The notes under the pieces were generated by a model that ran no database searches, had not been told where the DNA came from, and saw only the letters and a program-made list of their open reading frames with translations. Shown in pieces: positions 1-64,000 of a stretch of DNA of 64,000 nt (position 1 is its first letter; each line of letters begins with the position of its first letter). This DNA is from Bdellovibrio sp. KM01 (lineage in GTDB: Bacteria; Bdellovibrionota; Bdellovibrionia; Bdellovibrionales; Bdellovibrionaceae): NCBI RefSeq assembly GCF_013752535.1, contig NZ_CP058348.1, forward strand, positions 1,054,001 to 1,118,000, given 5' to 3'. The position numbers were made by a program, and so were the translations under genes.

Positions 1-163
1 CTTGAGAGCCTAGCTCCTTAGCTGTTTTATCCAGCTCAGATTGTCTGCGTCCGACGATAAAGACGTGGGCTCCTTCGCGAACGAATCTTTTAACTGTTTG
101 TAAGCCGATACCGCTTGTGCCGCCAGTTACTAGTGCTGTTTTACCTGATAGTTTTTGTTCCAT
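1..163 (-). CDS. SDR-family oxidoreductase, N-terminal part only
   Basis: The reverse strand reads from an ATG at 163 off the left edge of the window, giving about 54 residues. It begins [18 protein letters not shown] and continues IG, which is the classical short-chain dehydrogenase nucleotide-binding signature TGxxxGIG. A stretch ending VGRRQSEL matches the second beta strand, where an Arg often selects NADP(H). The catalytic YxxxK lies outside the window, so the substrate cannot be guessed. It is divergent from a LysR regulator that probably controls it, a common pairing for SDR genes. Confidence 0.9.
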
Positions 164-262
164 TGTATTGTCCTTTGTTTGTGACGTCCCTTATGTGGTG
201 ACTGTCTATGAAACCAATATATCGGCCATTGCACTGTTTGATTAGATAGATTAAAGTGAAAT

Positions 263-286
263 CATTGTTTCCTATATCGAACAATG
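263..286. promoter_or_regulatory. LysR-type operator palindrome between SDR and lysR
   Basis: An exact 7-base inverted repeat, CATTGTT (263-269) and AACAATG (280-286), is separated by 10 bases. This fits the interrupted-dyad T-N11-A form of LysR-family binding sites and sits in the shared divergent promoter. The right arm covers the first possible ATG of the regulator (284), an argument that translation starts at the ATG at 296. Function is inferred. Confidence 0.5.
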
Positions 287-295
287 GAGAATGAT

Positions 296-1195
296 ATGCT
301 GGATTTAAATGCGGTGATGATCTTTACCAGAGTCGTGAAGGCTTCAAGCTTTTCCAAAGCGGCCTCTGAGCTCGGGGTGACTAAATCAACAATCTCAAAA
401 AAGATCTCTGAACTTGAAACGCATTTAGGAACGACACTTCTTAAACGAACCACTCGCAGTTTGATTCTGACGGATATGGGCCGCCAATTCTTTGATCAGG
501 CCTCTAAAGGGTTGTCTGAAATTAAAGAGGCCTCTGAGTTAGCCCAAGCTTCTAGTCTTGAGCCTCAGGGTAATTTACGTATTACAGCGCCTGGCGATTT
601 CGCGCCCAGTATTGTGGCTCCATTACTTGCAGGGTTTTTAGATAAGTTTCCAAAGGTTTCTGTTGAGATGGTTTTAACGGATCGTATTTTAGATTTAGTC
701 AGTGATAATATCGACGTCGCGATCCGTGTGGGTAAATTAAGTGACTCGTCTTTAAGAGCCCGTAAAATCGGGCGCGATGTTTTTAAGTTTTTAGTGTCGC
801 CAAGCTATGCAAAGAAAATGAAAGACTTAAAACACCCTTCGGATCTTGAAAGATACAAATGCCTTTTGTTCGCTCCCAAAGCAGAGCTTAAGAAATTTCA
901 CATCCGCGCGGGGAACAATCGCCATGTGTATGAGGCCAAACCTGCATTTGTCGCCAATAACGTATTGTCGGTAAAGTCATTGGTGATCGAAGGTGGGGGA
1001 GTGGCTTTGTTGCCAGTCTCAACATGTCGCGAGGAGCTTCAGAATAAATCGTTGCAGGTGGTGTTACCTGATTGGACATTGGATGATGCTCCTGTGCACT
1101 TGGTTTATCAGAAGCACTTGTTCACGCCGCCCAAGGTGCAGGCTTTTGTTTCTTATATGGAGCCTGCGCTTAAACCATTCTTTGAGCCGATTTAA
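296..1195 (+). CDS. LysR-family transcriptional regulator
   Basis: 299 residues from the ATG at 296. An N-terminal winged helix-turn-helix (about residues 1-60, with SFSKAASELGVTKSTISKKI as the HTH) is followed by a LysR substrate-binding domain beginning near GNLRITAPGDF. I prefer 296 over 284 because GGAG at 286-289 is well spaced from it and because 284 lies inside the palindrome. By family knowledge it binds as a tetramer and responds to a small ligand. Its divergent neighbour, the SDR gene, is the likely target; the ligand is unknown. Confidence 0.92.
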   Translation: MLDLNAVMIFTRVVKASSFSKAASELGVTKSTISKKISELETHLGTTLLKRTTRSLILTDMGRQFFDQASKGLSEIKEASELAQASSLEPQGNLRITAPGDFAPSIVAPLLAGFLDKFPKVSVEMVLTDRILDLVSDNIDVAIRVGKLSDSSLRARKIGRDVFKFLVSPSYAKKMKDLKHPSDLERYKCLLFAPKAELKKFHIRAGNNRHVYEAKPAFVANNVLSVKSLVIEGGGVALLPVSTCREELQNKSLQVVLPDWTLDDAPVHLVYQKHLFTPPKVQAFVSYMEPALKPFFEPI

Positions 1196-1299
1196 TTACC
1201 ACGCGCTTACTTAGGCCAGGAATAAACCCAAATTAATTTAATACTTGGTGATGCCTTGGAAGCAAGATAACATTTGTGGATATTTGAAAGGAAACTTAT

Positions 1300-1620
1300 A
1301 TGGTAAATTTCTTTTTGGTGTTCATAACGATGGCTTTCGCTATTCCTCAAGGACCTCCGAAAAAAACCATTAAGTATGCAGTAATTTTCGAAGTCTTGAT
1401 TGAGCAAGATAAAGTAATGAAAAAGTGCGAGATTTCCAAGGTCATCGATCCCACTAAGGGAACGGATGCGATCAAGTTCGATGTTCCGCAAAAGTATAAA
1501 GAGAGCGCGTGTAAGATCATATCAACTAAAGGACCTAAAATGGTGGATGGTAAAGCCACGCCATTTTATACCTACTATTTCCTTGATCCCAACAAGCCAG
1601 AAGAAGTGATCACAAAGTAA
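1300..1620 (+). CDS. Small secreted protein, unknown function
   Basis: 106 residues with a short hydrophobic leader (MVNFFLVFITMAFA, cut likely before IPQG) and an AAAGGAA ribosome site just upstream. The mature part is lysine-rich and has two cysteines (KKCEIS and ESACKI) that could form a disulfide in the periplasm. I recognise no family. It stands alone, convergent with the following hydroxylase gene. It is probably real, given the signal sequence, ribosome site and tidy intergenic spacing. Confidence 0.7.
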   Translation: MVNFFLVFITMAFAIPQGPPKKTIKYAVIFEVLIEQDKVMKKCEISKVIDPTKGTDAIKFDVPQKYKESACKIISTKGPKMVDGKATPFYTYYFLDPNKPEEVITK

Positions 1621-1646
1621 TGTGATCTGCTAACAAAGGACCTCCG

Positions 1647-2366
1647 TCATCCTTTATGAACATCCCGAAGTAGAAGCATATCTTTTAGACGTTGCTCCTT
1701 CTCATCATCAAAACCACAACTGCCATTCCACTCTTTAGGATTTTCATAAGTTCCAAACATCATGTCCCAAAAGACAAAGTCGCCGTAATTGTTCTTATGC
1801 TTATTATATTCATGATGAATTCGATGCATTTCTGGGCGTTGGAAGATGTATCCCATCCACTGTGGTGTTCTGATATTGGTGTGATAGAAGAACTCGCCCA
1901 AGGCTGTGAAAAGGGTATAGACCGCACCTGCTTCAACACTTAAGCCTAAGAACGTAAATACGATCAGACTTCCCAAGATGGAATTCACCAACATCTCTTG
2001 GGGATGCTTATAAAATGAAGTGATGACTTCCAGGCGTTGCGGGCTGTGGTGGATTTGGTGAAAGTATCTCCATAGGAAATCTGATTCGTGCCTTGCACGG
2101 TGCCACCAGTAAAATATAAATGTCGCAAAGAAGTAGGCGACGAAGCCTCCCATCCAGGGACCCACGTGATCGGATAAATTAAACACTGAAACGGCAGCAA
2201 GCCATTTTTCCCAGGTGTATCCCGCAAGTGTGACGATACCTAGTTGCAGGATGTTGATCGCAAGGACTCGGATGTGCCAGGTTTTTACGTCCGGTAACTT
2301 CCAGCCCGTAAAGATTCGTTCAAGAATAAAGCAGAATACGAATATTGATAAAGTGATCGTGAGCAT
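1647..2366 (-). CDS. Sterol desaturase / fatty acid hydroxylase family protein
   Basis: 239 residues, a membrane di-iron enzyme. Four hydrophobic segments surround the three histidine boxes of the family: HRARH (about residue 90), HQIHH (about 104) and HRIHH (about 180), the last followed by NKHKNNYGD. The signature GTYENP lies near the C-terminus. Family members hydroxylate or desaturate lipids using O2; the substrate here is not predictable, though a membrane lipid is plausible. It is divergent from a TetR regulator at 2498, which may control it. Confidence 0.92.
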   Translation of the reverse strand: MLTITLSIFVFCFILERIFTGWKLPDVKTWHIRVLAINILQLGIVTLAGYTWEKWLAAVSVFNLSDHVGPWMGGFVAYFFATFIFYWWHRARHESDFLWRYFHQIHHSPQRLEVITSFYKHPQEMLVNSILGSLIVFTFLGLSVEAGAVYTLFTALGEFFYHTNIRTPQWMGYIFQRPEMHRIHHEYNKHKNNYGDFVFWDMMFGTYENPKEWNGSCGFDDEKEQRLKDMLLLRDVHKG

Positions 2367-2497
2367 GTTGCCTCCGTCTCTATGGTTCTAATTTATCAAT
2401 AGGTATCGGTCATGGGAATGAATGGTCCCGACAGAACTGGTGGTTTTTTGTCGGTCTGATACTTGTAAACACGGTCCTATTTTGAGACGATTGATCC

Positions 2498-3082
2498 ATG
2501 GCGAATAAGGCTGATTCTAAAGAGCAAAAGCAGGTGGCAGTGTCACTCGCTATTCTAGAGGTTATTGAGCGCGATGGCTTAAATGGGGTGACTCATTCAA
2601 AGGTATCTCGTAAATCAGGTGTTTCCCGTGCCTGGATCTATGAATATATCGGGAAAGAGAAGTCGGACCTGATCGAGTACGCGGGGGAGATTTTTACTTC
2701 ATTCTTTGCGCGTACTAAAAAGGCGGATCGTCCTAAGACTCGTGCTGAGTTAGTACAGCGTTTGGAAGAGGGCACTGAGTTCGTGCTTCAAGCGGTGCAG
2801 GCGAATCCGGTTATTATTAAGCTTCACTATCGTTTTCGTGGGACTGATACGGCGATTGGGAAAGTGATTGCTAAGTATGAGAAGTATTGGATTGGGAATA
2901 CTTCTAAGAGCCTTATGGAGATTATGGGAATGAGTTCGGCAGAGGCGAGTGCTTTTGCGGAGATGGTGATGGTGCTCCGGCTTGGGTTTGCTTTTCGGGT
3001 GGTGACTTCGAAGGATTCTTCGCGGGTTTTGCGGGAGGCGAAGTTGGCGATGAATTTCATTGATGGCCTTCGTAATGAATAA
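2498..3082 (+). CDS. TetR-family transcriptional regulator
   Basis: 194 residues. The N-terminal HTH (about 20-60) includes the core GVSRAWIYEYIG, which matches TetR DNA-binding domains with the YxY/YxxF third helix. The rest is the helical ligand-binding domain without recognisable specificity. It is divergent from the hydroxylase gene and its 3' end overlaps the start of the M28 peptidase, so it is likely co-transcribed with the peptidase and the YiiX-like protein. The position suggests control of the divergent hydroxylase and possibly its own operon. Confidence 0.9.
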   Translation: MANKADSKEQKQVAVSLAILEVIERDGLNGVTHSKVSRKSGVSRAWIYEYIGKEKSDLIEYAGEIFTSFFARTKKADRPKTRAELVQRLEEGTEFVLQAVQANPVIIKLHYRFRGTDTAIGKVIAKYEKYWIGNTSKSLMEIMGMSSAEASAFAEMVMVLRLGFAFRVVTSKDSSRVLREAKLAMNFIDGLRNE

Positions 3083-4079
3083 GTACGTATCGAAATCCTT
3101 TCTTATTACTTTCGTTGGTGGTCTGTTCGTTATGTGGCTCGGGGTGTTCATTTACTTGCGAAATCCTGTATTGCCTAGCTTTGGTTCGGCGGATCGAGTT
3201 GCTGTTAGTAAAGAGAACCTTGAACGCCATGTGCGCTTCCTTTCTGAAATGTCTCCGCCACGTTCTTACAGAAATCCATTCTCCATGCGAGCTGCGGAAA
3301 ATTATATCCGTAAGGAACTGGAGAGTTATGGATACGAAGTTATGCTTCAAGAAGTTAATTCCTATAAAGAGACTTATCACAATGTCATTGCTCGTTACGG
3401 CGATAAGGATGCGAAAGAACTGATTGTCGTTGGTGCGCACTATGATGTTGTTGACGATAAAGTCAGTCCCGGTGCTGATGATAATGCAAGTGGGGTGGCA
3501 GGGCTTTTGGAAGTGGCTCGTCTTTTAAAAGCGCAGAAGCGTGAGTTACCTAGTGCGATTGAGTTGGTGGCTTATACCTTAGAGGAACCTCCGTTCTTTG
3601 GTGATCACAGCATGGGGAGTGCTTATCATGCGGATCAGTTAAAGCTTGATGGCTTTACTGTGAAGTTGATGATCGCGATTGAGATGATTGGTTATTACTC
3701 TGATTCTTGGTTTTCTCAGAAGTTTCCGATCGGGTTGCTTTATGGATTTTATCCTTGGACGGGGAATTTTATTTCTATTGTCGCAAGTCCCATGGAGCGT
3801 GAGGTTGTGCGTGAGTTTAAATCTGCGATGAGCGCGGGGGCTTCTGTTCCGGTTTACTCTATTAACGCACCATCAATGGTTGAAGGGGTGGATTTTTCCG
3901 ATCATCGCAGTTACTGGGCGCATGATTGGCCGGCATTGATGATTACGGATACTTCGTTTTATCGGAATACGGAGTATCACAAGTCTGGGGATACTGCGGA
4001 TCGGTTGGACTATCTGAAGATGGCGGATGTTGTGGGTGGGGTTTTGGGGGCGATTAAGAAATCTGCGGAGTTGAAGTGA
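3075..4079 (+). CDS. Membrane-anchored M28 family zinc aminopeptidase
   Basis: About 334 residues from the ATG at 3075, which overlaps the TetR stop; an earlier in-frame ATG at 3060 exists. One N-terminal TM helix (about 8-28) should anchor the enzyme on the outer face of the inner membrane. The co-catalytic zinc motifs of M28 are visible: VGAHYDVV (His and Asp, about 121), GADDNASG (bridging Asp, about 134), the Glu pair in LEEPP (about 170) and a C-terminal His in YHKSGDT (about 302). Family members release N-terminal amino acids from peptides. It ends in TGATG overlap with the next gene, so the two are translationally coupled. Confidence 0.93.
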   Translation: MNKYVSKSFLITFVGGLFVMWLGVFIYLRNPVLPSFGSADRVAVSKENLERHVRFLSEMSPPRSYRNPFSMRAAENYIRKELESYGYEVMLQEVNSYKETYHNVIARYGDKDAKELIVVGAHYDVVDDKVSPGADDNASGVAGLLEVARLLKAQKRELPSAIELVAYTLEEPPFFGDHSMGSAYHADQLKLDGFTVKLMIAIEMIGYYSDSWFSQKFPIGLLYGFYPWTGNFISIVASPMEREVVREFKSAMSAGASVPVYSINAPSMVEGVDFSDHRSYWAHDWPALMITDTSFYRNTEYHKSGDTADRLDYLKMADVVGGVLGAIKKSAELK

Positions 4080-4717
4080 TGAAATATGTTTTTTTCTTGG
4101 TATGGTTTTTTGCTTCGATTGTTAATGCCGGTGATATTGCGTATCAGTCTGGCGATTTGATTTTCCAATCTTCAAGTTCCAAACAGTCCTACGCAATCAT
4201 GTGGGCGAGTAAGAGTCTTTATAGCCATGTGGGTATTATCGAAGTGGATGGGGATAAGATTTATGTGCTTGAGGCGATCTCTCGAGTCAGTCGTACTCCG
4301 TTAAATGAGTGGATTGCGCGTGGGCGCTTTGGACGTTATTCGGTCTTTCGCTATAAGAATTTGGATTCAGATAAACGAGTCGAGATTGTGAACAACGCAA
4401 AAGATCTTTTGGGTCGTCGGTATGATTTATACTTCACTTCTAAGAATAAAGAAATTTACTGTAGTGAGCTTGTTGATATAGCTTTTGGTAAAGCTGGAGT
4501 GAGTGTCGGTAAGAAGCAGAAGGTGAAAGAGTTGGATATTAATAATCTGGTAGTTCGGAAGCTGGTAGAGAGGCGTTGGCGTCGTCATCCGGTTTGTAAA
4601 GATGTGGTAAAGACTTTTGAGGAGTGCTGGAGACTGATGCTAGAAGATGAATTGATTACGCCGGAGAGTTTGGCGGAGGATGTTCATTTGGAGAAGGTTT
4701 GGTCGAATTATCCTTAA
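4079..4717 (+). CDS. YiiX-like permuted papain-fold (NlpC/P60) hydrolase
   Basis: 212 residues from the ATG at 4079 (a GTG at 4076 is also in frame). A signal peptide ends near VNAGD. The circularly permuted NlpC/P60 arrangement is seen: SYAIMWAS and YSHVGI supply the His, YVLEA an acidic residue, and IYCSELV the cysteine near residue 128. Known relatives (YiiX/YebB type) act on amide or thioester bonds in the envelope; the substrate here is unknown. It overlaps the M28 peptidase stop and closes this operon. It also marks the left edge of the accessory island. Confidence 0.88.
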   Translation: MKYVFFLVWFFASIVNAGDIAYQSGDLIFQSSSSKQSYAIMWASKSLYSHVGIIEVDGDKIYVLEAISRVSRTPLNEWIARGRFGRYSVFRYKNLDSDKRVEIVNNAKDLLGRRYDLYFTSKNKEIYCSELVDIAFGKAGVSVGKKQKVKELDINNLVVRKLVERRWRRHPVCKDVVKTFEECWRLMLEDELITPESLAEDVHLEKVWSNYP

Positions 4718-4780
4718 GCGTTTACATAAGATCAATATTAGAATGCTGTACCTTTGGTGCAATGCTAAATCTGGAATTAC

Positions 4781-4801
4781 TTTTCGTATTATTTACGAAA
4801 A
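4781..4801. promoter_or_regulatory. 21-bp palindrome upstream of the island's first gene
   Basis: Exact 8-base arms TTTTCGTA and TACGAAAA flank TTATT, 26 bases before the ATG of the 2-TM protein. It has no T-tract position suiting a terminator for the upstream gene (64 bases away) and looks like a binding site for a dimeric regulator. No regulator is encoded in the island. Function is inferred. Confidence 0.4.
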
Positions 4802-4826
4802 TCAACTAGGGGAATAGGATAGGTAC

Positions 4827-5393
4827 ATGGTGTCTGAGGTCAGTGGCTCGATGAAGGATCGGATGAGTAGCCCAATCTGGGGTACATACACTACATATTT
4901 AGTAATTCTACATTGGAAAGTTTTCGTGGTTCTATTTTCTCCTGGTACTGCAGGTGAAAGAATTGAGGGAGTGGAAGAAATTCTCAATAAGATATTTTGG
5001 TTGAATGTCTGTGGAGCATTAGGGCTCACACTGGTAACTCTGTTGCTGTTACCGTTCTTAAAAAATAGTTATGACAAGTTTTTAAGCGATAGGGAAGCAA
5101 ACACAACCAGGCATGTGAACCGAAATAATCGCAATGTAGAGCGGGAAAACTCTGAAGCGGAAAATTCCATCAAACAAATTGTGATGAGAAAAACTGAGTT
5201 AACGGAAGTTCAAAATATCTGCGATTCACTAAAGTCTACTCTTGACTTATATGAACGTGTCATTGGAATACGGGGGGGCCATCAAGCCGAGCTGAAGTCT
5301 ATACTAGAAAACCATATTTCGCAGATTATTAGTCGCATTGTAATGACTAAGTCTTCCGTCGATCTGTTGGCTAAGGATGCGAAGAGTCTCTAA
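4827..5393 (+). CDS. Two-TM coiled-coil membrane protein of the island, unknown family
   Basis: 188 residues. Two hydrophobic stretches (about 18-40 and 52-75, the second containing GLTLVTLLLLPF) are followed by about 110 charged residues predicted to be largely helical or coiled-coil, likely cytoplasmic. I recognise no family. It is the first gene on the same strand as the nuclease and helicase, 91 bases before the nuclease, so it may share their promoter. Membrane proteins next to nucleic-acid-sensing ATPases are often effectors in phage defence; that role is inference. It could also be an unrelated passenger. Confidence 0.75.
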   Translation: MVSEVSGSMKDRMSSPIWGTYTTYLVILHWKVFVVLFSPGTAGERIEGVEEILNKIFWLNVCGALGLTLVTLLLLPFLKNSYDKFLSDREANTTRHVNRNNRNVERENSEAENSIKQIVMRKTELTEVQNICDSLKSTLDLYERVIGIRGGHQAELKSILENHISQIISRIVMTKSSVDLLAKDAKSL

Positions 5394-5484
5394 TAGGTTT
5401 CTCAACTTTGGTCTATGGAATTGGTCATTTTGCTGACGGCTATCGCACGTCCCTGTAAACTAATGTTGTTTATAGAGGAAATTT

Positions 5485-7344
5485 ATGCATTTGTCAGAAG
5501 TTGAGATTTGTAATTTTAGATTGTTTTCCCATCTTAAGTTGATCCTTAACCAAGGAATAAATATTTTCGTCGGCGAAAATGATGCTGGTAAAACGGCTTT
5601 CGTGGATGCAATTAGGTTAACACTTGGCACAAGCACTTCAGACCGATATTTTATACAGCCTTCTGATTTTAACGAAGAGTCGAGCGAATTTTCGATTAAA
5701 TTGAAATTTGAGGATTTGGACAGGTTTGGCCATATTCTTTTAGAACATCTGACTTATGAAAGCGCAGTAGGCGAAATGAACACTGCGGTCTTGTACGTTA
5801 CCCTGACTGCAACTCTCACTGGGGCAGAGAAACGTGGGGTACCCATTGTTAAAACTGAATTGCGTTCTGGAGCAGACGGCGGAGGGCCGCAGATTGATGC
5901 TGAAATCCGATCTTTTCTGGCGACGACATACTTGAAACCATTGAGAGATGCCGAATCGGAACTTTCATCAGGACGAGGATCTCGGTTGTCTCAAATATTA
6001 GGATCCTCTAATGCGTTAAAGGATCAATCAAAAGCGGATTTGATTTTAAAGACAATTGCAGATGCAAATTCGACTTTGGTTAAAGATGGGTCTCCTATTT
6101 CGGATACTTCCATTATTATAAGAGACAAGTATCTACATAAATTAATTTTCGAAACAGATAAATCTTCTTTACAAGCAATCATTGATATTGCTGGCGTCAA
6201 AAATATTGAAGGACTTTCAGAAGGTGAAAAAAGGCGGTATCTCAAAACAGTTTTGGAAAGCTTGAGGCTGAGTCTTTCGCATGTTCACCGGACTCACGGT
6301 TTGGGGTATCATAACATTCTATTTATGGCGGCAGAGCTATTGTTGCTAGAGCAGGAGCTTGAATCTGAATCACCACTTTTATTGATAGAGGAGCCGGAAG
6401 CACATCTTCATCCTCAGCTACAGCTAAAATTACTGAACTTTTTGGTTGAAAAAGCTAAATCAAAAGAAAATCAAACTGGTTTACAGGTGATACTTACAAC
6501 GCACAGTCCAACTTTAACTTCAAATGCAAATCCTCATAATCTCATAGTTATGAGCAAAGGAGTGGGATATTCATTGCGAGCAAGTGAAACATTATTGGAC
6601 GTGGATGACTATTCTTTTATTCAAAAATTTCTTGAGGCGACGAAGGCCAATTTATTCTTCTCAAGAGGAGTCCTTCTTGTCGAAGGAGACTCTGAGAATA
6701 TTCTCCTACCAACGCTTGCGCGCCTTTTGAACGCACCGTTGGAAAACTATGGTGTTACAGTTGTAAATGTCGGAAATACCAGTTGGAAAAGATATGCAAA
6801 AATATTTTTGCGGAAGAATTCTTCCGAAGTTATGCCTATAAAGGTCGCTGTGATGCGAGATTTGGATTTATGGCCAGATTGTGCCGAACTTGTCATTGAA
6901 AATAAATATGGGTTTAAAATCAGAAAAGACAACAATGCATTCTATTGGGCAAGTAATGCTAATGACGACGAACGACGATCCGAGTTGAAGTGTGGTTTGG
7001 AGATGCAGAATGTGAAGATATTTATTTCAGATAAATGGACTTTTGAATTTTGCTTGGCATATTACGGCCTATTTGAAGAATGTGTTAATTCGATCCATGG
7101 ATTCAAATCGAATGGCGACGAGACTTTAAAAATTCCTGTTGTCGATCATTGCACCATCGAGGGTGATCTTGAAAACAAAGCCACATATGTTTTGCGCGAA
7201 ATCGAAAGCTCAAAGACAGATTTTGCGGTTCAAATGGCGAAAATTCTTGAGGAGAAGTATCGAGACAAGCCGACGGAATTAAAATCTCTTCTGCCACCTT
7301 ATATTGTGAATGCAATTTCTTTTGCAACAGGCGTAGAAGTGTAA
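5485..7344 (+). CDS. gajA: OLD-family ATPase/TOPRIM nuclease, class 2 (GajA-like)
   Basis: 619 residues. The ABC-type ATPase half shows Walker A GENDAGKT (30-37), a long insert with LRDAESEL and GRGSRLSQIL typical of OLD proteins, a signature LSEGE (about 246), Walker B LLLIEEPEAHLHP (about 299) and the H-loop TTHSP (about 337). The TOPRIM half shows the metal-binding Glu in LLVEGDSEN (about 398) and the DxD in MRDLDL (about 458). In class 2 the nuclease lies next to a UvrD-like helicase, as here, which is the Gabija arrangement: nucleotide-regulated DNA nicking during phage infection. Length is slightly above that usual for GajA. The gene symbol is by analogy. Confidence 0.88.
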   Translation: MHLSEVEICNFRLFSHLKLILNQGINIFVGENDAGKTAFVDAIRLTLGTSTSDRYFIQPSDFNEESSEFSIKLKFEDLDRFGHILLEHLTYESAVGEMNTAVLYVTLTATLTGAEKRGVPIVKTELRSGADGGGPQIDAEIRSFLATTYLKPLRDAESELSSGRGSRLSQILGSSNALKDQSKADLILKTIADANSTLVKDGSPISDTSIIIRDKYLHKLIFETDKSSLQAIIDIAGVKNIEGLSEGEKRRYLKTVLESLRLSLSHVHRTHGLGYHNILFMAAELLLLEQELESESPLLLIEEPEAHLHPQLQLKLLNFLVEKAKSKENQTGLQVILTTHSPTLTSNANPHNLIVMSKGVGYSLRASETLLDVDDYSFIQKFLEATKANLFFSRGVLLVEGDSENILLPTLARLLNAPLENYGVTVVNVGNTSWKRYAKIFLRKNSSEVMPIKVAVMRDLDLWPDCAELVIENKYGFKIRKDNNAFYWASNANDDERRSELKCGLEMQNVKIFISDKWTFEFCLAYYGLFEECVNSIHGFKSNGDETLKIPVVDHCTIEGDLENKATYVLREIESSKTDFAVQMAKILEEKYRDKPTELKSLLPPYIVNAISFATGVEV

Positions 7345-7349
7345 AGTAT

Positions 7350-9269
7350 ATGAATCTCACAGACATGATTGAAATTACGGACAAAGATATCAACAATCTG
7401 GAATCTACAGAAAATTTGCAGTTCGATGTCACCCGGCGAGATATTTTGCGGTCTCTTGAGTCACTTGATATTCAAGCTTGTCCTGGAAGTGGTAAAACGA
7501 CTCTAATCGCTGCCAAGCTTATTTTGCTTGCCGAAAGGTGGCATTTTAAGCATTCAGGTGTATGTGTTTTATCTCATACGAATGTCGCTAAAGACGAAAT
7601 CATTGCGAGGATAGAAAAATCCGCCTCAATAAATGCTCGTAAATTGTTGGGGTATCCACATTTCATCGGAACTATTCAGGAGTTTGTAAACAGGTTTATT
7701 GGACTTCCTGAAATTCGCTCGAGTGGAATTGACGTCAGATACGTCGATGATGACGCCTGTATTGAGTTTATGAACTCAAAGTTATCAAGAGGAACAAAGA
7801 TTTTTGTTGAGAGTAGATTTATAAATTTTAAAAAATTTGGGCTTACATATACTGAGGGAAGAATCGGATTTGACTTCAGAATCAATGCCGGTCCCGAAAC
7901 ACCTAGCTATAAAGAGCTCTGGAATGCTCGATCTGAACTGAATAACCAAGGACTTTTTTTTTATAGGGACATGTTTATTTACGCTGAGAAGTTGATAACA
8001 GAGAGTGCGCAAGTTTCCAAATTTTTGAGAAGACGATTTCCGTATGTTCTTGTAGATGAAATGCAAGACACTTTACTTCATCAGGATGAATTGATAAGCA
8101 AAATATTTGTAAACGACGAGACCCCTTCTGTGCTTCAAAGATTTGGGGATCCCGACCAGGAGATATATGGTATTAGTGGGGTAGATCGGCCAAATGTATC
8201 GTACAACTCAAAGACAATTGACCAGATGTATGGAGCGTGCGCGGTGGTTGATAGTAATCGATTTTCAAAATCGATAGCGGACAAAATTTCTGGATTGAGT
8301 AAAAATAAAGTTCCATTGAGATCAGCATTTTCGCCGTCAAAAATTCTAATCGCCAGTGAGCTTCAAAAGGGGAATTCAGATTTCGGGCATACTATTATTC
8401 TGTACGACGATCACTCTATATTGAAGGTACTACCTTCATTTGTTGAAATTATATTAAATAATTTCAAAGTGACGGAAAATTTGATTCTTAAGGCGGTTGG
8501 TGGGAATGGCAGTGAAAACAGTGCGTTCACTATTCGAAATTACTTTCCGACCTACGATTCAATTTCGCAGAATAGTGCTACTCATGATTATTTGATCGAT
8601 GCCATTAGGCAATTTGTATTTTTTGGTTCCTCATCTGACGTCGCTGATGCCATTTTGAAGTTGTTGAGAATTTCAAAAATTAAAGATGCGAACGATAAGA
8701 ATTTCACGCTAAAAACGTTAGAAGACTTTTTAAATGCTAATAATGACCTTGAGACATATAGAAAGTTAATGTTCGAAGCGTGCCGTAAAGTTGCCAATAA
8801 TATTAGCAAAGATGAATGGGATAGCTTCGCAAGCTCCCTCATGAGAATACTTAAAATTACCTCTAAGCCTAACTTTCTTTTATTCCGTCATTCACGGACT
8901 GGTGAGTCACCTACTCAACGAGCGAATTTGTATTGCGAAAACGACGTCGAGGTTACTATTGGAACTATACACTCAGTTAAGGGCGAAACGCATGATGCGA
9001 CACTTATTCTCGAGACTAAAAATGGACAATTTGATGTGTCTTCTTTGTTGCCGTGGTTGGTTAATTCGGCAAGGCCGGTCCCAGCGCAGGCAAAAAAATT
9101 AAAATTTATGAAGGAGTTGTATGTAGCCATGAGTCGTCCAAAGCATTTGCTCTGCATTGCAATTAATAAATCAAATATCTCAGATGGTAAACTAATGGAG
9201 ACGTTGCGGTGTGATCCGTATAATTGGAAGATTTTGGACTTAACGCTGAATCCTGAGGAAAAAAGGTAG
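7350..9269 (+). CDS. gajB: UvrD/Rep-like superfamily 1 helicase (GajB-like)
   Basis: 639 residues starting 5 bases after the nuclease stop, so translationally coupled; an ATG at 7365 is an alternative start. SF1A motifs in order: Walker A PGSGKTT (about 45), Ia SHTNVAKDE, motif II VLVDEMQDT (about 234), motif III RFGDPDQEI (about 265), motif V TIHSVKGETHDA (about 540) and motif VI YVAMSRPKH (about 591). All catalytic residues appear intact. In Gabija the helicase partners the OLD nuclease and is thought to sense or process DNA ends. It is longer than typical GajB. It runs to within 14 bases of a convergent gene without an obvious terminator. Confidence 0.88.
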   Translation: MNLTDMIEITDKDINNLESTENLQFDVTRRDILRSLESLDIQACPGSGKTTLIAAKLILLAERWHFKHSGVCVLSHTNVAKDEIIARIEKSASINARKLLGYPHFIGTIQEFVNRFIGLPEIRSSGIDVRYVDDDACIEFMNSKLSRGTKIFVESRFINFKKFGLTYTEGRIGFDFRINAGPETPSYKELWNARSELNNQGLFFYRDMFIYAEKLITESAQVSKFLRRRFPYVLVDEMQDTLLHQDELISKIFVNDETPSVLQRFGDPDQEIYGISGVDRPNVSYNSKTIDQMYGACAVVDSNRFSKSIADKISGLSKNKVPLRSAFSPSKILIASELQKGNSDFGHTIILYDDHSILKVLPSFVEIILNNFKVTENLILKAVGGNGSENSAFTIRNYFPTYDSISQNSATHDYLIDAIRQFVFFGSSSDVADAILKLLRISKIKDANDKNFTLKTLEDFLNANNDLETYRKLMFEACRKVANNISKDEWDSFASSLMRILKITSKPNFLLFRHSRTGESPTQRANLYCENDVEVTIGTIHSVKGETHDATLILETKNGQFDVSSLLPWLVNSARPVPAQAKKLKFMKELYVAMSRPKHLLCIAINKSNISDGKLMETLRCDPYNWKILDLTLNPEEKR

Positions 9270-9283
9270 CGCTTTAATTTCGG

Positions 9284-9493
9284 CTAAAAGGGGCGTCCGC
9301 AAAATTGGCAGGAAGCCTCTGTTGGCATGATCGGTGCGGGACCAGCGAAGAGGCCTTTTAGTAATGGTTGCAGTTCAGCTTCGGAAACTTCGTTTTCTTC
9401 TGCTCGTTTCACCAATTCCAAAATTTGAATTAATGTTCTTTTCTGTTCGGAGTTAAGGCCTTTAAATATTTTAATCAGATTATAGAGATACAT
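9284..9493 (-). CDS. Mini zinc-knuckle protein A with GLFAGPAPI motif
   Basis: 69 residues, third gene of a leftward operon. The N-terminal 45 residues look helical and acidic (SEQKRTLIQILELVKRAEEN). Then comes GLFAGPAPI and a single C-terminal CxxC knuckle, SCQFCGRPF, at the very end. A good AAGGA site lies before the ATG at 9493. The preceding gene's product has the same nine-residue motif followed by CPTCGK. I recognise no family. One CxxC pair alone would need a second from a partner to hold zinc, which suggests homo- or hetero-oligomers. Confidence 0.75.
   Translation of the reverse strand: MYLYNLIKIFKGLNSEQKRTLIQILELVKRAEENEVSEAELQPLLKGLFAGPAPIMPTEASCQFCGRPF
9330..9355. repeat. 26-bp imperfect direct repeat, copy 1 (encodes the GLFAGPAPI motif)
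   Basis: Together with 9537-9562 this forms a 26-base direct repeat with 23 identical positions, encoding GLFAGPAPI in both small zinc-knuckle genes. The flanking coding sequence has diverged, so the motif region is under stronger constraint or was exchanged recently. Confidence 0.8.
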
Positions 9494-9502
9494 GACTAGT
9501 CC

Positions 9503-9709
9503 TTATTTGCCACATGTGGGACATACTTTTCCGGTTATCGGTGCAGGACCAGCGAATAGTCCTCTGTGCTGCATACCGAATGAAGGAAGCTTCTGCAGGA
9601 GGTTTATTATGGTAGTTCGTGATTGAGAGTTCAAAAGTAGGGTCGTAAGAAACTTTTCTTTTTCATGTGGTGGTAAGTTTTCAAAAATTTTTTGCAAGTC
9701 ATTTTGCAT
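9503..9709 (-). CDS. Mini zinc-knuckle protein B with GLFAGPAPI motif
   Basis: 68 residues, second gene of the leftward operon. Helical N-terminus (NLPPHEKEKFLTTLLL), then GLFAGPAPI and a terminal CPTCGK knuckle. It is a diverged paralogue of the protein at 9284-9493: N-termini have little identity, but the motif is identical in protein and nearly so in DNA. It begins 5 bases after the stop of the 2-TM gene with no clear ribosome site, so translation is probably coupled. Function unknown. Confidence 0.75.
   Translation of the reverse strand: MQNDLQKIFENLPPHEKEKFLTTLLLNSQSRTTIINLLQKLPSFGMQHRGLFAGPAPITGKVCPTCGK
9537..9562. repeat. 26-bp imperfect direct repeat, copy 2
   Basis: Second copy of the repeat at 9330-9355, in the same frame and orientation within the neighbouring paralogue. 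Confidence 0.8.
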
Positions 9710-9714
9710 CGTTA

Positions 9715-10290
9715 TTAACCATTGCCGCCACAGAGTTGGCAGCTACCTTTCTTAAAACTCCAAACCGATTTTTTACAGTTTGCACAGATTGCGTAGCTAA
9801 TTTGGGCTGGCGAGAATTCTTTTAAGGCCATTCGATAAGCGTATTGTTGAACCTTTTCCGGAATTCCTTCAAATAGGCTCATTTCTTCAATGGTTGAATC
9901 TGATTGTCCACGGAGGTATTCCAATGCCTCTTCTTCGGTTGCATTTTGATCAGTTAAAATTTCTAAAGCGCGTGAGGCGGAACGATGGTTCTTTGCCATA
10001 TATGTGCGATGGCCAACTAGATTGTCATCCCAACGGAATATGTGTCTGACAATTGAAACGATCAGAAGAAGAACAGCTAAGACTGCTCCAACACGTTGTC
10101 CACCTAAATATGATGTTACGATTTCGGATGGAAGAAAGTATACGATCGGAATTGCAATACAGAGAATCTCACTGAATTTTGTAATGAAAAGTGGTTTTTT
10201 TAGAAGTTTTGAGTGAGCATGTTTGCCCGACAACTCATTCATTCGAGCTTGTTGTACAAGGGTGCGAGTATTGGTCGTCATTGGATTCAT
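9715..10290 (-). CDS. Two-TM protein with C-terminal CxxCx11CxxC zinc ribbon (SLATT-like)
   Basis: 191 residues, first gene of the leftward operon. Two TM helices (about 38-56 and 66-84, with VGAVLAVLLLIVSIVRHIF) follow a basic N-terminus. Then comes a helical segment and a C-terminal ribbon, CANC then 11 residues then CQLC. The layout resembles the proteins named in databases as 'mobilome CxxCx(11)CxxC protein' and the SLATT 2-TM domains, which are proposed pore-type effectors of nucleotide-signalling defence systems; this match is from memory. With the two mini-knuckle genes it forms a zinc-motif operon facing the nuclease/helicase pair. A later in-frame ATG, four codons downstream, is possible. 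Confidence 0.8.
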   Translation of the reverse strand: MNPMTTNTRTLVQQARMNELSGKHAHSKLLKKPLFITKFSEILCIAIPIVYFLPSEIVTSYLGGQRVGAVLAVLLLIVSIVRHIFRWDDNLVGHRTYMAKNHRSASRALEILTDQNATEEEALEYLRGQSDSTIEEMSLFEGIPEKVQQYAYRMALKEFSPAQISYAICANCKKSVWSFKKGSCQLCGGNG

Positions 10291-10350
10291 AGGTATAATT
10301 TATTATAAAACTATTTTGTTTACTATTTTTTTAATAAATACTCGACCGTT

Positions 10351-10530
10351 GCAAGGCTCGGCTCCTCCCACGATCGCGCATCCGGCGCGATCGTCCCGAA
10401 GCCGGGGCCGTTCGCTCGTCACGCTATCGTGGCGTGCCGCTTTTCGACGAACGCTCCCCCGGAGCATTCGCCGCAAAGACGCTCTCTCTTCTTCGAGTCC
10501 TGCTGCCCCGCAGACGCACAAATGCCTTGC
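10351..10530. other. GC-rich multi-hairpin intergenic element
   Basis: The gap between the island's last gene and tRNA-Gln holds a strikingly G+C-rich stretch in an otherwise AT-rich region. A perfect 10-bp hairpin ACGATCGCGC/GCGCGATCGT lies at 10370-10394, CACGC/GCGTG pair soon after, and CGAACGCTCC/GGAGCATTCG pair with one mismatch. GCAAGGC (10351) and GCCTTGC (10524) could close the whole. It looks like a structured RNA or an interspersed palindromic element. No open reading frame with coding character is seen. Confidence 0.55.
10492..10509 (+). repeat. Inverted partial copy of the tRNA-Gln 3' end
   Basis: TTCGAGTCCTGCTGCCCC matches the T-arm/acceptor part of tRNA-Gln (minus strand of 10581-10598) at 17 of 18 bases, in opposite orientation. 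It could be a rearranged attachment-site remnant or could pair with the tRNA 3' end in a read-through transcript. Confidence 0.6.
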
Positions 10531-10575
10531 GGAGATTTAGCTGGCTTAGATTTTTTTTGATTTTTTAAGGAAAAA

Positions 10576-10651
10576 TGGATGGGGTAGCAGGACTCGAACC
10601 TGCGAATGACAGAATCAAAATCTGTTGTCTTACCAACTTGACGATACCCCA
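10576..10651 (-). tRNA. tRNA-Gln (UUG)
   Basis: Read on the minus strand, TGGGGTA pairs with TACCCCA as a 7-bp acceptor stem. The anticodon arm ACAGA-TTTTGAT-TCTGT carries TTG. The T arm contains GGTTCGAGTCC, and CCA is encoded (10576-10578). Only one other feature, the accessory island, lies at its 3' side, consistent with use of the tRNA 3' end as an integration site. Confidence 0.95.
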
Positions 10652-10736
10652 ACAAGCTGAATGGCTGAACCGCTAAACTACGGATATTACGTTCCGAAAG
10701 CAAGATATGACGCAGGGCGATCTCGAAGGAAACCCA

Positions 10737-10778
10737 AATAAAAAGCCCGCTCATACAGGGTTTGCTGCAAGAGCGGGC
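10737..10778 (-). terminator. Rho-independent terminator of spoVG
   Basis: On the minus strand GCCCGCTC (arm 10771-10778) pairs with GAGCGGGC (arm 10745-10752) and is followed by TTTTTATTT. An outer pairing of AACCCAA with TTGGGTT lengthens the stem. Confidence 0.8.
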
Positions 10779-10879
10779 AAAACTGTCCTTGGGTTTTGAA
10801 GCCGCCTCCGGTTTCAAGCCTCCACAAATGGCTTAAAACTTGGCGTGTGAGCAGGAATCTTCAACCTCTGGTAGTCGCG

Positions 10880-11206
10880 TTAGTAGTCGTCGCTACCGTA
10901 GTCCGAGCCTGGCGCCTTCTGGCGTTTCAGGTTAACCAAGGTTTCTCCCATGGACTTTAATTCGTTTTCGTAAGCTTCAAAAACCATATCCTCGATCATC
11001 GCACGCGTCTCTTGGTTCAGAGGGTGGGCGATATCGCGGAATTGGCCGTCTTTTCTTTTTTTAGAGGGCATCGCGACGAACAAGCCGCTGGTGCCTTGAA
11101 TGACTTTCAGATCGCGGACTACGAAACAGCCATCAAGGGTGATGGAGACGTAGGCCTTGAGGCGATCCTCATTGACCGGGAATACTTTCACTTCGGTGAC
11201 TTTCAT
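10880..11206 (-). CDS. spoVG: SpoVG family RNA/DNA-binding regulator
   Basis: 108 residues. It begins MKVTEVKVFPVNEDRLKAYV and contains GLFVAMPSKKRKDGQFRDIA, both hallmark SpoVG sequences. In Firmicutes and spirochaetes SpoVG binds nucleic acids and modulates many genes; here a role in global regulation is inferred from the family. The C-terminal tail is short and acidic. The gene is monocistronic with its own terminator, and AAAGGGACTC upstream on the minus strand supplies a ribosome site. Confidence 0.96.
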   Translation of the reverse strand: MKVTEVKVFPVNEDRLKAYVSITLDGCFVVRDLKVIQGTSGLFVAMPSKKRKDGQFRDIAHPLNQETRAMIEDMVFEAYENELKSMGETLVNLKRQKAPGSDYGSDDY

Positions 11207-11562
11207 AGAGTCCCTTTCTAGGTGCTGATCTTGTTGCTACCAATGGAGCCATACTATGGTCCGATCTCTATTTCGGACGTCGCTGAAAAAATCTAAAGAC
11301 CTAGGTCGAGGAAAGTTCAAAATTCTGAGCTCTTAACCAATTTTGTATCAATCTGAAACGCTTCACCACTTACAAGATTTTGAACCAAGGGCATCTTCGT
11401 CTGGATGCAGGGAATTGGGGGAGTTTGTGGTGAGGTCAAATCAGCGGACAGTTTGGGCAACCGGCAAGAAATTCAGATGACTTGCAGTAACGTGACATGG
11501 GTCGGGAGCCATGGGAAACACTCCGTCCTTATTTAATTAAATATTTGTTTGAAGAGGATTCT
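11207..11562. other. Intergenic region with spoVG promoter side
   Basis: 356 bases between divergent genes. A 6-bp dyad GTCCGA/TCGGAC (11259-11278) lies 53 bases upstream of the spoVG start and could be an operator. The right half holds TTAATTAAATATTTG just before the ribosome site of the next gene. I see no convincing gene or RNA. Confidence 0.4.
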
Positions 11563-11976
11563 ATGAAAACACTTTTGGGTTTTATGTTCGTTTTGGTTTC
11601 TGCCCTGACTTCTGTGTCACACGCCGCTGGATCTGAGGAGTGGATATTCGCAGCTAGCTGCATGCAAACGACAACAAACGACGGTTCTTTGCCAAACAAC
11701 GTTTCTATCTACACAAACGCCCAAGGCATCAGCCAATTGCTTCTTAAATTCTATATCGGAAACGACCCCCGCGAAGTGATCGCAACGCAAACCGGTCGTG
11801 AATCAGCGGGTACAGTTCAATTCGACGATGTTCGCTTGTTTGAAGATGGCGCCGTAAAGGGTGGTCGCATGGGCATCAAGTTCAACATGGATCTGGGAGT
11901 CTTCCAAAACGGTGGCAACATGACTTGGAAATACTTTGACGGGTCTGCTGCTTCTTACGTTTGCGCTCCTTTTTAG
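11563..11976 (+). CDS. Small secreted protein, unknown function
   Basis: 137 residues from the ATG at 11563, which has GAAGAGGA seven bases upstream; a longer frame from 11497 lacks this. A clear signal peptide ends at VSHAAG. The mature protein has two cysteines, one near each end (AASCMQ and YVCAPF), likely a disulfide, and looks beta-rich. I recognise no family. A bidirectional terminator follows. Confidence 0.8.
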   Translation: MKTLLGFMFVLVSALTSVSHAAGSEEWIFAASCMQTTTNDGSLPNNVSIYTNAQGISQLLLKFYIGNDPREVIATQTGRESAGTVQFDDVRLFEDGAVKGGRMGIKFNMDLGVFQNGGNMTWKYFDGSAASYVCAPF

Positions 11977-12002
11977 TTTTACGATCCAATCGATTTTAAA
12001 AG

Positions 12003-12036
12003 AAAAATCCCCTGTGATGAGCAGGGGATTTTTTTT
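12003..12036. terminator. Bidirectional terminator between 11563 gene and chemoreceptor
   Basis: AATCCCCTG pairs with CAGGGGATT around TGATGAG, with a T8 tract on the right and an A5 tract on the left, so it can serve both converging genes. Confidence 0.88.
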
Positions 12037-12061
12037 GCTTAACCCAGATAAACTTATTTCC

Positions 12062-13558
12062 CTAGGCGACTTCGCGAAGTTGCGGGGATGCGTGGGGCTC
12101 TTTTTTAGTCGCAGCCTTATTCGCCCCGTGGACTAATACTCTTAGTTCTCCGACTAGTGAACTTAAAGTGTTCGCTTGCGCTGACATTTCCTCGGAGGAA
12201 GCGGCCACTTCTTCAGATGAAGCCGCATTTCCTTGAGTCGCTTGGTCCAATTGATTCATCGCCTTGGTTATTTGCTCTAAACCAGTGGACTGCTCGTGGC
12301 TGCCGGCAGAGATCTCGCCATTTAAGTCGGCAACCTTTTTAACGGACGTCAGAATTTGCTTAAGGACGGCGCCACTGTTGCCAGCGATAACGGCACCTCT
12401 TTCGCTTTTTTCCACGTTGTCTTTAATAAGAGAGTTGATACCTTTTGCGGACTCGGCGCTTTTCTGTGCCAGTGCGCGCACCGCTTCTGCCACGACGGCA
12501 AAGCCTTTGCCCTGTTCTCCGGCCCGGGCAGCCTCGACTGCGGCGTTCAGTGCCAACAAGTTTGTTTGAAAGGCGATATCGTCGATCACATGAATAATTT
12601 CTTCGATCTTTTTTGAACCTTCCGCGATCGCATTCATCGCCGTGATCAGCTGTTCAATTTCATGAGCGCCTTTTTCCGCTGAGTCTCGGGATGACTGCGA
12701 CAATTGATTCGCTTCCTGGGCATGGGAGGTGTTGAGCTTCACCATACTGGAAAGCTCTTCAATAGAGGCGACTGTTTCTTCCAGTGAAGCCGCAGCCTCC
12801 GTTGCGCCCGTTGACAATTGCACACTGGCAGAAGCAAGTTGAGTGCCTCCTGAAGCCGTCTGCGCTGCCGCCCCATAGATATCGTCGCTGATGCGATTCA
12901 AAGTCGTGGCCAGTGCACTCGAGAAAAGAAAGCCAAAAATCGAACCAAATAATGTTCCCCCGATAACGATCACCATAATCAGAGTGTTCGAAGAATCACG
13001 GATTGAAATTGCTGATTGAACCTTTTTGTCCGAGGCCACTCTGTGGAAGTCGGCAAGGGTGTTCACGGCAACGGTATAGATCTCGGCTTTTTTAGGGGCC
13101 TCCTCAAACAGCAACGTCATCATCTTGGCATGATCTGCTGGAGTTCCCGTTTTATAAAGCTTTAAAAGCTCTTCGCTTAGATCTTTAAACTCGAGCCATG
13201 ACGACTGCAGCTTTTCGTAGTGATCTTTTTGTCCCACAATAAATTCCAAGTCAGTGTAGGCCTTATTTGACTTTTCATAGTCCTGAATTCCCGAGACCAC
13301 GGCATTTACACTTTGCTCTGCTTGTTCCTTTGGCAAGCCATCAAGACCCAAAACAGTGAGGTTGATTCTAATTTTACGGTAGTTCAGAAACATCTGATCC
13401 AATTGTTCCATTTTAGGCATGGTACGTGTGGCTATCCAATTGTACTCAGTACTCACTCGCGCGAGAGATATATAACTGGTGACTCCCACTGCGATACTGA
13501 CTCCAATCAAAGCGGTCGTGAGTAATAATAATTTCGTCTTCAGGCTCAACTGTTGCAT
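12062..13558 (-). CDS. Methyl-accepting chemotaxis protein with 4HB sensor
   Basis: 498 residues. TM1 (about 9-31) and TM2 (about 193-216) bracket a helical periplasmic region like the 4HB_MCP ligand domain. The cytoplasmic part has the invariant hairpin tip, [19 protein letters not shown] then [13 protein letters not shown], so it should dock CheA/CheW. No HAMP domain is obvious right after TM2, and no C-terminal NWETF-type tether for CheR is present. It is divergent from an XRE regulator at 13683. The ligand is unknown. Confidence 0.95.
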   Translation of the reverse strand: MQQLSLKTKLLLLTTALIGVSIAVGVTSYISLARVSTEYNWIATRTMPKMEQLDQMFLNYRKIRINLTVLGLDGLPKEQAEQSVNAVVSGIQDYEKSNKAYTDLEFIVGQKDHYEKLQSSWLEFKDLSEELLKLYKTGTPADHAKMMTLLFEEAPKKAEIYTVAVNTLADFHRVASDKKVQSAISIRDSSNTLIMVIVIGGTLFGSIFGFLFSSALATTLNRISDDIYGAAAQTASGGTQLASASVQLSTGATEAAASLEETVASIEELSSMVKLNTSHAQEANQLSQSSRDSAEKGAHEIEQLITAMNAIAEGSKKIEEIIHVIDDIAFQTNLLALNAAVEAARAGEQGKGFAVVAEAVRALAQKSAESAKGINSLIKDNVEKSERGAVIAGNSGAVLKQILTSVKKVADLNGEISAGSHEQSTGLEQITKAMNQLDQATQGNAASSEEVAASSEEMSAQANTLSSLVGELRVLVHGANKAATKKEPHASPQLREVA

Positions 13559-13682
13559 TTTTTTCTCCGGTTTTGAAATCCAAGTCAGGGGAGGTATCGG
13601 TTGATTATTATATTTCGTTAAGGATATATCCGTACTGATTCAAACTTATGGATCAAGCTGGATAAAAGTATATAACCAATAT

Positions 13683-13928
13683 ATGGGACGTGTTGTTAAA
13701 GGGATTAAAGACAAAGAGTTGGGCAAGCTGGTGAGGAATTTGTCGAAAAATCTGCACAGGGAGCGGACTAGGCTAGGGTTCACTATGCAAGGTCTGGCCT
13801 CGATGGCTCAGATGGCGACCTCCACAGTATTTGAAATTGAAAATGGAAAAGTCGAAGATGTGCGCATGAGTACAATCACGGCACTCGCGCGCCAGTTGGA
13901 TATAGATCCGTTGGATTTATTAAAATAA
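13683..13928 (+). CDS. Small XRE-family HTH regulator
   Basis: 81 residues. The cro/cI-type HTH covers residues about 18-75 (RERTRLGFTMQGLASMAQMA, then STVFEIENGKVEDV). There is little beyond the DNA-binding domain, so any sensing is by a partner. It precedes the DUF4010 membrane protein by 29 bases and is divergent from the chemoreceptor. Short palindromic AT-rich runs such as GGATATATCC upstream could be its own sites. Confidence 0.9.
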   Translation: MGRVVKGIKDKELGKLVRNLSKNLHRERTRLGFTMQGLASMAQMATSTVFEIENGKVEDVRMSTITALARQLDIDPLDLLK

Positions 13929-13957
13929 AAAATAGTACTAAGTTGAGTTCAGGCGAA

Positions 13958-14806
13958 ATGAAAAAGTGGTTGCCCTATATGATAGTGATTGCGGTGCTCT
14001 TGGCAGCATCTTTTGTGGTACCTCACCGCACGGTGGATCCTTGGGGTCTATTTAATCCCTACAGTCTTATCCGAATTTTATTAGCACTGACGGCGCTTCA
14101 AGTTTTTAGTTCTTTACTGATGAGTTTTTTACGCGGGCACCATGCCGGCCTGTTGTTGGGTTTTTTAGGTGGATTAATTTCCAGCACCGCCTTGGCAGTT
14201 TCCCTTTCTAATCAAAGCCAGGACTGTTCGGAGGATGAAGCGCGGCTGCTGAGTCTGACTTACTTAAGTGCTCTTTTGGGAACGGTTGTACTAGCCGCTG
14301 TTTTATCTATGATTGGCTCGGATCAGCTCAATTGGAGATTGCAAGGCGTCTTTCTTGGGCCAATTGTAGTGAGCCTGTGGCTGGTCGTGTGGCGAGCTCG
14401 TTCTATTCAAAAGATTCAATTTAAACCTGATTCCATTCCGACTTTAAGTGTGAAATCTGTACTTTCTCTGGGTCTTATAATCATGTTGTTTCTTGTTTTT
14501 TCAAAAGTGCTGCAGACCTATTTGGGAGAAGTGGGGCAGTACTATTTAACATTCTTGACCTGCTTGTTTGAGCTTCACGGTTCCATTATTGGTAATACAC
14601 AGCTTTTACAAAATGGCACTGTTAATGCCGCGACAGCGGGGAATTTATTCGCCTTGGGAATTTTGGCTTCTTATATCGCAAAAATGGCTATCGTGATTGT
14701 GATGGGAAGTCGGTCCTTTAAGAAACGTATTATCAAATACACGGGTTGGCTGAGTTTATCTTTAATCGTCGCCTGGGTGTTTGCTTCGGCAGCGCTTGCA
14801 TTTTGA
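13958..14806 (+). CDS. DUF4010-like polytopic membrane protein (MgtC-related)
   Basis: 282 residues from the ATG at 13958; a TTG at 13943 is an alternative. About eight TM helices. GGLISSTALAVSLS (about 70-84) matches the GGxxSSTA signature of DUF4010, the membrane domain often fused to MgtC. It lacks the N-terminal MgtC part. Function is not established; the family is often linked to cation homeostasis. Probably one operon with the XRE gene. A terminator follows. Confidence 0.75.
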   Translation: MKKWLPYMIVIAVLLAASFVVPHRTVDPWGLFNPYSLIRILLALTALQVFSSLLMSFLRGHHAGLLLGFLGGLISSTALAVSLSNQSQDCSEDEARLLSLTYLSALLGTVVLAAVLSMIGSDQLNWRLQGVFLGPIVVSLWLVVWRARSIQKIQFKPDSIPTLSVKSVLSLGLIIMLFLVFSKVLQTYLGEVGQYYLTFLTCLFELHGSIIGNTQLLQNGTVNAATAGNLFALGILASYIAKMAIVIVMGSRSFKKRIIKYTGWLSLSLIVAWVFASAALAF

Positions 14807-14813
14807 GAAGTGC

Positions 14814-14848
14814 AAAAAAAATCCCGGCTCCTCGCCGGGGATTTTTAT
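14814..14848. terminator. Bidirectional terminator between DUF4010 gene and degP
   Basis: ATCCCGGC pairs with GCCGGGGAT (one bulged G), flanked by A8 on the left and T5 on the right. Confidence 0.85.
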
Positions 14849-14900
14849 TCAACAGCTGATATCCTGACAGATTCGTCAGGATATCACGAAGGACTCTGGA

Positions 14901-16340
14901 TTAAGGCGTATCGATGTTGATGATTTGAATTCTGGAATTGCGAGCAATACGTAAAGTGTTGCTGCCTTTTTTCAAATTCTTCAAAACGTCTTTGGAATTT
15001 GAAACCGCTTGCTTGTTCACGTCCAAGATCACGTCTCCCACGGCCAGGCCCGCTTTGCTTGCCGCCGAGTTGCGAGTGGTCTCAATGACAATGGGTTGTT
15101 TCATGTCATCAGGTAAGCCCCATTCACTGCGGATGGCAGGGGTAGGGTCGATGATTGTAAAGCCCACGTTGAATGGAGCTTTTTGACCGTCGTATTTTTT
15201 TACATCTGTTTTTCTGAATTTTACGTTGTCTTCAGGACGCTCGGCAACGACCACACTGACAGTCATCGGCTTTCTGTCGCGAATAATTTTCGCCTGAGTC
15301 GGTTTGCCAATCGAAGAGTCGCTGACAGCATCCACCAGGCTTAATGAACTATCGATCGTGCGACCATTAAACTCGGTCACGATATCGTAAATTCTAAGAC
15401 CGGCACGAGTTGCGGGACCGCGAGGATCAAGCTGAGTGATCACAGCACCACTTTGCTCGCCCATTCCCAGGTACTCGGCGGCTTCCGGATCAAGATCTCC
15501 CAAGGCTGCACCAATCCAGCCGCGCGCGATGCGACCTTTGGATTCAAGTTGCGGGATCAAAGCTTTCACTTCGTCGATTGGAATTGCAAAACCGATACCT
15601 TGAGCGCGTGCATCGATTGCCGAGTTCACACCAACCACCATGCCTTTGGTATTCACCAAAGGACCACCCGAGTTACCCGGATTGATGGAAGCATCTGTTT
15701 GAATCAAAGGGATCTTGTTGATCTCGGCAATGCCGCGACCTTTCGAGGATACAATCCCTTTAGACATCGAGTGGCCATGGCCAAATGGATTACCGAAGGC
15801 TGCAACCCATTCACCGACTTCAAGGTCTTTCGAAGAACCCAAAACCGCCACAGTTAGTTTTGTTTTTGGTTTGATTTTGATAAGTGCGATGTCCGTGCGC
15901 TCGTCGCTCCCGATCAATGTTGCTTCGTAAAGGTCTTTGGAATCTTCACTTAATTGAACTTTGATTTGGTCAGCCCCTGCGATCACGTGATTGTTCGTAA
16001 CAATCAAACCGTCTTCACGAATGATAAAACCCGTTCCCAGGCCCATCATCTGGGGTTTTTGCTGTTGCTGAGGTTGCTGCATGCGCAGGCCATACAGCTG
16101 CTCTAACATATCCAGCATTGGATCACGTCCGCCGCGTGGCATGTTCTTGGGAATCGCCGTCGTTGAAATATTCACGACCGCAGGATTGATTGCTTTCGCC
16201 AATTCCACAAAAAGATTTGCAGGAAGTGGAGCCGTCAGATTCATTTTCGGGGGATCTTTGGGAAGGCTTGAGGATTGAGCCTGAGATTGGGGACCTGCCA
16301 CCAGGGAGGTCGCGACTAGAAGGAATAAAAACTTCTTCAT
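14901..16340 (-). CDS. degP: Periplasmic serine protease, DegP/HtrA family
   Basis: 479 residues with a signal peptide (cut near SQAQS). The trypsin-like triad is intact: His in TNNHVIAGAD, Asp in RTDIALIKI and Ser in NPGNSGGPL. A Q-rich loop (about 85-95) corresponds to the flexible LA-loop. PDZ1 (starting about GWIGAALGDL) and PDZ2 (about FNVGFTII) follow. It degrades or refolds misfolded envelope proteins. Monocistronic, with a shared terminator downstream. Confidence 0.95.
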   Translation of the reverse strand: MKKFLFLLVATSLVAGPQSQAQSSSLPKDPPKMNLTAPLPANLFVELAKAINPAVVNISTTAIPKNMPRGGRDPMLDMLEQLYGLRMQQPQQQQKPQMMGLGTGFIIREDGLIVTNNHVIAGADQIKVQLSEDSKDLYEATLIGSDERTDIALIKIKPKTKLTVAVLGSSKDLEVGEWVAAFGNPFGHGHSMSKGIVSSKGRGIAEINKIPLIQTDASINPGNSGGPLVNTKGMVVGVNSAIDARAQGIGFAIPIDEVKALIPQLESKGRIARGWIGAALGDLDPEAAEYLGMGEQSGAVITQLDPRGPATRAGLRIYDIVTEFNGRTIDSSLSLVDAVSDSSIGKPTQAKIIRDRKPMTVSVVVAERPEDNVKFRKTDVKKYDGQKAPFNVGFTIIDPTPAIRSEWGLPDDMKQPIVIETTRNSAASKAGLAVGDVILDVNKQAVSNSKDVLKNLKKGSNTLRIARNSRIQIINIDTP

Positions 16341-16446
16341 AACACTTTTCTCCTAACAGTTTCGGAACAACTATCACTCTAACTGAAATGCCCAACGTCA
16401 GCCAGTCTAAGTCGCTGGTCAATTCTGAGCGTTAGGCATTTATTTT

Positions 16447-16695
16447 TTAAACTGAAACAAACTTCATTTGCAGATCGTTAATTAGGTTATCTAAAAATTG
16501 CGCCTCGTCAGAACTTAGGTTGCCTTTGGTTTTTTGCTGCAGCACCACCAAAAGATCGATGTTAAATCGAGCCATATTTTTATCTTTAGAAGTCTGGCCT
16601 GTTTGTGGATCCGGGGCCAAACCCATTGCCATTACGGCAGAAGAGGCTAGGGACATAATAAGAACTGATAATGAAGCTTCCATTTTTTCTTGCAT
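16447..16695 (-). CDS. DUF1844 family small protein
   Basis: 82 residues. MEASLSVLIMSLASSAVMAM, then GLAPDPQTG and LQQKTKGNLSSDEAQFLDNL, matches the DUF1844 pattern of a short hydrophobic helix, a PDP turn and a helical hairpin. No biochemical role is known to me. The ATG at 16695 is preceded on the minus strand by AAGGGTG. Single gene between degP and the HtpX-like gene. Confidence 0.85.
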   Translation of the reverse strand: MQEKMEASLSVLIMSLASSAVMAMGLAPDPQTGQTSKDKNMARFNIDLLVVLQQKTKGNLSSDEAQFLDNLINDLQMKFVSV

Positions 16696-16741
16696 AAAAC
16701 ACCCTTAAGTGAACATGAGTTCACATAATTTAATGTCAAGG

Positions 16742-17623
16742 TTAGATCGGATAGTAACCCATTAGCTTTTGCAGGCGGGTTTCAATCGACGGATGGGATT
16801 TTAAAAACAAATTCTTTTGCTTAAAACCCTCGGGATTCACAATAAACAAATGGCTGGTGCAAGCCGGGATCTCTAAAGGTTGAGTTTGCGCAAGGCCCTC
16901 AAGTCTCCACAAAACTTCGCCCAAAGGATGGCGATTATTTAATAATTCAGACGCCATGAGGTCATTTTCAAAAAAAGACTTTTCACCCACAACCGCTTTG
17001 ATAATCAACCAACCAATCGGCGACAACAGCGGCATAAAGAATTGCAAACGATAGGGTAGGAATGAATCTAAAAATTGTCCCAAGCCTACAACTGAGTTCG
17101 CAAGCGTCGAGCTGACGCTGAAGGCAAAAGTATCCAAGCGACGAATGTGACAAAGTTGATGGGCAACGACCGCTTCAAGTTCTTTGGCGCTTAACTTTTG
17201 CAAAAGACCCAGTGTGAAACCCAAAGAACCATTTTTCCAGGAATGCCCCACGCAAAATGCATTCACGGAAGAGTGCGGAGTCATAAATACTGCTGGTGCC
17301 GGCATGCCCAGTTGGTGGGACATGCGCTCCACCATATCCAGAACGCCCCAGGCATCTTGGCCTTTCACGCGTTGGGCGCGAAGTTTGAACAGTACGCGGT
17401 TTTCGCCATAAAAGAACACGATGAAATTTAAAAGCAGGGCTAATAAAAATCCAATAATTAATCCCAAACGTTCGCCGAACTGGTAGCCCAAAATAAGCAG
17501 CGCTAAGGATGTGGATAGAATGAAAACCCAAACTTTCGTGTTCGTATTCGTCATATTGATTTTGTCCCATTGAACCGGGTTTTTTTCAACGCGTACAAGT
17601 GGTGTAACGCCATGCCCGTCCAA
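16742..17623 (-). CDS. HtpX-like M48 membrane protein with degenerate active site
   Basis: 293 residues if started at 17623; an internal ATG at 17554 (MTNTNTKVW) gives a more usual HtpX N-terminus of two TM helices. The fold markers of HtpX are present: PAPAVFMTPHSSVNAFCVG, GLLQKLSAKELEAVVAH and two later TM helices. The zinc motif that should read HExxH is AHQLCHI, with Gln in place of the catalytic Glu (codon CAA). The second-ligand region, normally EFxAD, reads FFEND. It is therefore probably proteolytically inactive, or has a non-protease role. Confidence 0.82.
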   Translation of the reverse strand: MDGHGVTPLVRVEKNPVQWDKINMTNTNTKVWVFILSTSLALLILGYQFGERLGLIIGFLLALLLNFIVFFYGENRVLFKLRAQRVKGQDAWGVLDMVERMSHQLGMPAPAVFMTPHSSVNAFCVGHSWKNGSLGFTLGLLQKLSAKELEAVVAHQLCHIRRLDTFAFSVSSTLANSVVGLGQFLDSFLPYRLQFFMPLLSPIGWLIIKAVVGEKSFFENDLMASELLNNRHPLGEVLWRLEGLAQTQPLEIPACTSHLFIVNPEGFKQKNLFLKSHPSIETRLQKLMGYYPI

Positions 17624-17659
17624 ACTAAAGGCTAGGACTGTGACATAACAATTGCAAGT

Positions 17660-17726
17660 TTTCCTGTGCCCGACGCCCCGAGAAATTTAGGTCTGGAGCG
17701 CCTCGGTTAGGGCTTGCCGCAGGAAA
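17660..17726 (+). promoter_or_regulatory. Structured 5' leader of the moxR-bat operon
   Basis: A nested set of pairings: TTTCCTG/CAGGAAA, GCCC/GGGC and CCGAG/CTCGG around a 19-base loop containing AATTTAGG. It ends 44 bases before the moxR GTG. No T tract follows, so it is not a terminator. A cis-regulatory RNA is inferred. Confidence 0.45.
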
Positions 17727-17770
17727 GCTAACAGAGTGAAATAGTAAGGATATTTCCCGAGGAGGAATGG

Positions 17771-18763
17771 GTGAGCGAAGTTGATATCATGGCGTTAAAC
17801 GCCGCGATCAAACAAGAAAGTCAATTCATCGACAAGATGATGACAGAGATCAACAAAGTTGTAGTCGGTCAAAAGGAAATGGTCGAAGGGATCATGATGG
17901 GTCTTTTGACGGGCGGTCACATCTTGCTTGAAGGTGTTCCCGGTCTTGCAAAGACACTGACAATTTCCACAGTTTGTAAATCCATTTCATTGGATTTCCA
18001 ACGCATTCAATTTACTCCGGATCTGTTACCGACGGATTTGATCGGTACCATGATCTTTAATCCCAAATCAGGAGAGTTTGCCCCTCGTAAAGGTCCTATC
18101 TTTACGAATATCGTTTTGGCCGACGAGATCAATCGTGCTCCGGCAAAAGTGCAATCGGCGTTGCTTGAGGCGATGGCGGAAAAGCAAGTCACGATCGGTG
18201 ATGAATCGTACAAACTCGCAAATCCATTCTTGGTTCTGGCAACCCAAAATCCATTGGAGCAGGAAGGTACTTATCCACTTCCAGAAGCCCAAATGGACCG
18301 TTTCATGTTTAAGATCAACGTGGTTTACCCACATAAAGGCGAAGAGCTTGAGATCCTAAACCGTATGGGTACGAATGAAAAACCCGTGGTGAATCCGGTG
18401 ATTTCTAAAGAAGACCTGTTGCGTGCTTCTGAACGTGCTGACCAAATTTACGTAGATAACAAAATCAAAAACTATATCGTGGAAATTGTGATGGCTTCCA
18501 GAAAGCCAGCGGAATACGGTCTTAGCCGTATCGCAAATCTTATCAACGTCGGTGGTTCACCGCGTGCGACGATTTGCTTGTTCCGTGCAGCGAAAGCCCA
18601 TGCGTTCCTTCGTGGTCGCGGTTACGTGACAGCAGAGGACGTAAAAGCCATTGCTTACCACGTGATGAGACATCGCTTGATTCTGACTTACGAAGCTGAG
18701 GCAGAAAACATCAAGTCTGATGACGTGATCAAAGAAATCCTAAGCCAGGTAGAGGTTCCATAG
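17771..18763 (+). CDS. moxR: MoxR-family AAA+ ATPase
   Basis: 330 residues from a GTG with GGAGGAA directly upstream. Walker A is LEGVPGLAKT, Walker B is VLADEINRAPAKVQ, and sensor 1 is ATQNPLEQEGTYPLPEAQMD, all diagnostic of MoxR. MoxR ATPases act as chaperones that activate VWA-domain partners, here the DUF58, BatA and BatB proteins encoded next. The stop overlaps the next start by one base (TAGTG). Confidence 0.95.
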   Translation: MSEVDIMALNAAIKQESQFIDKMMTEINKVVVGQKEMVEGIMMGLLTGGHILLEGVPGLAKTLTISTVCKSISLDFQRIQFTPDLLPTDLIGTMIFNPKSGEFAPRKGPIFTNIVLADEINRAPAKVQSALLEAMAEKQVTIGDESYKLANPFLVLATQNPLEQEGTYPLPEAQMDRFMFKINVVYPHKGEELEILNRMGTNEKPVVNPVISKEDLLRASERADQIYVDNKIKNYIVEIVMASRKPAEYGLSRIANLINVGGSPRATICLFRAAKAHAFLRGRGYVTAEDVKAIAYHVMRHRLILTYEAEAENIKSDDVIKEILSQVEVP

Positions 18764-19632
18764 TGGGATTGCCTCCAGAGGTCTTAAAGAAAGTTAAACT
18801 GCTGGAGTTGAACACAAGAAAACTTGTGAACAACCTCTTTGCAGGCGAGTACCATACGGCTTTTAAAGGTCAGGGTATGACTTTCGCGGACTTCCGTGAG
18901 TATGTTCCTGGTGACGATGTTCGTTCGATCTCCTGGCCGCTGACTGCGCGCACAGGAAAAACCTTTATCAAAACTTTCGAAGAAGAACGTGAGCTGACTT
19001 TGATCATTGCGGTCGATGTCAGTGGTTCCAGTGATTTCGGAACGGGTCCTTATTTCAAGGGCGAAGTGATGACTCATATGGCAGCCTTGCTTGCGTTTTC
19101 GGCTGTTAAGAATAATGACCAAATTGGTTTATTGCTTTTCAGTGATCAGGTGGAGCATTTCGTTCCGCCGAAAAAAGGCCGTGGCCACGTTCAACGTTTG
19201 CTGCGTGACCTTTATTACTACAAGCCCAAAAGTCACAACACCAAACTTTCCAATGGCTTTAGCTTCCTTCAAGGGGCTTTGAAAAAGCGGGCAACTATTT
19301 TCGTATTTAGCGACTTCCAGGACGAGGGCTTTGATCAAAGTTTGCGCTTGCTGGGAAGAAAGCACGATGTGGTGGCGTGTGTTGTGAATGATGCTGCCGA
19401 ATACTCTTTGCCAAGCATGGGCGTGATTGAAGTTCAGGATGCCGAAACGGGAGAAGTATTAACCGTCGATACATCGTCTGCAAGTTTTAGAAAAGAATAC
19501 GAGCAAGCTGTTCAGGCCCGAAAAGAAACTCGGGATAAGTTATTGCGTAAGGCCCAAGTGGATCGCGTGGATGTAAAATCCAGCGAAGATTTTATTGATC
19601 CTTTGGTTGCGTTTTTTAAGAAGAGAAAATAA
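18763..19632 (+). CDS. DUF58 protein with degenerate VWA fold
   Basis: 289 residues from GTG at 18763. The conserved GxxxxxxxGxGxxFxxxREYxxGDDxRxIxW block is seen as GMTFADFREYVPGDDVRSIS, followed by the VWA-like AVDVSGSS with a DxSxS metal site. It usually works with MoxR as part of Bat-type assemblies at the membrane. Overlaps both neighbours, so it is translationally coupled within the operon. Confidence 0.94.
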   Translation: MGLPPEVLKKVKLLELNTRKLVNNLFAGEYHTAFKGQGMTFADFREYVPGDDVRSISWPLTARTGKTFIKTFEEERELTLIIAVDVSGSSDFGTGPYFKGEVMTHMAALLAFSAVKNNDQIGLLLFSDQVEHFVPPKKGRGHVQRLLRDLYYYKPKSHNTKLSNGFSFLQGALKKRATIFVFSDFQDEGFDQSLRLLGRKHDVVACVVNDAAEYSLPSMGVIEVQDAETGEVLTVDTSSASFRKEYEQAVQARKETRDKLLRKAQVDRVDVKSSEDFIDPLVAFFKKRK

Positions 19633-20534
19633 TGGCTGCGATTCAGTGTAAAGTTGAAATTCCAAAAGTCGATGGACTCAAAGACGGGGAGCTGACGGTT
19701 GGCCGTGAATTCTTGCTTGTCTGCGAGGGGGAGTTTCCTAAAACTTTGCAGCGAGATAAACTTCAATTGGTTCTGCAGCCGGAACAAAAATATACCATTG
19801 CTTTACGTGGTTTTGAATTCCGATCGCCGACAGAAGCTGATATTAAAATCACTTCGTACACTGCGGGTGGCGTAAAGTTTGATAATCTGCAAATCACAGA
19901 TGGAACAACGACTTTAGATTTGGGACCGGTGCAATATCAGCTAGTCAGTGTGTTGCCTCCACCAAAGCCACCAAGTCAACCCGGTGAACAAGCTCCAAAA
20001 CAAGAACCCTTTGGTCCTATTGGCCCGATGAGCATTCAAGTGCCAATGATGTATTGGGGAATTCTTGCTGCTTTTATCGGGATTATCGCGTTATTTGTCG
20101 TGACAAAGATTTTCCGTTCTTTGCAGCGTCGTAAAATTATCGAGCGTTTAAAAGAACATGATTCAGCTCTTTCACCTTTGGCAGAGTTTCATCAAAAATT
20201 CCGTCGCATGCAGCGTGAAAACACGGTCTTTTTTGGTGGCACTCCAAAATCCGAAGATATTCCGTTGGCACTTGATGAAACACGGCACATGTTAAAGCTG
20301 TATATCACTCGCCGCTACAGAATCCCGGCGTTGGAGTGGGGGCCGCGTTTAATTTTAAAAGATCTTAAAAAGTATCATCCGAAAGTTTACCAAGAAACAG
20401 GCAGCGAGCTTGAAAAACTGGTGAAAGAGTTTTTGCATGCGGTTGAAGATCGCAGCAAATTAAGTGGCTCGGATGTTTTGAATCTTTCTAAGCGCACGCG
20501 TTTGCTGGTTGAGGAAATGGAGAGATTGTCATGA
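19632..20534 (+). CDS. Bat-operon membrane protein, DUF4381-like
   Basis: 300 residues. An N-terminal beta-rich domain (1-115) without a recognised signal peptide is followed by a Pro-rich linker, one TM helix (about 138-160) and a cytoplasmic helical domain with ALEWGPRLILKDLKKYHP. Position between DUF58 and batA, and the TM-plus-helical tail, match the DUF4381-type members of bat operons. Overlaps batA by four bases. Probable scaffold of the complex; inference. Confidence 0.75.
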   Translation: MAAIQCKVEIPKVDGLKDGELTVGREFLLVCEGEFPKTLQRDKLQLVLQPEQKYTIALRGFEFRSPTEADIKITSYTAGGVKFDNLQITDGTTTLDLGPVQYQLVSVLPPPKPPSQPGEQAPKQEPFGPIGPMSIQVPMMYWGILAAFIGIIALFVVTKIFRSLQRRKIIERLKEHDSALSPLAEFHQKFRRMQRENTVFFGGTPKSEDIPLALDETRHMLKLYITRRYRIPALEWGPRLILKDLKKYHPKVYQETGSELEKLVKEFLHAVEDRSKLSGSDVLNLSKRTRLLVEEMERLS

Positions 20535-21541
20535 CAATACACTCTCCCTTGGCTTTCTGGCTTTTACTACCCCTGATTGCTGTCGTCGTTTGGGTTTTAT
20601 GGAGAAAGAAAACTAAAACTCCCACTTTGCAGTTTGGATCGGTTCAAGTTCTAAAATCCGTGACCCCAAGCATTCGTACGCGACTGTTAAATATTCCTTT
20701 GATTTTGAAAGCCCTGGGAATAGCCTTTGCGATCTTTGCATTGGCAAGACCCCAGGAAATGAATACGAAAATCAAAAAAAATGTGGAAGGCATCGATATC
20801 GTGATCGCTCTGGATATTTCAGACTCCATGCTGATCGAAGATATGAAGCCTCTGAATCGTTTGGAAGCTGCCAAAGAAACAATCAAGCAATTTATTAGTG
20901 GGCGTAGCTCTGACAGAATTGGTCTTGTGATCTTTGCCGGGGAATCGTTCACGTTGGTGCCGCCGACTTTGGATTACCAATTGATTCTTTCCCGCGTAGA
21001 TGAAATCACGACGGCAGCCAGTGCCCGTATCAAAGACGGAACGGCTTTGGGTGTGGCTTTGGCCAATGCCGCTGGTCGCTTAAAAGATTCCCAAGCAAAA
21101 AGCCGCGTCGTGATCTTTATGACCGACGGGGAGAATAACTCGGGCACGATCGATCCGGAAACGGGTCTTGAGATCGCGAAGGGTTATGGGATCAAAATCT
21201 ATTCAATCGGTATCGGTAAAGACGGTCCGACTCGTATTCCAATTTATACCCGTGATATCTTTGGTCAAAAAATTAAAACCTATCAGCCCTTTGACTCCAC
21301 CGTGAATGAAGACCTTTTGGGTCGTATGGCAAGTCAGACGGGCGGTAAATACTACCGTGCTTCCAAGGAAGACTCTTTGAAAGGTGTCTTTAAAGACATC
21401 GACTCATTGGAAAAAACGAAAATCGATGTGAATAAGTTCACGAACTACACCGAGAAATATCCGCCCTATCTTGTGGCCGGTATCATTCTGTATTTGGTGG
21501 GCTTGCTCTTGGGTCGTACATGGTTAAGGAGGGTGCCGTAA
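20531..21541 (+). CDS. batA: BatA, membrane VWA-domain protein
   Basis: 336 residues. Two N-terminal TM helices, then the VWA domain with an intact metal-ion-dependent adhesion site: ALDISDSMLIEDM (DxSxS), the Thr in KDGTALGVALANA, and FMTDGENN. A C-terminal TM helix follows. BatA and BatB present VWA domains to the periplasm and partner with MoxR; the operon was first linked to aerotolerance in Bacteroides. Ends in TAATG overlap with batB. Confidence 0.94.
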   Translation: MTIHSPLAFWLLLPLIAVVVWVLWRKKTKTPTLQFGSVQVLKSVTPSIRTRLLNIPLILKALGIAFAIFALARPQEMNTKIKKNVEGIDIVIALDISDSMLIEDMKPLNRLEAAKETIKQFISGRSSDRIGLVIFAGESFTLVPPTLDYQLILSRVDEITTAASARIKDGTALGVALANAAGRLKDSQAKSRVVIFMTDGENNSGTIDPETGLEIAKGYGIKIYSIGIGKDGPTRIPIYTRDIFGQKIKTYQPFDSTVNEDLLGRMASQTGGKYYRASKEDSLKGVFKDIDSLEKTKIDVNKFTNYTEKYPPYLVAGIILYLVGLLLGRTWLRRVP

Positions 21542-22605
21542 TGTTTAGATTTGAAAACATGGCAGCTTTTAATTATCTGTGGTTGATTCCAGCGATCATC
21601 ATCATTGGTTATTTCTTTGATCGCAGGGCAAAAAAGGCGATGGAAAAGGCCATTGGTTCCCGCCTGTACCCATTCCTGTCCAGCTCCGTTTCGCAAAAGA
21701 AACGTACCATTAAGACTGTGTTTCAGGTGCTTGCGGTTTTCTTCTTTGTTCTGGCATTGGCTCGCCCACAGTTTGGACAAAGCAAACAGGAAGTGAAAAG
21801 TGAAGGTGTTGAAATCATCTTTGCTGTCGACGTTTCTGAAAGTATGATGTCTGAGGACGTAAAACCCAACCGTCTGACTCAGGCGAAAACGGAACTCAGC
21901 CGTTTGGTTGATCTGATGCCGGGAAATAAAATCGGTGTGATGGCTTTCGCGGGTTCTGCGGCGCTTTTGTCGCCTCTGACAAATGACCCAGGTGCCGTGA
22001 AAATGTACATCGATGCCTTGGATACGAATTCAGTTTCCAGCCAAGGGACAAGTTTCCAGGAAGCTCTCTCTAACGCCAAAGATGCCTTCGAGCGTGGCGG
22101 TGTTTCAACGGATGATACAGTCAAAGTCACACGCGTGATCATTATCGCCTCTGACGGTGAGGACCACGAGCCGGGGGCTTTGGAAGCTGCAAAAAAATTA
22201 GCTGAAGATGGGACACGTATTTTCACAGTCGCTTATGGAACTGAAAAAGGTGGCGCGATTCCTGTGCGAGATGGCATGGGCTTTTTAAAAGGCTATAAAA
22301 AAGATCGCAGCGGCCAAACGGTGATCACGACCGTTAAGGGTGATGCTTTACGTGCCTTGGCTGAAGCCGGTAAAGGCAGCTTCTATACAGCAACAGTTGG
22401 TGGCGATCAAGTTAAGCACTTGGTTGAAGACATCAACAATTTAGAGAAAACGCAGTTCGATACGACGATGGCCACTCAGTACGAGGAGCGCTTTCAAATT
22501 CTGCTGATAATTGGAATTTTGCTTGCGATGTTTGAGCTCTATATCGGTGAAAGACGTAAAGGCTTCCGTTTCTGGAAGGGTCGCTTTGAGGTGCCTGCCG
22601 AATGA
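21541..22605 (+). CDS. batB: BatB, membrane VWA-domain protein
   Basis: 354 residues from the ATG at 21541, chosen over 21520 because AAGGAGG sits nine bases before it. Topology copies BatA: two TM helices, VWA domain with AVDVSESMMSEDV, SSQGTSFQEALSNA and IASDGEDHE, and a C-terminal TM helix. The metal-site residues are intact. Overlaps batC by four bases. Confidence 0.94.
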   Translation: MFRFENMAAFNYLWLIPAIIIIGYFFDRRAKKAMEKAIGSRLYPFLSSSVSQKKRTIKTVFQVLAVFFFVLALARPQFGQSKQEVKSEGVEIIFAVDVSESMMSEDVKPNRLTQAKTELSRLVDLMPGNKIGVMAFAGSAALLSPLTNDPGAVKMYIDALDTNSVSSQGTSFQEALSNAKDAFERGGVSTDDTVKVTRVIIIASDGEDHEPGALEAAKKLAEDGTRIFTVAYGTEKGGAIPVRDGMGFLKGYKKDRSGQTVITTVKGDALRALAEAGKGSFYTATVGGDQVKHLVEDINNLEKTQFDTTMATQYEERFQILLIIGILLAMFELYIGERRKGFRFWKGRFEVPAE

Positions 22606-23366
22606 GAAAGCTGATTCTTTGTTCTATTTTACTGTCTATGACTGGGTGTGGAGATCAACTGGATCTTAGAACCTTGAAAGTGAACCGCGAGGGGAATGCC
22701 CTTTTGGAAAAACAGAACTATCAAGGTGCGAATGAAAAATACATCGAGGCTTTAAGATTCAATCCTTATCTGTCTCGCGTGCATAGCAATTTGGGTCTTT
22801 CCTTTGAAGGTTTGCAACAGGCGGAAAAAGCTCAGCAATCCTATGCTGAAGCGGGCCGCTTGGCTGAAGCGAGTAAAGATGCGAATATGCTTTTTGTCGC
22901 CCGTTTTAATGAAGCACAACTTTTAGGAAAAGCAAAAAAAGTTGATGAAGCCTTAGAGCTTTATCAAAAAGCGTTGGAAATCGTCCCTTCCAGCAAAGAA
23001 GTGAAAACCAATATCGAGTTATTAATCCAGACGCAGCAAGGTGGCGGTGGCCAGGGTGATAACAAAGATAAAAAAGATCAGCAGCAGGGTAAAGACCAAC
23101 AACAGCAGCAGCAGCAGGATCAAAAGGGCGATAAAGATCAAAACAAAGACCAAAAAGACCAGGACGGAAAAGACGGCAAGGACCAAAAAGAAAAGCAGCA
23201 GTATCAAAACTCTGCCAAGTACAAGCCTCGTCCCTTTGCCGGAAAAGAACTTTCCGAAGGCGATGTAAAGAAAATCCTGGGAGAGATTAAGCAGCAGGAA
23301 GGAAAAATCCGTGCTGACTATAATCGTAAAGAAACGAAGGAGCAGCCTCGTGACAAAGATTGGTAG
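22602..23366 (+). CDS. batC: BatC, TPR lipoprotein with charged low-complexity tail
   Basis: 254 residues. Lipobox LSMTGC gives a lipoprotein. Three TPR units cover about residues 30-145 (NYQGANEKYIEALRFNPYLS and similar). A low-complexity Gln/Lys/Asp-rich stretch (about 147-205) follows, then a conserved C-terminal block with KPRPFAGKELSEGDVKKIL. TPRs should bind other Bat proteins in the periplasm. Overlaps the start of batD. Confidence 0.92.
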   Translation: MRKLILCSILLSMTGCGDQLDLRTLKVNREGNALLEKQNYQGANEKYIEALRFNPYLSRVHSNLGLSFEGLQQAEKAQQSYAEAGRLAEASKDANMLFVARFNEAQLLGKAKKVDEALELYQKALEIVPSSKEVKTNIELLIQTQQGGGGQGDNKDKKDQQQGKDQQQQQQQDQKGDKDQNKDQKDQDGKDGKDQKEKQQYQNSAKYKPRPFAGKELSEGDVKKILGEIKQQEGKIRADYNRKETKEQPRDKDW

Positions 23367-25347
23367 ATTTCTAATCTTTCTGACTTTTATTTTAAATGCA
23401 GTCATGGCTATGGCTGCAGGGACGACGGTTAATGCTACTGTTGATCGCAATGAAATGCGTTTGGGTGATACTTTTACGGTCACGGTTTCCGCAGTTTCCA
23501 GTGAAGACGTGGATATGCAGGAACCCCGCGTTCCAGAGCTTGATGGTTTTGAACTATTAAATACCTGGAGTTCAACAGCTGTTGCGCAAAAACTTGTTCC
23601 CGGTCCGGGCGGCATGCAGTTTGAAACCCAGCGCCGCAAAGAATACAGCTATAGCCTGGCTCCAAAGCGTCAGGGGACTTTAAGTATTTCTTCATTTGAA
23701 GTTGTGGTGGGTGGAAAAGTATTTAGAACTCAACCGATCGTTATTAAAGTCGGTACAGGTGGTGGTGCTGCGAACCCACGTCAAATGCCTCAACGTCCTC
23801 AAGCCCCGCAATTCCCCGGTATGAATGAAGATCCGTTTGAAGCGATGGACCGCGCCGAAGAAGAAATGTTTAATCAGCTTTTGCAACAGCGTCAGCGCCT
23901 GCAGCAGCAGATCAGACAACAACAAGGTGCAGGAATGCCTGACGAACAGTTCGGCATGGGCGCATCCAGCGCGATTGATAATCCTGCTTTCCGCAGCCTT
24001 CCGACAAATCCTAACGACGCCTTTTTCATTGGTGTCGAAGTTGATAAAACGGAAGTGTACGAGGGTGAACAAGTCACGGTGAATTGGTACATTTATACTC
24101 GTGGTCAGATGGAAACTTTGGATCGCTTGAAGTTTCCAGATCTTCGTGGTTTTTGGAAAGAGATCATCGAGGAAGTTCCATCCATTCAGTTCTATGAACA
24201 AAATGTCGGCGGTATTCCTTGGAAAAAGGCTTTGCTTGCTTCTCACGCTTTGTTCCCAATCAAAGCGGGGACAGCAACAATTGATTCTTATAAAATCAAA
24301 TCCCGTGTTCGTACTTTGAGTCAATTGGGGATGATGAGTAAGCCCTATGAATACACAAAAAGCTCAGCCAGCATTCCCATCAAAGTAAAACCTTTGCCGG
24401 TGGAAGGACGCCCTTCTGATTTCTCGGGAGCTGTTGGTCAGTTTGACGTGCATGCGACGATTGAAGGTCAAAGTTTCCCGGTGAATCAACCCTTAAGCCT
24501 TAAAGTTCGTTTTGAAGGAGCAGGGAATGCGAAGCTAATCGATTTGCCAGCCATGACTTTGCCGACAGGACTTGAACAGTACGACACAAAATCTGATTCC
24601 AAGTTCTTTAAAAACGGTCGCAGTTACAAAGAATTTGAGATGCTTTTAATCCCGCGTCAAGAAGGCGACATGGTATTCCCGGGATTAAGTGTCAGCATGT
24701 TTGATCCTAAATCAGGCAAGTACTACACCAAAAAAACAGAACCGATCACTTTGAAAATCGTAAATAACCCAAATGCTCCGGTGGGTTCATCGCAAAGAAT
24801 TTCTGGGGCTCAACAACCAGCCGCCGCCAAGGTTGTGGAAAATAAACTTCCTGACGTGATCATGGCGTGGCAACCATCGGCGCAAGCATCAGTGATGGCT
24901 CGTCCGTGGTTATGGATTGTGATTTACGCGGGCATTATCACAGCGTTATTGGTTAAGAGCCAACGTGAATTCGGCTGGGGCCGCAGACGTAGAACTTTGA
25001 AAGAGCAAGTGGCGAAACGTTATAAAGTCGTCGATCAAGCTTTTGCTAAAGATGACTATCGCACCGTGGGCGCGGAAATGACGAACATCTTTTACATGGT
25101 GATGGGTCAAGTGGCAGGGGAGTCAGGAGCTTCGCAAAAAATCGAAGACTTGATGACGCAAATCCCTCCAAGTCTTCGCCGGGATCACGGGGATGAGATC
25201 ACGAAAACTTTTGAGGTCTTCCAAACGCTGTCCTTTGCGCCGGAGGAAATGTTGGGTGGCCTCAAGGAAAAAGCGACGGTGAAACAAAATATTGAGCAAG
25301 CTAAAAGAGTAATCAGTGAATTGATTTCTTCGAAGGAAGAGAAATAG
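23350..25347 (+). CDS. batD: BatD, periplasmic multi-domain membrane protein
   Basis: 665 residues from GTG at 23350, which has AAGGAG eight bases upstream and leads directly into a signal peptide (cut near AMAAGT); a GTG at 23311 would give a long non-signal extension. Beta-sandwich (BatD/oxygen tolerance) domains contain GDTFTVTVSA and YEGEQVTVNWYIYTRGQM. A C-terminal TM helix (about 520-540) and a cytoplasmic helical tail follow. A Q-rich linker is present (about 175-205). Last gene of the operon. Confidence 0.92.
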   Translation: MTKIGRFLIFLTFILNAVMAMAAGTTVNATVDRNEMRLGDTFTVTVSAVSSEDVDMQEPRVPELDGFELLNTWSSTAVAQKLVPGPGGMQFETQRRKEYSYSLAPKRQGTLSISSFEVVVGGKVFRTQPIVIKVGTGGGAANPRQMPQRPQAPQFPGMNEDPFEAMDRAEEEMFNQLLQQRQRLQQQIRQQQGAGMPDEQFGMGASSAIDNPAFRSLPTNPNDAFFIGVEVDKTEVYEGEQVTVNWYIYTRGQMETLDRLKFPDLRGFWKEIIEEVPSIQFYEQNVGGIPWKKALLASHALFPIKAGTATIDSYKIKSRVRTLSQLGMMSKPYEYTKSSASIPIKVKPLPVEGRPSDFSGAVGQFDVHATIEGQSFPVNQPLSLKVRFEGAGNAKLIDLPAMTLPTGLEQYDTKSDSKFFKNGRSYKEFEMLLIPRQEGDMVFPGLSVSMFDPKSGKYYTKKTEPITLKIVNNPNAPVGSSQRISGAQQPAAAKVVENKLPDVIMAWQPSAQASVMARPWLWIVIYAGIITALLVKSQREFGWGRRRRTLKEQVAKRYKVVDQAFAKDDYRTVGAEMTNIFYMVMGQVAGESGASQKIEDLMTQIPPSLRRDHGDEITKTFEVFQTLSFAPEEMLGGLKEKATVKQNIEQAKRVISELISSKEEK

Positions 25348-25348
25348 C

Positions 25349-25380
25349 AAAAAAGGCGTCTGTAGGACGCCTTTTTTGTT
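25349..25380. terminator. Bidirectional terminator, batD / giant lipoprotein
   Basis: AAAAAAGGCGTC pairs with GACGCCTTTTTT around TGTAG, with T and A tracts on the correct sides for both converging genes. Confidence 0.92.
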
Positions 25381-28300
25381 TTAGTAGTTTAACATTTTTT
25401 GGAGATAGACAGGAGCATTCGTCGGTGAAGCTGTTGTAACTGCGGCCGCACTCGGCCCCGCATCGACCACCGCTAAGCTTTTACCCACTGATTTACCAGA
25501 GCATTTCAAGACGCCACCGGTTGTGGTACCGCAAATCAAATTTGCTCCCACTTGGACACTTGAATATGTAACTCCGGTGTCAGCTGTAAATGGAGTTCCA
25601 AAAATCGTTGAGCCATTTGTTTCCGTTGGTGAAGTTGTACCCCATACCGCAGGATCACCCCAGCATCGGAGCGTGCCATCCATTTTAACACCACAAGCAT
25701 TGCCGGTCCCGAGACTGATATCTTTATAAGTCGCTCCGCCGTCGATGACCAATGGAGATAATACGTCAGTTCCGCTATTGTTACCTACAAGGCGACTAAA
25801 GTTATTCCCCCAACATTTTAAGACGTCAGCCGATGTAATACCGCAAGTCGTACCATTGAGGGTGATCTTTTTGTATGTGGTTCCTGAATCCACTAGCACG
25901 GGAGTTGAAGAGCTTGTCGTTGTCCCATTGCCGATGGAGCCACTTAAGTTATGCCCCCAGCATTTAATATTATCTGTAGAGGTGATACCACAAGTTGTAT
26001 AAGCGGATTTTTCGACGTACTTATAAGTCGTTCCAGTATCGATGTCCGTGAAACTTGCAATCTCAGTTGTCGTCCCGTCACCCAAATTTCCCCAGCCATT
26101 GTATCCCACGCAGCGTAATCCGCCTGTAGTGGTTACTCCGCAAATGGAATTGCCGTTCAAACTTACTTCGGAATACTGCACTCCAGGATCGATACTTGTG
26201 GGCACATAGAGATATGCACCGTTGGCAACTGCTGATCCAAAGACGTGGTTAAGATTTTGCCCCCAGCATTTCAGATCGCCAGCTGTCGTGATGGCACAGT
26301 TCGCATTGGAGTCGTGGCGGTTGGCAACTTTACTATAGTTTGTAGTTGGATCCAGCAGCACTGCACCTGCACGACGTTGAGCGGTCGTCGTCTTATCACC
26401 GAATACTGTTTGAGAGCCCCAGCAATAAAGTTTGTTGGCTTGAATTCCGCAAGTTTGGTTTCCGTTCTCTGAGGTAGAGTTTCCCCAACCTAACGAACTA
26501 AATGTCCAACCTTTAAGCTGTTCGGTGAAACTTGTATAAGTCGCATAAACAGGCCCTAATCCCGCACCATACAATACCATATTGCGAGTCGAGTCGTAAT
26601 TTAAGTTACCCCAGCACTTCAAAGCACCCGTTGTTGTGACACCACATGCGCGCACGCCCGCAGTGTAAGCTTTTGAATAACTAGTGCCGCTGTCTGCTGT
26701 CACCGGAGCATTGCGATTTGTCGCTGTTCCGTCCGCTAATTGATAAACCGAGTTATTACCCCAACACTGAAGAACATTTGTCGAAGTCACAGCGCAGGTA
26801 ACACCGCGACCGGAGGTACCAGTTGTTTCGTCATTCACCGCAACGGAAAGATAAGTTGTACCGGAGTTGACATCAACCGGAGTCGTGCGTGCCGTATTTG
26901 AACCATCACCTACTTGACCAAAAGTATTGTCTCCCCAACAGCGCAAGCCTCCTGAAGTCAGGATACCGCAAGTGTGGTGTGAGCCGACGGAGACAACCGA
27001 ATAGTCAGCAGTCGCATCGATGGAAATCGGAGTTGATGAATTCGTCGTCGTGCCTTCACCTAAATTATTATAAGTATTGCGGCCCCAACAGCGAAGCTTG
27101 TTTGCAGTCGTGATCGCGCATGTTGTTTTAGAGCCCGCTGCAACAAATTGATAGTCAGTGGTTCCGTCGATTTCTAAAGGAACTGCCTGAGTTGCCGTTG
27201 TTCCTTGACCGATCTGTCCCATGTCACCAAGGCCCCAGCAACGAAGTTTATTAGTGCTGGTGATACCGCAAGAGTGAGATTCGCCAGCGCTGACCATCGA
27301 ATACGCCACGCCTGAATCAATTAAGACAGGAGAAGTTCTTTGTGTGACAGTATTGTCACCAATTTGGCTGTTGGTGTTACGACCCCAGCAGTAAAGGTCT
27401 CCGCCTGTCGTGACGGCACAACTGTGATCAAGACCTACCGCAACGCTTTTAAATGAAGTGCCGCTTGAGACAGTGACGGCGGTATCTTTAAATTTGGTCG
27501 TGCCATCACCAATGCCGCCATAGGTATTGTGTCCCCAACAACGAACGGAGTTATCACTCATCAAAGCACAGCTGTGTGTGCGTCCCAATGCGACTTGATT
27601 CGTCGTTAGATTCTTTTCGTCATCTGCGATATAGAACTGTGCTTGGTAGGCTGTCCCCAGGTAAGCAAGATCGCGATCCGTTTTTGTCAGATGGACGTTA
27701 AGCACACGTTCGCCATCTGCGGTTGCGTTGTTCATAAAATTCAACGGTACATCGACGGACGTAGAACCAGTTGGGATCGTGACCGATCCGTTTACTAAGT
27801 CATGGTTGACGCCCTGAACGGCGTCTCCGCTAACCATATAATTAACCACAACATCGTAAGGTTTCGTGGAGGCCATACCAATTGTAAATTTTTGGCTTAA
27901 AGTGCCTTCGTTGACACGGTTCATATTCGTGGAAGTAATATTCACGGCTAACAGTCCATCTTGGAACCAAGTGTAACTTGTTGCAGCCGTGGCGCTTTGG
28001 AAGGTACCGCTGGAATCACCACCCAGCACACAAAGTGTGACGAAGGAGTTGCTGTAAGAAGCAACGTAATTAGTTATTGCCGTTGCGATCGCAGAGGCAC
28101 TTCCGTAGCTCGCCGTATCGCAAGTTCCAGAAGTGATGATGGCTTTTTTATACTGAGTTACACCAGTTCCGCTGACTGTCACATTAAGGTAGTTTCCTGA
28201 AGATGGATTCGCAGGCGTACCCGCCAAAACTGCAACTGGCAATGGTGCACTGATCACGATATCTTTTTGGCCTGAAAGAGAATTGGCAGAACCCGCCGCC

Positions 28301-31300
28301 GGTAAGGTCAGCGTCGCAGCATTGGTTAAAGAATCTCTCATTGTTCCGCCGTTAAGAACGATCGTCGCTGCCGCCGTATAATCCAGATCTGATGCGGAGT
28401 CGCCGGTCACCACGGTGTAATTGAAATTAATATTTGCAGTGCCACTTCCACTTGCATAGGTCGCATTGCGAGTCGTAGAACCCGTGGCCAATGTGATGTA
28501 AGGTGATCCAGTCACGGTTACGTTTTCATTGAACGTCACACGCACATTCACTACTGTCCCAACTCCGTAAGTACCGTCTGCGGTTGTTGAGGTCACAAGT
28601 TGTGGGATTGGGCCTGTGGCATCACGAGTCCAAGTTGCCTGAGTTGTCGTCGTTGAATAGTTGCCAGATGCTTCAAGACCGATGACACAGACTTTATAGG
28701 CGCCATCTCCTGTTGCGGTGAGCGAATCTGTAATTTTAGTGGCAACGGCGATGTCAGAACCTGTATAGGCCGCGGTGTTCGTACAGACTTCAGTTCCACC
28801 TGGAGGAACGATGAAGTATCTATATTGAACGATTCCCGTACCTGCGACGGTGATATTTAAGGTCGATGTGGCATTGGTTCCCGTCGGTGCACCTGAAATC
28901 GTCGCAGCTCCTGGATTCACAGTGTCCTTATAGAAGTTGCGAGTAGGTGAGCTTGTATTCCCATTCAAAGCCGTCAGTCGTGCGAAGACTGAGTAAGGAG
29001 TGCCGGCCTGATCAGCAAGACCAGACATGTCCATCGTAATACTCCAAGTATTTGATGTACAAGTAGCTGTACCTGTCGGAGCTTGTGGAGTCGCTCCCCA
29101 ATATACGTAAGCGTCAACGGTGCGACCATTTAAATTACAGGTACCGGTGATGGTGAAGGAAGTTTTGTTGTTATTGTTAATATACGACAAGTTTGTCGGA
29201 GTCGACCAAGTCAAGGTCGGTACCGAGCCATCATGAGTGATTGAATCCGATACGCAGTTTGATTCGTTGCCAGCAACGTCGCGAGTTTTGAAATAAACCG
29301 TATTTACATCGTCTGCAGTCGTCAGAGTCCAAACTTTCGAAGTAGCATAAGTTTCCCATGTACCACCTGTCAAACAAAGGGCGTTGTTGGTCACGTACAT
29401 ATCCGCTGCACCCGTTGAAGCGATCGTCAGGTTGTTCGACAGATTTCCAGTGTAAGCGTCGTCATTTTTAATCACGAATGTCGAAACGGTCGGAGCCACA
29501 GTGTCTTTAGTGTAGCTTTGTGATGCCGCAGTCGCAGCGATTCCGCCGGAGCTACTGTGATTCGCAGTGAATGAAATCGAAGCATCGGCCAATGTCGATA
29601 CGTCAATTGTTTTGCTCCAGGCACCTGCGGAACAATTTGGCGAAGTCACGGTTAAGCCTGTGACCGTGATGTTTACAGGTTGTCCGTTTTCAGAACAGGC
29701 ACCAGAGATCGTGAACGCAGTTGAATTCGCAATATTAATATAAGAACCCGGAGCTGGGGAGGCGATAGTCACAGTTGGAATAGTTGACGTGTGAACGATC
29801 GTATCCGAATAGCAACTGGATTCATTGCCAGCTGCATCTTTGAACTTGGAATAAACCGTATTTGTCGCATCTGCAGTTGCTAAACTCCAGGATTTAGAAG
29901 TCGCAAAGGCTTCCCAAGCGCCGCCGCTCGCGCAACCAGCAGTATTTGTAACATACATCTCGCCACCGCTGTCCGATGAAGTCAGAGTCAATGTTGTGGA
30001 CAAGCTGGTGGTCGTCGAAGCGCCGCCATTAATTACCACTGAACCCGTCGGCACAACAGTATCTTTAGTATATGAAGGCGAAGTCGCAGAGCCCGTGTTT
30101 CCGGCAGCATCGTTCATCGATGCGCCCAATTGGAAGCTTCCTTGAGCTAAAGTAGATAAATCAAGGATGGCACTGAAAGTTGTACCCGAACAAGTTGTTG
30201 TCGAAGTGAAACTGCTTGGTCCGGTGATGGTGATTGAACGACCATTTTCAGAACAAGAACCGCTGATTGTGAATGCCGTAACATTCGAACCATTCACGTA
30301 AGTACTAGCCACAGGAGAAGTAATTGAAAGAGTCGGGTTCGTACTGTCGTGCACGATATCATCACTTACGCAGGCCGTTTCGTTATCGTGGCTTTCTTTA
30401 AATTTCACATAAACAGTGTTGGTCGTATTTGCCGAAGGCAAAGTCCAAGCTTTTGACGCAGAATAGGCTTCCCAGACTCCGCCAGAGGTACATCCCGCTG
30501 TGTTGGTGATGTACATTTGTGTCGCGCCGGTTACATTCATGTTCAAAGTTGCAGAAAGCGAATTCGTAATCGCCGCGCCAGCATTCAACGCTACCGATGT
30601 GATCGTCGGCACACTCACATAGCGAGTTGTGATCACGAATTTAGAGCGTGTATTGTCGTAAGTATCTTTATGGGTTGCTGAAATGGAAACTGTGTTTCCC
30701 GTAAGGCTAGAGACATCCAATGTTTTAGTGAATGAGCCAGTTGCACAAGTCGCTGTCGTATTGATAGTACCGATCGCGATATTCACGGTTTCCCCGTTTT
30801 CAGAACAAGTACCCGAAACTGTATAAGCCCCTTGGTTTGCAGCGTTGATGGCAGCAATCGAGGGGATATCAATTGATGGAGGCACAGAATCTTTATCAAC
30901 CGTGACTGTATAAGATTTCGGAGTGCCGCCACCTTGAGGTGTCACCGTAAATGTAATATCTCCGGCATAAACTCCAGCCATAGCGCTTAAATCAATCGCG
31001 CGTGACCAGTTTCCAGATGAAGAACAAGTGAATGTCGTGATGTTTGCTGCCGATGGTGCAGAAACCTGAACCGATGCGCCTTGAGCACAACGACCATAAA
31101 AAGGAGCCGTCGCGACATTCGCTTCATTGATTTTTCCACCAACTGCGGAAGTCGCAACCGCAAAAGAATCTTGATAAGTCACTGGAGCAGAACAGTCAGA
31201 AGATTTGACCTTACCTGTTACGTCCATCGAGAAAACGCGAAACGTGTATTGTTCGCCTTCGTCTTTCGGAAATGAAGCGGTGTTATCAGCGGCATCTGCG

Positions 31301-31602
31301 CCCAGCTGAATAGTTGGCAGAATAGGGTCTTCGCAGTTCGCACCTTTATAATAGAGGAGTTCTTGTTGGACGATTTTTTCGTTGGTAGGAGCTTCCCATT
31401 TAGCCTGAAGGTCCCCAGACTTTTGTAGGGCATTTTGATCCCACGCCAGGGAGGTTCCCACGCTGCTGGAAAGTTCTTCCAAAGACATTTCGATAGAGCA
31501 CCCCACCAACAGAAGTGGCAGGATGCTGTATCTTATAGCCTGAAACAATGACTTCAAAGACGTCCAAAAGTGTTCCATGAAGTACTTATCGGAGTTTCCC
31601 AA
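25381..31602 (-). CDS. Giant lipoprotein: Ig-like repeats, Calx-beta, 14 RCC1 blades
   Basis: 2073 residues from a TTG at 31602; an ATG at 31578 gives the same leader eight residues shorter. The leader ends in the lipobox LLLVGC. Residues about 55-1215 are tandem bacterial Ig-like modules with recurring motifs such as SGSCSENGR and YTKDTVVPT. A Calx-beta domain (about 1217-1325, VNEGTLSQKFTIGM) follows. From about 1335 to 2050 there are 14 RCC1-type repeats of the form HSCAL...VRCWGxNxxGxxGDGT, each with a Cys pair. It is likely surface-exposed and adhesive or ligand-binding; function inferred. Single gene. Confidence 0.92.
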   Translation of the reverse strand: MGNSDKYFMEHFWTSLKSLFQAIRYSILPLLLVGCSIEMSLEELSSSVGTSLAWDQNALQKSGDLQAKWEAPTNEKIVQQELLYYKGANCEDPILPTIQLGADAADNTASFPKDEGEQYTFRVFSMDVTGKVKSSDCSAPVTYQDSFAVATSAVGGKINEANVATAPFYGRCAQGASVQVSAPSAANITTFTCSSSGNWSRAIDLSAMAGVYAGDITFTVTPQGGGTPKSYTVTVDKDSVPPSIDIPSIAAINAANQGAYTVSGTCSENGETVNIAIGTINTTATCATGSFTKTLDVSSLTGNTVSISATHKDTYDNTRSKFVITTRYVSVPTITSVALNAGAAITNSLSATLNMNVTGATQMYITNTAGCTSGGVWEAYSASKAWTLPSANTTNTVYVKFKESHDNETACVSDDIVHDSTNPTLSITSPVASTYVNGSNVTAFTISGSCSENGRSITITGPSSFTSTTTCSGTTFSAILDLSTLAQGSFQLGASMNDAAGNTGSATSPSYTKDTVVPTGSVVINGGASTTTSLSTTLTLTSSDSGGEMYVTNTAGCASGGAWEAFATSKSWSLATADATNTVYSKFKDAAGNESSCYSDTIVHTSTIPTVTIASPAPGSYINIANSTAFTISGACSENGQPVNITVTGLTVTSPNCSAGAWSKTIDVSTLADASISFTANHSSSGGIAATAASQSYTKDTVAPTVSTFVIKNDDAYTGNLSNNLTIASTGAADMYVTNNALCLTGGTWETYATSKVWTLTTADDVNTVYFKTRDVAGNESNCVSDSITHDGSVPTLTWSTPTNLSYINNNNKTSFTITGTCNLNGRTVDAYVYWGATPQAPTGTATCTSNTWSITMDMSGLADQAGTPYSVFARLTALNGNTSSPTRNFYKDTVNPGAATISGAPTGTNATSTLNITVAGTGIVQYRYFIVPPGGTEVCTNTAAYTGSDIAVATKITDSLTATGDGAYKVCVIGLEASGNYSTTTTQATWTRDATGPIPQLVTSTTADGTYGVGTVVNVRVTFNENVTVTGSPYITLATGSTTRNATYASGSGTANINFNYTVVTGDSASDLDYTAAATIVLNGGTMRDSLTNAATLTLPAAGSANSLSGQKDIVISAPLPVAVLAGTPANPSSGNYLNVTVSGTGVTQYKKAIITSGTCDTASYGSASAIATAITNYVASYSNSFVTLCVLGGDSSGTFQSATAATSYTWFQDGLLAVNITSTNMNRVNEGTLSQKFTIGMASTKPYDVVVNYMVSGDAVQGVNHDLVNGSVTIPTGSTSVDVPLNFMNNATADGERVLNVHLTKTDRDLAYLGTAYQAQFYIADDEKNLTTNQVALGRTHSCALMSDNSVRCWGHNTYGGIGDGTTKFKDTAVTVSSGTSFKSVAVGLDHSCAVTTGGDLYCWGRNTNSQIGDNTVTQRTSPVLIDSGVAYSMVSAGESHSCGITSTNKLRCWGLGDMGQIGQGTTATQAVPLEIDGTTDYQFVAAGSKTTCAITTANKLRCWGRNTYNNLGEGTTTNSSTPISIDATADYSVVSVGSHHTCGILTSGGLRCWGDNTFGQVGDGSNTARTTPVDVNSGTTYLSVAVNDETTGTSGRGVTCAVTSTNVLQCWGNNSVYQLADGTATNRNAPVTADSGTSYSKAYTAGVRACGVTTTGALKCWGNLNYDSTRNMVLYGAGLGPVYATYTSFTEQLKGWTFSSLGWGNSTSENGNQTCGIQANKLYCWGSQTVFGDKTTTAQRRAGAVLLDPTTNYSKVANRHDSNANCAITTAGDLKCWGQNLNHVFGSAVANGAYLYVPTSIDPGVQYSEVSLNGNSICGVTTTGGLRCVGYNGWGNLGDGTTTEIASFTDIDTGTTYKYVEKSAYTTCGITSTDNIKCWGHNLSGSIGNGTTTSSSTPVLVDSGTTYKKITLNGTTCGITSADVLKCWGNNFSRLVGNNSGTDVLSPLVIDGGATYKDISLGTGNACGVKMDGTLRCWGDPAVWGTTSPTETNGSTIFGTPFTADTGVTYSSVQVGANLICGTTTGGVLKCSGKSVGKSLAVVDAGPSAAAVTTASPTNAPVYLQKMLNY

Positions 31603-31707
31603 ATACCTTTAATGAATTCACGAGGTAAGTTATTGAAACTACGATCGTGTTTCACAAAAGTAATTTATGAGGTCGATGGGACTGATTCAGATTGAGACGT
31701 TGTAAAC

Positions 31708-32250
31708 TTATCTTGTTTGAACGAACGGAAAGCGTTCAGTCATTTGATAACGGGTCTGCGGAGTCTTTCCGTCCAGTTCACTGCTGGCGGTCCCCATAAA
31801 GATTTGTAGCGGATTCTGTGCTTTCACCTGATAAGTCGTATACAGAATATCGCCCTCGCCAGGCACTTTGTATTCATCACATACTTTGCCAGTCACAACT
31901 CGCGCTTCGTTTGTTTTCCAATCAGAAAAACCACACCAGTTGATCATGTTTAAAGCTTCGGTGACCTTGTCAGAAAGACTTGCATAGGTCGCCTCCACCG
32001 TCGTCATATCAATCTCACGGTCAACGGACTTTACTTTGTAAGTTTCTTCATAGACTAAGTAGGCTTTCGTGCATTTATCATCTTCATATGCCACATGAGA
32101 AAAATTCCAGCGCGGACCTTGAATCGTCAGATGAGTGATCAAAGAATCATCCTCCATCAAGTGACAAGCCTTCGTATAATTGCCATCAATGTTTTGAACC
32201 GCAGGCGCCGCAAATACCAATTGTGAAAAAAGCAAAATCATTTTGATCAT
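31708..32250 (-). CDS. Secreted protein, unknown function
   Basis: 180 residues with a short signal peptide (MIKMILLFSQLVFA, then APAVQ). The start of the mature chain, GNYTKACHLMEDDS, and five cysteines suggest a disulfide-bonded, beta-rich periplasmic or secreted domain. No family recognised. ATG at 32250 with AAGGATGATC upstream on the minus strand. Single gene. Confidence 0.8.
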   Translation of the reverse strand: MIKMILLFSQLVFAAPAVQNIDGNYTKACHLMEDDSLITHLTIQGPRWNFSHVAYEDDKCTKAYLVYEETYKVKSVDREIDMTTVEATYASLSDKVTEALNMINWCGFSDWKTNEARVVTGKVCDEYKVPGEGDILYTTYQVKAQNPLQIFMGTASSELDGKTPQTRYQMTERFPFVQTR

Positions 32251-32447
32251 CCTTCAATCGTAAATCTCTAAACCCCTAATTCAATGCGCACCGCTCCCGT
32301 AAAAGGTGCCAGGTCCTGTTTGCGGAAGCGGCGCGGCCACGGGCCGAGGTTCTCAGTGAGCTTTCGTTTTCAGGGAAATTACGTGATGTCGTTGTTTCCA
32401 CTGGGATGGCCTTGTAGGTTCCGCCGCATATCAAAAAGGAGTTTCTT

Positions 32448-32771
32448 ATGCGTATATTGGCAATGGCTTTAACGATGGTTCTTTCTTCAGCAGCTTTCGC
32501 CGGCACAAACATGTGCACAACATTCAAATCGGATCGTATGTTGAAGGCACTTCACACGGTGGCTGCTCGTGAAAAAGTGACTTTCGAGGAAATTTGCAAC
32601 CTACCTAAAGTTTTGGGTGTGGAAGCAATGCCGTCTCAAATCGTGAATATCAATGGTGATGTGATTCCATACACTCGCGTGCAATTGCATATGTCTGAAT
32701 CAAGCTGCCTGTACATGGTTCGTGACGCTGACCAAGCAATCACGGAAGCTCGTTGCTATTCAGCTTGGTAA
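32448..32771 (+). CDS. Small secreted protein, unknown function
   Basis: 107 residues. Signal peptide MRILAMALTMVLSSAAFA, cut before GTNMC. The mature part of about 89 residues carries four cysteines (NMCTTF, EEICNL, SSCLYM, ARCYSA), likely two disulfides. No family recognised. An AAAAGGAG ribosome site precedes the ATG and a terminator follows, so it is a monocistronic gene. Confidence 0.82.
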   Translation: MRILAMALTMVLSSAAFAGTNMCTTFKSDRMLKALHTVAAREKVTFEEICNLPKVLGVEAMPSQIVNINGDVIPYTRVQLHMSESSCLYMVRDADQAITEARCYSAW

Positions 32772-32780
32772 TAATTAAGT

Positions 32781-32806
32781 AAGCCGGGCTAAAATCCGGC
32801 TTTTTA
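32781..32806 (+). terminator. Terminator of the 32448 gene
   Basis: AAGCCGG pairs with CCGGCTT around GCTAAAAT, followed by TTTTT. Confidence 0.8.
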
Positions 32807-32910
32807 GTTCATTTTTTCGTTTTCTTCCATAGTCCTTCAACGCTGTTTTCATATTCTTGTCCCAAGAGATCACAACTGATTGTGAGCTTAAGCCTGTGAG
32901 GATTAGAACT

Positions 32911-33474
32911 ATGGAAAGAATATTGAATGCCGTATTGTTTTCGCTTATCTCAATGGCCACTGCCGCTGCGATTGGCGCCCAGGAACAACCACCGCAACGA
33001 GGCCCTGCTGGTGCCGGCGGAGAGGGGAATGAAGTTCTACGCTGTATTTACACTCCCGCAGCCGATTCCCAAAGCTCGTCACTTCCATCATCTAAACTCG
33101 GCATAAAGTTTTTGCTGCAAAGAAATAACAGCAATCATATTGCCGCAGACACTTACACTTTAAATGATTCCAATCAACCGATCAAACAAGTTGGCCATGC
33201 GGAACTTACGGGCTCTGTCTCTGAAATTACAGCGACAACTAAAGCTGCTGAGATTATTTCGGGATTAGCGTTGGCAGAGGATTCGCCCTTTGATTTCCAA
33301 ATCACATTGGATTCAACCGCCGCCGATGGCAATGGCCGTTTAGGCGCCATCGTGGAATCAATGACAACTTTTACGGGAGAGATTTACACGCAAGTTCCAG
33401 TCAGTTGCAAAATCCCACCTGCGCCTCAGCAAAAACCGCCAGCTGCGCAAAGGGAGAAATCCAAATTGAATTAA
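32911..33474 (+). CDS. Secreted protein, unknown function
   Basis: 187 residues from the ATG at 32911 (GTGAGGA upstream); the frame extends back to 32857 without a start context. A signal peptide ends near AIGAQ. A short Gly/Pro-rich linker precedes a domain of about 130 residues with two cysteines (LRCIY and VSCKI), and the tail is Pro/Gln-rich. No family recognised. Its stop codon overlaps that of the convergent antitoxin gene by four bases. Confidence 0.78.
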   Translation: MERILNAVLFSLISMATAAAIGAQEQPPQRGPAGAGGEGNEVLRCIYTPAADSQSSSLPSSKLGIKFLLQRNNSNHIAADTYTLNDSNQPIKQVGHAELTGSVSEITATTKAAEIISGLALAEDSPFDFQITLDSTAADGNGRLGAIVESMTTFTGEIYTQVPVSCKIPPAPQQKPPAAQREKSKLN

Positions 33475-33779
33475 ACGCTATCAAGCTTAACGTTGTATTT
33501 AAGCCCATCAGCATACAGCGAGTCGCGAATGGCCAAGGAAACCAGAGCCTGCTCGGGATAACCAATTTTCTTAGCAATTTTCGCGGCTCTACCTGGAGAA
33601 GGAATTCGGCGACCTTTTTCAAGATCACAAAGGCTCTGCACAGAGATCCCCAGAAATTTAGCATACTCCGTCTGGCTCATCTCATCGCTCAGGCGCCATG
33701 CTCTAAGAAATCGAGCGACAGTCAGTCGACCATATTTTTTTTCAAAAAAATCGACAGCATCTCTTCTCTTAGTAGTCAT
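33471..33779 (-). CDS. XRE-type antitoxin of a HigBA/RelE-like module
   Basis: 102 residues. HTH core TEYAKFLGISVQSLCDLEKG at about 37-56. It begins inside the end of the toxin gene (11-base overlap), giving the toxin-first order typical of HigBA. The antitoxin should bind the toxin and repress the operon through its HTH. Confidence 0.9.
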   Translation of the reverse strand: MTTKRRDAVDFFEKKYGRLTVARFLRAWRLSDEMSQTEYAKFLGISVQSLCDLEKGRRIPSPGRAAKIAKKIGYPEQALVSLAIRDSLYADGLKYNVKLDSV

Positions 33780-34041
33780 GTTTATTTACCTCCAATAATT
33801 CTATCTGAACTTCATCCCTGACAATTTTGTAGATCAGTCGATAGGACTTGTTTAATCGAATCGACCGTTGTCCCCATCGTTTGCCTTGTAAAGGCTCATC
33901 GTGAAGTCCTGGCGTGAGTTGAGTTTTGCGCAATCCCTTTGATTTAAGAGACCAAAGCCAGGAGTAAACTTTGTCCACAATATGGGACGGAACTCTTTTG
34001 AGCTGTTTTTCAAAGGTTCTGGAAAGTGTTATTTGAATCAA
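33769..34041 (-). CDS. RelE/HigB-like mRNA interferase toxin
   Basis: About 90 residues from TTG at 34041, which lies six bases after GGAG; a TTG at 34047 abuts the same GGAG and is less likely. ParE/RelE-fold markers: TFEKQLKRVPSHIVDKV, GLHDEPLQGKRWGQRSIRL, then YRLIYKI and LLEVNKHDY. Such toxins cleave ribosome-bound mRNA. Catalytic residues (His in LHDEP, Arg in SIRL, terminal HDY) look intact. Co-transcribed with the antitoxin. Confidence 0.9.
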   Translation of the reverse strand: MIQITLSRTFEKQLKRVPSHIVDKVYSWLWSLKSKGLRKTQLTPGLHDEPLQGKRWGQRSIRLNKSYRLIYKIVRDEVQIELLEVNKHDY

Positions 34042-34055
34042 GCTCAACTCCGTTA

Positions 34056-34072
34056 TACGTCAAATTGACGTA
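34056..34072. promoter_or_regulatory. Operator palindrome of the toxin-antitoxin operon
   Basis: TACGTCA-AAT-TGACGTA, a perfect 7-bp dyad, lies 15 bases upstream of the toxin start, the expected site for autorepression by the XRE antitoxin. Confidence 0.65.
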
Positions 34073-34131
34073 AAAATCAATGTGTGAGCTAGATCTGTGC
34101 AAAAAAGAAACTAAAGTAGAGCTGGGTTGGT

Positions 34132-34842
34132 TTAAATCCCAAGAATTTGCGCGACGAGCTTCGGAACTTCGACAGAAGCCGGGCCCACCAAATGTTCCTC
34201 AAAGGCGCGGGAGATTTCCGTGTCTTTCACGTTGATTTCAATCTTGCGCGCTTTCCACGCAAGCTGAACAAAGCCGGCGGCAGGATAAACATTGCCGCTG
34301 GTGCCGATGGAAATAAAGATGTCGGCGTTTTCCAAAGCGAAATAAATTTCGTCCATATGGTGGGGCATTTCCCCAAACCACACGATGTCGGGGCGAAGTG
34401 CGCCCTTGATGCCGCATTGAGGGCAACTCTCATTTACTTCTAAGTCGTCTTCCCAAAGCATCACTTCTTCACAAGACAGGCAGCGGATTTGATCCAAACG
34501 ACCATGCATGTGCAGAAGGTTTTGGGAGCCTGCTTTTCGATGCAGATTGTCGACATTTTGTGTGACCAGCAGGAATTCACCCTCCCAGGCCTTTTCCAAC
34601 TCTGCCAGAGCGAAATGAGCGGCATTTGGCTGTACTTTTGGATCCTTCAGTTGAGATCGTCTCGCATTGTAAAAGCGTTGAACCAAAGCGGGGTCCCGAT
34701 GAAAAGCCTCGGGAGTGGCAACATCTTCGATGCGATGTTCTTCCCAAAGGCCGTCTTGATCGCGAAACGTGCGAATGCCTGACTCGGCGGAAATGCCGGC
34801 CCCAGTAAGAATCACGATATTTTTGAAGAGATGTGAGTTCAA
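34132..34842 (-). CDS. cobB: Sirtuin NAD-dependent deacylase, CobB type
   Basis: 236 residues if started at TTG 34842 (GAGG eight bases upstream); a TTG at 34869 adds nine residues. NAD-binding motifs GAGISAESGIRTFR and TQNVDNLH, catalytic His in LHMHGRLD, and a four-Cys zinc site (CLSC and CPQC). FYNARRSQL carries the Tyr and Arg that let class III sirtuins take succinyl or malonyl lysine, as in E. coli CobB. It reverses lysine acylation of metabolic enzymes. Divergent from aconitase. Confidence 0.95.
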   Translation of the reverse strand: MNSHLFKNIVILTGAGISAESGIRTFRDQDGLWEEHRIEDVATPEAFHRDPALVQRFYNARRSQLKDPKVQPNAAHFALAELEKAWEGEFLLVTQNVDNLHRKAGSQNLLHMHGRLDQIRCLSCEEVMLWEDDLEVNESCPQCGIKGALRPDIVWFGEMPHHMDEIYFALENADIFISIGTSGNVYPAAGFVQLAWKARKIEINVKDTEISRAFEEHLVGPASVEVPKLVAQILGI

Positions 34843-34931
34843 AATTATGCCTCGTGACAAGATGTCCAACTCGTTGAGCTTTCAACTGATTTTCATTAGG
34901 ATGTGGCGTTCTTTACAGAAAGGCAATTACA

Positions 34932-37193
34932 ATGGCTTCTAAAATCGAAACTACACCGGAAATGGTGCAGAACGTTTACAAGAAGACTGCTGAACGTATC
35001 GCAGTTGTTGGTAAGCGTTTGAACCGTCCTTTGACTCTTGGAGAAAAAATCCTTTTCGGTCACTTGGACGACCCACAAAATCAAGAACTAGTTCGTGGCG
35101 AAAGCTTCCTCCTTTTAAGACCTGACCGCGTGGCGATGCAAGATGCGACAGCGCAAATGGCTTTGTTGCAATTCATGCTTGCTGGAAAAGATGAAGCAGC
35201 GGTTCCTTCTACAGTTCACTGTGACCACTTGATCCAAGCTTACAAAGGTTCAAGCGTTGACATGACTGTCGCTAACACTTCCAACAAAGAAGTTTATGAC
35301 TTCTTGGCGACAGCTTCTTCGCGTTACAACATCGGCTTCTGGAAACCAGGCGCTGGGATCATCCATCAAGTCATCCTTGAGAACTACGCTTTCCCAGGTG
35401 GCTTGATGATCGGTACAGACTCTCACACTCCGAATGCGGGTGGCTTGGGTATGTGTGCAGTAGGTGTCGGTGGATCTGACGCTTCTGACGTCATGGTTGG
35501 TCTTCCATGGGAAGTTAAAAATCCAAAATTGATCGGTGTTCACCTTAAAGGAAAACTTGGCGGCTGGGCTTCTGCAAAAGACGTGATCTTGAAACTTTGC
35601 GGAATGCTGACTGTTAAAGGTGGTACGGATAAAGTTGTTGAGTACTTCGGTGAAGGGACTTCTTCAATTTCTTGTACTGGTAAAGCAACGATCACAAACA
35701 TGGGTGCTGAGTTGGGCGCAACTTGCTCGGTATTCCCATATGATGATCGTATGGCAGCGTATTTGAAATCTACAGGCCGTCATGAGTTGGCTGCAGTCGC
35801 AGATGCTCACAAAGATCTTTTGTCTGCGGATGCGGACGTTGTGGCAAATCCAGGCAAATACTTCGACGAAGTTTACGAAATCGATTTGTCTGCTTTGGAA
35901 CCACACTTGGTGGGTCCTCACACTCCAGACTTGGCTCGTCCTATCTCTGCACTTAAAAAAGAAGTGGCGGAGAAAGGTTACACCGTTAAGATTTCTTCTG
36001 CGTTGATCGGTTCTTGCACGAACTCTTCATACGAAGATATTGGTCGCGCGGCATTCGTAGCTAAACAAGCTATGGAAGTTGGTGTGAAAATGGAATCACC
36101 ATTCTTGGTTTCTCCAGGTTCTACACAAATCCAAAACACTATTGAGCGCGACGGTCAAATGGCGACGTTCAATGAAGTGGGCGCTACTGTCCTGGCGAAC
36201 GCTTGCGGTCCTTGCATCGGTCAATGGAGACGTGACGACGTCAAATCTGGCGAGAAGAATACAATCGTAACTTCTTTCAACCGTAACTTCCGCGCACGTA
36301 ACGATGCGAACCCAGAAACTTTGGCGTTCATCGCAAGTCCTGAAATCGTAATGGCGTTGGGTCTTGCGGGTCGTTTGGATTTCAATCCACAAACTGACGA
36401 ATTGGTTGGACCCAAAGGTTCTATCAAATTGCAAGCACCGGTGGCTCCAGAGTTGCCTGCTAAAGGCTTCATCGCTGACACTGAAGGTTACCAAAAACCA
36501 GCGGGTGCAACTGCTCAAGTGGCTGTGAATCCTTCTTCAGACCGTTTGCAACTTCTTTCTCCATTCACGAAATGGGATGGTAACGACTTCGTTGATAATT
36601 TGGTTCTTGCGAAAGCAAAAGGCAAATGTACAACGGATCATATCTCTCCGGGTGGTAAATGGTTGAACTATCGTGGTCACTTGGACAACATTTCTAACAA
36701 CATGTTGTTGGGTGCAGACAATGCATTCACTGGTGAAATCGGTAAAGGTAAGAACCAATTGACTGGCGAAACTGGCGTGGAGTTCGCTCAAATCGCACGT
36801 CAATACCAAAAAGCTAACAAAGGCTGGATCATCGTTGGTGATGAAAACTATGGTGAGGGTTCTTCTCGTGAGCACGCAGCGATGTGCCCAAGACATCTTG
36901 GCGCAACAGCAGTCATCACGAAATCATTCGCACGTATTCATGAAACAAACTTGAAAAAACAAGGTGTTTTGGCTCTGACTTTCGTAAATCCAAAAGACTA
37001 CGACAAAGTTCAAGAGGCAGACAAAGTTTCCCTGGTAGATCTTAAAGATCTAGCTCCAGGTAAGAACGTGAAAATGATCTTGAAGCATGCTGATGGATCA
37101 ACTGAAACGATCGAAGCGAAGCACACATACAACGCTGAACAGCTTAAGTGGTTCCGTGCAGGTTCAGCTCTGAACCTTATCCGCGGCCTTTAA
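34932..37193 (+). CDS. acn: Aconitate hydratase, mitochondrial-type
   Basis: 753 residues. The [4Fe-4S] cysteines lie in SCTNSS (about 361) and CGPCIGQ (about 424 and 427), spaced as in animal mitochondrial aconitase. Other signatures: [14 protein letters not shown], and in the swivel domain [15 protein letters not shown]. It interconverts citrate and isocitrate in the TCA cycle. It groups by sequence with the mitochondrial ACO2 form, not with E. coli AcnA/AcnB. An AAAGG site precedes the ATG. A structured element and a terminator follow. Confidence 0.96.
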
Positions 37194-37199
37194 GCCGTA

Positions 37200-37324
37200 G
37201 AAGCGATGAAAACGGCCCATCCGACTTCGTTGTCGGACCGGGCCTTGCTCTTCGGCGTACTTTGAGTACGCCTACGTGGCAGTCCCGATCCTCCGCCTCG
37301 CGTCTGAACCGTTTTGATCGCTTC
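37200..37324 (+). repeat. Long inverted-repeat structured element in the aconitase 3' region
   Basis: Arms GAAGCGATGAAAACGG (37200-37215) and CCGTTTTGATCGCTTC (37309-37324) pair at 15 of 16 positions. Inside are GGCCC/GGGCC around CCGAC/GTCGG (37214-37244) and the hairpin GGCGTAC/GTACGCC (37254-37272). It lies between the aconitase stop and its terminator, so it is transcribed. It is either an interspersed palindromic element or a structured 3' UTR. Confidence 0.65.
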
Positions 37325-37343
37325 CCATTCTAGTTTTTTTTTG

Positions 37344-37376
37344 AAACCCACCGCCTTTGGCGTGTGGGTTTTTTTA
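37344..37376 (+). terminator. Terminator of aconitase
   Basis: AAACCCA and CGCC pair with GGCG and TGGGTTT, followed by TTTTTA. On the other strand the stem is followed by A residues, so it serves only the rightward gene. Confidence 0.8.
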
Positions 37377-37380
37377 TTGT

Positions 37381-38817
37381 CTAGACGGATTCTAATTCGG
37401 ATTTTTCGTAATTGCACTGAAAGCAGGTCAGGACGTAGTGACCGTATTGGTTGGTGGCGACATTCAGGTGTGAATTTTCGCAGTGAGGGCACGGGATTTT
37501 GTCGGAGTTCAGCCATGTGCTCGCTGGCGCTTGCAACAGCTCATACAAGTTTTGCTCTGCGGGCTCGAAGCCTTTTAAGGAGATTCTGCCGATAGCGTGC
37601 ATTTCGAATCCGTCAATGGCCAAAGTCTTTGCGACATTGGCATCGATGACAATTTGATCTGGGGAGGCAACCCCTGCAAAACGCGATGACAACGGCAACG
37701 GTGCGCCGATCGCCGTGTAAGAGCGGAAGTATTTTGTATTTCCATAAAAGCCGACATTCGCGTCGCCGGCAGAGATACCAATTCGTATCTGCATTTTCTT
37801 TTGCCAGTTAAATAGATAAAACTCCTGATCTTTCGTCAAAGCCTCACGAACATCCAAGGCCGCCAGACAAGTCTTTTGAATAAAGTCACTAGTATGATCC
37901 GTATCGTTGGCAAAGGCCATGATGCCATCACCTTGAAATTTATCGATCGTCAGATCATATTTCAAAAAAATTGAAACCACGGTGTCCATAAAGCGCGCAA
38001 GAACGGTGTCGACCTTGCGGTAATCCAGTCGCACGACTTGTTGGCTGGAATCCACGATGTCGATAAAGATCGCGCAAATTTTCAACTGACGAATGCTTTT
38101 TTCCAGATCCATGCGCCCGTCATAAATAGCTTGGGCAATCCTGGGACTAAATTGAGTCTTAAGAGTGTTCAGGCGAATCGCTTCCGCCGTTTTGCGTTTA
38201 ACAATATTATCGCGATTGGCGAGCTCTGTTTTTAAAGCGATGCGGGAATTAATTTCTCGCAGTCGCAGGCGTTCGTGAAAGAAGCGAATTAAATAACAAA
38301 TAACCACTGAGCCAAAAATAAAGAATGAGTTGATTAAAAGACCTGACCAGTCCTTTGTCGAATGTGCACCATAAATTACGATCGCAAAGTAGGGCGCAAA
38401 AATCAGGGCCGTGGTCAGGCAGAAAAATCCCAGGGTAAAGGGAATAAAAGAAAGGCCACCCAACGCCACAAGATTCAGTCCGGCATAATAGACGGTCGTG
38501 ACTTCCGGTAAAAGTCCAATCATTACATTGATCGGAAGAGCCACCATGCCGACATACGCTGCCGCGATCCACTGGGCCGACTCGGCGGAGCGTTCGTGCT
38601 CCATCATTTTTTTGCCAAATAAACAGACGGGGATGATTGTTAGACGAAGAGCTAAAAATTCCCACTTAAGATTTGGAGCATAGGCCCAGTCAGCAATCCA
38701 GAATACCAAATAGAGCGGGATGGCCATCCAGTTGGAGATCACCTTTAAGATCGCTCTAATTTCTGCATTCACTTCGAATTCGCGCATTTGCGACGAAGTG
38801 ATCACTGTTTCAAACAC
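37381..38817 (-). CDS. Membrane class III nucleotide cyclase with C-terminal zinc ribbon
   Basis: 478 residues. About six N-terminal TM helices (25-190) lead by a helical linker to a class III cyclase catalytic domain. Metal Asp residues are in CAIFIDIVDSS and KFQGDGIMAF, and the base-contact Lys also lies in the latter. The segment YTAIGAPLPLSSR keeps the final Arg but has Pro where the transition-state Asn is expected. The C-terminus adds a zinc ribbon (CPHC ... CFQC). Output, cAMP or none, is uncertain. It follows the methyltransferase gene by eight bases in one operon. Confidence 0.88.
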   Translation of the reverse strand: MFETVITSSQMREFEVNAEIRAILKVISNWMAIPLYLVFWIADWAYAPNLKWEFLALRLTIIPVCLFGKKMMEHERSAESAQWIAAAYVGMVALPINVMIGLLPEVTTVYYAGLNLVALGGLSFIPFTLGFFCLTTALIFAPYFAIVIYGAHSTKDWSGLLINSFFIFGSVVICYLIRFFHERLRLREINSRIALKTELANRDNIVKRKTAEAIRLNTLKTQFSPRIAQAIYDGRMDLEKSIRQLKICAIFIDIVDSSQQVVRLDYRKVDTVLARFMDTVVSIFLKYDLTIDKFQGDGIMAFANDTDHTSDFIQKTCLAALDVREALTKDQEFYLFNWQKKMQIRIGISAGDANVGFYGNTKYFRSYTAIGAPLPLSSRFAGVASPDQIVIDANVAKTLAIDGFEMHAIGRISLKGFEPAEQNLYELLQAPASTWLNSDKIPCPHCENSHLNVATNQYGHYVLTCFQCNYEKSELESV

Positions 38818-38825
38818 GCCTGTTC

Positions 38826-40289
38826 CTATTTTTTAATGACTACAAATAAGTTCACTCCAAGGGGTTCTTTTTCGATCCAGATTTTCGATCCGAGTCCGTT
38901 AAAGATACGTAAAAGATCTTCTTCAGATCTATAAATTAAGTGCCAATCCAGTATCAGCTCCATAAAGGGAACACAAGGATTTGTTTTGCTGAAGTTGCCA
39001 ATGATAATGTGTCCGCCGTCTTTCACTGAGTTCAACATTTGCTTTGCAGCCATGTGTGCAACGTGTTCCGTGAAGTAGTCAAACAAGCCAGCAGAGTAAA
39101 TCATGTCATAATCCTGCTCGGGACAACCCATCGCGATCACATTCTTAATGGCCATATTATTAAATCGATAATTGAATCCTGACTTTACAGAACGCTCTAA
39201 CGTCAGTAAGCGGCGCTGAGCATGTTTCAGGGATTCTTCGTCTTGATCAAGGCAGGTGAATTCGAGCGTTCGGCCGTAAAATTCTTTTTTGTTTTTTAAA
39301 AAGAGCTGCTGCTCCATCGCAGGGCCGCTGGCAATTGATAAAAATTTGAGGGGCTTATCAGTTGGAGATGCTTGCACCAACGCAGATATTTTTTCGAATA
39401 AGTAGGTTCCGCGATTTTTAACCGCAGCACCAGCCGGTTCATCAATAAAGTATTTATGCATGCATTGATCGAACAGAGTTTTACCGACCAATTCATTCCG
39501 ATAAAGGTGATTCATCATTTCATAATCACCCGCATAGCCACGCGGCTTATAGTAGGCACGACTTGCAAAAGGTGCCCCATAAATCAAGTGACCCACTTGC
39601 TCTCGAGCAAATTCAGTAGCCCATTTTAACTGCTCTGGTGAAAGATCTTTAATCAGTTCTGGAATCTTGGCGTAAGAACCGGGAATCACATGACCCAAAT
39701 ACTGTGATAGTTGAGTTGCGATGGTGGCTTTATATTCCTGGCACTCTTCAATACTGTCCTTAGGAGCGTTCGCCTCTAAGGTGTCGACCTGGGCTTTTAA
39801 CTTCTCTAACCAGTCTTTCATTTCATAGACATAGTTTTTAAATTCAGCCGGAAGTTGAGACAAAGCCACGGCGTATTCAGTTTGTTTTTCGATAACAGTT
39901 GTCGTCGCTTGCAAAGCTTGAATGCGTTCGATCTGTAGTGGCTCTTCCATAACTTCAAAAGCGACCAGCATTTGCGAAAACGGCGATAGGGCATAGGGTT
40001 CGTTGCGCACCCAACGCAGTTTTATGTTTTGAGTTTTGATGTCTTTATAAGTCAGAGCCGCTTCAGGATGATTGTGTATACCAAAGGCTGCCCTGAAAGC
40101 CGCATAGTCTGTTTCCGCAACAAGTATCGCGCAACCAAAGGTGCTTAGATTTAAAACGTCGCAGCGAAACCCATTGACCGTGATGTGGCAAAGACCGGGC
40201 TCAAAAGGGGTGCGATCCTGACGAACCACGTTTTTGCGTTTATCTGCGACCACACTGAAGAATTCTTGCTTCATCGCTTGTTTGCTCAT
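38826..40289 (-). CDS. PilZ-like/SAM-dependent methyltransferase fusion
   Basis: 487 residues. The N-terminal 110 residues look PilZ-like: an Arg-rich start (RKNVVRQDR) and LNLSTFGC, matching the NxSxxG motif of c-di-GMP binding, although the RxxxR spacing is imperfect. A helical middle is followed by a class I methyltransferase from about 310: motif I LSIASGPAMEQQ, an acidic LDQDEESL, and YDMIYSAGLFDYF. The methyltransferase half recalls proteins annotated as 3-hydroxypalmitate methyl ester synthases (PhcB-like); that link is tentative. First gene of an operon with the cyclase. Confidence 0.8.
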   Translation of the reverse strand: MSKQAMKQEFFSVVADKRKNVVRQDRTPFEPGLCHITVNGFRCDVLNLSTFGCAILVAETDYAAFRAAFGIHNHPEAALTYKDIKTQNIKLRWVRNEPYALSPFSQMLVAFEVMEEPLQIERIQALQATTTVIEKQTEYAVALSQLPAEFKNYVYEMKDWLEKLKAQVDTLEANAPKDSIEECQEYKATIATQLSQYLGHVIPGSYAKIPELIKDLSPEQLKWATEFAREQVGHLIYGAPFASRAYYKPRGYAGDYEMMNHLYRNELVGKTLFDQCMHKYFIDEPAGAAVKNRGTYLFEKISALVQASPTDKPLKFLSIASGPAMEQQLFLKNKKEFYGRTLEFTCLDQDEESLKHAQRRLLTLERSVKSGFNYRFNNMAIKNVIAMGCPEQDYDMIYSAGLFDYFTEHVAHMAAKQMLNSVKDGGHIIIGNFSKTNPCVPFMELILDWHLIYRSEEDLLRIFNGLGSKIWIEKEPLGVNLFVVIKK

Positions 40290-40560
40290 TGATCCCTCGT
40301 TGTAAGGAAGCTTACTTTTGTCTTATCGCCATTATTGAAAGTGTTATGAGCCCAAAATTGCGTTTAATCCCAATAATTGTGTCCCTGTTTACCCATTGGC
40401 ATTACAAGGGTCGAATGATTCCTACATAAGAGGGATGGGGCTTTGCGGACAAATGCCTTTAATTGTCACCTTAGACACTCTTCACAAATGAAAAACATAT
40501 AGTTTCCATGGCTTAGCGGGAGATTTGCGAGGTCTAAGCTTTGCACTAAACCGCCGAGTT

Positions 40561-41748
40561 ATGAAAAATACCCTTCAATTAATGCTGTTCGTTTTGTTGA
40601 TAATGATGCCTTCCCGCTATGTCCTGGCGGTGGAGGAGGGCCCACGTGAGACCGTGGATACGGTTTTGGTGGAGGAGGCTCTTGATCCGGCTAAGGTTGC
40701 ACAAACCGCGGATAAAGAACACACCGTCATTGAGGTTAAAGGAAAGACATTCACTCTGGAAGCCTATCCAGATGTTGAGGCTATGAAGGAAGCTTTGGGG
40801 CTGACTATTCCCGATAAAGTGCGCGCTGAAATTTTAGCTCGTGGCGGGAAGATCGAAGATGTCAATCCACTGGAAGCATACGAAAAGTTACCAGCCGACA
40901 GACAAGAGCAATTCCGTAAAACCCGTGAGCAATTCCTGGCAAACGCCGCAAGAATTCTTATGACGACCAAGTTCGCCTTGGGGGCGGGTAGTGTTGTCGG
41001 CGATGGCATGAGCTTTATCAAAGTGAAAGTTAAAAAAGTTTTCGGTAAGGACACTCCTTCCCAAGAAAAACACAAGCTAACTTTCGGAGAAAAAAGTGAT
41101 CGCGCCGTTTTAAACATGCTTAAAGGCATGGACTATAAATTGTGGTCTCAGGCGCCGCTTCTTATTGACTCAAACGAATTTGGTCTTAGCGTCTCTGTGG
41201 GTATTGTCGCAGAAACAGGTGTCATGAAAAAGGGTGCCGGCGGAGCAGAGGAATTGGGCTTTAGCTTGGCGATGAACAAAGCCAAGAAAGCTTTCGTTTT
41301 TGAACTTTTCCATAACTCGGAAAGATTTGATAACACCAAAGCTGCGATTTCCGTCATTGGTGTTGTGGGAAAGGTCGGTATGACCATGGGGCACCGTGAA
41401 GGCGCTGAAACTCTGAAAGGAAGCTCTTTCTATCCACCCGCAATTCCTGGCTTCAGCATGAACTCGCCAGAATACTTTGCGGCAGGATTCAGCAGCAGTA
41501 TTGGGTTGCCACCTCCGCCGTTGGCTGACCTTTTAACCTTCACCAATAAGTTTGAACGCCACTCGTTGATTCGCGTGACGGTGTCTCCGCTGGTTAAAGG
41601 ATTTGTGCGTATCGAAGTGGGTGATTTAAAAGGTACGTTTAAAGCTGTCACTTATCGCTTCGTGGATATCTTTAAGGCAATTGCTTATAAGACTCACTTG
41701 ATGAGACGGCCCACTTTGTGTTCTGCTGTTTTTGCAACAGCAGGATAA
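40561..41748 (+). CDS. Secreted protein, unknown function
   Basis: 395 residues from the ATG at 40561, which starts a clean signal peptide (LMLFVLLIMMPSRYVLA); the frame extends to a TTG at 40525. A charged region (30-130) precedes a larger domain with a GFSLAMNKAKKAFVFELFHN core. No family is recognised. It is followed 11 bases later by the DUF454 gene, so likely co-transcribed. The upstream 271 bases hold no gene I can support. Confidence 0.75.
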   Translation: MKNTLQLMLFVLLIMMPSRYVLAVEEGPRETVDTVLVEEALDPAKVAQTADKEHTVIEVKGKTFTLEAYPDVEAMKEALGLTIPDKVRAEILARGGKIEDVNPLEAYEKLPADRQEQFRKTREQFLANAARILMTTKFALGAGSVVGDGMSFIKVKVKKVFGKDTPSQEKHKLTFGEKSDRAVLNMLKGMDYKLWSQAPLLIDSNEFGLSVSVGIVAETGVMKKGAGGAEELGFSLAMNKAKKAFVFELFHNSERFDNTKAAISVIGVVGKVGMTMGHREGAETLKGSSFYPPAIPGFSMNSPEYFAAGFSSSIGLPPPPLADLLTFTNKFERHSLIRVTVSPLVKGFVRIEVGDLKGTFKAVTYRFVDIFKAIAYKTHLMRRPTLCSAVFATAG

Positions 41749-41759
41749 GGAAATCACTC

Positions 41760-42140
41760 ATGCCCGGCATCGTAAAAAACCCAGTGCTACGAAGCGCCCT
41801 TGTGGTGCTGGGATCGGTGTCTTTAATTCTTGGAATCATTGGCGCGTTTCTTCCCGTTCTTCCTACGACGCCTTTTGTTTTGCTCTCGGCCTGGTGCTTT
41901 CTACGCAGTTCAGAAAAGGCCCATGCATGGCTTTATCGTCAGCCCTTATTTGGTAAAGCTCTGACCGATTGGGACCGCAATAAGGCCATTTCTAGAAAAA
42001 ATAAAGTCATTGCGATCACCATGATCCTGTTTTCACTGTGCTTTATGTGGTGGAGCGTTCCCAATACCTACTTAGTGGCATCTCTCACGGTTGTACTTTT
42101 GGCAGTGTCTATATTCATAGCCACTCGAAATGAAGTGTAA
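41760..42140 (+). CDS. DUF454 (YbaN-like) inner membrane protein
   Basis: 126 residues from ATG 41760, preceded by AAGGAAA. The family block GIIGAFLPVLPTTPFVLLSA is exact for DUF454, followed by WCFLRSSEKAHAWL and a further pair of TM helices. No defined function. The frame's extension to 41718 overlaps the previous gene and lacks a ribosome site. Confidence 0.92.
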   Translation: MPGIVKNPVLRSALVVLGSVSLILGIIGAFLPVLPTTPFVLLSAWCFLRSSEKAHAWLYRQPLFGKALTDWDRNKAISRKNKVIAITMILFSLCFMWWSVPNTYLVASLTVVLLAVSIFIATRNEV

Positions 42141-42148
42141 GCGGGAGA

Positions 42149-42454
42149 TTGACGAACTCACTGCTGATGCAGTTGAATGGTCCCATGAGCCTAGAGCAAT
42201 TCTTTTCAGAACTTATCCAAAAAGCCGAAGATTCGGAAGAGATTACGAACGCGGGCAAAGACGATGAAGGATTTTATAAACCCACGCGTACGATCCTGCT
42301 TCGTCATTTGCAGTTACTGAAAGACTTGCACAAAAAGCCTTTGGCAAAGCCCATGCTGAAACAGTCCTGGGCCTATGTTGTCGAACACGTTCCTGCTGAG
42401 TGGCTGGTTCCGGGCTCCAAAGAAGATCAAGCGGAACTTAAAAAGATGCTTTGA
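42149..42454 (+). CDS. Small cytoplasmic protein, unknown function
   Basis: Up to 101 residues. Start is uncertain: TTG 42149 is too close to GGGAG, and ATG at 42167 (MQLNGPMSLEQF) or 42185 is possible. Predicted to be mostly helical, with YKPTRTILLRHLQLLKDLHK in the middle. No signal peptide, no cysteines and no recognised family. Nine bases after the DUF454 stop, so probably the same operon. Confidence 0.65.
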   Translation: MTNSLLMQLNGPMSLEQFFSELIQKAEDSEEITNAGKDDEGFYKPTRTILLRHLQLLKDLHKKPLAKPMLKQSWAYVVEHVPAEWLVPGSKEDQAELKKML

Positions 42455-42516
42455 TCTGTTACATTCACTTCTGATTGATTTTGATTCGTACTATGCAAAA
42501 TTGGAAAATTTAAAAT

Positions 42517-43587
42517 ATGAAAAAGGTATTTGGACATGTAAATCTACACATTAGATTTCTTGAGATCATTTTCAAGGTCGGAATGATCTTTTGTTCATTT
42601 ACCGCTAAGGCCTACGCTCTTCCTGATAACGGGCCCACAGCTCAGGCAAATAAAAAAATTCTATTTGTCGCTTCCAATTTAAGAAATGGGGGAGTGAGGG
42701 CTGTTAGTGATTCATTTCAGCGAGCCGCCCATGAGCTTAAGTGGCAAGTGTTGCTGGTTGACTGCGCGGGTAAGAAAAGCTGCGTTCAAGCATCACTCAA
42801 AAGCACCCTATCAAAAGCCACTGACGGAATAGTCTTGGGTGGTTTTGACGGAGCTGATTTTCGGGAGATCTTAAAAAAAGCTCAAAAACGAGGAATGAAA
42901 GTCGTCGGCTGGCATGCTTCCGCAAAAGCGGGAGTGACCGAGGATATGTTCGTCAATATTTCGACAGACCCGGTGGATGTTGCGAAGACCGCTGCACATC
43001 AGCTGGAAAAATTCGGAAGAAAACCTGGAGGCGTCATCATCCTGACAGACAGGGACTATTCGATTGCGACCTTAAAAACTCTTTCGATGAAAAAAGCTGT
43101 CGAAGCTATGCCGGATTTTAAATTGCTCGCCGTGGAAGACGTGGCAATTTCCAATTCAGACAAAGAAATCTATCATCTGGTGAAATCCTGGAATCAGCGC
43201 TTTGGAAAAGCTTGGACTCATACCTTGGCGATCAATGATCTCTATTTTGATTATATGGCCGATGCATTAAAGGGGATTCAGCGCAATGATGTGGTGGGCA
43301 TCGGTGCCGGGGATGGCTCTATAGAAGCGATCAATCGCGTGGGGTCTTCGAAAACCGCGCAGATGGTGACGGTGGCAGAGCCTTTACAAACTCAGGGCTG
43401 GCAAATCGCTGATGAACTTAATCGCGCCTTTGCCGGGGAGCCCCCCAGCGGCTATGCGACCGAGCCCCTGGTTATTACCAAGAAATTGACCGACGAAGTT
43501 AAAGACGGGGATATCGAGGAACGTATTCCTTATCAAAGCACATATAAGGCCATCTGGTATCCCCATCGCGCCAAACCAAAGGATTGA
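42517..43587 (+). CDS. Orphan periplasmic sugar-binding-type protein (PBP1 fold)
   Basis: 356 residues. A long leader ends near AYALPDN. The type 1 periplasmic-binding fold is seen in ILFVASNLRNGGVRAVSDSF, DGIVLGGFDG and VVGIGAGDGSIEAINRV, similar to ribose/galactose-binding proteins. No permease or ATPase lies nearby, so it may feed a distant transporter or act as a sensor for a chemoreceptor or kinase. Its ribosome site is weak. Its end overlaps the upstream frame of the CapA gene. Confidence 0.85.
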   Translation: MKKVFGHVNLHIRFLEIIFKVGMIFCSFTAKAYALPDNGPTAQANKKILFVASNLRNGGVRAVSDSFQRAAHELKWQVLLVDCAGKKSCVQASLKSTLSKATDGIVLGGFDGADFREILKKAQKRGMKVVGWHASAKAGVTEDMFVNISTDPVDVAKTAAHQLEKFGRKPGGVIILTDRDYSIATLKTLSMKKAVEAMPDFKLLAVEDVAISNSDKEIYHLVKSWNQRFGKAWTHTLAINDLYFDYMADALKGIQRNDVVGIGAGDGSIEAINRVGSSKTAQMVTVAEPLQTQGWQIADELNRAFAGEPPSGYATEPLVITKKLTDEVKDGDIEERIPYQSTYKAIWYPHRAKPKD

Positions 43588-43673
43588 ACAACCTTTTGAC
43601 ACTCCTGAAAAGAATGCCGACGGCCGATCCCACCGGAGCTAACACCCGTAGGATAAAGTATAATCTGGCAGCC

Positions 43674-44711
43674 ATGAATAAGCTGTTTTTCCTCTTCCTT
43701 CTCACTGTGTTTTCAGTCAAAGCATTCGCCGCAGACGAATCCTTTGTGACGATTTCAGCCGTGGGCGACGTGATGCTGGGAACCGACTATCCCACTGATA
43801 AACTTCCCAATGATCAGGGGCGAAAGCTCTTCAGGTATTCCGAAAGCTATATCAAAACCGGGGACATTCGATTCGCAAATTTCGAAGGAACATTGTTTGA
43901 TGGAGTCAAAGGCGCAGGAGCGAAAAGTGAAGGCTCCAATCGGCACTTGTTCCGCACTCCGACAGAGTTTGCGCGCACCTTTGCTGATGCGGGTTTTAAT
44001 GTTGTGAGCTTAGCCAATAATCATGCGATGGATTTTGGTTCGGAAGGTCTTTACTCGACTCAACAAACTTTACGTTCGTATCAGATTCAGTACTCCACGA
44101 AAAAGGGCATGGAAGTTGCGCAATTCCTGGTGCGCGGTATTCGTGTGGCCCTGATCGCCACTGATTTTTATCCAGGTTCTCGCAGTATTTCCGCTCCCGA
44201 GAAAACTTATCAGGAAATTCGCGAACTCAAAAAACGTTTCGATATCGTGATCGTGTCTTCTCACGCTGGCAGCGAAGGCTCTGACGCCATCAGAACTCCG
44301 AATACGACGGAATACTATATGGGCGAGAATCGCGGAAACTCTGTGGCCTTCGCCCGTGGCGCTATCGATGCGGGGGCAAGCTTGATCCTGATGCATGGTC
44401 CGCATGTGCCTCGGGGCTTAGAAGTTTATAAAGGTCGTCTTGTCGTTTATAGCTTGGGAAATTTCGCAACCGAAAGAGGCATCAATGTCCTAGGCACAGC
44501 GGGCTTGGCTCCACTGTTGTTGGTGAAATTAGACCCTCAAGGAAAGTTCCTCAAAGGCTCTATTACTTCGTTTATCCAAAACCGCGAGCAGGGTGTAATC
44601 TACGATAAAAACCTGGGAGCTTTTAAGCTGATGCAAAGCCTGTCCTATCAGGACTTCCCTGGCTCGACCCCGCTGTTTGACTCCACCACAAGTATGATTC
44701 GTCCACGCTAG
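43674..44711 (+). CDS. CapA-family secreted metallophosphatase-like protein
   Basis: 345 residues from ATG 43674, which starts a signal peptide (FLFLLTVFSVKAFAADE); the frame runs back to 43584. CapA motifs: AVGDVMLGTDYP, FANFEGTL, SLANNHAMDFG, SSHAGSEG and ILMHGPHVPRG. CapA/PgsA proteins take part in poly-gamma-glutamate handling, but many homologues stand alone, as here; no capB or capC is nearby. The substrate is unknown. Confidence 0.92.
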   Translation: MNKLFFLFLLTVFSVKAFAADESFVTISAVGDVMLGTDYPTDKLPNDQGRKLFRYSESYIKTGDIRFANFEGTLFDGVKGAGAKSEGSNRHLFRTPTEFARTFADAGFNVVSLANNHAMDFGSEGLYSTQQTLRSYQIQYSTKKGMEVAQFLVRGIRVALIATDFYPGSRSISAPEKTYQEIRELKKRFDIVIVSSHAGSEGSDAIRTPNTTEYYMGENRGNSVAFARGAIDAGASLILMHGPHVPRGLEVYKGRLVVYSLGNFATERGINVLGTAGLAPLLLVKLDPQGKFLKGSITSFIQNREQGVIYDKNLGAFKLMQSLSYQDFPGSTPLFDSTTSMIRPR

Positions 44712-44800
44712 TTGCGCCTCTGTAACCTAGTATGAAATAACTATATTTCTGTTTTGCTTTATTTAAATTTTGGACGCGAAAGATTACAATCTGCGTCATT

Positions 44801-45532
44801 ATGCGTTGGATTCCTCTCCTCCTTTTGATTGCTGTTTTGGCTTCGTGCTCCTCTGAAAAACCAGAGACGCGCGAGCAAAAAATGAATCGTGGTTTTGAAT
44901 ACCTCGATCAGCAAAACTACGATCAAGCAATTGCGTACTTTCAAAAGCTTTTGAAGGAAGACGGGCACCCGCAAGTTCGCATGGCCTTGGCCTCGGCCTA
45001 CGCCGCTCGCGCCGGCATCCGCATTGAAAACATCTATAACTTCGTGGTGGTGAAACACCGCCCGGTGATGCGCATTCAAATTGAAAATCTCAACTTCTCT
45101 GAACAAACCAACGAAGTGATTCACAACTTGGAAAAATTCCTGGCCCAGTGGGAGCAAGTTCCTGACGTGAATTCCCAAGGGCGCACTGATTTGGAAAAAG
45201 CCGTGGGTATTTTGGCTGAAACCGACAATGGGGGAGCAAGACTTTACAGCGCCATCCTGCGTGTTGTGGTTTTGAAAGCCAATGTGGGCGAGGGGATCGT
45301 CTCCTGGAATCTGCAGACACAAAGCACAGGTCAAAAACTTTGCGTGCAAGACATTCGCCCGTGGTGGAGCTGGTGCGAGAAAGTCATCAACTCCCTGGAT
45401 AGCCTGGGCAATGATTTAGAAAAAGCCTTCCCTAAGAAAGGCGAAGAGCTAAAGCAATACCGTGCGCAGCTTTCTCAAGCCAAAGTACAAATGAAAAACG
45501 TCACGATCCCAGTGGGTGAGCAATGCTTCTAA
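44801..45532 (+). CDS. TPR lipoprotein
   Basis: 243 residues. Lipobox VLASC gives a lipid anchor. One or two TPR motifs follow (EYLDQQNYDQAIAYFQKLLK), then a helical region with a Cys pair (KLCVQD and WSWCEK). First gene of a three-gene run (44801-47102) with four- and ten-base overlaps, all envelope proteins, suggesting a common complex. The function is unknown. Confidence 0.85.
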   Translation: MRWIPLLLLIAVLASCSSEKPETREQKMNRGFEYLDQQNYDQAIAYFQKLLKEDGHPQVRMALASAYAARAGIRIENIYNFVVVKHRPVMRIQIENLNFSEQTNEVIHNLEKFLAQWEQVPDVNSQGRTDLEKAVGILAETDNGGARLYSAILRVVVLKANVGEGIVSWNLQTQSTGQKLCVQDIRPWWSWCEKVINSLDSLGNDLEKAFPKKGEELKQYRAQLSQAKVQMKNVTIPVGEQCF

Positions 45533-46536
45533 GAGTGTTGTTGATCTTGCTTACTTTGACTTCCATCGCGCAGGCTGGCCCTTTGCCAGGGTATCTGCGT
45601 GATGGCGGCACGCGCTTTTTATTCAGAACATTCGGCACCACTTGTTATTCCATGGACAGTATCGAGCGCGGTCTTCCGTGTAATCCTGCCTTTATTGCTA
45701 AGAACGATAAAAAGCGATTCGACAGTGATTTGTTCTTAGGGACAAATATGGATTACCTCAGTGACGTGGATGACATGGTAAACGGCAACGCCACTCCAGA
45801 ACAGGTGAATAGAATTTTCTCCCGCAGAGATGCTTCTCAGGCGGAGGCTTCCCTGGAGGCTTCGTTTCAAGCCAGAACTTGGGGCTTGTCAGTCGAACCG
45901 TATCGCTTGGTTTTTTACACCGACATTCATAACTCTTCTTTACCAGCGGTGAATTTTATTGGTGCTGAAGAGAAAAGTCTTAAACTGCAATTCTCTTCTT
46001 ATGTAAGCCATAACTTTTATGCAGGTATTCAGCTTCGCTATACGCATGTTAAATTCGTCGGGAACTACATCATGCTGACGGAAGCTTTGGCAGATGATTC
46101 CGAAGAGATTTTCAGAGCGCGCACGCAGGATCTTTTTTATATCGAGCCAGGTTTCGTTTACTCTTGGGATGACGAAGTGTGGAAGCCACAAGTCTCTGCG
46201 ATGTTTTCGCAGTGGGGCTTTACTAATGAAAAATCTGAACAGTACCCCGTAAAACCCCAAGGCATGTTGGGCGCATCGATTAAGCCTCCAGTAGGCTTAG
46301 GTGTTTTTGAAGTGGGTACGCAAGTGGCCGTGGGTGCGGATACGCAGCACTGGCAAGAGGCCGTGCGCGCAGCGATGGCTTATAAAATCGGAATTCTGCA
46401 GCTGGCAGTAAGCGGTGGTCAGCGTGATCACTCTGCCGGGTTTTTGCTGGGCTATAAGAACATCACCAGTGGCCTTTCATATTGGGGCGAGGACCGCGAT
46501 AGCGGCGTCTATATTTCCTTCGGGGTGACGCTGTGA
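45523..46536 (+). CDS. Probable outer-membrane beta-barrel protein
   Basis: 337 residues. Signal peptide ends at AQAGP. Alternating amphipathic strands dominate from about residue 95, and the C-terminus GVYISFGVTL looks like a terminal barrel strand, though it ends in Leu, not Phe. Two early cysteines (TTCYSM and LPCNPA). It overlaps the TPR lipoprotein gene and the next gene. No named family recognised. Confidence 0.75.
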   Translation: MLLRVLLILLTLTSIAQAGPLPGYLRDGGTRFLFRTFGTTCYSMDSIERGLPCNPAFIAKNDKKRFDSDLFLGTNMDYLSDVDDMVNGNATPEQVNRIFSRRDASQAEASLEASFQARTWGLSVEPYRLVFYTDIHNSSLPAVNFIGAEEKSLKLQFSSYVSHNFYAGIQLRYTHVKFVGNYIMLTEALADDSEEIFRARTQDLFYIEPGFVYSWDDEVWKPQVSAMFSQWGFTNEKSEQYPVKPQGMLGASIKPPVGLGVFEVGTQVAVGADTQHWQEAVRAAMAYKIGILQLAVSGGQRDHSAGFLLGYKNITSGLSYWGEDRDSGVYISFGVTL

Positions 46537-47102
46537 GATCGCTTATCTTAACACTCTTGATTCTTACTACGTGCTTTACGATGCAGGCGAACGCTTACAT
46601 GAGTGACGATAATCATTATCAAGGTTTGCCTGAGTGGTCAGAGTTCCGTCAGTTCATCAAAGAACAACAAGAGGAAGACGAGCGCCTGGGCTTAAGCTAT
46701 ATGATTTCAGGTGGTATCGCAGCTGTGGGCGGGGTGATCGGATATGATCTTAGTAACGACCCATTAAGTCGCAGCGTATATGCTTTGACGTCTACAGTGG
46801 GGATTGCCGCTATCGGTTTGGGTGCGAGTCACTATTGGACAGGGAATGAATACGATAGTTTCTTTTATGCTTTGGAAAACTCCCACATTTCTGTTCAGGA
46901 AAAAAACCGCATTCTGCAAAAGTACTTGGAAAAAGAGCACGATAAACGCGAGGCCCGCCGCTGGATCCGCGTGGTGACACACTCCTTGATTGCTGTGGCG
47001 AACTTTTACAGTGCTTCCCGAGAGACCAACGGCGATGTGAAGCCGATCTTTGTCTTCTTAGGTACTGTGAACACGGTTTTAGCGATCAGCTATTCTTTTT
47101 AA
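46533..47102 (+). CDS. Membrane protein of the envelope operon, unknown function
   Basis: 189 residues. Signal peptide (cut near ANAYM), then hydrophobic glycine-rich segments at about 50-70, 80-100, 140-160 and 170-189, so it is inserted in a membrane. A charged helix with EKNRILQKYLEKEHDKREA lies between. Unknown family. The stop overlaps that of the convergent LpxR gene. Confidence 0.75.
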   Translation: MRSLILTLLILTTCFTMQANAYMSDDNHYQGLPEWSEFRQFIKEQQEEDERLGLSYMISGGIAAVGGVIGYDLSNDPLSRSVYALTSTVGIAAIGLGASHYWTGNEYDSFFYALENSHISVQEKNRILQKYLEKEHDKREARRWIRVVTHSLIAVANFYSASRETNGDVKPIFVFLGTVNTVLAISYSF

Positions 47103-48043
47103 AAGCCCCGTTGATAACTTAAAGACACATTGCCTCGGTCATCGGCCGAGGTCTGCGTTTTAAAACGCTTGGTGCTCATCTCATAGCTATATCCCAGCTC
47201 CACATCGACAACACGAATAACAAAGCCCATGCTGCCTGCTGTGACCAAAGGACGCTTCTCGACATAGGGGCTGTTGCCATCGGAGTTACCATCTAAGAAG
47301 ATATCGCGAGCCACTAGCTTTTCATAAATACGAAATACCGAGAATAAAGAGAAGTTCCCATCATAAGCATTAATTGCTCTGTAGCCCATATCATCCGGAA
47401 TATTGTAACCCCAGCGTAAGATAGCTCCCACCTCAAGGTGTGTATCCACGTTCCCAAGCGACCCACCATAGAAGTATATAAAGTCAGAGCTGTCTTCGTA
47501 GCGATAAGGCATCACAGCTTGTTTGATCTTTAAATTAATACCCAACTCATTATGAAGTTGCTGATCCCAGCCTTTGGCTTCAGCGACATTAATAAGGCGA
47601 TGATAAAAGTTCTGAGTTTCTTCGGCGAGCGACGCGGGTCCCACCACACCAATATCGACGCTGTAAGTATTCAGAAGATTATTTTCACGCACACCTAATG
47701 ATGTCGTTAGAAATAACCAACCCGCATAAGGCTGATCTGCAGGATCGGGAATCGTGCGCTTCGTATCTTCAGGTGTATAGATAAATTGAGAGAGTGCTAC
47801 AGAGGAATAAAGTTTTTGCGACTCAGAGAATTGATCAGACAAACCACTCGTAAATCCAAAGAGTCCGCTTTGAATAACACCGAGAGAAATGTTGTTTGTG
47901 AGATGGCGATCGGTGTGTTCGGGGCCCGTGAAATAGTCATTGCCAATATCTAAAATAATCTGTCTTCCGCCATCCTCAGCTCGTGCTGAAAATATAGGCA
48001 GAAAGATGTAAATAAGAATGACCAAAAATCTTTTTGAAGTCAC
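47099..48043 (-). CDS. lpxR: LpxR-family outer-membrane lipid A deacylase
   Basis: 314 residues with a signal peptide (cut near ARAED). The family (DUF2219) motifs are seen: GNDYFTGPEHTDRHLTNN, which resembles the N-D-x-T-D-x-x-Y-T-N active-site strand, and DQPYAGWLF. LpxR removes the 3'-acyloxyacyl chain of lipid A on the cell surface in a calcium-dependent way. The protein ends in Gly-Phe, the usual barrel terminus. Could alternatively be an inactive barrel relative. Confidence 0.85.
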   Translation of the reverse strand: MTSKRFLVILIYIFLPIFSARAEDGGRQIILDIGNDYFTGPEHTDRHLTNNISLGVIQSGLFGFTSGLSDQFSESQKLYSSVALSQFIYTPEDTKRTIPDPADQPYAGWLFLTTSLGVRENNLLNTYSVDIGVVGPASLAEETQNFYHRLINVAEAKGWDQQLHNELGINLKIKQAVMPYRYEDSSDFIYFYGGSLGNVDTHLEVGAILRWGYNIPDDMGYRAINAYDGNFSLFSVFRIYEKLVARDIFLDGNSDGNSPYVEKRPLVTAGSMGFVIRVVDVELGYSYEMSTKRFKTQTSADDRGNVSLSYQRGF

Positions 48044-48225
48044 AAGTCCTCGTGATTATTACGACTTTTATATCATCAGTGTAATTAACACGCATCGCCA
48101 AGTGCAAAGATTTCATAAATAAGGTGAAATTTACGCGGCGGCTAAAATCGAATTGTCTTTGTGCGTAATCGGGTGCATTTATCGGCCCACAACAAAAACG
48201 TAATCCATTAAACAGGAGAATCTAA

Positions 48226-48714
48226 ATGAAAAACATGATCCTTGCTATCGCCGCTCTTATCGTTGGTCAAACTGCTAACGCAGCTATCTCTGCTAACTCT
48301 TCTTGGGAAGAAATCTTCGCAGCTAAAGGTCCATATCAAATCGTAGCTCCAGCTGTATACATGGGCCGCGCTATTGATTACACTTTCGTTTGCCGTGACG
48401 GTGACACTCTTCGCACTCAAAAACCAGTAGACATCGTTGAAGTTGTTCAACCAACTAACCAAAACGGTCGCACTGAATTCAAAGTTGTTGGTTCTGAAGT
48501 TCTTTCTACTTCTATCAACTACACTCACAAAGAATCTTTCTGTGACCAAACTAAAGGTGACAAAACAGTTTGCAAAGACGTAGTTTACACTGGCACATAC
48601 CCAATGACTGTTAACGTAAAAGTTTACACTCAAGTTGGTAACGAAGCTCCAGCTCGTTTGGCTTTCGTTAAATCATACACAGTTCCAACTTGCGACAACG
48701 CATCTGTTAACTAA
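48226..48714 (+). CDS. Highly codon-biased secreted protein, unknown function
   Basis: 162 residues. Signal peptide ends at ANAAIS; CAGGAGA is the ribosome site. Five cysteines in the mature part, two in the pair SFCDQ / TVCKD. Codon use is strikingly uniform (GCT, ACT, GTT, AAC, CAA, TTC), as in the most highly expressed genes and unlike neighbours. A strong terminator follows. No family recognised. Probably an abundant periplasmic or secreted protein. Confidence 0.85.
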   Translation: MKNMILAIAALIVGQTANAAISANSSWEEIFAAKGPYQIVAPAVYMGRAIDYTFVCRDGDTLRTQKPVDIVEVVQPTNQNGRTEFKVVGSEVLSTSINYTHKESFCDQTKGDKTVCKDVVYTGTYPMTVNVKVYTQVGNEAPARLAFVKSYTVPTCDNASVN

Positions 48715-48738
48715 TTAATTAGTTAAATTGGAAATGCT

Positions 48739-48771
48739 AAAAAGCCCGCTTTATCAGCGGGCTTTTTTTTT
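48739..48771 (+). terminator. Terminator of the 48226 gene
   Basis: AAAAGCCCGCT pairs with AGCGGGCTTTT around TTATC, followed by a T9 tract. Confidence 0.92.
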
Positions 48772-48958
48772 GCTTTTTTAGGTAACACGTCTTTTTGTAT
48801 CCTGTATCCGGATCGTCTGCTTCGGTCATCTTTTTGCAACCTTATTACTTCTGAAAATTTAAACACGCTTAATTGGATCTGGCCCCCGATAGGGCTCCCA
48901 ATTTGGTCTCGCTGTCTCATTCTTAGACAGTTGGCCGTGGCGTATTTTTGGAGTGACC

Positions 48959-51130
48959 ATGCAGTTCTTTAACCGTACGTCTGTGGCTGTGCTCTTGTGT
49001 TCGTCTTTATTGATGGCTTGTACTAAAGAGACCGTCAGAGTCGAAGAAAAGCTTTTGCCTCCCGCTAAAATCGAAGCGACGGCGACCATTCAAAAGAACA
49101 CCATCAGCTTTGCCAAGTCCTCCCTGGGCAAGTTGTTCATGTTAATGCCGATCCAAACCAAAGCTTCACGCGCGGCGGCTCCCGAATATCTGCGCTCCTT
49201 GCTCGTTTCTTTTGAAAGAAACGGAAGTCGTATCGCCGTTTACAACCGCTCCACAGATAATTCGCAGTCCGATATCGTGGTAGATGCTTTGATTCAGACC
49301 TTTGAAGTCGTTTCCGAAACAGAGGACAACGTTACTTTCGATATCGGTCAGGGATTTATGAGTCTGAATATGCAGCCCGGTTTGGATGTTGTTATATTGG
49401 AGACTTATCCAATACAAAGCCAAGTGATCGAAACAAAGTCTGAGAACGTCTTGAAGCTAAAAGACTCTTTCGTAAAATCACTGGCTTTGAAAAACAATGC
49501 GATCCAGCTGGTGCAAGACGTGCGTGTCACTCGCCCATTCAAACCCTATGTTGAGATTGATCCCAAAATTCAAAAGGATCTCGAGGAAATCGGAGGGATC
49601 CCCACAGAGGTAGAGCAGGGTGCGACCCTCGCTATCGAGATCAAACCTTATGTAAGTAACGAAAATTTTGTCGTTCGCAAATACGATTCTGAACAGCGCT
49701 TTGGATTCTTTATTAATAAAGTCGGAAAAGGCAGTACTGAAACGAAAGAACCGTTGGGGCAAATCGCCCGCTGGGACATTGCCGAGTCGCGTGGACCGAT
49801 TCGTATGTTGGTGGCTCCCAATTTTCCAGCGCATTTGCGTGAAGGCGTGACTCATTCGGCTAACTATTGGAATAAGATATTTGGTCGTGAGGTTTTGAAA
49901 GTCGAGTTTGATTCTATCATTGATGCAATTCAACCAGACAGAACGATCGTGGTTCGTTGGATTCAATGGGATGAGGGTAACGGCGCTTACGCAAATATTC
50001 AAACAGATCCTTTAACAGGGGAGTCTTTGCGCGCGATGGTTTATATCACCTCTGCTTTCACTGCAGATAAGAACTATGTCGAAGGTCGTCCGAAATCGGG
50101 CGAGGTGATGGGAAGCTCCTTGCGTGGACTTTGTGATTTGGAGATCGATGGATCCTCGATTCACAAAGTTAATATCGTAGGCGAAGTGATGACTCATGAA
50201 GTGGGACATGTCTTGGGCCTTCGTCATAATTTTGCAGGTACTGCGAACGCGCCAGTGTCAGATCAGGAAATCAAAGAGGCCGTGGATAAAATAATAGCAG
50301 ATGGCACAGTTCAGCCGGTGGCCGCAAGTTCCACGGTTATGGACTATCCTCCGACAGAGGTTTATTCGATTTTGGGTGCTTATACAAAATCCAATTCACT
50401 TCCCTATGACAAAGCTGCGATTGAATGGGGATACTACGGAAAAGAAACTCCTCGCATTGCGAATATGTACTGCTCTGACGAGCACATCATGTCCGTGGGC
50501 CTTGCTGAACGTAGGTTCCTGGGGTGTGAACGTCGTGATTTGTATGCGAACGTCTTTTTCGCCGAGAGAGAAAAAGTGCTCTCTGCGGCTAAGAATATTG
50601 TCGCGAACACGGTCAGTGCTTTGAAGTATAGTTTTGCGAGCTTAAAGGTCGATGACTTTAAGGCGGCTCAATATTACTTTAGCTTTAGTCCGTCGTTAAG
50701 AATCGTGAGCGATCTCTATGAAGCAACACCTCAGAAGACTCAACCTCTGGTGATTGTCGATGATGTGGTGCCGGACTATTTGTCGAACTTGAGTCCGTAT
50801 GCGACCAGAAAAGTTGGATTCTACAACTCCTACGATGCACCTGGTGATAAAAAAATCACTTCGGATTTGGCGGTATTCGGTGGCATGAAGGCCTATTTGG
50901 AAACTTTGAACCCTATTAAGGTGTTTGGAGAGGGTTTCTTTCAAAACCAAGTCAAGGACCCTAAAACGGTAAAGCTTTTGATTGCGGCAGGATTAACTGA
51001 AGAGCAAGCGCTGCGTGTGCAAGCGGGTTGGATGATCCGTGCAAAAAGCCTGGATGAAAAAGAAGCTGCAGAAGTGGTCAGCAAGTTGGTGGATTTAAAT
51101 AAACTTCGCCGCCCAGAATGGCAGAAATAG
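48959..51130 (+). CDS. Zinc-dependent metalloprotease lipoprotein (metzincin type)
   Basis: 723 residues from ATG 48959 (GGAG upstream). Lipobox LLMAC. The zinc site THEVGHVLGLRHNF matches HExxHxxGxxH at about 410, with the Met-turn STVMDYPP about 50 residues later. A large N-terminal domain resembles those of the DUF5117-type bacterial metalloproteases. Should act at the cell surface or in the periplasm on proteins. Intact catalytic residues. Monocistronic with a terminator. Confidence 0.9.
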   Translation: MQFFNRTSVAVLLCSSLLMACTKETVRVEEKLLPPAKIEATATIQKNTISFAKSSLGKLFMLMPIQTKASRAAAPEYLRSLLVSFERNGSRIAVYNRSTDNSQSDIVVDALIQTFEVVSETEDNVTFDIGQGFMSLNMQPGLDVVILETYPIQSQVIETKSENVLKLKDSFVKSLALKNNAIQLVQDVRVTRPFKPYVEIDPKIQKDLEEIGGIPTEVEQGATLAIEIKPYVSNENFVVRKYDSEQRFGFFINKVGKGSTETKEPLGQIARWDIAESRGPIRMLVAPNFPAHLREGVTHSANYWNKIFGREVLKVEFDSIIDAIQPDRTIVVRWIQWDEGNGAYANIQTDPLTGESLRAMVYITSAFTADKNYVEGRPKSGEVMGSSLRGLCDLEIDGSSIHKVNIVGEVMTHEVGHVLGLRHNFAGTANAPVSDQEIKEAVDKIIADGTVQPVAASSTVMDYPPTEVYSILGAYTKSNSLPYDKAAIEWGYYGKETPRIANMYCSDEHIMSVGLAERRFLGCERRDLYANVFFAEREKVLSAAKNIVANTVSALKYSFASLKVDDFKAAQYYFSFSPSLRIVSDLYEATPQKTQPLVIVDDVVPDYLSNLSPYATRKVGFYNSYDAPGDKKITSDLAVFGGMKAYLETLNPIKVFGEGFFQNQVKDPKTVKLLIAAGLTEEQALRVQAGWMIRAKSLDEKEAAEVVSKLVDLNKLRRPEWQK

Positions 51131-51144
51131 AACCCTGAATATGC

Positions 51145-51180
51145 AAAAAGCCCGCTGATGAAGCGGGCTTTTTTTATTTT
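51145..51180. terminator. Bidirectional terminator, metalloprotease / peptide-binding protein
   Basis: AGCCCGCT pairs with AGCGGGCT around GATGA, flanked by A5 and T7. Confidence 0.88.
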
Positions 51181-52852
51181 AGAAGTGCCAGTTTTCGATT
51201 TGTAGGTATTCGCTGTTATTGTGTCCGGTCATTTCGTAGCCTTTCAGGCCTTTGGGAATGATCGAAGTGTTTGAACGATAGTAGCTTGGAAGCTGTGGCA
51301 GCTCGTCTGTGTAAGCTTTCAAGATCTTGCGCATAATATCGGTGCGTTTCTTGGAATCAAATTCTTGAGTCGCTTGTTCTAAAAGTTTATCGACTTCTTT
51401 ATTTCTCCAGCCGGAACGGTTGTGTCCTGACCAGCCATTTTCTTGGGAAGGAACCATCGTTGAACTCATGGTGCCCAATGGAACCATGTTCGGGGATTCA
51501 ACCCACGTTAAAGCCGCCATCTCGAATTTTCTTTGGCGCAGGATTTCTCCAAAGAACACGCGGCCAGGGAAGCTTTTTAGTGTTACTTCCAGCCCCAGTT
51601 GTTTCCATTGGTTTTGCAGATAGACCGCAATCATCTCGTTCATTTTATTGTCGGCAACATTGGTCATTGTCAGCGTCATTTTTCCGCCGTCTTTATAACG
51701 GTAGCCATCAGCTCCCATTTTCCAACCGGCCTCATCAAGCAAGCGTTGAGCTTTGATGCGGCTATAGGGATACAATGTCACGAGTTTTGGATCGGCTGTA
51801 TACCACTCATCAAAGGGAGTAGCGAAGTGAATCGCCGGAGGTTGCTTGCCATCAAAAAAAGATTTCGCCATTTCAGCCCGGTTAAAGGCATAGTTCAGAG
51901 CCTGGCGAACTTTAAGATCCTTAAGGATCGGATTATCGAGATTCAGTTCAATGTGCGCGTACATCGAGCCCGCGACATACCTCACTTCATAGGGAAGATT
52001 CTGCGACTTTACTTTCTTTTCAAACGCCAAAGTCTGGTCGAAGCTCATTCCTGAAGAAGACGTCATATCGACGTTTCCACTCATCAGATTTGCTTCCATC
52101 GATGTGGAGTTCAAAATAAATTTAAAGATTACCTTTTTAAAGTACGGTTTTTTTCCATAAAACTTTTCGTTGGGAACTAAAACCACGTGGCTGCCTTGTT
52201 TTAGTTCGCTTACGCGATAAGGCCCATTGTAAAGGCCGGGTTCGGTGATTTTCGTGGAGTACAGAGAGTTTCGTTCGTAAGTTAGAACTTTGCCTTTGTA
52301 TTTTTCAAAGACGGGCATTTCCAGATGCGCTGGCATCAGGCGAGGAAAGGAAACATAAAAATTATAAGCCGGTTTATCAAAAATGATCGTACACTTTTTA
52401 GGATTAGCCTTATCAATAACCAGGTCTTTGACGTTTGCGTAGTCGTCGCGGTTTGGTGTTGCAACCAATTCGTTGCTACCAATTTTCCAACCGGCTTCCA
52501 AGTCTTTGCATGTGACGGGTTTGCCGTCGCCCCATTGAGCATCGATAAATTCCAAATCGGCTTTCAGGTGAGTCCCGGTTTTATCCGTGAATAACTGTGC
52601 CTTTTTGTTTTCAATAGTCGGGATCTCTTTGATCAAGACCGCTTTCGGTTTTCCGTCGGGCATGATCATAACCAAAGGACGCATGATCGCATCTTGAATC
52701 AATCCACCGGCAGCCATCGTATTTACGATCGGGTGGATGGTGTCGAATTCTGCATTCACCGCGATTTTAAGTTCTTCTTTCGGTGCACTCACAGCCACGG
52801 AAGAAAAAGTTGAAGACAGAGTCAGAGAAAATAAAACTGCGTTGCGAATCAT
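51179..52852 (-). CDS. Oligopeptide ABC transporter substrate-binding protein (SBP_bac_5)
   Basis: 557 residues. Signal peptide ends near AVSAP. The extracellular solute-binding family 5 layout is clear: ELKIAVNAEFDTIHPIVN at the start, KVRQALNYAFNRAEM in the middle, and AYTDELPQLPSYYRSN near the end. It captures peptides in the periplasm for a DppBCDF/OppBCDF-type transporter, which is not in this window. Monocistronic. Confidence 0.93.
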   Translation of the reverse strand: MIRNAVLFSLTLSSTFSSVAVSAPKEELKIAVNAEFDTIHPIVNTMAAGGLIQDAIMRPLVMIMPDGKPKAVLIKEIPTIENKKAQLFTDKTGTHLKADLEFIDAQWGDGKPVTCKDLEAGWKIGSNELVATPNRDDYANVKDLVIDKANPKKCTIIFDKPAYNFYVSFPRLMPAHLEMPVFEKYKGKVLTYERNSLYSTKITEPGLYNGPYRVSELKQGSHVVLVPNEKFYGKKPYFKKVIFKFILNSTSMEANLMSGNVDMTSSSGMSFDQTLAFEKKVKSQNLPYEVRYVAGSMYAHIELNLDNPILKDLKVRQALNYAFNRAEMAKSFFDGKQPPAIHFATPFDEWYTADPKLVTLYPYSRIKAQRLLDEAGWKMGADGYRYKDGGKMTLTMTNVADNKMNEMIAVYLQNQWKQLGLEVTLKSFPGRVFFGEILRQRKFEMAALTWVESPNMVPLGTMSSTMVPSQENGWSGHNRSGWRNKEVDKLLEQATQEFDSKKRTDIMRKILKAYTDELPQLPSYYRSNTSIIPKGLKGYEMTGHNNSEYLQIENWHF

Positions 52853-52912
52853 CCGCGGGCTCCTTCGTCGATAGAAAAACTATATCTGGACGCTAAATAT
52901 AATGGCAACTTT

Positions 52913-52946
52913 AAACAAAAATCTCCCACCGTTGATGCGGTGGGAG
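52913..52946 (-). terminator. Leftward terminator without an assigned gene
   Basis: CTCCCACC (52923) pairs with GGTGGGAG (52939) around eight bases; on the minus strand it is followed by ATTTTTGTTT. It lies upstream of the peptide-binding gene, so it must end a transcript from 52950-53270. Confidence 0.7.
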
Positions 52947-53273
52947 CGGGAGAATTTATTCGGGTTACACATTCATTTGCAGATGTACGTGATAACTTTG
53001 TTATGAATAGAATCCACCCATCATTTCTGAAAAAAGGCCCTCCACAGTGGAGATTCTATAGAGGGCCAGAGACACTGCCGAGATGGAGAGAGAGAGGAAC
53101 ATCCATGTTCTCCAGCCGCTTCTCTTGCGAAACGTGCTTTCAAATACGTGCAGGAAAAAACGTTCCTGAAGTTTGCTACAGGGATATCGTACCAAGGAAG
53201 TTTGAAATATGAGATGATTCTCATCGCGTCGGGCGACGTCACACCAGTCTTGTTTATGATTTGGATCATGGGA
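52947..53273 (-). other. Gap with a possible unannotated leftward transcript
   Basis: The 482 bases between 52853 and 53334 contain three leftward terminator-like hairpins. One follows ompA; the other two imply at least one further minus-strand transcript. The best small frame reads MFLSLSISAVSLALYRIS (31 residues, hydrophobic, GGAG nine bases before its ATG near 53106), and two longer overlapping frames look like a frame-shifted remnant. Either a small RNA, a micro-protein or a decayed gene. Confidence 0.35.
53029..53067 (-). terminator. Second leftward terminator-like hairpin
   Basis: GGCCCTC (53036) pairs with GAGGGCC (53061); on the minus strand a T6 tract follows. An inner CTCCA/TGGAG pair extends the structure. 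Confidence 0.65.
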
Positions 53274-53307
53274 ATAAAAAAACCACCAGGAGTTAGTCTG
53301 GTGGTTT
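53274..53307 (-). terminator. Terminator of the OmpA lipoprotein gene
   Basis: On the minus strand AAACCACCAG pairs with CTGGTGGTTT, followed by TTTTTATT. Confidence 0.9.
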
Positions 53308-53334
53308 CCGAGTGATCTTTTAGAATTTAGCTCA

Positions 53335-53991
53335 CTAGTGATTAGACGCTTGTTTAGGTACTTTAGATTCATCGACAGTGATTTCGATTTCTACACGGCG
53401 ATTTTTCGCACGAGCTTCAGCCGTCTTAGCTGGGTCTACTGGATTCGTAGCGCCCATACCTACAGATGTGATGGTGTCAGCAGGTACGCCACCCAGGATC
53501 AATTGAGCACGAACTGATTCTGCGCGATCTTTGGAAAGTGGATTGTTCTTCATTGCTGTACCTGTATCGTCTGTGTAACCACGGATCGTCAAAACGTTCT
53601 CAGGGTACTTTTTCATAATTTGCGCAAGTTCAGCGATGCTGGATTGAGCAGTTGGTTTCAGGTTAGATTTACCAGAGTCGAACAAAATGTCTGATTTAAG
53701 TTTCGTGATCAAACCTTGCTCAGTTCTTTTTGTTTCAGCGATTTTTGCAAGCTCTTTAGCTTGTTTATCCATGCGGTGACCTACGCCACCACCGATACCA
53801 GCACCCAACGCAGCACCGATCAAAGCGCCTTCGTTACGTTTACCAGTTTGGTGACCAATAACAGCACCGGCAACCGCACCAATAGCGGCACCAATACCAG
53901 CTCCTTTAGCTGCATTTGGATTTTCGTTCGCAGTTGCGCATCCAGTAGCGATCATTGCTACCGCTGTTCCGATAAGAACCAGTTTTTTCAT
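53335..53991 (-). CDS. OmpA-family lipoprotein (Pal-like) with glycine zipper
   Basis: 218 residues from ATG 53991, which has GAAGGAG upstream on its strand; the frame runs to 54075 without support. Lipobox IATGC. A glycine-zipper region (about 28-70, GAGIGAAIGAVAGAVIGH) is followed by the OmpA peptidoglycan-binding domain with LTIRGYTDDTGT, LSKDRAESVRAQL and NRRVEIEI; the Asp and Arg that bind diaminopimelate are present. It links the outer membrane to peptidoglycan. Confidence 0.94.
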   Translation of the reverse strand: MKKLVLIGTAVAMIATGCATANENPNAAKGAGIGAAIGAVAGAVIGHQTGKRNEGALIGAALGAGIGGGVGHRMDKQAKELAKIAETKRTEQGLITKLKSDILFDSGKSNLKPTAQSSIAELAQIMKKYPENVLTIRGYTDDTGTAMKNNPLSKDRAESVRAQLILGGVPADTITSVGMGATNPVDPAKTAEARAKNRRVEIEITVDESKVPKQASNH

Positions 53992-54134
53992 AAATAGAAC
54001 TCCTTCATTTATTCTTTTGTGAATAGACAAAGTTTGCCAAGCTGCGCGAAATTCGTCAATCCCCCTGGAGCTCATATCTGTTTTGTTTTATTCTGAGAAG
54101 CGTCGTTACTTGAACTGAACGAAGGAGCGTTTTT

Positions 54135-54848
54135 ATGAGAACAGCGATTAAAGCTTTGATAATGGTTGTCACACTTTGGGCTGGGATGGCACAGGCGGCG
54201 GACCGTATGATTATTGTGAGTGGTACATCTGAAAAAGGCTTGGATCCAAACTTGGTCAGCATGACTGTGGAAGTTTGGAGCAAAGCTCAAACGGCGAAAG
54301 TGGCGCAACAAACTGCAGCCAACCAATTCAAGCAAGTTAAAAAAGTCTTTGACGATTTTAAAATCAAAAAAGAAGACATTCAAACAGATAACTACAGCCT
54401 AAATCCTGAATACGTTTACGATCAGAAGACGCAAACCAATAAAATGGTGGGCTTCCGCGTGGTGCAATCTTTGGTTGTCACTTTGCGCAAAGTGGATGAA
54501 GCGGGACCGTTCTTGGATGCTTTGGTCACAGATAAGCAAACAAAAGATTCTGGTGTGAACGTAAACTCTATCAATTGGGATTCAGATAAACGTTCGTCTG
54601 CTGAAACATCAGCTTTGGGTGACGCAGTTCGTGCAACAAAAGTGAAGGCCGAAGAAATCGCCAAAGCTGCTGGTGTAAAAATCAAAGGTGTTACAAGAAT
54701 CAGCCATGGAGCGCAAACGACTCAGCCACCGGTTCCCTTGATGCGTAACTTTGCGATGAAAGCGATGGCAGATTCTGCTCCAACCGAGTTGAGTGCAGGG
54801 CAAATCAAAGTTCGCGTTGAAGTGACTGCAGAGTACGAAATTAATTAG
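54135..54848 (+). CDS. SIMPL domain (DUF541) periplasmic protein
   Basis: 237 residues. Signal peptide ends at AQAAD. The SIMPL/DUF541 pattern is seen: IIVSGTSEKGLDPNLVSMTV, FKIKKEDIQTDNYSLNPEYV, then GVNVNSINW. Family members are periplasmic or outer-membrane oligomers of uncertain function, sometimes linked to oxidative stress. GAAGGAG is the ribosome site. Its stop overlaps the stop of the convergent gene at 54845. Confidence 0.93.
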   Translation: MRTAIKALIMVVTLWAGMAQAADRMIIVSGTSEKGLDPNLVSMTVEVWSKAQTAKVAQQTAANQFKQVKKVFDDFKIKKEDIQTDNYSLNPEYVYDQKTQTNKMVGFRVVQSLVVTLRKVDEAGPFLDALVTDKQTKDSGVNVNSINWDSDKRSSAETSALGDAVRATKVKAEEIAKAAGVKIKGVTRISHGAQTTQPPVPLMRNFAMKAMADSAPTELSAGQIKVRVEVTAEYEIN

Positions 54849-55246
54849 TCTCGTTGGGGATTCAGATAGAAGCCCACAAGTTCACTGGTACTGACGAAGT
54901 TGCCGTCCTTAAAGGTGCAACGATCCAGTCGGTGCCAGTCTTGTCCCACCTTAAACTCCACAATCTGTGGTGTGCCTTTTAATTCACGACAAATATTAAA
55001 TCCAGGGTTGCTGGTGGTATTCGTTGCCTTGGTTTTGTCGATGAACTTAGCCTTAAACGCGGTCTTGCAATCAAGCTTTTGGCAGCCTTTAGAAGTTAAG
55101 ATCGTTTTATCTTCATTAAAACAATACGTCGCTTTGATTTCGGTGGTTTTTCCATCAGTTGCTTCGCGCAGCAAACCCTTTTCGCAAGTCAGGGGATTTT
55201 GCGCAAAAGACAGTGTGAGCGCCAGAGCCAGAAGACTATTTAACAT
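54845..55246 (-). CDS. Small secreted cysteine-rich protein, unknown function
   Basis: 133 residues. Signal peptide MLNSLLALALTLSFAQN. Six cysteines in the mature part (LTCEK, TYCFN, KGCQKLDCK, NICREL, DRCTF) suggest three disulfides. Its start overlaps the end of the papain-like protease gene by 11 bases, so the two are co-translated; it might be a partner or inhibitor of that protease, which is inference. Confidence 0.78.
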   Translation of the reverse strand: MLNSLLALALTLSFAQNPLTCEKGLLREATDGKTTEIKATYCFNEDKTILTSKGCQKLDCKTAFKAKFIDKTKATNTTSNPGFNICRELKGTPQIVEFKVGQDWHRLDRCTFKDGNFVSTSELVGFYLNPQRD

Positions 55247-56549
55247 AAGTCACATCCCATGTTCGGCGAAGAACATCGCCCTTAGGCATCCAAAACTGAC
55301 CTTCTTTGCACTCGTAACCTTTGTCATATTGAGAGCAGCCCTTGCCCCAGGAGTTTCTGATTTTGTATTCGCACTGGCCAGTTTTTTCGTTGAAACGACG
55401 AGCTGTAATCGTAACGGCATGAGCTCCCACGGACTTGGGAGTCGAAGCGGGTGCGCGACGATCATAAAATCCATAGGCGTCAATACCAACTCCAACAGGA
55501 TTTTTGTTGCTGAGCTGTTCATCGATGATGTCGGCATATTTTTCATCACTGACCGCGCGGCTGATGAGGTCGTTATAACCATTATAAAAACCTTTTCGTT
55601 GAACTGAAACCACCTCTGGCTTTGCTTGGATACGGTTTTTACAGCTTTTCTTACGCAGTCCCAGGATAAAGTCTTCTTCGACAGTTTTATTTACCACATC
55701 TTGTACGTCCGCGAGACTTATCTTCGGAAACATTTTTTTCGCTTCTGAGTAGAGATCATTGCAAGCGAGGTTTTGGGCAAGGATTTGATTTCGTCCCTGG
55801 AAATCCAGTTGTCGCATATTTTCGGCAAAGTTTCCGCCTTGGTTGTCCTCGCTGGGCACGTCGCTTTCCAGGCAGAAGCCTTCCTTGGCAGACTTACTGA
55901 TAGCGTTGTCGATGAAGCCACCACCGATATCGGAAGCCGCAGTTCCTAAGATTCCGCGATCCATTCCGGAAAGCCAGTCATCTTGATAGGATAATGCGAT
56001 GTCAGCCGCAGAAATATTCTTTTTTAATTTATAAGACATAAGATCCGCTGCTGTAAAGGCATAGCACCAGCCGACAGAGTCTTGATTTCTTGTCGCTGGC
56101 ATTTCTTTACTCATGTCAACTGCAGTACAAGAATTGCGCACTTTGGCTTCGGCGTCTAACCCTTGTTGCTTTTTATCGGCCAGATAATTCTTGTAATCAT
56201 CAAAACCAAATTCCTTAGAATAGTCTGCAAATTCTTTTTCGAATTGTTTTGTGTTTCCGTACTTCGCCGCATTGTCTAGGTCATCTTTGACGCGTAGGAA
56301 TTCGCGCTTACGCGATTCCTTGGCCATGCTATCCAGAAACTTGTCGTCGACTCCCAAGAGTTGCTGTGTGGTTTGGCCGCAAGCTTTTATAGATGTCTTT
56401 AGCATCTGCACAGTTCTAGTTACGATTGTCTTGTCGTAGGAATCTTTGATCCCTTCATAGAGCTCTTTGGCGTCAGAGCAAGTAGTCGACTCGGCAAGGG
56501 AGATACTTGGAAATAGAAAAGGCAGGCACAACAGCGGTAAGTACTTCAT
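55236..56549 (-). CDS. Papain-like C1 family cysteine protease, secreted
   Basis: 437 residues from ATG 56549, which starts a signal peptide (LLCLPFLFPSISLAES). The papain set is intact: oxyanion Gln and catalytic Cys in RNQDSVGWCYAFTA, His in VGAHAVTI, and Asn in IRNSWGKGC. A helical N-terminal region of about 150 residues may be a propeptide. It should degrade proteins outside the inner membrane. Co-transcribed with the small Cys-rich gene downstream; divergent from terC. Confidence 0.92.
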   Translation of the reverse strand: MKYLPLLCLPFLFPSISLAESTTCSDAKELYEGIKDSYDKTIVTRTVQMLKTSIKACGQTTQQLLGVDDKFLDSMAKESRKREFLRVKDDLDNAAKYGNTKQFEKEFADYSKEFGFDDYKNYLADKKQQGLDAEAKVRNSCTAVDMSKEMPATRNQDSVGWCYAFTAADLMSYKLKKNISAADIALSYQDDWLSGMDRGILGTAASDIGGGFIDNAISKSAKEGFCLESDVPSEDNQGGNFAENMRQLDFQGRNQILAQNLACNDLYSEAKKMFPKISLADVQDVVNKTVEEDFILGLRKKSCKNRIQAKPEVVSVQRKGFYNGYNDLISRAVSDEKYADIIDEQLSNKNPVGVGIDAYGFYDRRAPASTPKSVGAHAVTITARRFNEKTGQCEYKIRNSWGKGCSQYDKGYECKEGQFWMPKGDVLRRTWDVTYVK

Positions 56550-56710
56550 TATTAGATTATCGGATGGAAGAAAGACGATGGGGAGCAATTTAATAGGAGA
56601 AGTCTTAACATTTTTGAATAGAAATGAAGCATTGAGTGATGGAATTTCTGTGGCCAAAGGATATGGGCTCCTTTAAGTTGAAAATACACGACTAAAGGAG
56701 TGCTTTTCAC

Positions 56711-57466
56711 ATGATCGAAATGCTTTCGAATCCGCAAATCTGGATCGCGTTTTTCACATTGTTTGCCCTGGAGCTGGTTCTTGGTATCGACAACGTTATT
56801 TTCATTTCTATCCTGGCTGGCAAGCTTCCCAAAGAGCAGCAAGACAAAGCCCGGATGATGGGTTTAAGCCTTGCGGTCATCACTCGCGTGATTTTACTTT
56901 TCTCTTTAAGTTGGATCATTGGTCTGACGGCTCCGTTGTTCACGGTCTTGGGACAAGAGATATCCGGTCGCGACTTGATCTTGTTACTAGGTGGTCTGTT
57001 CTTGATCGTGAAAAGTACGATGGAGATCCATCATAAGCTTGAAGGTGTGGAAGGCAGTCAATCCAATCACGTGGCCCATTCTTTTAACGCCGTGATTTTC
57101 CAAATCTTGCTTTTGGACGTGGTGTTTTCTTTGGATTCGGTAATCACTGCCGTTGGGATGGTCAATGAAATCGCGGTGATGATCGCAGCGGTGGTTATTT
57201 CTGCAGGTGTGATGATCGTATCGGCGAAAACCATCAGTGATTTCGTGGATTCTCATCCGTCACTTAAGATTTTGGCTTTGAGTTTCTTGTTGATGATCGG
57301 TTTCACTTTGATCGTGGAATCTTTGGAAGTGCACATCCCGAAAGGTTATGTTTACTTTGCGATGGCGTTCTCTGTCGGCGTCGAGATGCTGAATATTCGT
57401 ATGCGTAAATCCAAGAAAACCGAACCGGTCAAACTCCGCGAGCGTATCGCCGAAGAGCCTAAATAG
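56711..57466 (+). CDS. TerC-family integral membrane protein
   Basis: 251 residues, seven or more TM helices. TerC motifs with the acidic membrane residues are seen: LELVLGIDNVIFISILAGKL and DVVFSLDSVITAVGM, plus MIGFTLIVESLEVHIPKGY. TerC proteins are implicated in manganese export during metalation of secreted enzymes, and in tellurite resistance. AAAGGAG is the ribosome site. Followed by a bidirectional terminator. Confidence 0.94.
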   Translation: MIEMLSNPQIWIAFFTLFALELVLGIDNVIFISILAGKLPKEQQDKARMMGLSLAVITRVILLFSLSWIIGLTAPLFTVLGQEISGRDLILLLGGLFLIVKSTMEIHHKLEGVEGSQSNHVAHSFNAVIFQILLLDVVFSLDSVITAVGMVNEIAVMIAAVVISAGVMIVSAKTISDFVDSHPSLKILALSFLLMIGFTLIVESLEVHIPKGYVYFAMAFSVGVEMLNIRMRKSKKTEPVKLRERIAEEPK

Positions 57467-57468
57467 GT

Positions 57469-57502
57469 AAAAAAAAGCGTGGCCTTAAACCACGCTTTTT
57501 TT
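57469..57502. terminator. Bidirectional terminator after terC
   Basis: AAGCGTGG pairs with CCACGCTT around CCTTAAA, with A6 on the left and T7 on the right. Confidence 0.9.
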
Positions 57503-57522
57503 ATCTCAAATGGCGAAGAAGA

Positions 57523-57882
57523 CTATTGGCGGTGCATTTCTTCACAGCTTGATCTTTGAATAACCAAGTTGCTGAACTTTGCATCCATTGAACCATCACT
57601 GTTAATCCAGATTTTTAGATTGGCACCACCAAGTCCACCTTCATTCAAAGTGATTGGGCTTTGTCCTTGTTTCACGGCATTTTTGAAATCTTCAGTCAGA
57701 CGGAAGCCATATCCACCATGACCGTCGTTAGTCACATAACGGTATGAAACAATGTTATTGTTTGTATCAAGAGTTACAGAGCATTCGTTGCCTTTGGAAT
57801 CATTGCCTACGTAAGCTGCTTGGCCTTGGGCATGTGCTTGAAGACCAATTACTGTCAAAATTACTGCTACGGTTGCTTTCAT
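57523..57882 (-). CDS. Small secreted protein, unknown function
   Basis: 119 residues. Signal peptide ends at AHAQG. The mature part of about 100 residues is beta-like with Gly-rich turns (NDGHGGYGFRLTEDF) and two cysteines (NECSV and RSSCEE). No family recognised. AGGAGGA precedes the ATG on the minus strand. It follows the TIGR02147-like gene by 28 bases and may share its transcript. Confidence 0.8.
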   Translation of the reverse strand: MKATVAVILTVIGLQAHAQGQAAYVGNDSKGNECSVTLDTNNNIVSYRYVTNDGHGGYGFRLTEDFKNAVKQGQSPITLNEGGLGGANLKIWINSDGSMDAKFSNLVIQRSSCEEMHRQ

Positions 57883-57910
57883 AAATCCTCCTAAGGATTG
57901 TTATAGATAG

Positions 57911-58246
57911 TTAAACGGACTCTTTTTGTTTAATTAAACTTACCAATTTTTTTCCTAACTCATCCCGTTGACTCTTACTATCAGCGGTTGAGTATTCAAT
58001 CAATGCCCTGAAGTATTGGAGCTCTAAATCCGTGAACCTGATGTTGGACTCGAGTTTCTCGCTCATCTCAGAGTTAACACTTCGTGTGCCAGTTACGATT
58101 TGACGAAGATAAGAACGATCTTTAATGCCCATCTCGTCAGCCCAACGCTGATACGAAAAACCACTTTCGATGGACTTACGGTAAACGTAAATCTGCTCCA
58201 GAAAGTGGTGCACATTTAGAAATTCAAAAATATCAGGTGTCTTCAT
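57911..58246 (-). CDS. TIGR02147-like regulator, N-terminal domain only
   Basis: 111 residues. The start (PDIFEFLNVHHFLEQIYVYR, then GFSYQRWADEMGIKDRSYLRQI) and LELQYFRALIEYSTADSK match the N-terminal half of TIGR02147 proteins, a family frequent in Bdellovibrio and Fibrobacter, normally about 270 residues. The C-terminal half is missing and no remnant follows, so this is either a natural short form or an old truncation. Probably DNA-binding. Confidence 0.78.
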   Translation of the reverse strand: MKTPDIFEFLNVHHFLEQIYVYRKSIESGFSYQRWADEMGIKDRSYLRQIVTGTRSVNSEMSEKLESNIRFTDLELQYFRALIEYSTADSKSQRDELGKKLVSLIKQKESV

Positions 58247-58320
58247 GGCATTTTCCTATTTCAAAAGCTGATCCCATCTCATAATCAGTAGGTTTGATCT
58301 TTACTGTCTGGACAGATTTC

Positions 58321-58339
58321 ACCGCCAGCAATTGGCGGT
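58321..58339. promoter_or_regulatory. Palindrome between two divergent regulator genes
   Basis: ACCGCCA-GCAAT-TGGCGGT, a perfect 7-bp dyad 75 bases before the TIGR02147-like start and 140 before the TetR start. A T-rich run follows on the right, but no rightward gene ends here. An operator is more likely than a terminator. Confidence 0.4.
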
Positions 58340-58478
58340 CTTTCTTTTCAGCTGTGAGCAGTGATTTCGTACTCAGTGTGTGAGGGGAGAATACAGATGT
58401 CTGATCAGACCCGCCATAGGCATTGCCAAAGTGTCAATACTTTAGATTTTATCTAATTATTCCGATATATTAAGAATC

Positions 58479-59105
58479 ATGAAGAGTTTGCAGTTTGACC
58501 TTAAGAAAGCATTATTCAATAAGCGCCTGGGTGTTTCTGAGCACCGGCAGTTTCAAATTTTGGAAACGGCGCTTGAGCTTATTCAGAAAGAGGGCTTTGA
58601 GCAGTTGCAGTTCGGAGATCTCGCTAAGAAGTGCAAGGTTTCCCGCAGTCTTGTTCATCACTATTTCAAAGACAAGATGGAGTTGGCAAACAGACTTTTG
58701 GATTTAAGTACTCTGCATTTGCAGCATGAAGTGCAAAGTGCACTTTCTCGAGAGAAAAAGACCGAAAGACATTTCGAAGTCTACTGTAAGGCTACTTTGG
58801 ATTGGGCAGCGGAGCATTCTTTGGAGGCGACGGGGCTTTTGCTCTTTATTAATTTGTCTTCCCATAACATAGAGATGCGCCAAAGAAATGACGAACTGAG
58901 CGCGCTCGGGCGGCAACGAATCAAGCTTTTGCTGACTCAAGCGGGGATGGCGGGACCAAGCCTGGATTCAAATGCACAAGTTATCCAGGTGCTGCTGACG
59001 GGATGTTATCTGGTTCTGCTTTCAGAGAATCACAATGCCAAAGAGTCGCTGCAGCTTCGAAAAGATTGCTTGAAAACCTGTCTTTCAATTGGTGTCTCAA
59101 AATGA
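58479..59105 (+). CDS. TetR-family transcriptional regulator
   Basis: 208 residues. HTH around residues 40-65: FGDLAKKCKVSRSLVHHYFK, with the typical HxYF. The C-terminal ligand domain is not recognised. It lies 45 bases before the GNAT-like secreted protein gene, so it could regulate or be co-transcribed with it. Confidence 0.92.
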   Translation: MKSLQFDLKKALFNKRLGVSEHRQFQILETALELIQKEGFEQLQFGDLAKKCKVSRSLVHHYFKDKMELANRLLDLSTLHLQHEVQSALSREKKTERHFEVYCKATLDWAAEHSLEATGLLLFINLSSHNIEMRQRNDELSALGRQRIKLLLTQAGMAGPSLDSNAQVIQVLLTGCYLVLLSENHNAKESLQLRKDCLKTCLSIGVSK

Positions 59106-59150
59106 GATTTCCCTTGCGGGAGTGGATCGCGTTTTGCTTTCTAGTTCAAT

Positions 59151-60473
59151 ATGAAGTTGGCCCTTATCTTAGCAACGATTATAGCGCTTTGGACGCCCCC
59201 ATCTGCCTTTGCCCAAGTCAGATGTGAATCCATTTTTGTCACTGCGGAAACGCTAGGTGACTATGGCGTTAATGCAGAGTCGATGGCCCCGTACTATATC
59301 GCCATGTTTCGCACGACCCAATTGGTCCGTGGTCTGAATACTCGTTCAGGTATTATCACTCAAGATATTCTTAATTCTGCTTCGTCGGAATACGGCACGA
59401 TTATCACGAAATTCAGACCCCGGGGGAACCTGGCGAGTCAAGACGGTCAATTTCGCGATCAAGTGACTGAGAATATTGAATTTGTTTTGCAAACTTATTC
59501 TGAACGCCGTGACTGGTCTCCGGATTTGCGTGTGCATTTGAAAAAAGAGGCTGAGCACTACGCTGAACAAAGTACCTACATCGAAGTTAGAAAACTAAAT
59601 CAAGATACCTATCTTCCTGAAGGATTGATTGGCACTATGAAGATCGTCAAAGTCGGGATAGAGACGCCACTTAAAAAATTGCCGTTGGAAGTAGACTTTT
59701 CAGTTACTATGCCCAGCAATAACGGCAAAAAATTTGAACCCGCAAATTTCGTGGTGGATAAAGATCAGAACAAACTTGGAACCTCTGAGATTTTTGCGCA
59801 GTTGATTTTGCATGCCCGGGAACAGGTTAAGGACCCAGGTCATGAGCCGGGTAAAATGATGTATTACACTCCCGGGGATCGCCTGGGCGTAAAAATGTAT
59901 GGGAAGCTGGGATTCACCGCAGTCCCTGGGTTTGAAGCCCCTATTAAAGAAGGCGACAAAGACTGGTGGATGATTGGTAGCTCCGCTGAAAATCTGGCAA
60001 CCTTGCCACAGCGATTGGCACAAAATAAAGCTCAATGGAGTCCTGAAGACGTGGAATGGATGTCTGAGCTGGTAAAAAAATTTGAAGGACTGCGCGGAAC
60101 CCGAACTGAAATTGAAGGCAGTCGTACCCGAGATATCATCAATGCCGAAGGTGCTCGTCAGGTTCAGGAGATGGGTGTCTTCATTACCGAGCCATTTACT
60201 TATAATGATAAAAACTATCGCCGATTAGATGTTCATTCGATCGGCGGCGGCGATGTCGATATTCAAGTAAGAATTCCCGAAGAACAATTCCCGTTGCAAA
60301 ATGGCTGGCGCTTTAATGAGCAGGGTATCTATATGCTGTATCAGGATGGCATATTTAAAGTCCAAGATCCGTTAATGAATATATCTTTAACTATGAAGGT
60401 CGACGGTGCTTTTAAAAAGCCCGAATATTTAAAAGTAAAAGAACGCCGTTATAATCTAAGAGCTCGATTTTAA
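59151..60473 (+). CDS. Secreted protein with GNAT-like segment
   Basis: 440 residues. Signal peptide ends at AFAQV. The middle part (about 140-270) resembles an acyltransferase of the GNAT type: GLIGTMKIV, LGTSEIFAQLILHARE and DRLGVKMYGKLGFTAVPGF, the last like the GNAT C-terminal YxxxGF motif. A beta-rich C-terminal domain follows. Export of a GNAT fold is unusual and acetyl-CoA is absent outside the cytoplasm, so another donor or a non-enzymatic role is possible. The stop overlaps that of the Crp/Fnr gene. Confidence 0.75.
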   Translation: MKLALILATIIALWTPPSAFAQVRCESIFVTAETLGDYGVNAESMAPYYIAMFRTTQLVRGLNTRSGIITQDILNSASSEYGTIITKFRPRGNLASQDGQFRDQVTENIEFVLQTYSERRDWSPDLRVHLKKEAEHYAEQSTYIEVRKLNQDTYLPEGLIGTMKIVKVGIETPLKKLPLEVDFSVTMPSNNGKKFEPANFVVDKDQNKLGTSEIFAQLILHAREQVKDPGHEPGKMMYYTPGDRLGVKMYGKLGFTAVPGFEAPIKEGDKDWWMIGSSAENLATLPQRLAQNKAQWSPEDVEWMSELVKKFEGLRGTRTEIEGSRTRDIINAEGARQVQEMGVFITEPFTYNDKNYRRLDVHSIGGGDVDIQVRIPEEQFPLQNGWRFNEQGIYMLYQDGIFKVQDPLMNISLTMKVDGAFKKPEYLKVKERRYNLRARF

Positions 60474-61117
60474 GTCGGCGTTATCTGAACACCTTGGGAG
60501 CATTTACGCACGCGATTCTTTTTTTCTAAAGAAGTCAGCGTGCGGATCACCGTTTCCACAGTCAAATTCGTCCACAAGGAAATTTCTTTGCGAGTCAGGC
60601 GGCAGAAGCCGTCCTCGTCCTTAAAATGTTCCAAGGTTCTTAAAACCTTTTCTACAGCACTTTTCGATTGCAAGATCACGACACGCTCATAGGTATCGAG
60701 GCCACGCTGGCAGGCACTTTGTAAAAGCAGCAAAGCAAGGTTTGAATCTGTCGAAACAAGTTCCCGCACAGTTTTAAGCGGGAAGCTGCACAGGCGAGAT
60801 TTTCCCTCGGCTACGTATTCAAGCCTCGTCGGCTCATCTGAGACGGTGCTGGTCAGTGGAAACAGGTGGTTGGCGGTGAAGCTGGAAACTAAATGTTCCC
60901 GGCCTTCGAGATCTCTTTCGATCGTGTTAATTTTCCCTTCGGCGACGCAAAACATACTCATCGGCAAACAGCCTTGACTGATCACGCAGCTTGCAGAATT
61001 AACCTGATGAATGGATTTGGCTCTAAGCAGGGCAGTTGCAGTTGTGTCTTTAAGCTTTAGCTTACGATTTAAAAGAAAACAGTTTTGGCATTGCTTCGAA
61101 GAGTGCTTCATAAACAC
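60470..61117 (-). CDS. Crp/Fnr-family regulator with partial Fe-S cysteine set
   Basis: 215 residues (an ATG at 61111 is equally possible). A cyclic-nucleotide-binding-like jelly roll (about 35-120) is followed by the dimer helix and an HTH ([20 protein letters not shown]). FNR-type cysteines: CQNC at 10 and 13, and C110 in SRLCSFP aligned with FNR Cys122; the third N-terminal Cys is Lys. Extra cysteines at 44, 50 and 57. It may sense redox or NO by a non-standard cluster. Divergent from the heme chemoreceptor. Confidence 0.9.
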
Positions 61118-61147
61118 GAGCCCCTATCATAAGGAATTTTCACGCCG

Positions 61148-61163
61148 TATGATTTGCATCATA
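61148..61163. promoter_or_regulatory. FNR/CRP-type palindrome between regulator and chemoreceptor
   Basis: TATGAT-TTGC-ATCATA, a perfect 6-bp dyad with the four-base spacer of FNR-family boxes (TTGATnnnnATCAA). It is 31 bases before the regulator start and 97 before the chemoreceptor, suiting autorepression and control of the receptor. Confidence 0.65.
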
Positions 61164-61259
61164 TCCGTCAAAGATACAAATCATTCTTTGGCCCCCGGTG
61201 CTTCCCATCATAATTATTTCAATGAAGCAGCTTTTGTTTGGTTCGGTGGAGGTAAGAGA

Positions 61260-62819
61260 GTGAAGTGGTTTAGTGGGCGCGGATTGAAATTCAAATTCAT
61301 TTGCTCGGTGATTGTGTCTTGTATGATTTGCGCGATGTGCGCTCTGGCTACAGGATTGTATTTCAATGGTGTTCAGTTTCGTTCCAGTCTCGTGGATAAA
61401 GCGCGAACTATCCACTCCCGGTTGAATGCGGCTTCCAGGTACGTTGCCAACCAGGGCGGCTTACAGCCGATGATTGAGCGCTATACCAAACTCTATACAG
61501 ATTCTTCGCAACTGACTGAGGAGGATCGTAAGATCATTTTGCAGCAAGTTCCGATATACGCGGGAATGGCCATAGGTGCTTCCGAATCAGAAAAAGAACA
61601 CTATCGCTTCCGCGTGTTCTCTGATGAGCCGCGCGATAAGAAAAATACTGCAACCCCGGTGGAGATGGAAATCTTTAAAAAATTCGAGCAGGATAAAAAC
61701 CTCCAAGAATTTATTATCAACACCGAAAATGAAGTCAGCGTGTATCGTCCTGTACGATTAAAAGAGTCTTTTGGCTGTCTGACTTGTCACGGTCACCCCT
61801 CCACCAGTCCCTGGAAAAATGGCAAAGATATTTTGGGCTATCCGATGGAAGACTGGAAGGACGGCAAGCTTCATGGCGTGTTTGCAGTTCATAGTAACGT
61901 GAAAGAAGCCAAAGCGGCGGAAATCAGTAAAGGTGATAGTTCCCCAACGACATTTATGGCGATATTCGTGTTCTTGGGAAGTTTGGTGTCTTTGGTGATC
62001 GCGGCGTTCTTTGTAAAGGGAGCGCTGGGGCAGTTGCAGGATGTTTCAAAAGTTTTAAAAGAATCAGGTGAACATGTAGAGAAAGCTGCGCAACAGATAG
62101 CTGAATCTTCGAGCTCCCTTTCCAAGGCCTCCACGGTGCAAGCTTCCTCATTAGAGGAAACAGTGGCGACTATGGAAGAGATGTCTTCGATGGTAAAACA
62201 TAACTCTGAAAGTGCGAAAGAAGCTGCGGCGTTGGCATTGTCGGCAACGAAGGTGGCAAGCCTTGGGGGCAAGCAGATTCAAGAACTCGTTCATTCTATG
62301 ACCCAGATTTCGGCAGACTCTAAAAAAGTTGTCGAGATCACCGCAGTGATTGATGACATCGCTTTTCAAACAAATCTCTTGGCTTTGAATGCGGCGGTAG
62401 AGGCCGCGCGCGCGGGTGAGCAGGGGAAAGGCTTTGCCGTGGTGGCTGATGCTGTTCGCGGCCTTGCTCAGCGCAGTGGCGAAGCGGCTAAAGGTATCGC
62501 TGCTTTGATCAATGAAAGTGCGGCACGCATTGAAACCGGTGAAGCCCAAGCCCAAAAAGGTGGCGCTGTGTTTGAGGAAATTTTAGAGGCTGTCAATCGC
62601 ATGGCAGAGCTGAATGGAAATATCTCTGAATCAAGTGAAGAGCAAAGTCGAGGCATTACCCAAATTGGGCAGGCGATGAATCAATTGGATCAAACCACTC
62701 AACAAAACGCCGCAGTCTCTGAAGAAACAGCTGCTTCGGCCGAGGAACTCTCCTCGCAGTCCACCAAGCTGAAATCGTCGGTGGATATCTTAGAAGGCGT
62801 GGTGTTCGGGGTAAAATAG
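61260..62819 (+). CDS. Chemoreceptor with heme-c-binding Tll0287-like sensor domain
   Basis: 519 residues from GTG 61260 (GGAGG seven bases upstream); the frame upstream overlaps the regulator gene. TM1 (about 12-34), then a periplasmic DUF3365/Tll0287-like domain with the heme motif CLTCH at about 173-177, then TM2 (about 233-255). The cytoplasmic MCP domain has the standard tip ([19 protein letters not shown]). Predicted to sense redox state or a gas such as O2 or NO through heme c and steer motility. Confidence 0.92.
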
Positions 62820-62850
62820 AAAAAAGCCGCTCTTTTGAAGCGGCTTTTTC
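62820..62850. terminator. Bidirectional terminator, chemoreceptor / GyrI-like gene
   Basis: AAAAGCCGCT pairs with AGCGGCTTTT around CTTTTGA, with A and T tracts for both converging genes. Confidence 0.9.
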
Positions 62851-62851
62851 G

Positions 62852-63394
62852 TTATTTGGCTTTTACTGGGAACAAGTATGTCGTCGTCATGGCGGCTTTT
62901 TCTGAGATCGAGTGGATCTCGTAAATTTCCACCGCAGCGCCTGTTTGTTCCAGTTTCTTATCTAAAAGATAAGCTTCAACACGCGGATATACTTTCAAAG
63001 GTCCGATACCTGGTGAGCCAGTAAAGACCGCTTGTACATAGGCATGAGCCGGGATCTCGCCCTCTTTCATTTCTTCTGGCGCTCCTGCGGGCATCGCTTC
63101 GATAATGCAACCTACTTTAGAACGCAGACGGGCTTCTTCAACTTGGCGAGGATCATCAAGGTATTCACCAAAAGTGCGTTGGCAAGTTACGCCCTTTTCC
63201 TTCATGAATTTTTCAACGCGTTCGATAACCTTGTTCACTTTGTGGTAAGGGCCTACGTGTTCAATGTAAATCGTTTTAAACGGGCCTTGTTGTACTTCGG
63301 AAATTTGCACGCCTTTGAATGCGCCCAAATAAGTCGCTAGATAAACACCGAAAGAAATAACCGTCACCACGACGAAAACTAAAATATATCTCAT
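62852..63394 (-). CDS. Membrane-anchored GyrI-like domain protein
   Basis: 180 residues. One N-terminal TM helix (about 3-25), then a GyrI/SbmC-like small-molecule-binding fold with YIEHVGPYHKVNKVIERV and a C-terminal EIYEI strand. Soluble relatives bind hydrophobic ligands or toxins; here the domain faces the periplasm. Its start lies four bases after the redoxin stop, so the two form an operon. Confidence 0.85.
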   Translation of the reverse strand: MRYILVFVVVTVISFGVYLATYLGAFKGVQISEVQQGPFKTIYIEHVGPYHKVNKVIERVEKFMKEKGVTCQRTFGEYLDDPRQVEEARLRSKVGCIIEAMPAGAPEEMKEGEIPAHAYVQAVFTGSPGIGPLKVYPRVEAYLLDKKLEQTGAAVEIYEIHSISEKAAMTTTYLFPVKAK

Positions 63395-63398
63395 TGCT

Positions 63399-63947
63399 TT
63401 ACTTCCATTTAATAGAGCAGCCCATAGAGGCTGTTTGTTCTTCAGTAACTTTTTGATTTTTTAACAGTGTTTGGACAGCATCATACAACTCGCGCTGAGT
63501 GACTTTGCTGGCATCCTTCCAAGAATTATCCAGGCGACCGCGGTACGCAAGTTTCAGGCCACCGTCATAGACAAAGAAATCAGGCGTACAAACGGCGCCG
63601 AAAGCCTTCGCCACGTCCTGTGATTCATCTACCAGATATGTGAACGAGTAGTTCTTCTCTTTCCAGCGTTTTGCCAACGCATCGAAAGAATCTTCAGGGT
63701 GATCTTTAGGATCATTCGAGCAAATTCCTACGACATTCACGCCGTCTTTTTTAAGATCAGTCCCAAGCGCAATTAGGCGTTCTTCAACAGCTTGAACATA
63801 CGGGCAGTGAGCACAAATAAACATCACTACCAATGGTTTGCCATTGGAAAAATCTTTCAATGAATAAGTTTTGCCATCAACAGCCGGAAGCTTAAACTCC
63901 GGCACAGCATTCCCCAAATCAGGAAACGGAGTAAACGTAGTAGCCAT
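63399..63947 (-). CDS. Thioredoxin-fold redoxin (AhpC/TSA-like)
   Basis: 182 residues, no signal peptide, so cytoplasmic. Core FICAHCPYVQAVEERL holds a CxxC-type site; CTPDFFVYD has the cis-Pro loop. The terminal GCSIKWK block is shared by a group of thioredoxin-family proteins in many bacteria. Likely a peroxide- or disulfide-handling enzyme; the precise substrate is unknown. First gene of an operon with the GyrI-like protein. Confidence 0.92.
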   Translation of the reverse strand: MATTFTPFPDLGNAVPEFKLPAVDGKTYSLKDFSNGKPLVVMFICAHCPYVQAVEERLIALGTDLKKDGVNVVGICSNDPKDHPEDSFDALAKRWKEKNYSFTYLVDESQDVAKAFGAVCTPDFFVYDGGLKLAYRGRLDNSWKDASKVTQRELYDAVQTLLKNQKVTEEQTASMGCSIKWK

Positions 63948-64000
63948 AATTTAGACAACCTCCATTTTCGATTCTCGATTTTCTAAAGATCAGCCCAGCT

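Follow-up and report, generated by a model that had tools for sequence, protein, structure and literature searches.

The window considered here, i.e., the whole stretch of 64,000 nucleotides of the genome of Bdellovibrio sp. KM01 that was analysed, contains on its minus strand a gene (16742..17554) for a 270-amino-acid membrane protein of the M48 family, recognized as an open reading frame with a match to PF01435 and referred to below as pseudo-HtpX. Its start was placed at the ATG at 17554, and the rows of the genus alignment start at the same methionine; the list of open reading frames also offers an alternative upstream TTG start of the frame at 17623. The translation of the frame 16742..17554 contains EAVVAHQLCHIRRLDTF. 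Upstream of pseudo-HtpX lies a divergent MoxR/Bat-type operon, and downstream lie the genes for a DUF1844 protein and then an HtrA protease. The first gene of the operon encodes a MoxR-type AAA ATPase (17771..18763, plus strand; PF07726, 214.5 bits), and its remainder (18763..22605, plus strand) consists of four open reading frames, which were labelled DUF58, BatX, BatA, and BatB by reading and from the order of homologues. The next gene downstream (16447..16695, minus strand) encodes the DUF1844 protein of 82 amino acids (PF08899, 94.5 bits), and the HtrA/Deg-type serine protease (14901..16340, minus strand), with two PDZ stretches, was recognized by PF13365 and PDZ matches. Convergent with the HtrA gene is a gene for a DUF4010 membrane protein (13943-14806, plus strand), preceded by a small open reading frame (13683-13928, plus strand) that looks helix-turn-helix-like by eye.

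Sigma-70-like sites showed no excess (3 compared with 4.6 expected from shuffles), and terminator-like sites numbered 9 against 4.6 (sd 2.2) from shuffles. On the minus strand such terminator-like sites occur past the end of the HtrA gene (14839..14823) and inside the pseudo-HtpX gene (16934..16917), and none was found between the pseudo-HtpX, DUF1844, and HtrA genes, a layout that would be consistent with, without demonstrating, one transcript for these three genes.

Active site of the M48-like protein

Where HExxH is expected, the translation reads HQLCH (17147..17161, minus strand). The codons for His132 (17159..17161), Gln133 (CAA, 17156..17158), and His136 (17147..17149) all fall within 17130..17180, and the first-pass annotation was right to report a CAA codon for Gln at the position of the catalytic Glu. 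It had also described the distal metal-ligand motif as altered, which alignment to canonical HtpX bears out: the position of the third zinc ligand, the Glu of ExxxD, is occupied by Phe194 (TTT, 16973..16975, minus strand), the motif reading S-F-F-E-N-D vs. R-E-F-R-A-D in the canonical HtpX of the same genome, which carries HEVAH. Two of the features by which M48 membership was judged, HExxH and the third zinc ligand, are therefore absent. Retained are Asp198 (16961..16963, minus strand), the D of ExxxD, which is kept in all rows with complete motifs, and His254 (16793..16795, minus strand; present in all 24 genomes of the genus), Pro255, and Arg260 (16775..16777, minus strand) of an HPxxxxR segment. 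For BepA the zinc ligands are given as H136, H140, E201, and the plug histidine H246, followed by P247 and R252 (PMC7950410), and judging by sequence context His254 is the probable counterpart of this plug His246. The PF01435 (Peptidase_M48) score of pseudo-HtpX is 62.7 bits, the curated cut-off being 20.3, and NCBIfam HtpX models span the protein nearly end to end (residues 7-265), although the best score of 136.1 bits is far below the HtpX equivalog cut-off of 369 bits.

Conservation within Bdellovibrio and across the order

An orthologue of pseudo-HtpX, 69 to 100% identical, is present in all 24 Bdellovibrio genomes, each time as an in-frame gene of 810 bases. Residue 133 is Gln in every one of them (codon CAA in 20 and CAG in 4), and residue 194 is likewise always Phe (TTT in 13 and TTC in 11); that both residues stay constant while their codons vary is more than chance. 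The motif is HQxxH in 23 of the 24 genomes and YQLCQ in one (L031), and His132, His136, and His254 are all retained in 23/24. Of the 270 residues 119 are invariant across the genus, and for 111 of these there is synonymous variation. The median dN/dS (Nei-Gojobori) is 0.045, with a range of 0 to 0.148, over the 28 of 276 pairs that were usable (0.02<pS<0.70), the other 248 falling outside this range; the median pS over all 276 pairs, 0.774, is near saturation. In the closest pair pS is 0.217 and pN is 0. For the same six genomes the median pN is 0.119 for pseudo-HtpX vs. 0.096 for canonical HtpX and pN/pS is 0.162 vs. 0.141, and for a second set of six genomes median pN values are 0.191 for pseudo-HtpX, 0.178 for HtrA, 0.135 for DUF1844, 0.093 for DUF58, and 0.055 for MoxR. 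The rate for pseudo-HtpX is, hence, about equal to that of HtrA, slightly higher than that of active HtpX, and clearly higher than that of MoxR. Judged by these substitution patterns, the gene is kept under strong purifying selection, and the earlier claims of an intact frame and of selection, together with the proposed comparison within the genus (a consistent Gln and a dN/dS below 1), hold. No orthologue with an intact HExxH was found among the 24 genomes of the genus or the 32 genomes of the other genera of the family; at this locus intact orthologues were seen only outside the order and, within it, in a single further family.

With a profile built from 17 orthologues, 140 genomes of the order and 290 evenly drawn genomes of the phylum were searched. 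Of the 140, 109 were examined at the locus, together with 19 genomes from outside the order, which were picked by profile score and, therefore, do not form a random sample; the remaining 31 order genomes may include real losses of the pseudo-HtpX gene. Only one of the 106 order genomes with complete motifs (109 examined) has HExxH at the locus. In the other genera of the family (HExxH in 0/32) HQxxH occurs in 7 genomes, the first His being retained in 9/32 and the second in 20/32; two members, L062 and L063, have Glu at both the third-ligand and the catalytic columns and lack the His residues of the motif. The other families of the order are represented by 53 genomes, of which 50 have complete motifs: the first His is present in 5 of these, the Glu in 19, the second His in 3, the third Glu in 1, and the Asp in all 50. 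The sole member with HExxH is L083 (G090, family f8), which also has the third Glu; HEMAR and HEVAK are found in families f3 and f5, and YQxAS in several f9 rows. The third ligand is absent from nearly all degenerate rows of the order and HExxH has been eroded in differing ways, a pattern which suggests that the third ligand was lost early and that HExxH was then free to erode. In L083 (3491-4321, minus strand) the plug His at position 254 is replaced by Gln, a residue also seen at this position in 33/52 other order genomes outside family f1.

Outside the order HExxH is present in both genomes of the class and in 12 of the 17 rows from the rest of the phylum, where the third ligand is Glu in 11 and Asp in one; the latter, L126 (3464-4306, minus strand), is an HEVAH member with KDFEAD as its distal motif. 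Thirteen of these 14 score-chosen genomes with HExxH have the gene beside DUF1844 and/or HtrA, which makes it probable that the conversion of an active protease took place at the locus itself. The pseudo state also extends beyond the order: a member from a twentieth outside genome, which belongs to another class-level group of the phylum (L224/L176; G234, family f28), is degenerate as well, with LGLAQ. Its gene (L224, 4006-4755, plus strand) stands directly before a DUF1844 gene, no HtrA or MoxR was found in the 7.7 kb stretch, and it may stem from a second conversion, separate from the first, at a locus linked to DUF1844.

The neighbourhood is widely conserved. At least one of MoxR, DUF1844, and HtrA is in place in 107/109 order genomes (24/24 in the genus, 31/32 in the rest of the family, and 52/53 in the other families) and in both class genomes. 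Taken singly and in the same sequence, MoxR is in place in 21/24, 31/32, 46/53, and 2/2 genomes, DUF1844 in 23/24, 25/32, 42/53, and 2/2, and HtrA in 24/24, 24/32, 44/53, and 2/2. The count for DUF1844, which leaves 19 order genomes without it, misses at least six by a stricter distance rule (L085, L103, L107, L112, L135, and L148), and for 8 of the 17 order genomes that lack HtrA in the count the stretch read was no longer than 1.7 kb. HtrA was not found within 3.5 kb downstream in L084 and L098. Two loci from genomes of 1.2 to 1.3 Mb (L186 and L187; G096/G095, genus g42) have MoxR only, neither DUF1844 nor HtrA being found; the stretch read for L187 extends some 3.6 kb to each side. None of the 17 phylum rows has MoxR as a neighbour, and 11 of their 12 HExxH members adjoin DUF1844 and/or HtrA, while L119, the remaining one, ends 108 bases downstream. 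This suggests that the HtpX-DUF1844-HtrA unit is older and was joined by the Bat operon in the lineage leading to the class of the window. All three catalytic patterns of HtrA are present in 89 of the 98 genomes with a long HtrA frame at the locus, the remaining nine failing a simple Asp pattern (8) or the GNSGGP pattern (1, L095); going by these patterns, the neighbouring protease has stayed intact where HtpX did not.

Lineage history, retained residues, and predicted fold

The first-pass annotation had proposed to look for a second htpX with HExxH, and a canonical HtpX was indeed found in 23 of the 24 genus genomes. All 24 canonical loci returned (one genome has two) carry HExxH and the third Glu. 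The exception is G018, an assembly of approximately 550 contigs; G018 also has two copies of the pseudo-HtpX gene on separate contigs (L023 and L032), one full and one of 181 residues, and is perhaps a mixed assembly. Two further M48 matches over the cut-off occur in the genome of the window itself, with HEIAH (L002) and HEIEH (L003).

In a tree of 93 rows, from which the four catalytic columns were left out and L149, L002, L003, L127, L156-L159, L176, L178, L179, and L145-L147 were excluded beforehand, 73 operonic-side rows split from 20 canonical rows with an SH-aLRT of 100. Pseudo-HtpX falls outside the canonical clade, and this split identifies it as a paralogue and not the housekeeping HtpX. 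This quick tree places the intact L083 among degenerate rows, with 2 as the fewest changes of state. A tree grouping all 46 degenerate rows was slightly better than the free tree and was not rejected (p-AU 0.669), in a test on 60 of the 93 rows that omitted the 20 canonical and 13 other, mostly long-branch, rows. The test also did not reject (p-AU 0.507) a second constrained tree, in which L083 was grouped with the other order rows outside family f1 (32 rows altogether) and which implies at least two losses. The trees would, therefore, be compatible with a single loss that followed the branching of the L083 lineage, and also with two or more losses within the order.

Retained positions were compared in 15 rows of the family and 27 other order rows, with long-branch rows omitted. 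Nearly fixed in the pseudo lineage, and not in canonical HtpX, are Trp9, Arg29, Gly65, Asp67, Trp69, Asp163, Trp216, and Gly266, among others. Several of these positions are shared with the nearest intact relatives, L083, L113, and L114, and, hence, mark the operonic lineage rather than the loss. Genus g17, the lowest-scoring genus group of the family, has counterparts of Trp9, Arg29, Gly65, Asp67, and Gly266 (in TQVW, GRxGL, GxD, and usually MGF) and lacks Trp69, Asp163, Trp216, and the HExxH residues except the second His; in a profile comparison it still matches pseudo-HtpX with a probability of 99.1 and an E value of 4.6e-19. Such partial retention would fit a binding role that was kept independently of catalysis.

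The AlphaFold2 model of the window protein (pLDDT 90.2, pTM 0.86) has long helices at 4-48, 141-164, and 173-188. Its matches include Ste24p (4il3; Z 11.6, rmsd 6.0, 205 aligned), ZMPSTE24 (6bh8; Z 11.5, rmsd 6.7, 200 aligned), BlaR1 (8exs; Z 11.2, rmsd 5.3, 195 aligned), BepA (6ait; Z 10.5, rmsd 3.6, 156 aligned), and the HtpX domain 3cqb (Z 9.7, rmsd 2.8, 97 aligned). For mostly helical models a Z under about 13 can reflect a common arrangement, and the assignment of the fold is, therefore, based on the higher scores of the M48/M56 rows relative to unrelated ones (Z of about 5 or below) together with the sequence profiles. Pseudo-HtpX is accordingly predicted to keep the Ste24/HtpX (M48) fold, in agreement with the earlier description of the fold as intact. 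The model for g17, built from 10 sequences (pLDDT 80.0), gives matches to the same families, with Z values that are middling for a helical model (BlaR1 Z 10.8, ZMPSTE24 8.9, BepA 8.8, and Ste24p 8.7).

Possible functions of pseudo-HtpX

Catalytic residues have been lost here in conserved relatives of an active lineage, as is the case in pseudoproteases. The E137Q mutant of the M48 protease BepA of E. coli is protease-dead and dominant negative (PMC7950410); the same Glu to Gln replacement and the absence of a counterpart of E201 make the loss of proteolysis in pseudo-HtpX highly probable. We envisage an HtpX paralogue of the operon that was originally an active zinc protease encoded before DUF1844 and HtrA and that, in Bdellovibrio and the greater part of the order, became a pseudoprotease without leaving its locus. 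The protein is predicted still to fold, is still selected, and usually stands before DUF1844 and HtrA, and it is, therefore, best read as a non-cutting adaptor or scaffold. An ancient pseudoprotease, most likely acting within the DUF1844/HtrA unit as a membrane adaptor that does not cut, is the reading to which we give close to, although somewhat less than, even confidence; its assignment as an adaptor to this particular unit, for which the partner is taken from the gene order, is tentative.

Such an adaptor might engage client segments or a partner through its old cleft, which would be plugged by the retained His254-Pro255...Arg260 segment, and could serve envelope quality control together with DUF1844 and the HtrA protease. 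In the genus His132, His136, and His254 could hold a structural zinc. HtrA and the catalytic domain of HtpX are expected to be separated by the inner membrane, and a direct contact between pseudo-HtpX and HtrA is, therefore, doubtful. DUF1844 would be the likelier direct partner, which fits L224, where DUF1844 but no HtrA is present in the stretch; L186 and L187, in which neither was found, go against it. DUF1844 has been linked to D-Tyr-tRNA deacylase in one deinococcal cluster (PMC9425974). The main text of a Bdellovibrio Tn-seq paper (PMC6561027), searched by gene name, contains no occurrence of htpX.

A more specific proposal is that the operonic HtpX-type protease became, in this order, a non-cutting membrane receptor or adaptor that couples cytoplasmic DUF1844 to periplasmic HtrA, while sister lineages still have active counterparts at the same locus. 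We consider this possible but rather doubtful; L224 would then be a second, separate conversion. If true, it would make pseudo-HtpX a bacterial analogue of the iRhoms, and this in a model predator.

The first-pass annotation had itself suggested iRhom-like regulation of an active HtpX elsewhere in the genome, in which the dead paralogue would pair with HtpX or compete for its clients and so lower its activity. The canonical HtpX with HExxH in 23/24 genus genomes and the dominant negative behaviour of the M48 mutant BepA E137Q in E. coli (PMC7950410) are in line with this. However, the conserved neighbours are MoxR, DUF1844, and HtrA and not htpX, DUF1844 and HtrA are already present where the operonic protein is intact, and the operonic and canonical lineages separate deeply. 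We regard this role, therefore, as unlikely: the genomic link is to DUF1844 and HtrA. What stands of the earlier proposal is its core, a non-proteolytic protein under selection next to a separate HtpX in the genome (Gln in 24/24, low dN/dS), and the regulation of HtpX, which is not supported, stays as a rival reading.

Alternatively, pseudo-HtpX could be a non-proteolytic part of the MoxR/Bat envelope machine, DUF1844 and HtrA being irrelevant. The divergent MoxR gene is present in 98/109 order genomes and 2/2 class genomes, and in L186 and L187 it is the sole neighbour found of the three. Its presence in 0/17 phylum rows, where DUF1844 and/or HtrA accompany 11 of the 12 HExxH members, argues against such a role, as does L224, which has DUF1844 and no MoxR in the stretch; moreover, divergent genes need only share a promoter region. 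This makes the MoxR/Bat association, in our view, a distinctly unlikely basis for function.

That pseudo-HtpX is still an enzyme, binding zinc through His132, His136, and His254 and performing altered or non-hydrolytic chemistry, seems very improbable. All three His residues are kept in 23/24 genus genomes, but both the general base and the acidic ligand have been lost, the genus member L031 has YQLCQ, and BepA E137Q is protease-dead (PMC7950410). The protein also persists where the His residues of the motif do not: elsewhere in the family, outside the genus, the first is found in only 9/32 and the second in 20/32 genomes, and in the other order families they are mostly lost (5/50 and 3/50). 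Finally, decay of the gene, a mistake in sequencing, or a change peculiar to one strain can be dismissed for the genus, even though catalytic residues vary widely among the other families of the order: orthologues with Gln133 in all 24 genus genomes rule out an error or a strain-specific change, and neutral decay is rejected for the genus by 24/24 in-frame genes of 810 bases, the absence of stops within the listed orthologue matches, the low dN/dS (pN of 0 at a pS of 0.217 in the closest pair), and a pN close to those of canonical HtpX and HtrA.

Compared with known systems, pseudo-HtpX resembles HtpX (M48B) in its M48 domain, the near end-to-end model match, and the HPxxxxR segment, and differs in lacking HExxH and the third Glu, in its sub-equivalog score, and in forming a separate clade. 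With BepA E137Q it shares the identical HQxxH change and an M48 domain with a plug His-Pro...Arg (PMC7950410). However, that mutant was engineered in the laboratory from a periplasmic protease carrying TPR repeats, whereas the change in pseudo-HtpX is natural and fixed in the genus, and the third ligand is also absent. ZMPSTE24 and Ste24p, active zinc proteases with a seven-helix chamber, are the top-scoring solved M48 structures (Z 11.6 to 10.1, rmsd 6.0 to 6.7, 198 to 205 aligned). BlaR1, an M56 sensor protease, has a similar membrane-plus-metalloprotease arrangement (Z 11.2, rmsd 5.3, 195 aligned), but with 10% identity and a sensor domain that is absent in pseudo-HtpX the likeness is one of fold only. 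The iRhoms are described as membrane protease relatives conserved without catalytic residues; they have, however, a serine-protease fold, are eukaryotic, and carry added domains, while the partner of pseudo-HtpX is a putative one. Pseudoproteases are a known kind of protein, and peptidase databases can be expected to contain inactive M48 homologues. To our knowledge, the well-studied membrane pseudoproteases are all eukaryotic, and in the titles and abstract openings of open-licence literature no natural bacterial HtpX or M48 pseudoprotease was found.

The locus offers a before-and-after series at one place, with intact sites outside the order, one intact family inside, half-eroded sites (HEMAR, HEVAK, and HQxxH), and erased ones, mostly with common neighbours. 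With such a series in a tractable predator, the purpose of a retained dead membrane protease becomes directly testable. Genes of the operonic lineage that are annotated as HtpX protease in this order probably do not, for the most part, encode proteases, and DUF1844, a Pfam domain of unknown function, gains a first lead.

Degenerate M48 genes were also encountered elsewhere in the phylum: five of the 17 phylum rows, from families f13 and f24, adjoin none of MoxR, DUF1844, and HtrA. Their motifs are RGLCR (L127), RQMTY (L156), LELVY (L157), RELCL (L158), and RELTA (L159), and in L156 and L159 the next gene encodes a ZIP zinc transporter and overlaps the degenerate M48 gene by 4 bases.
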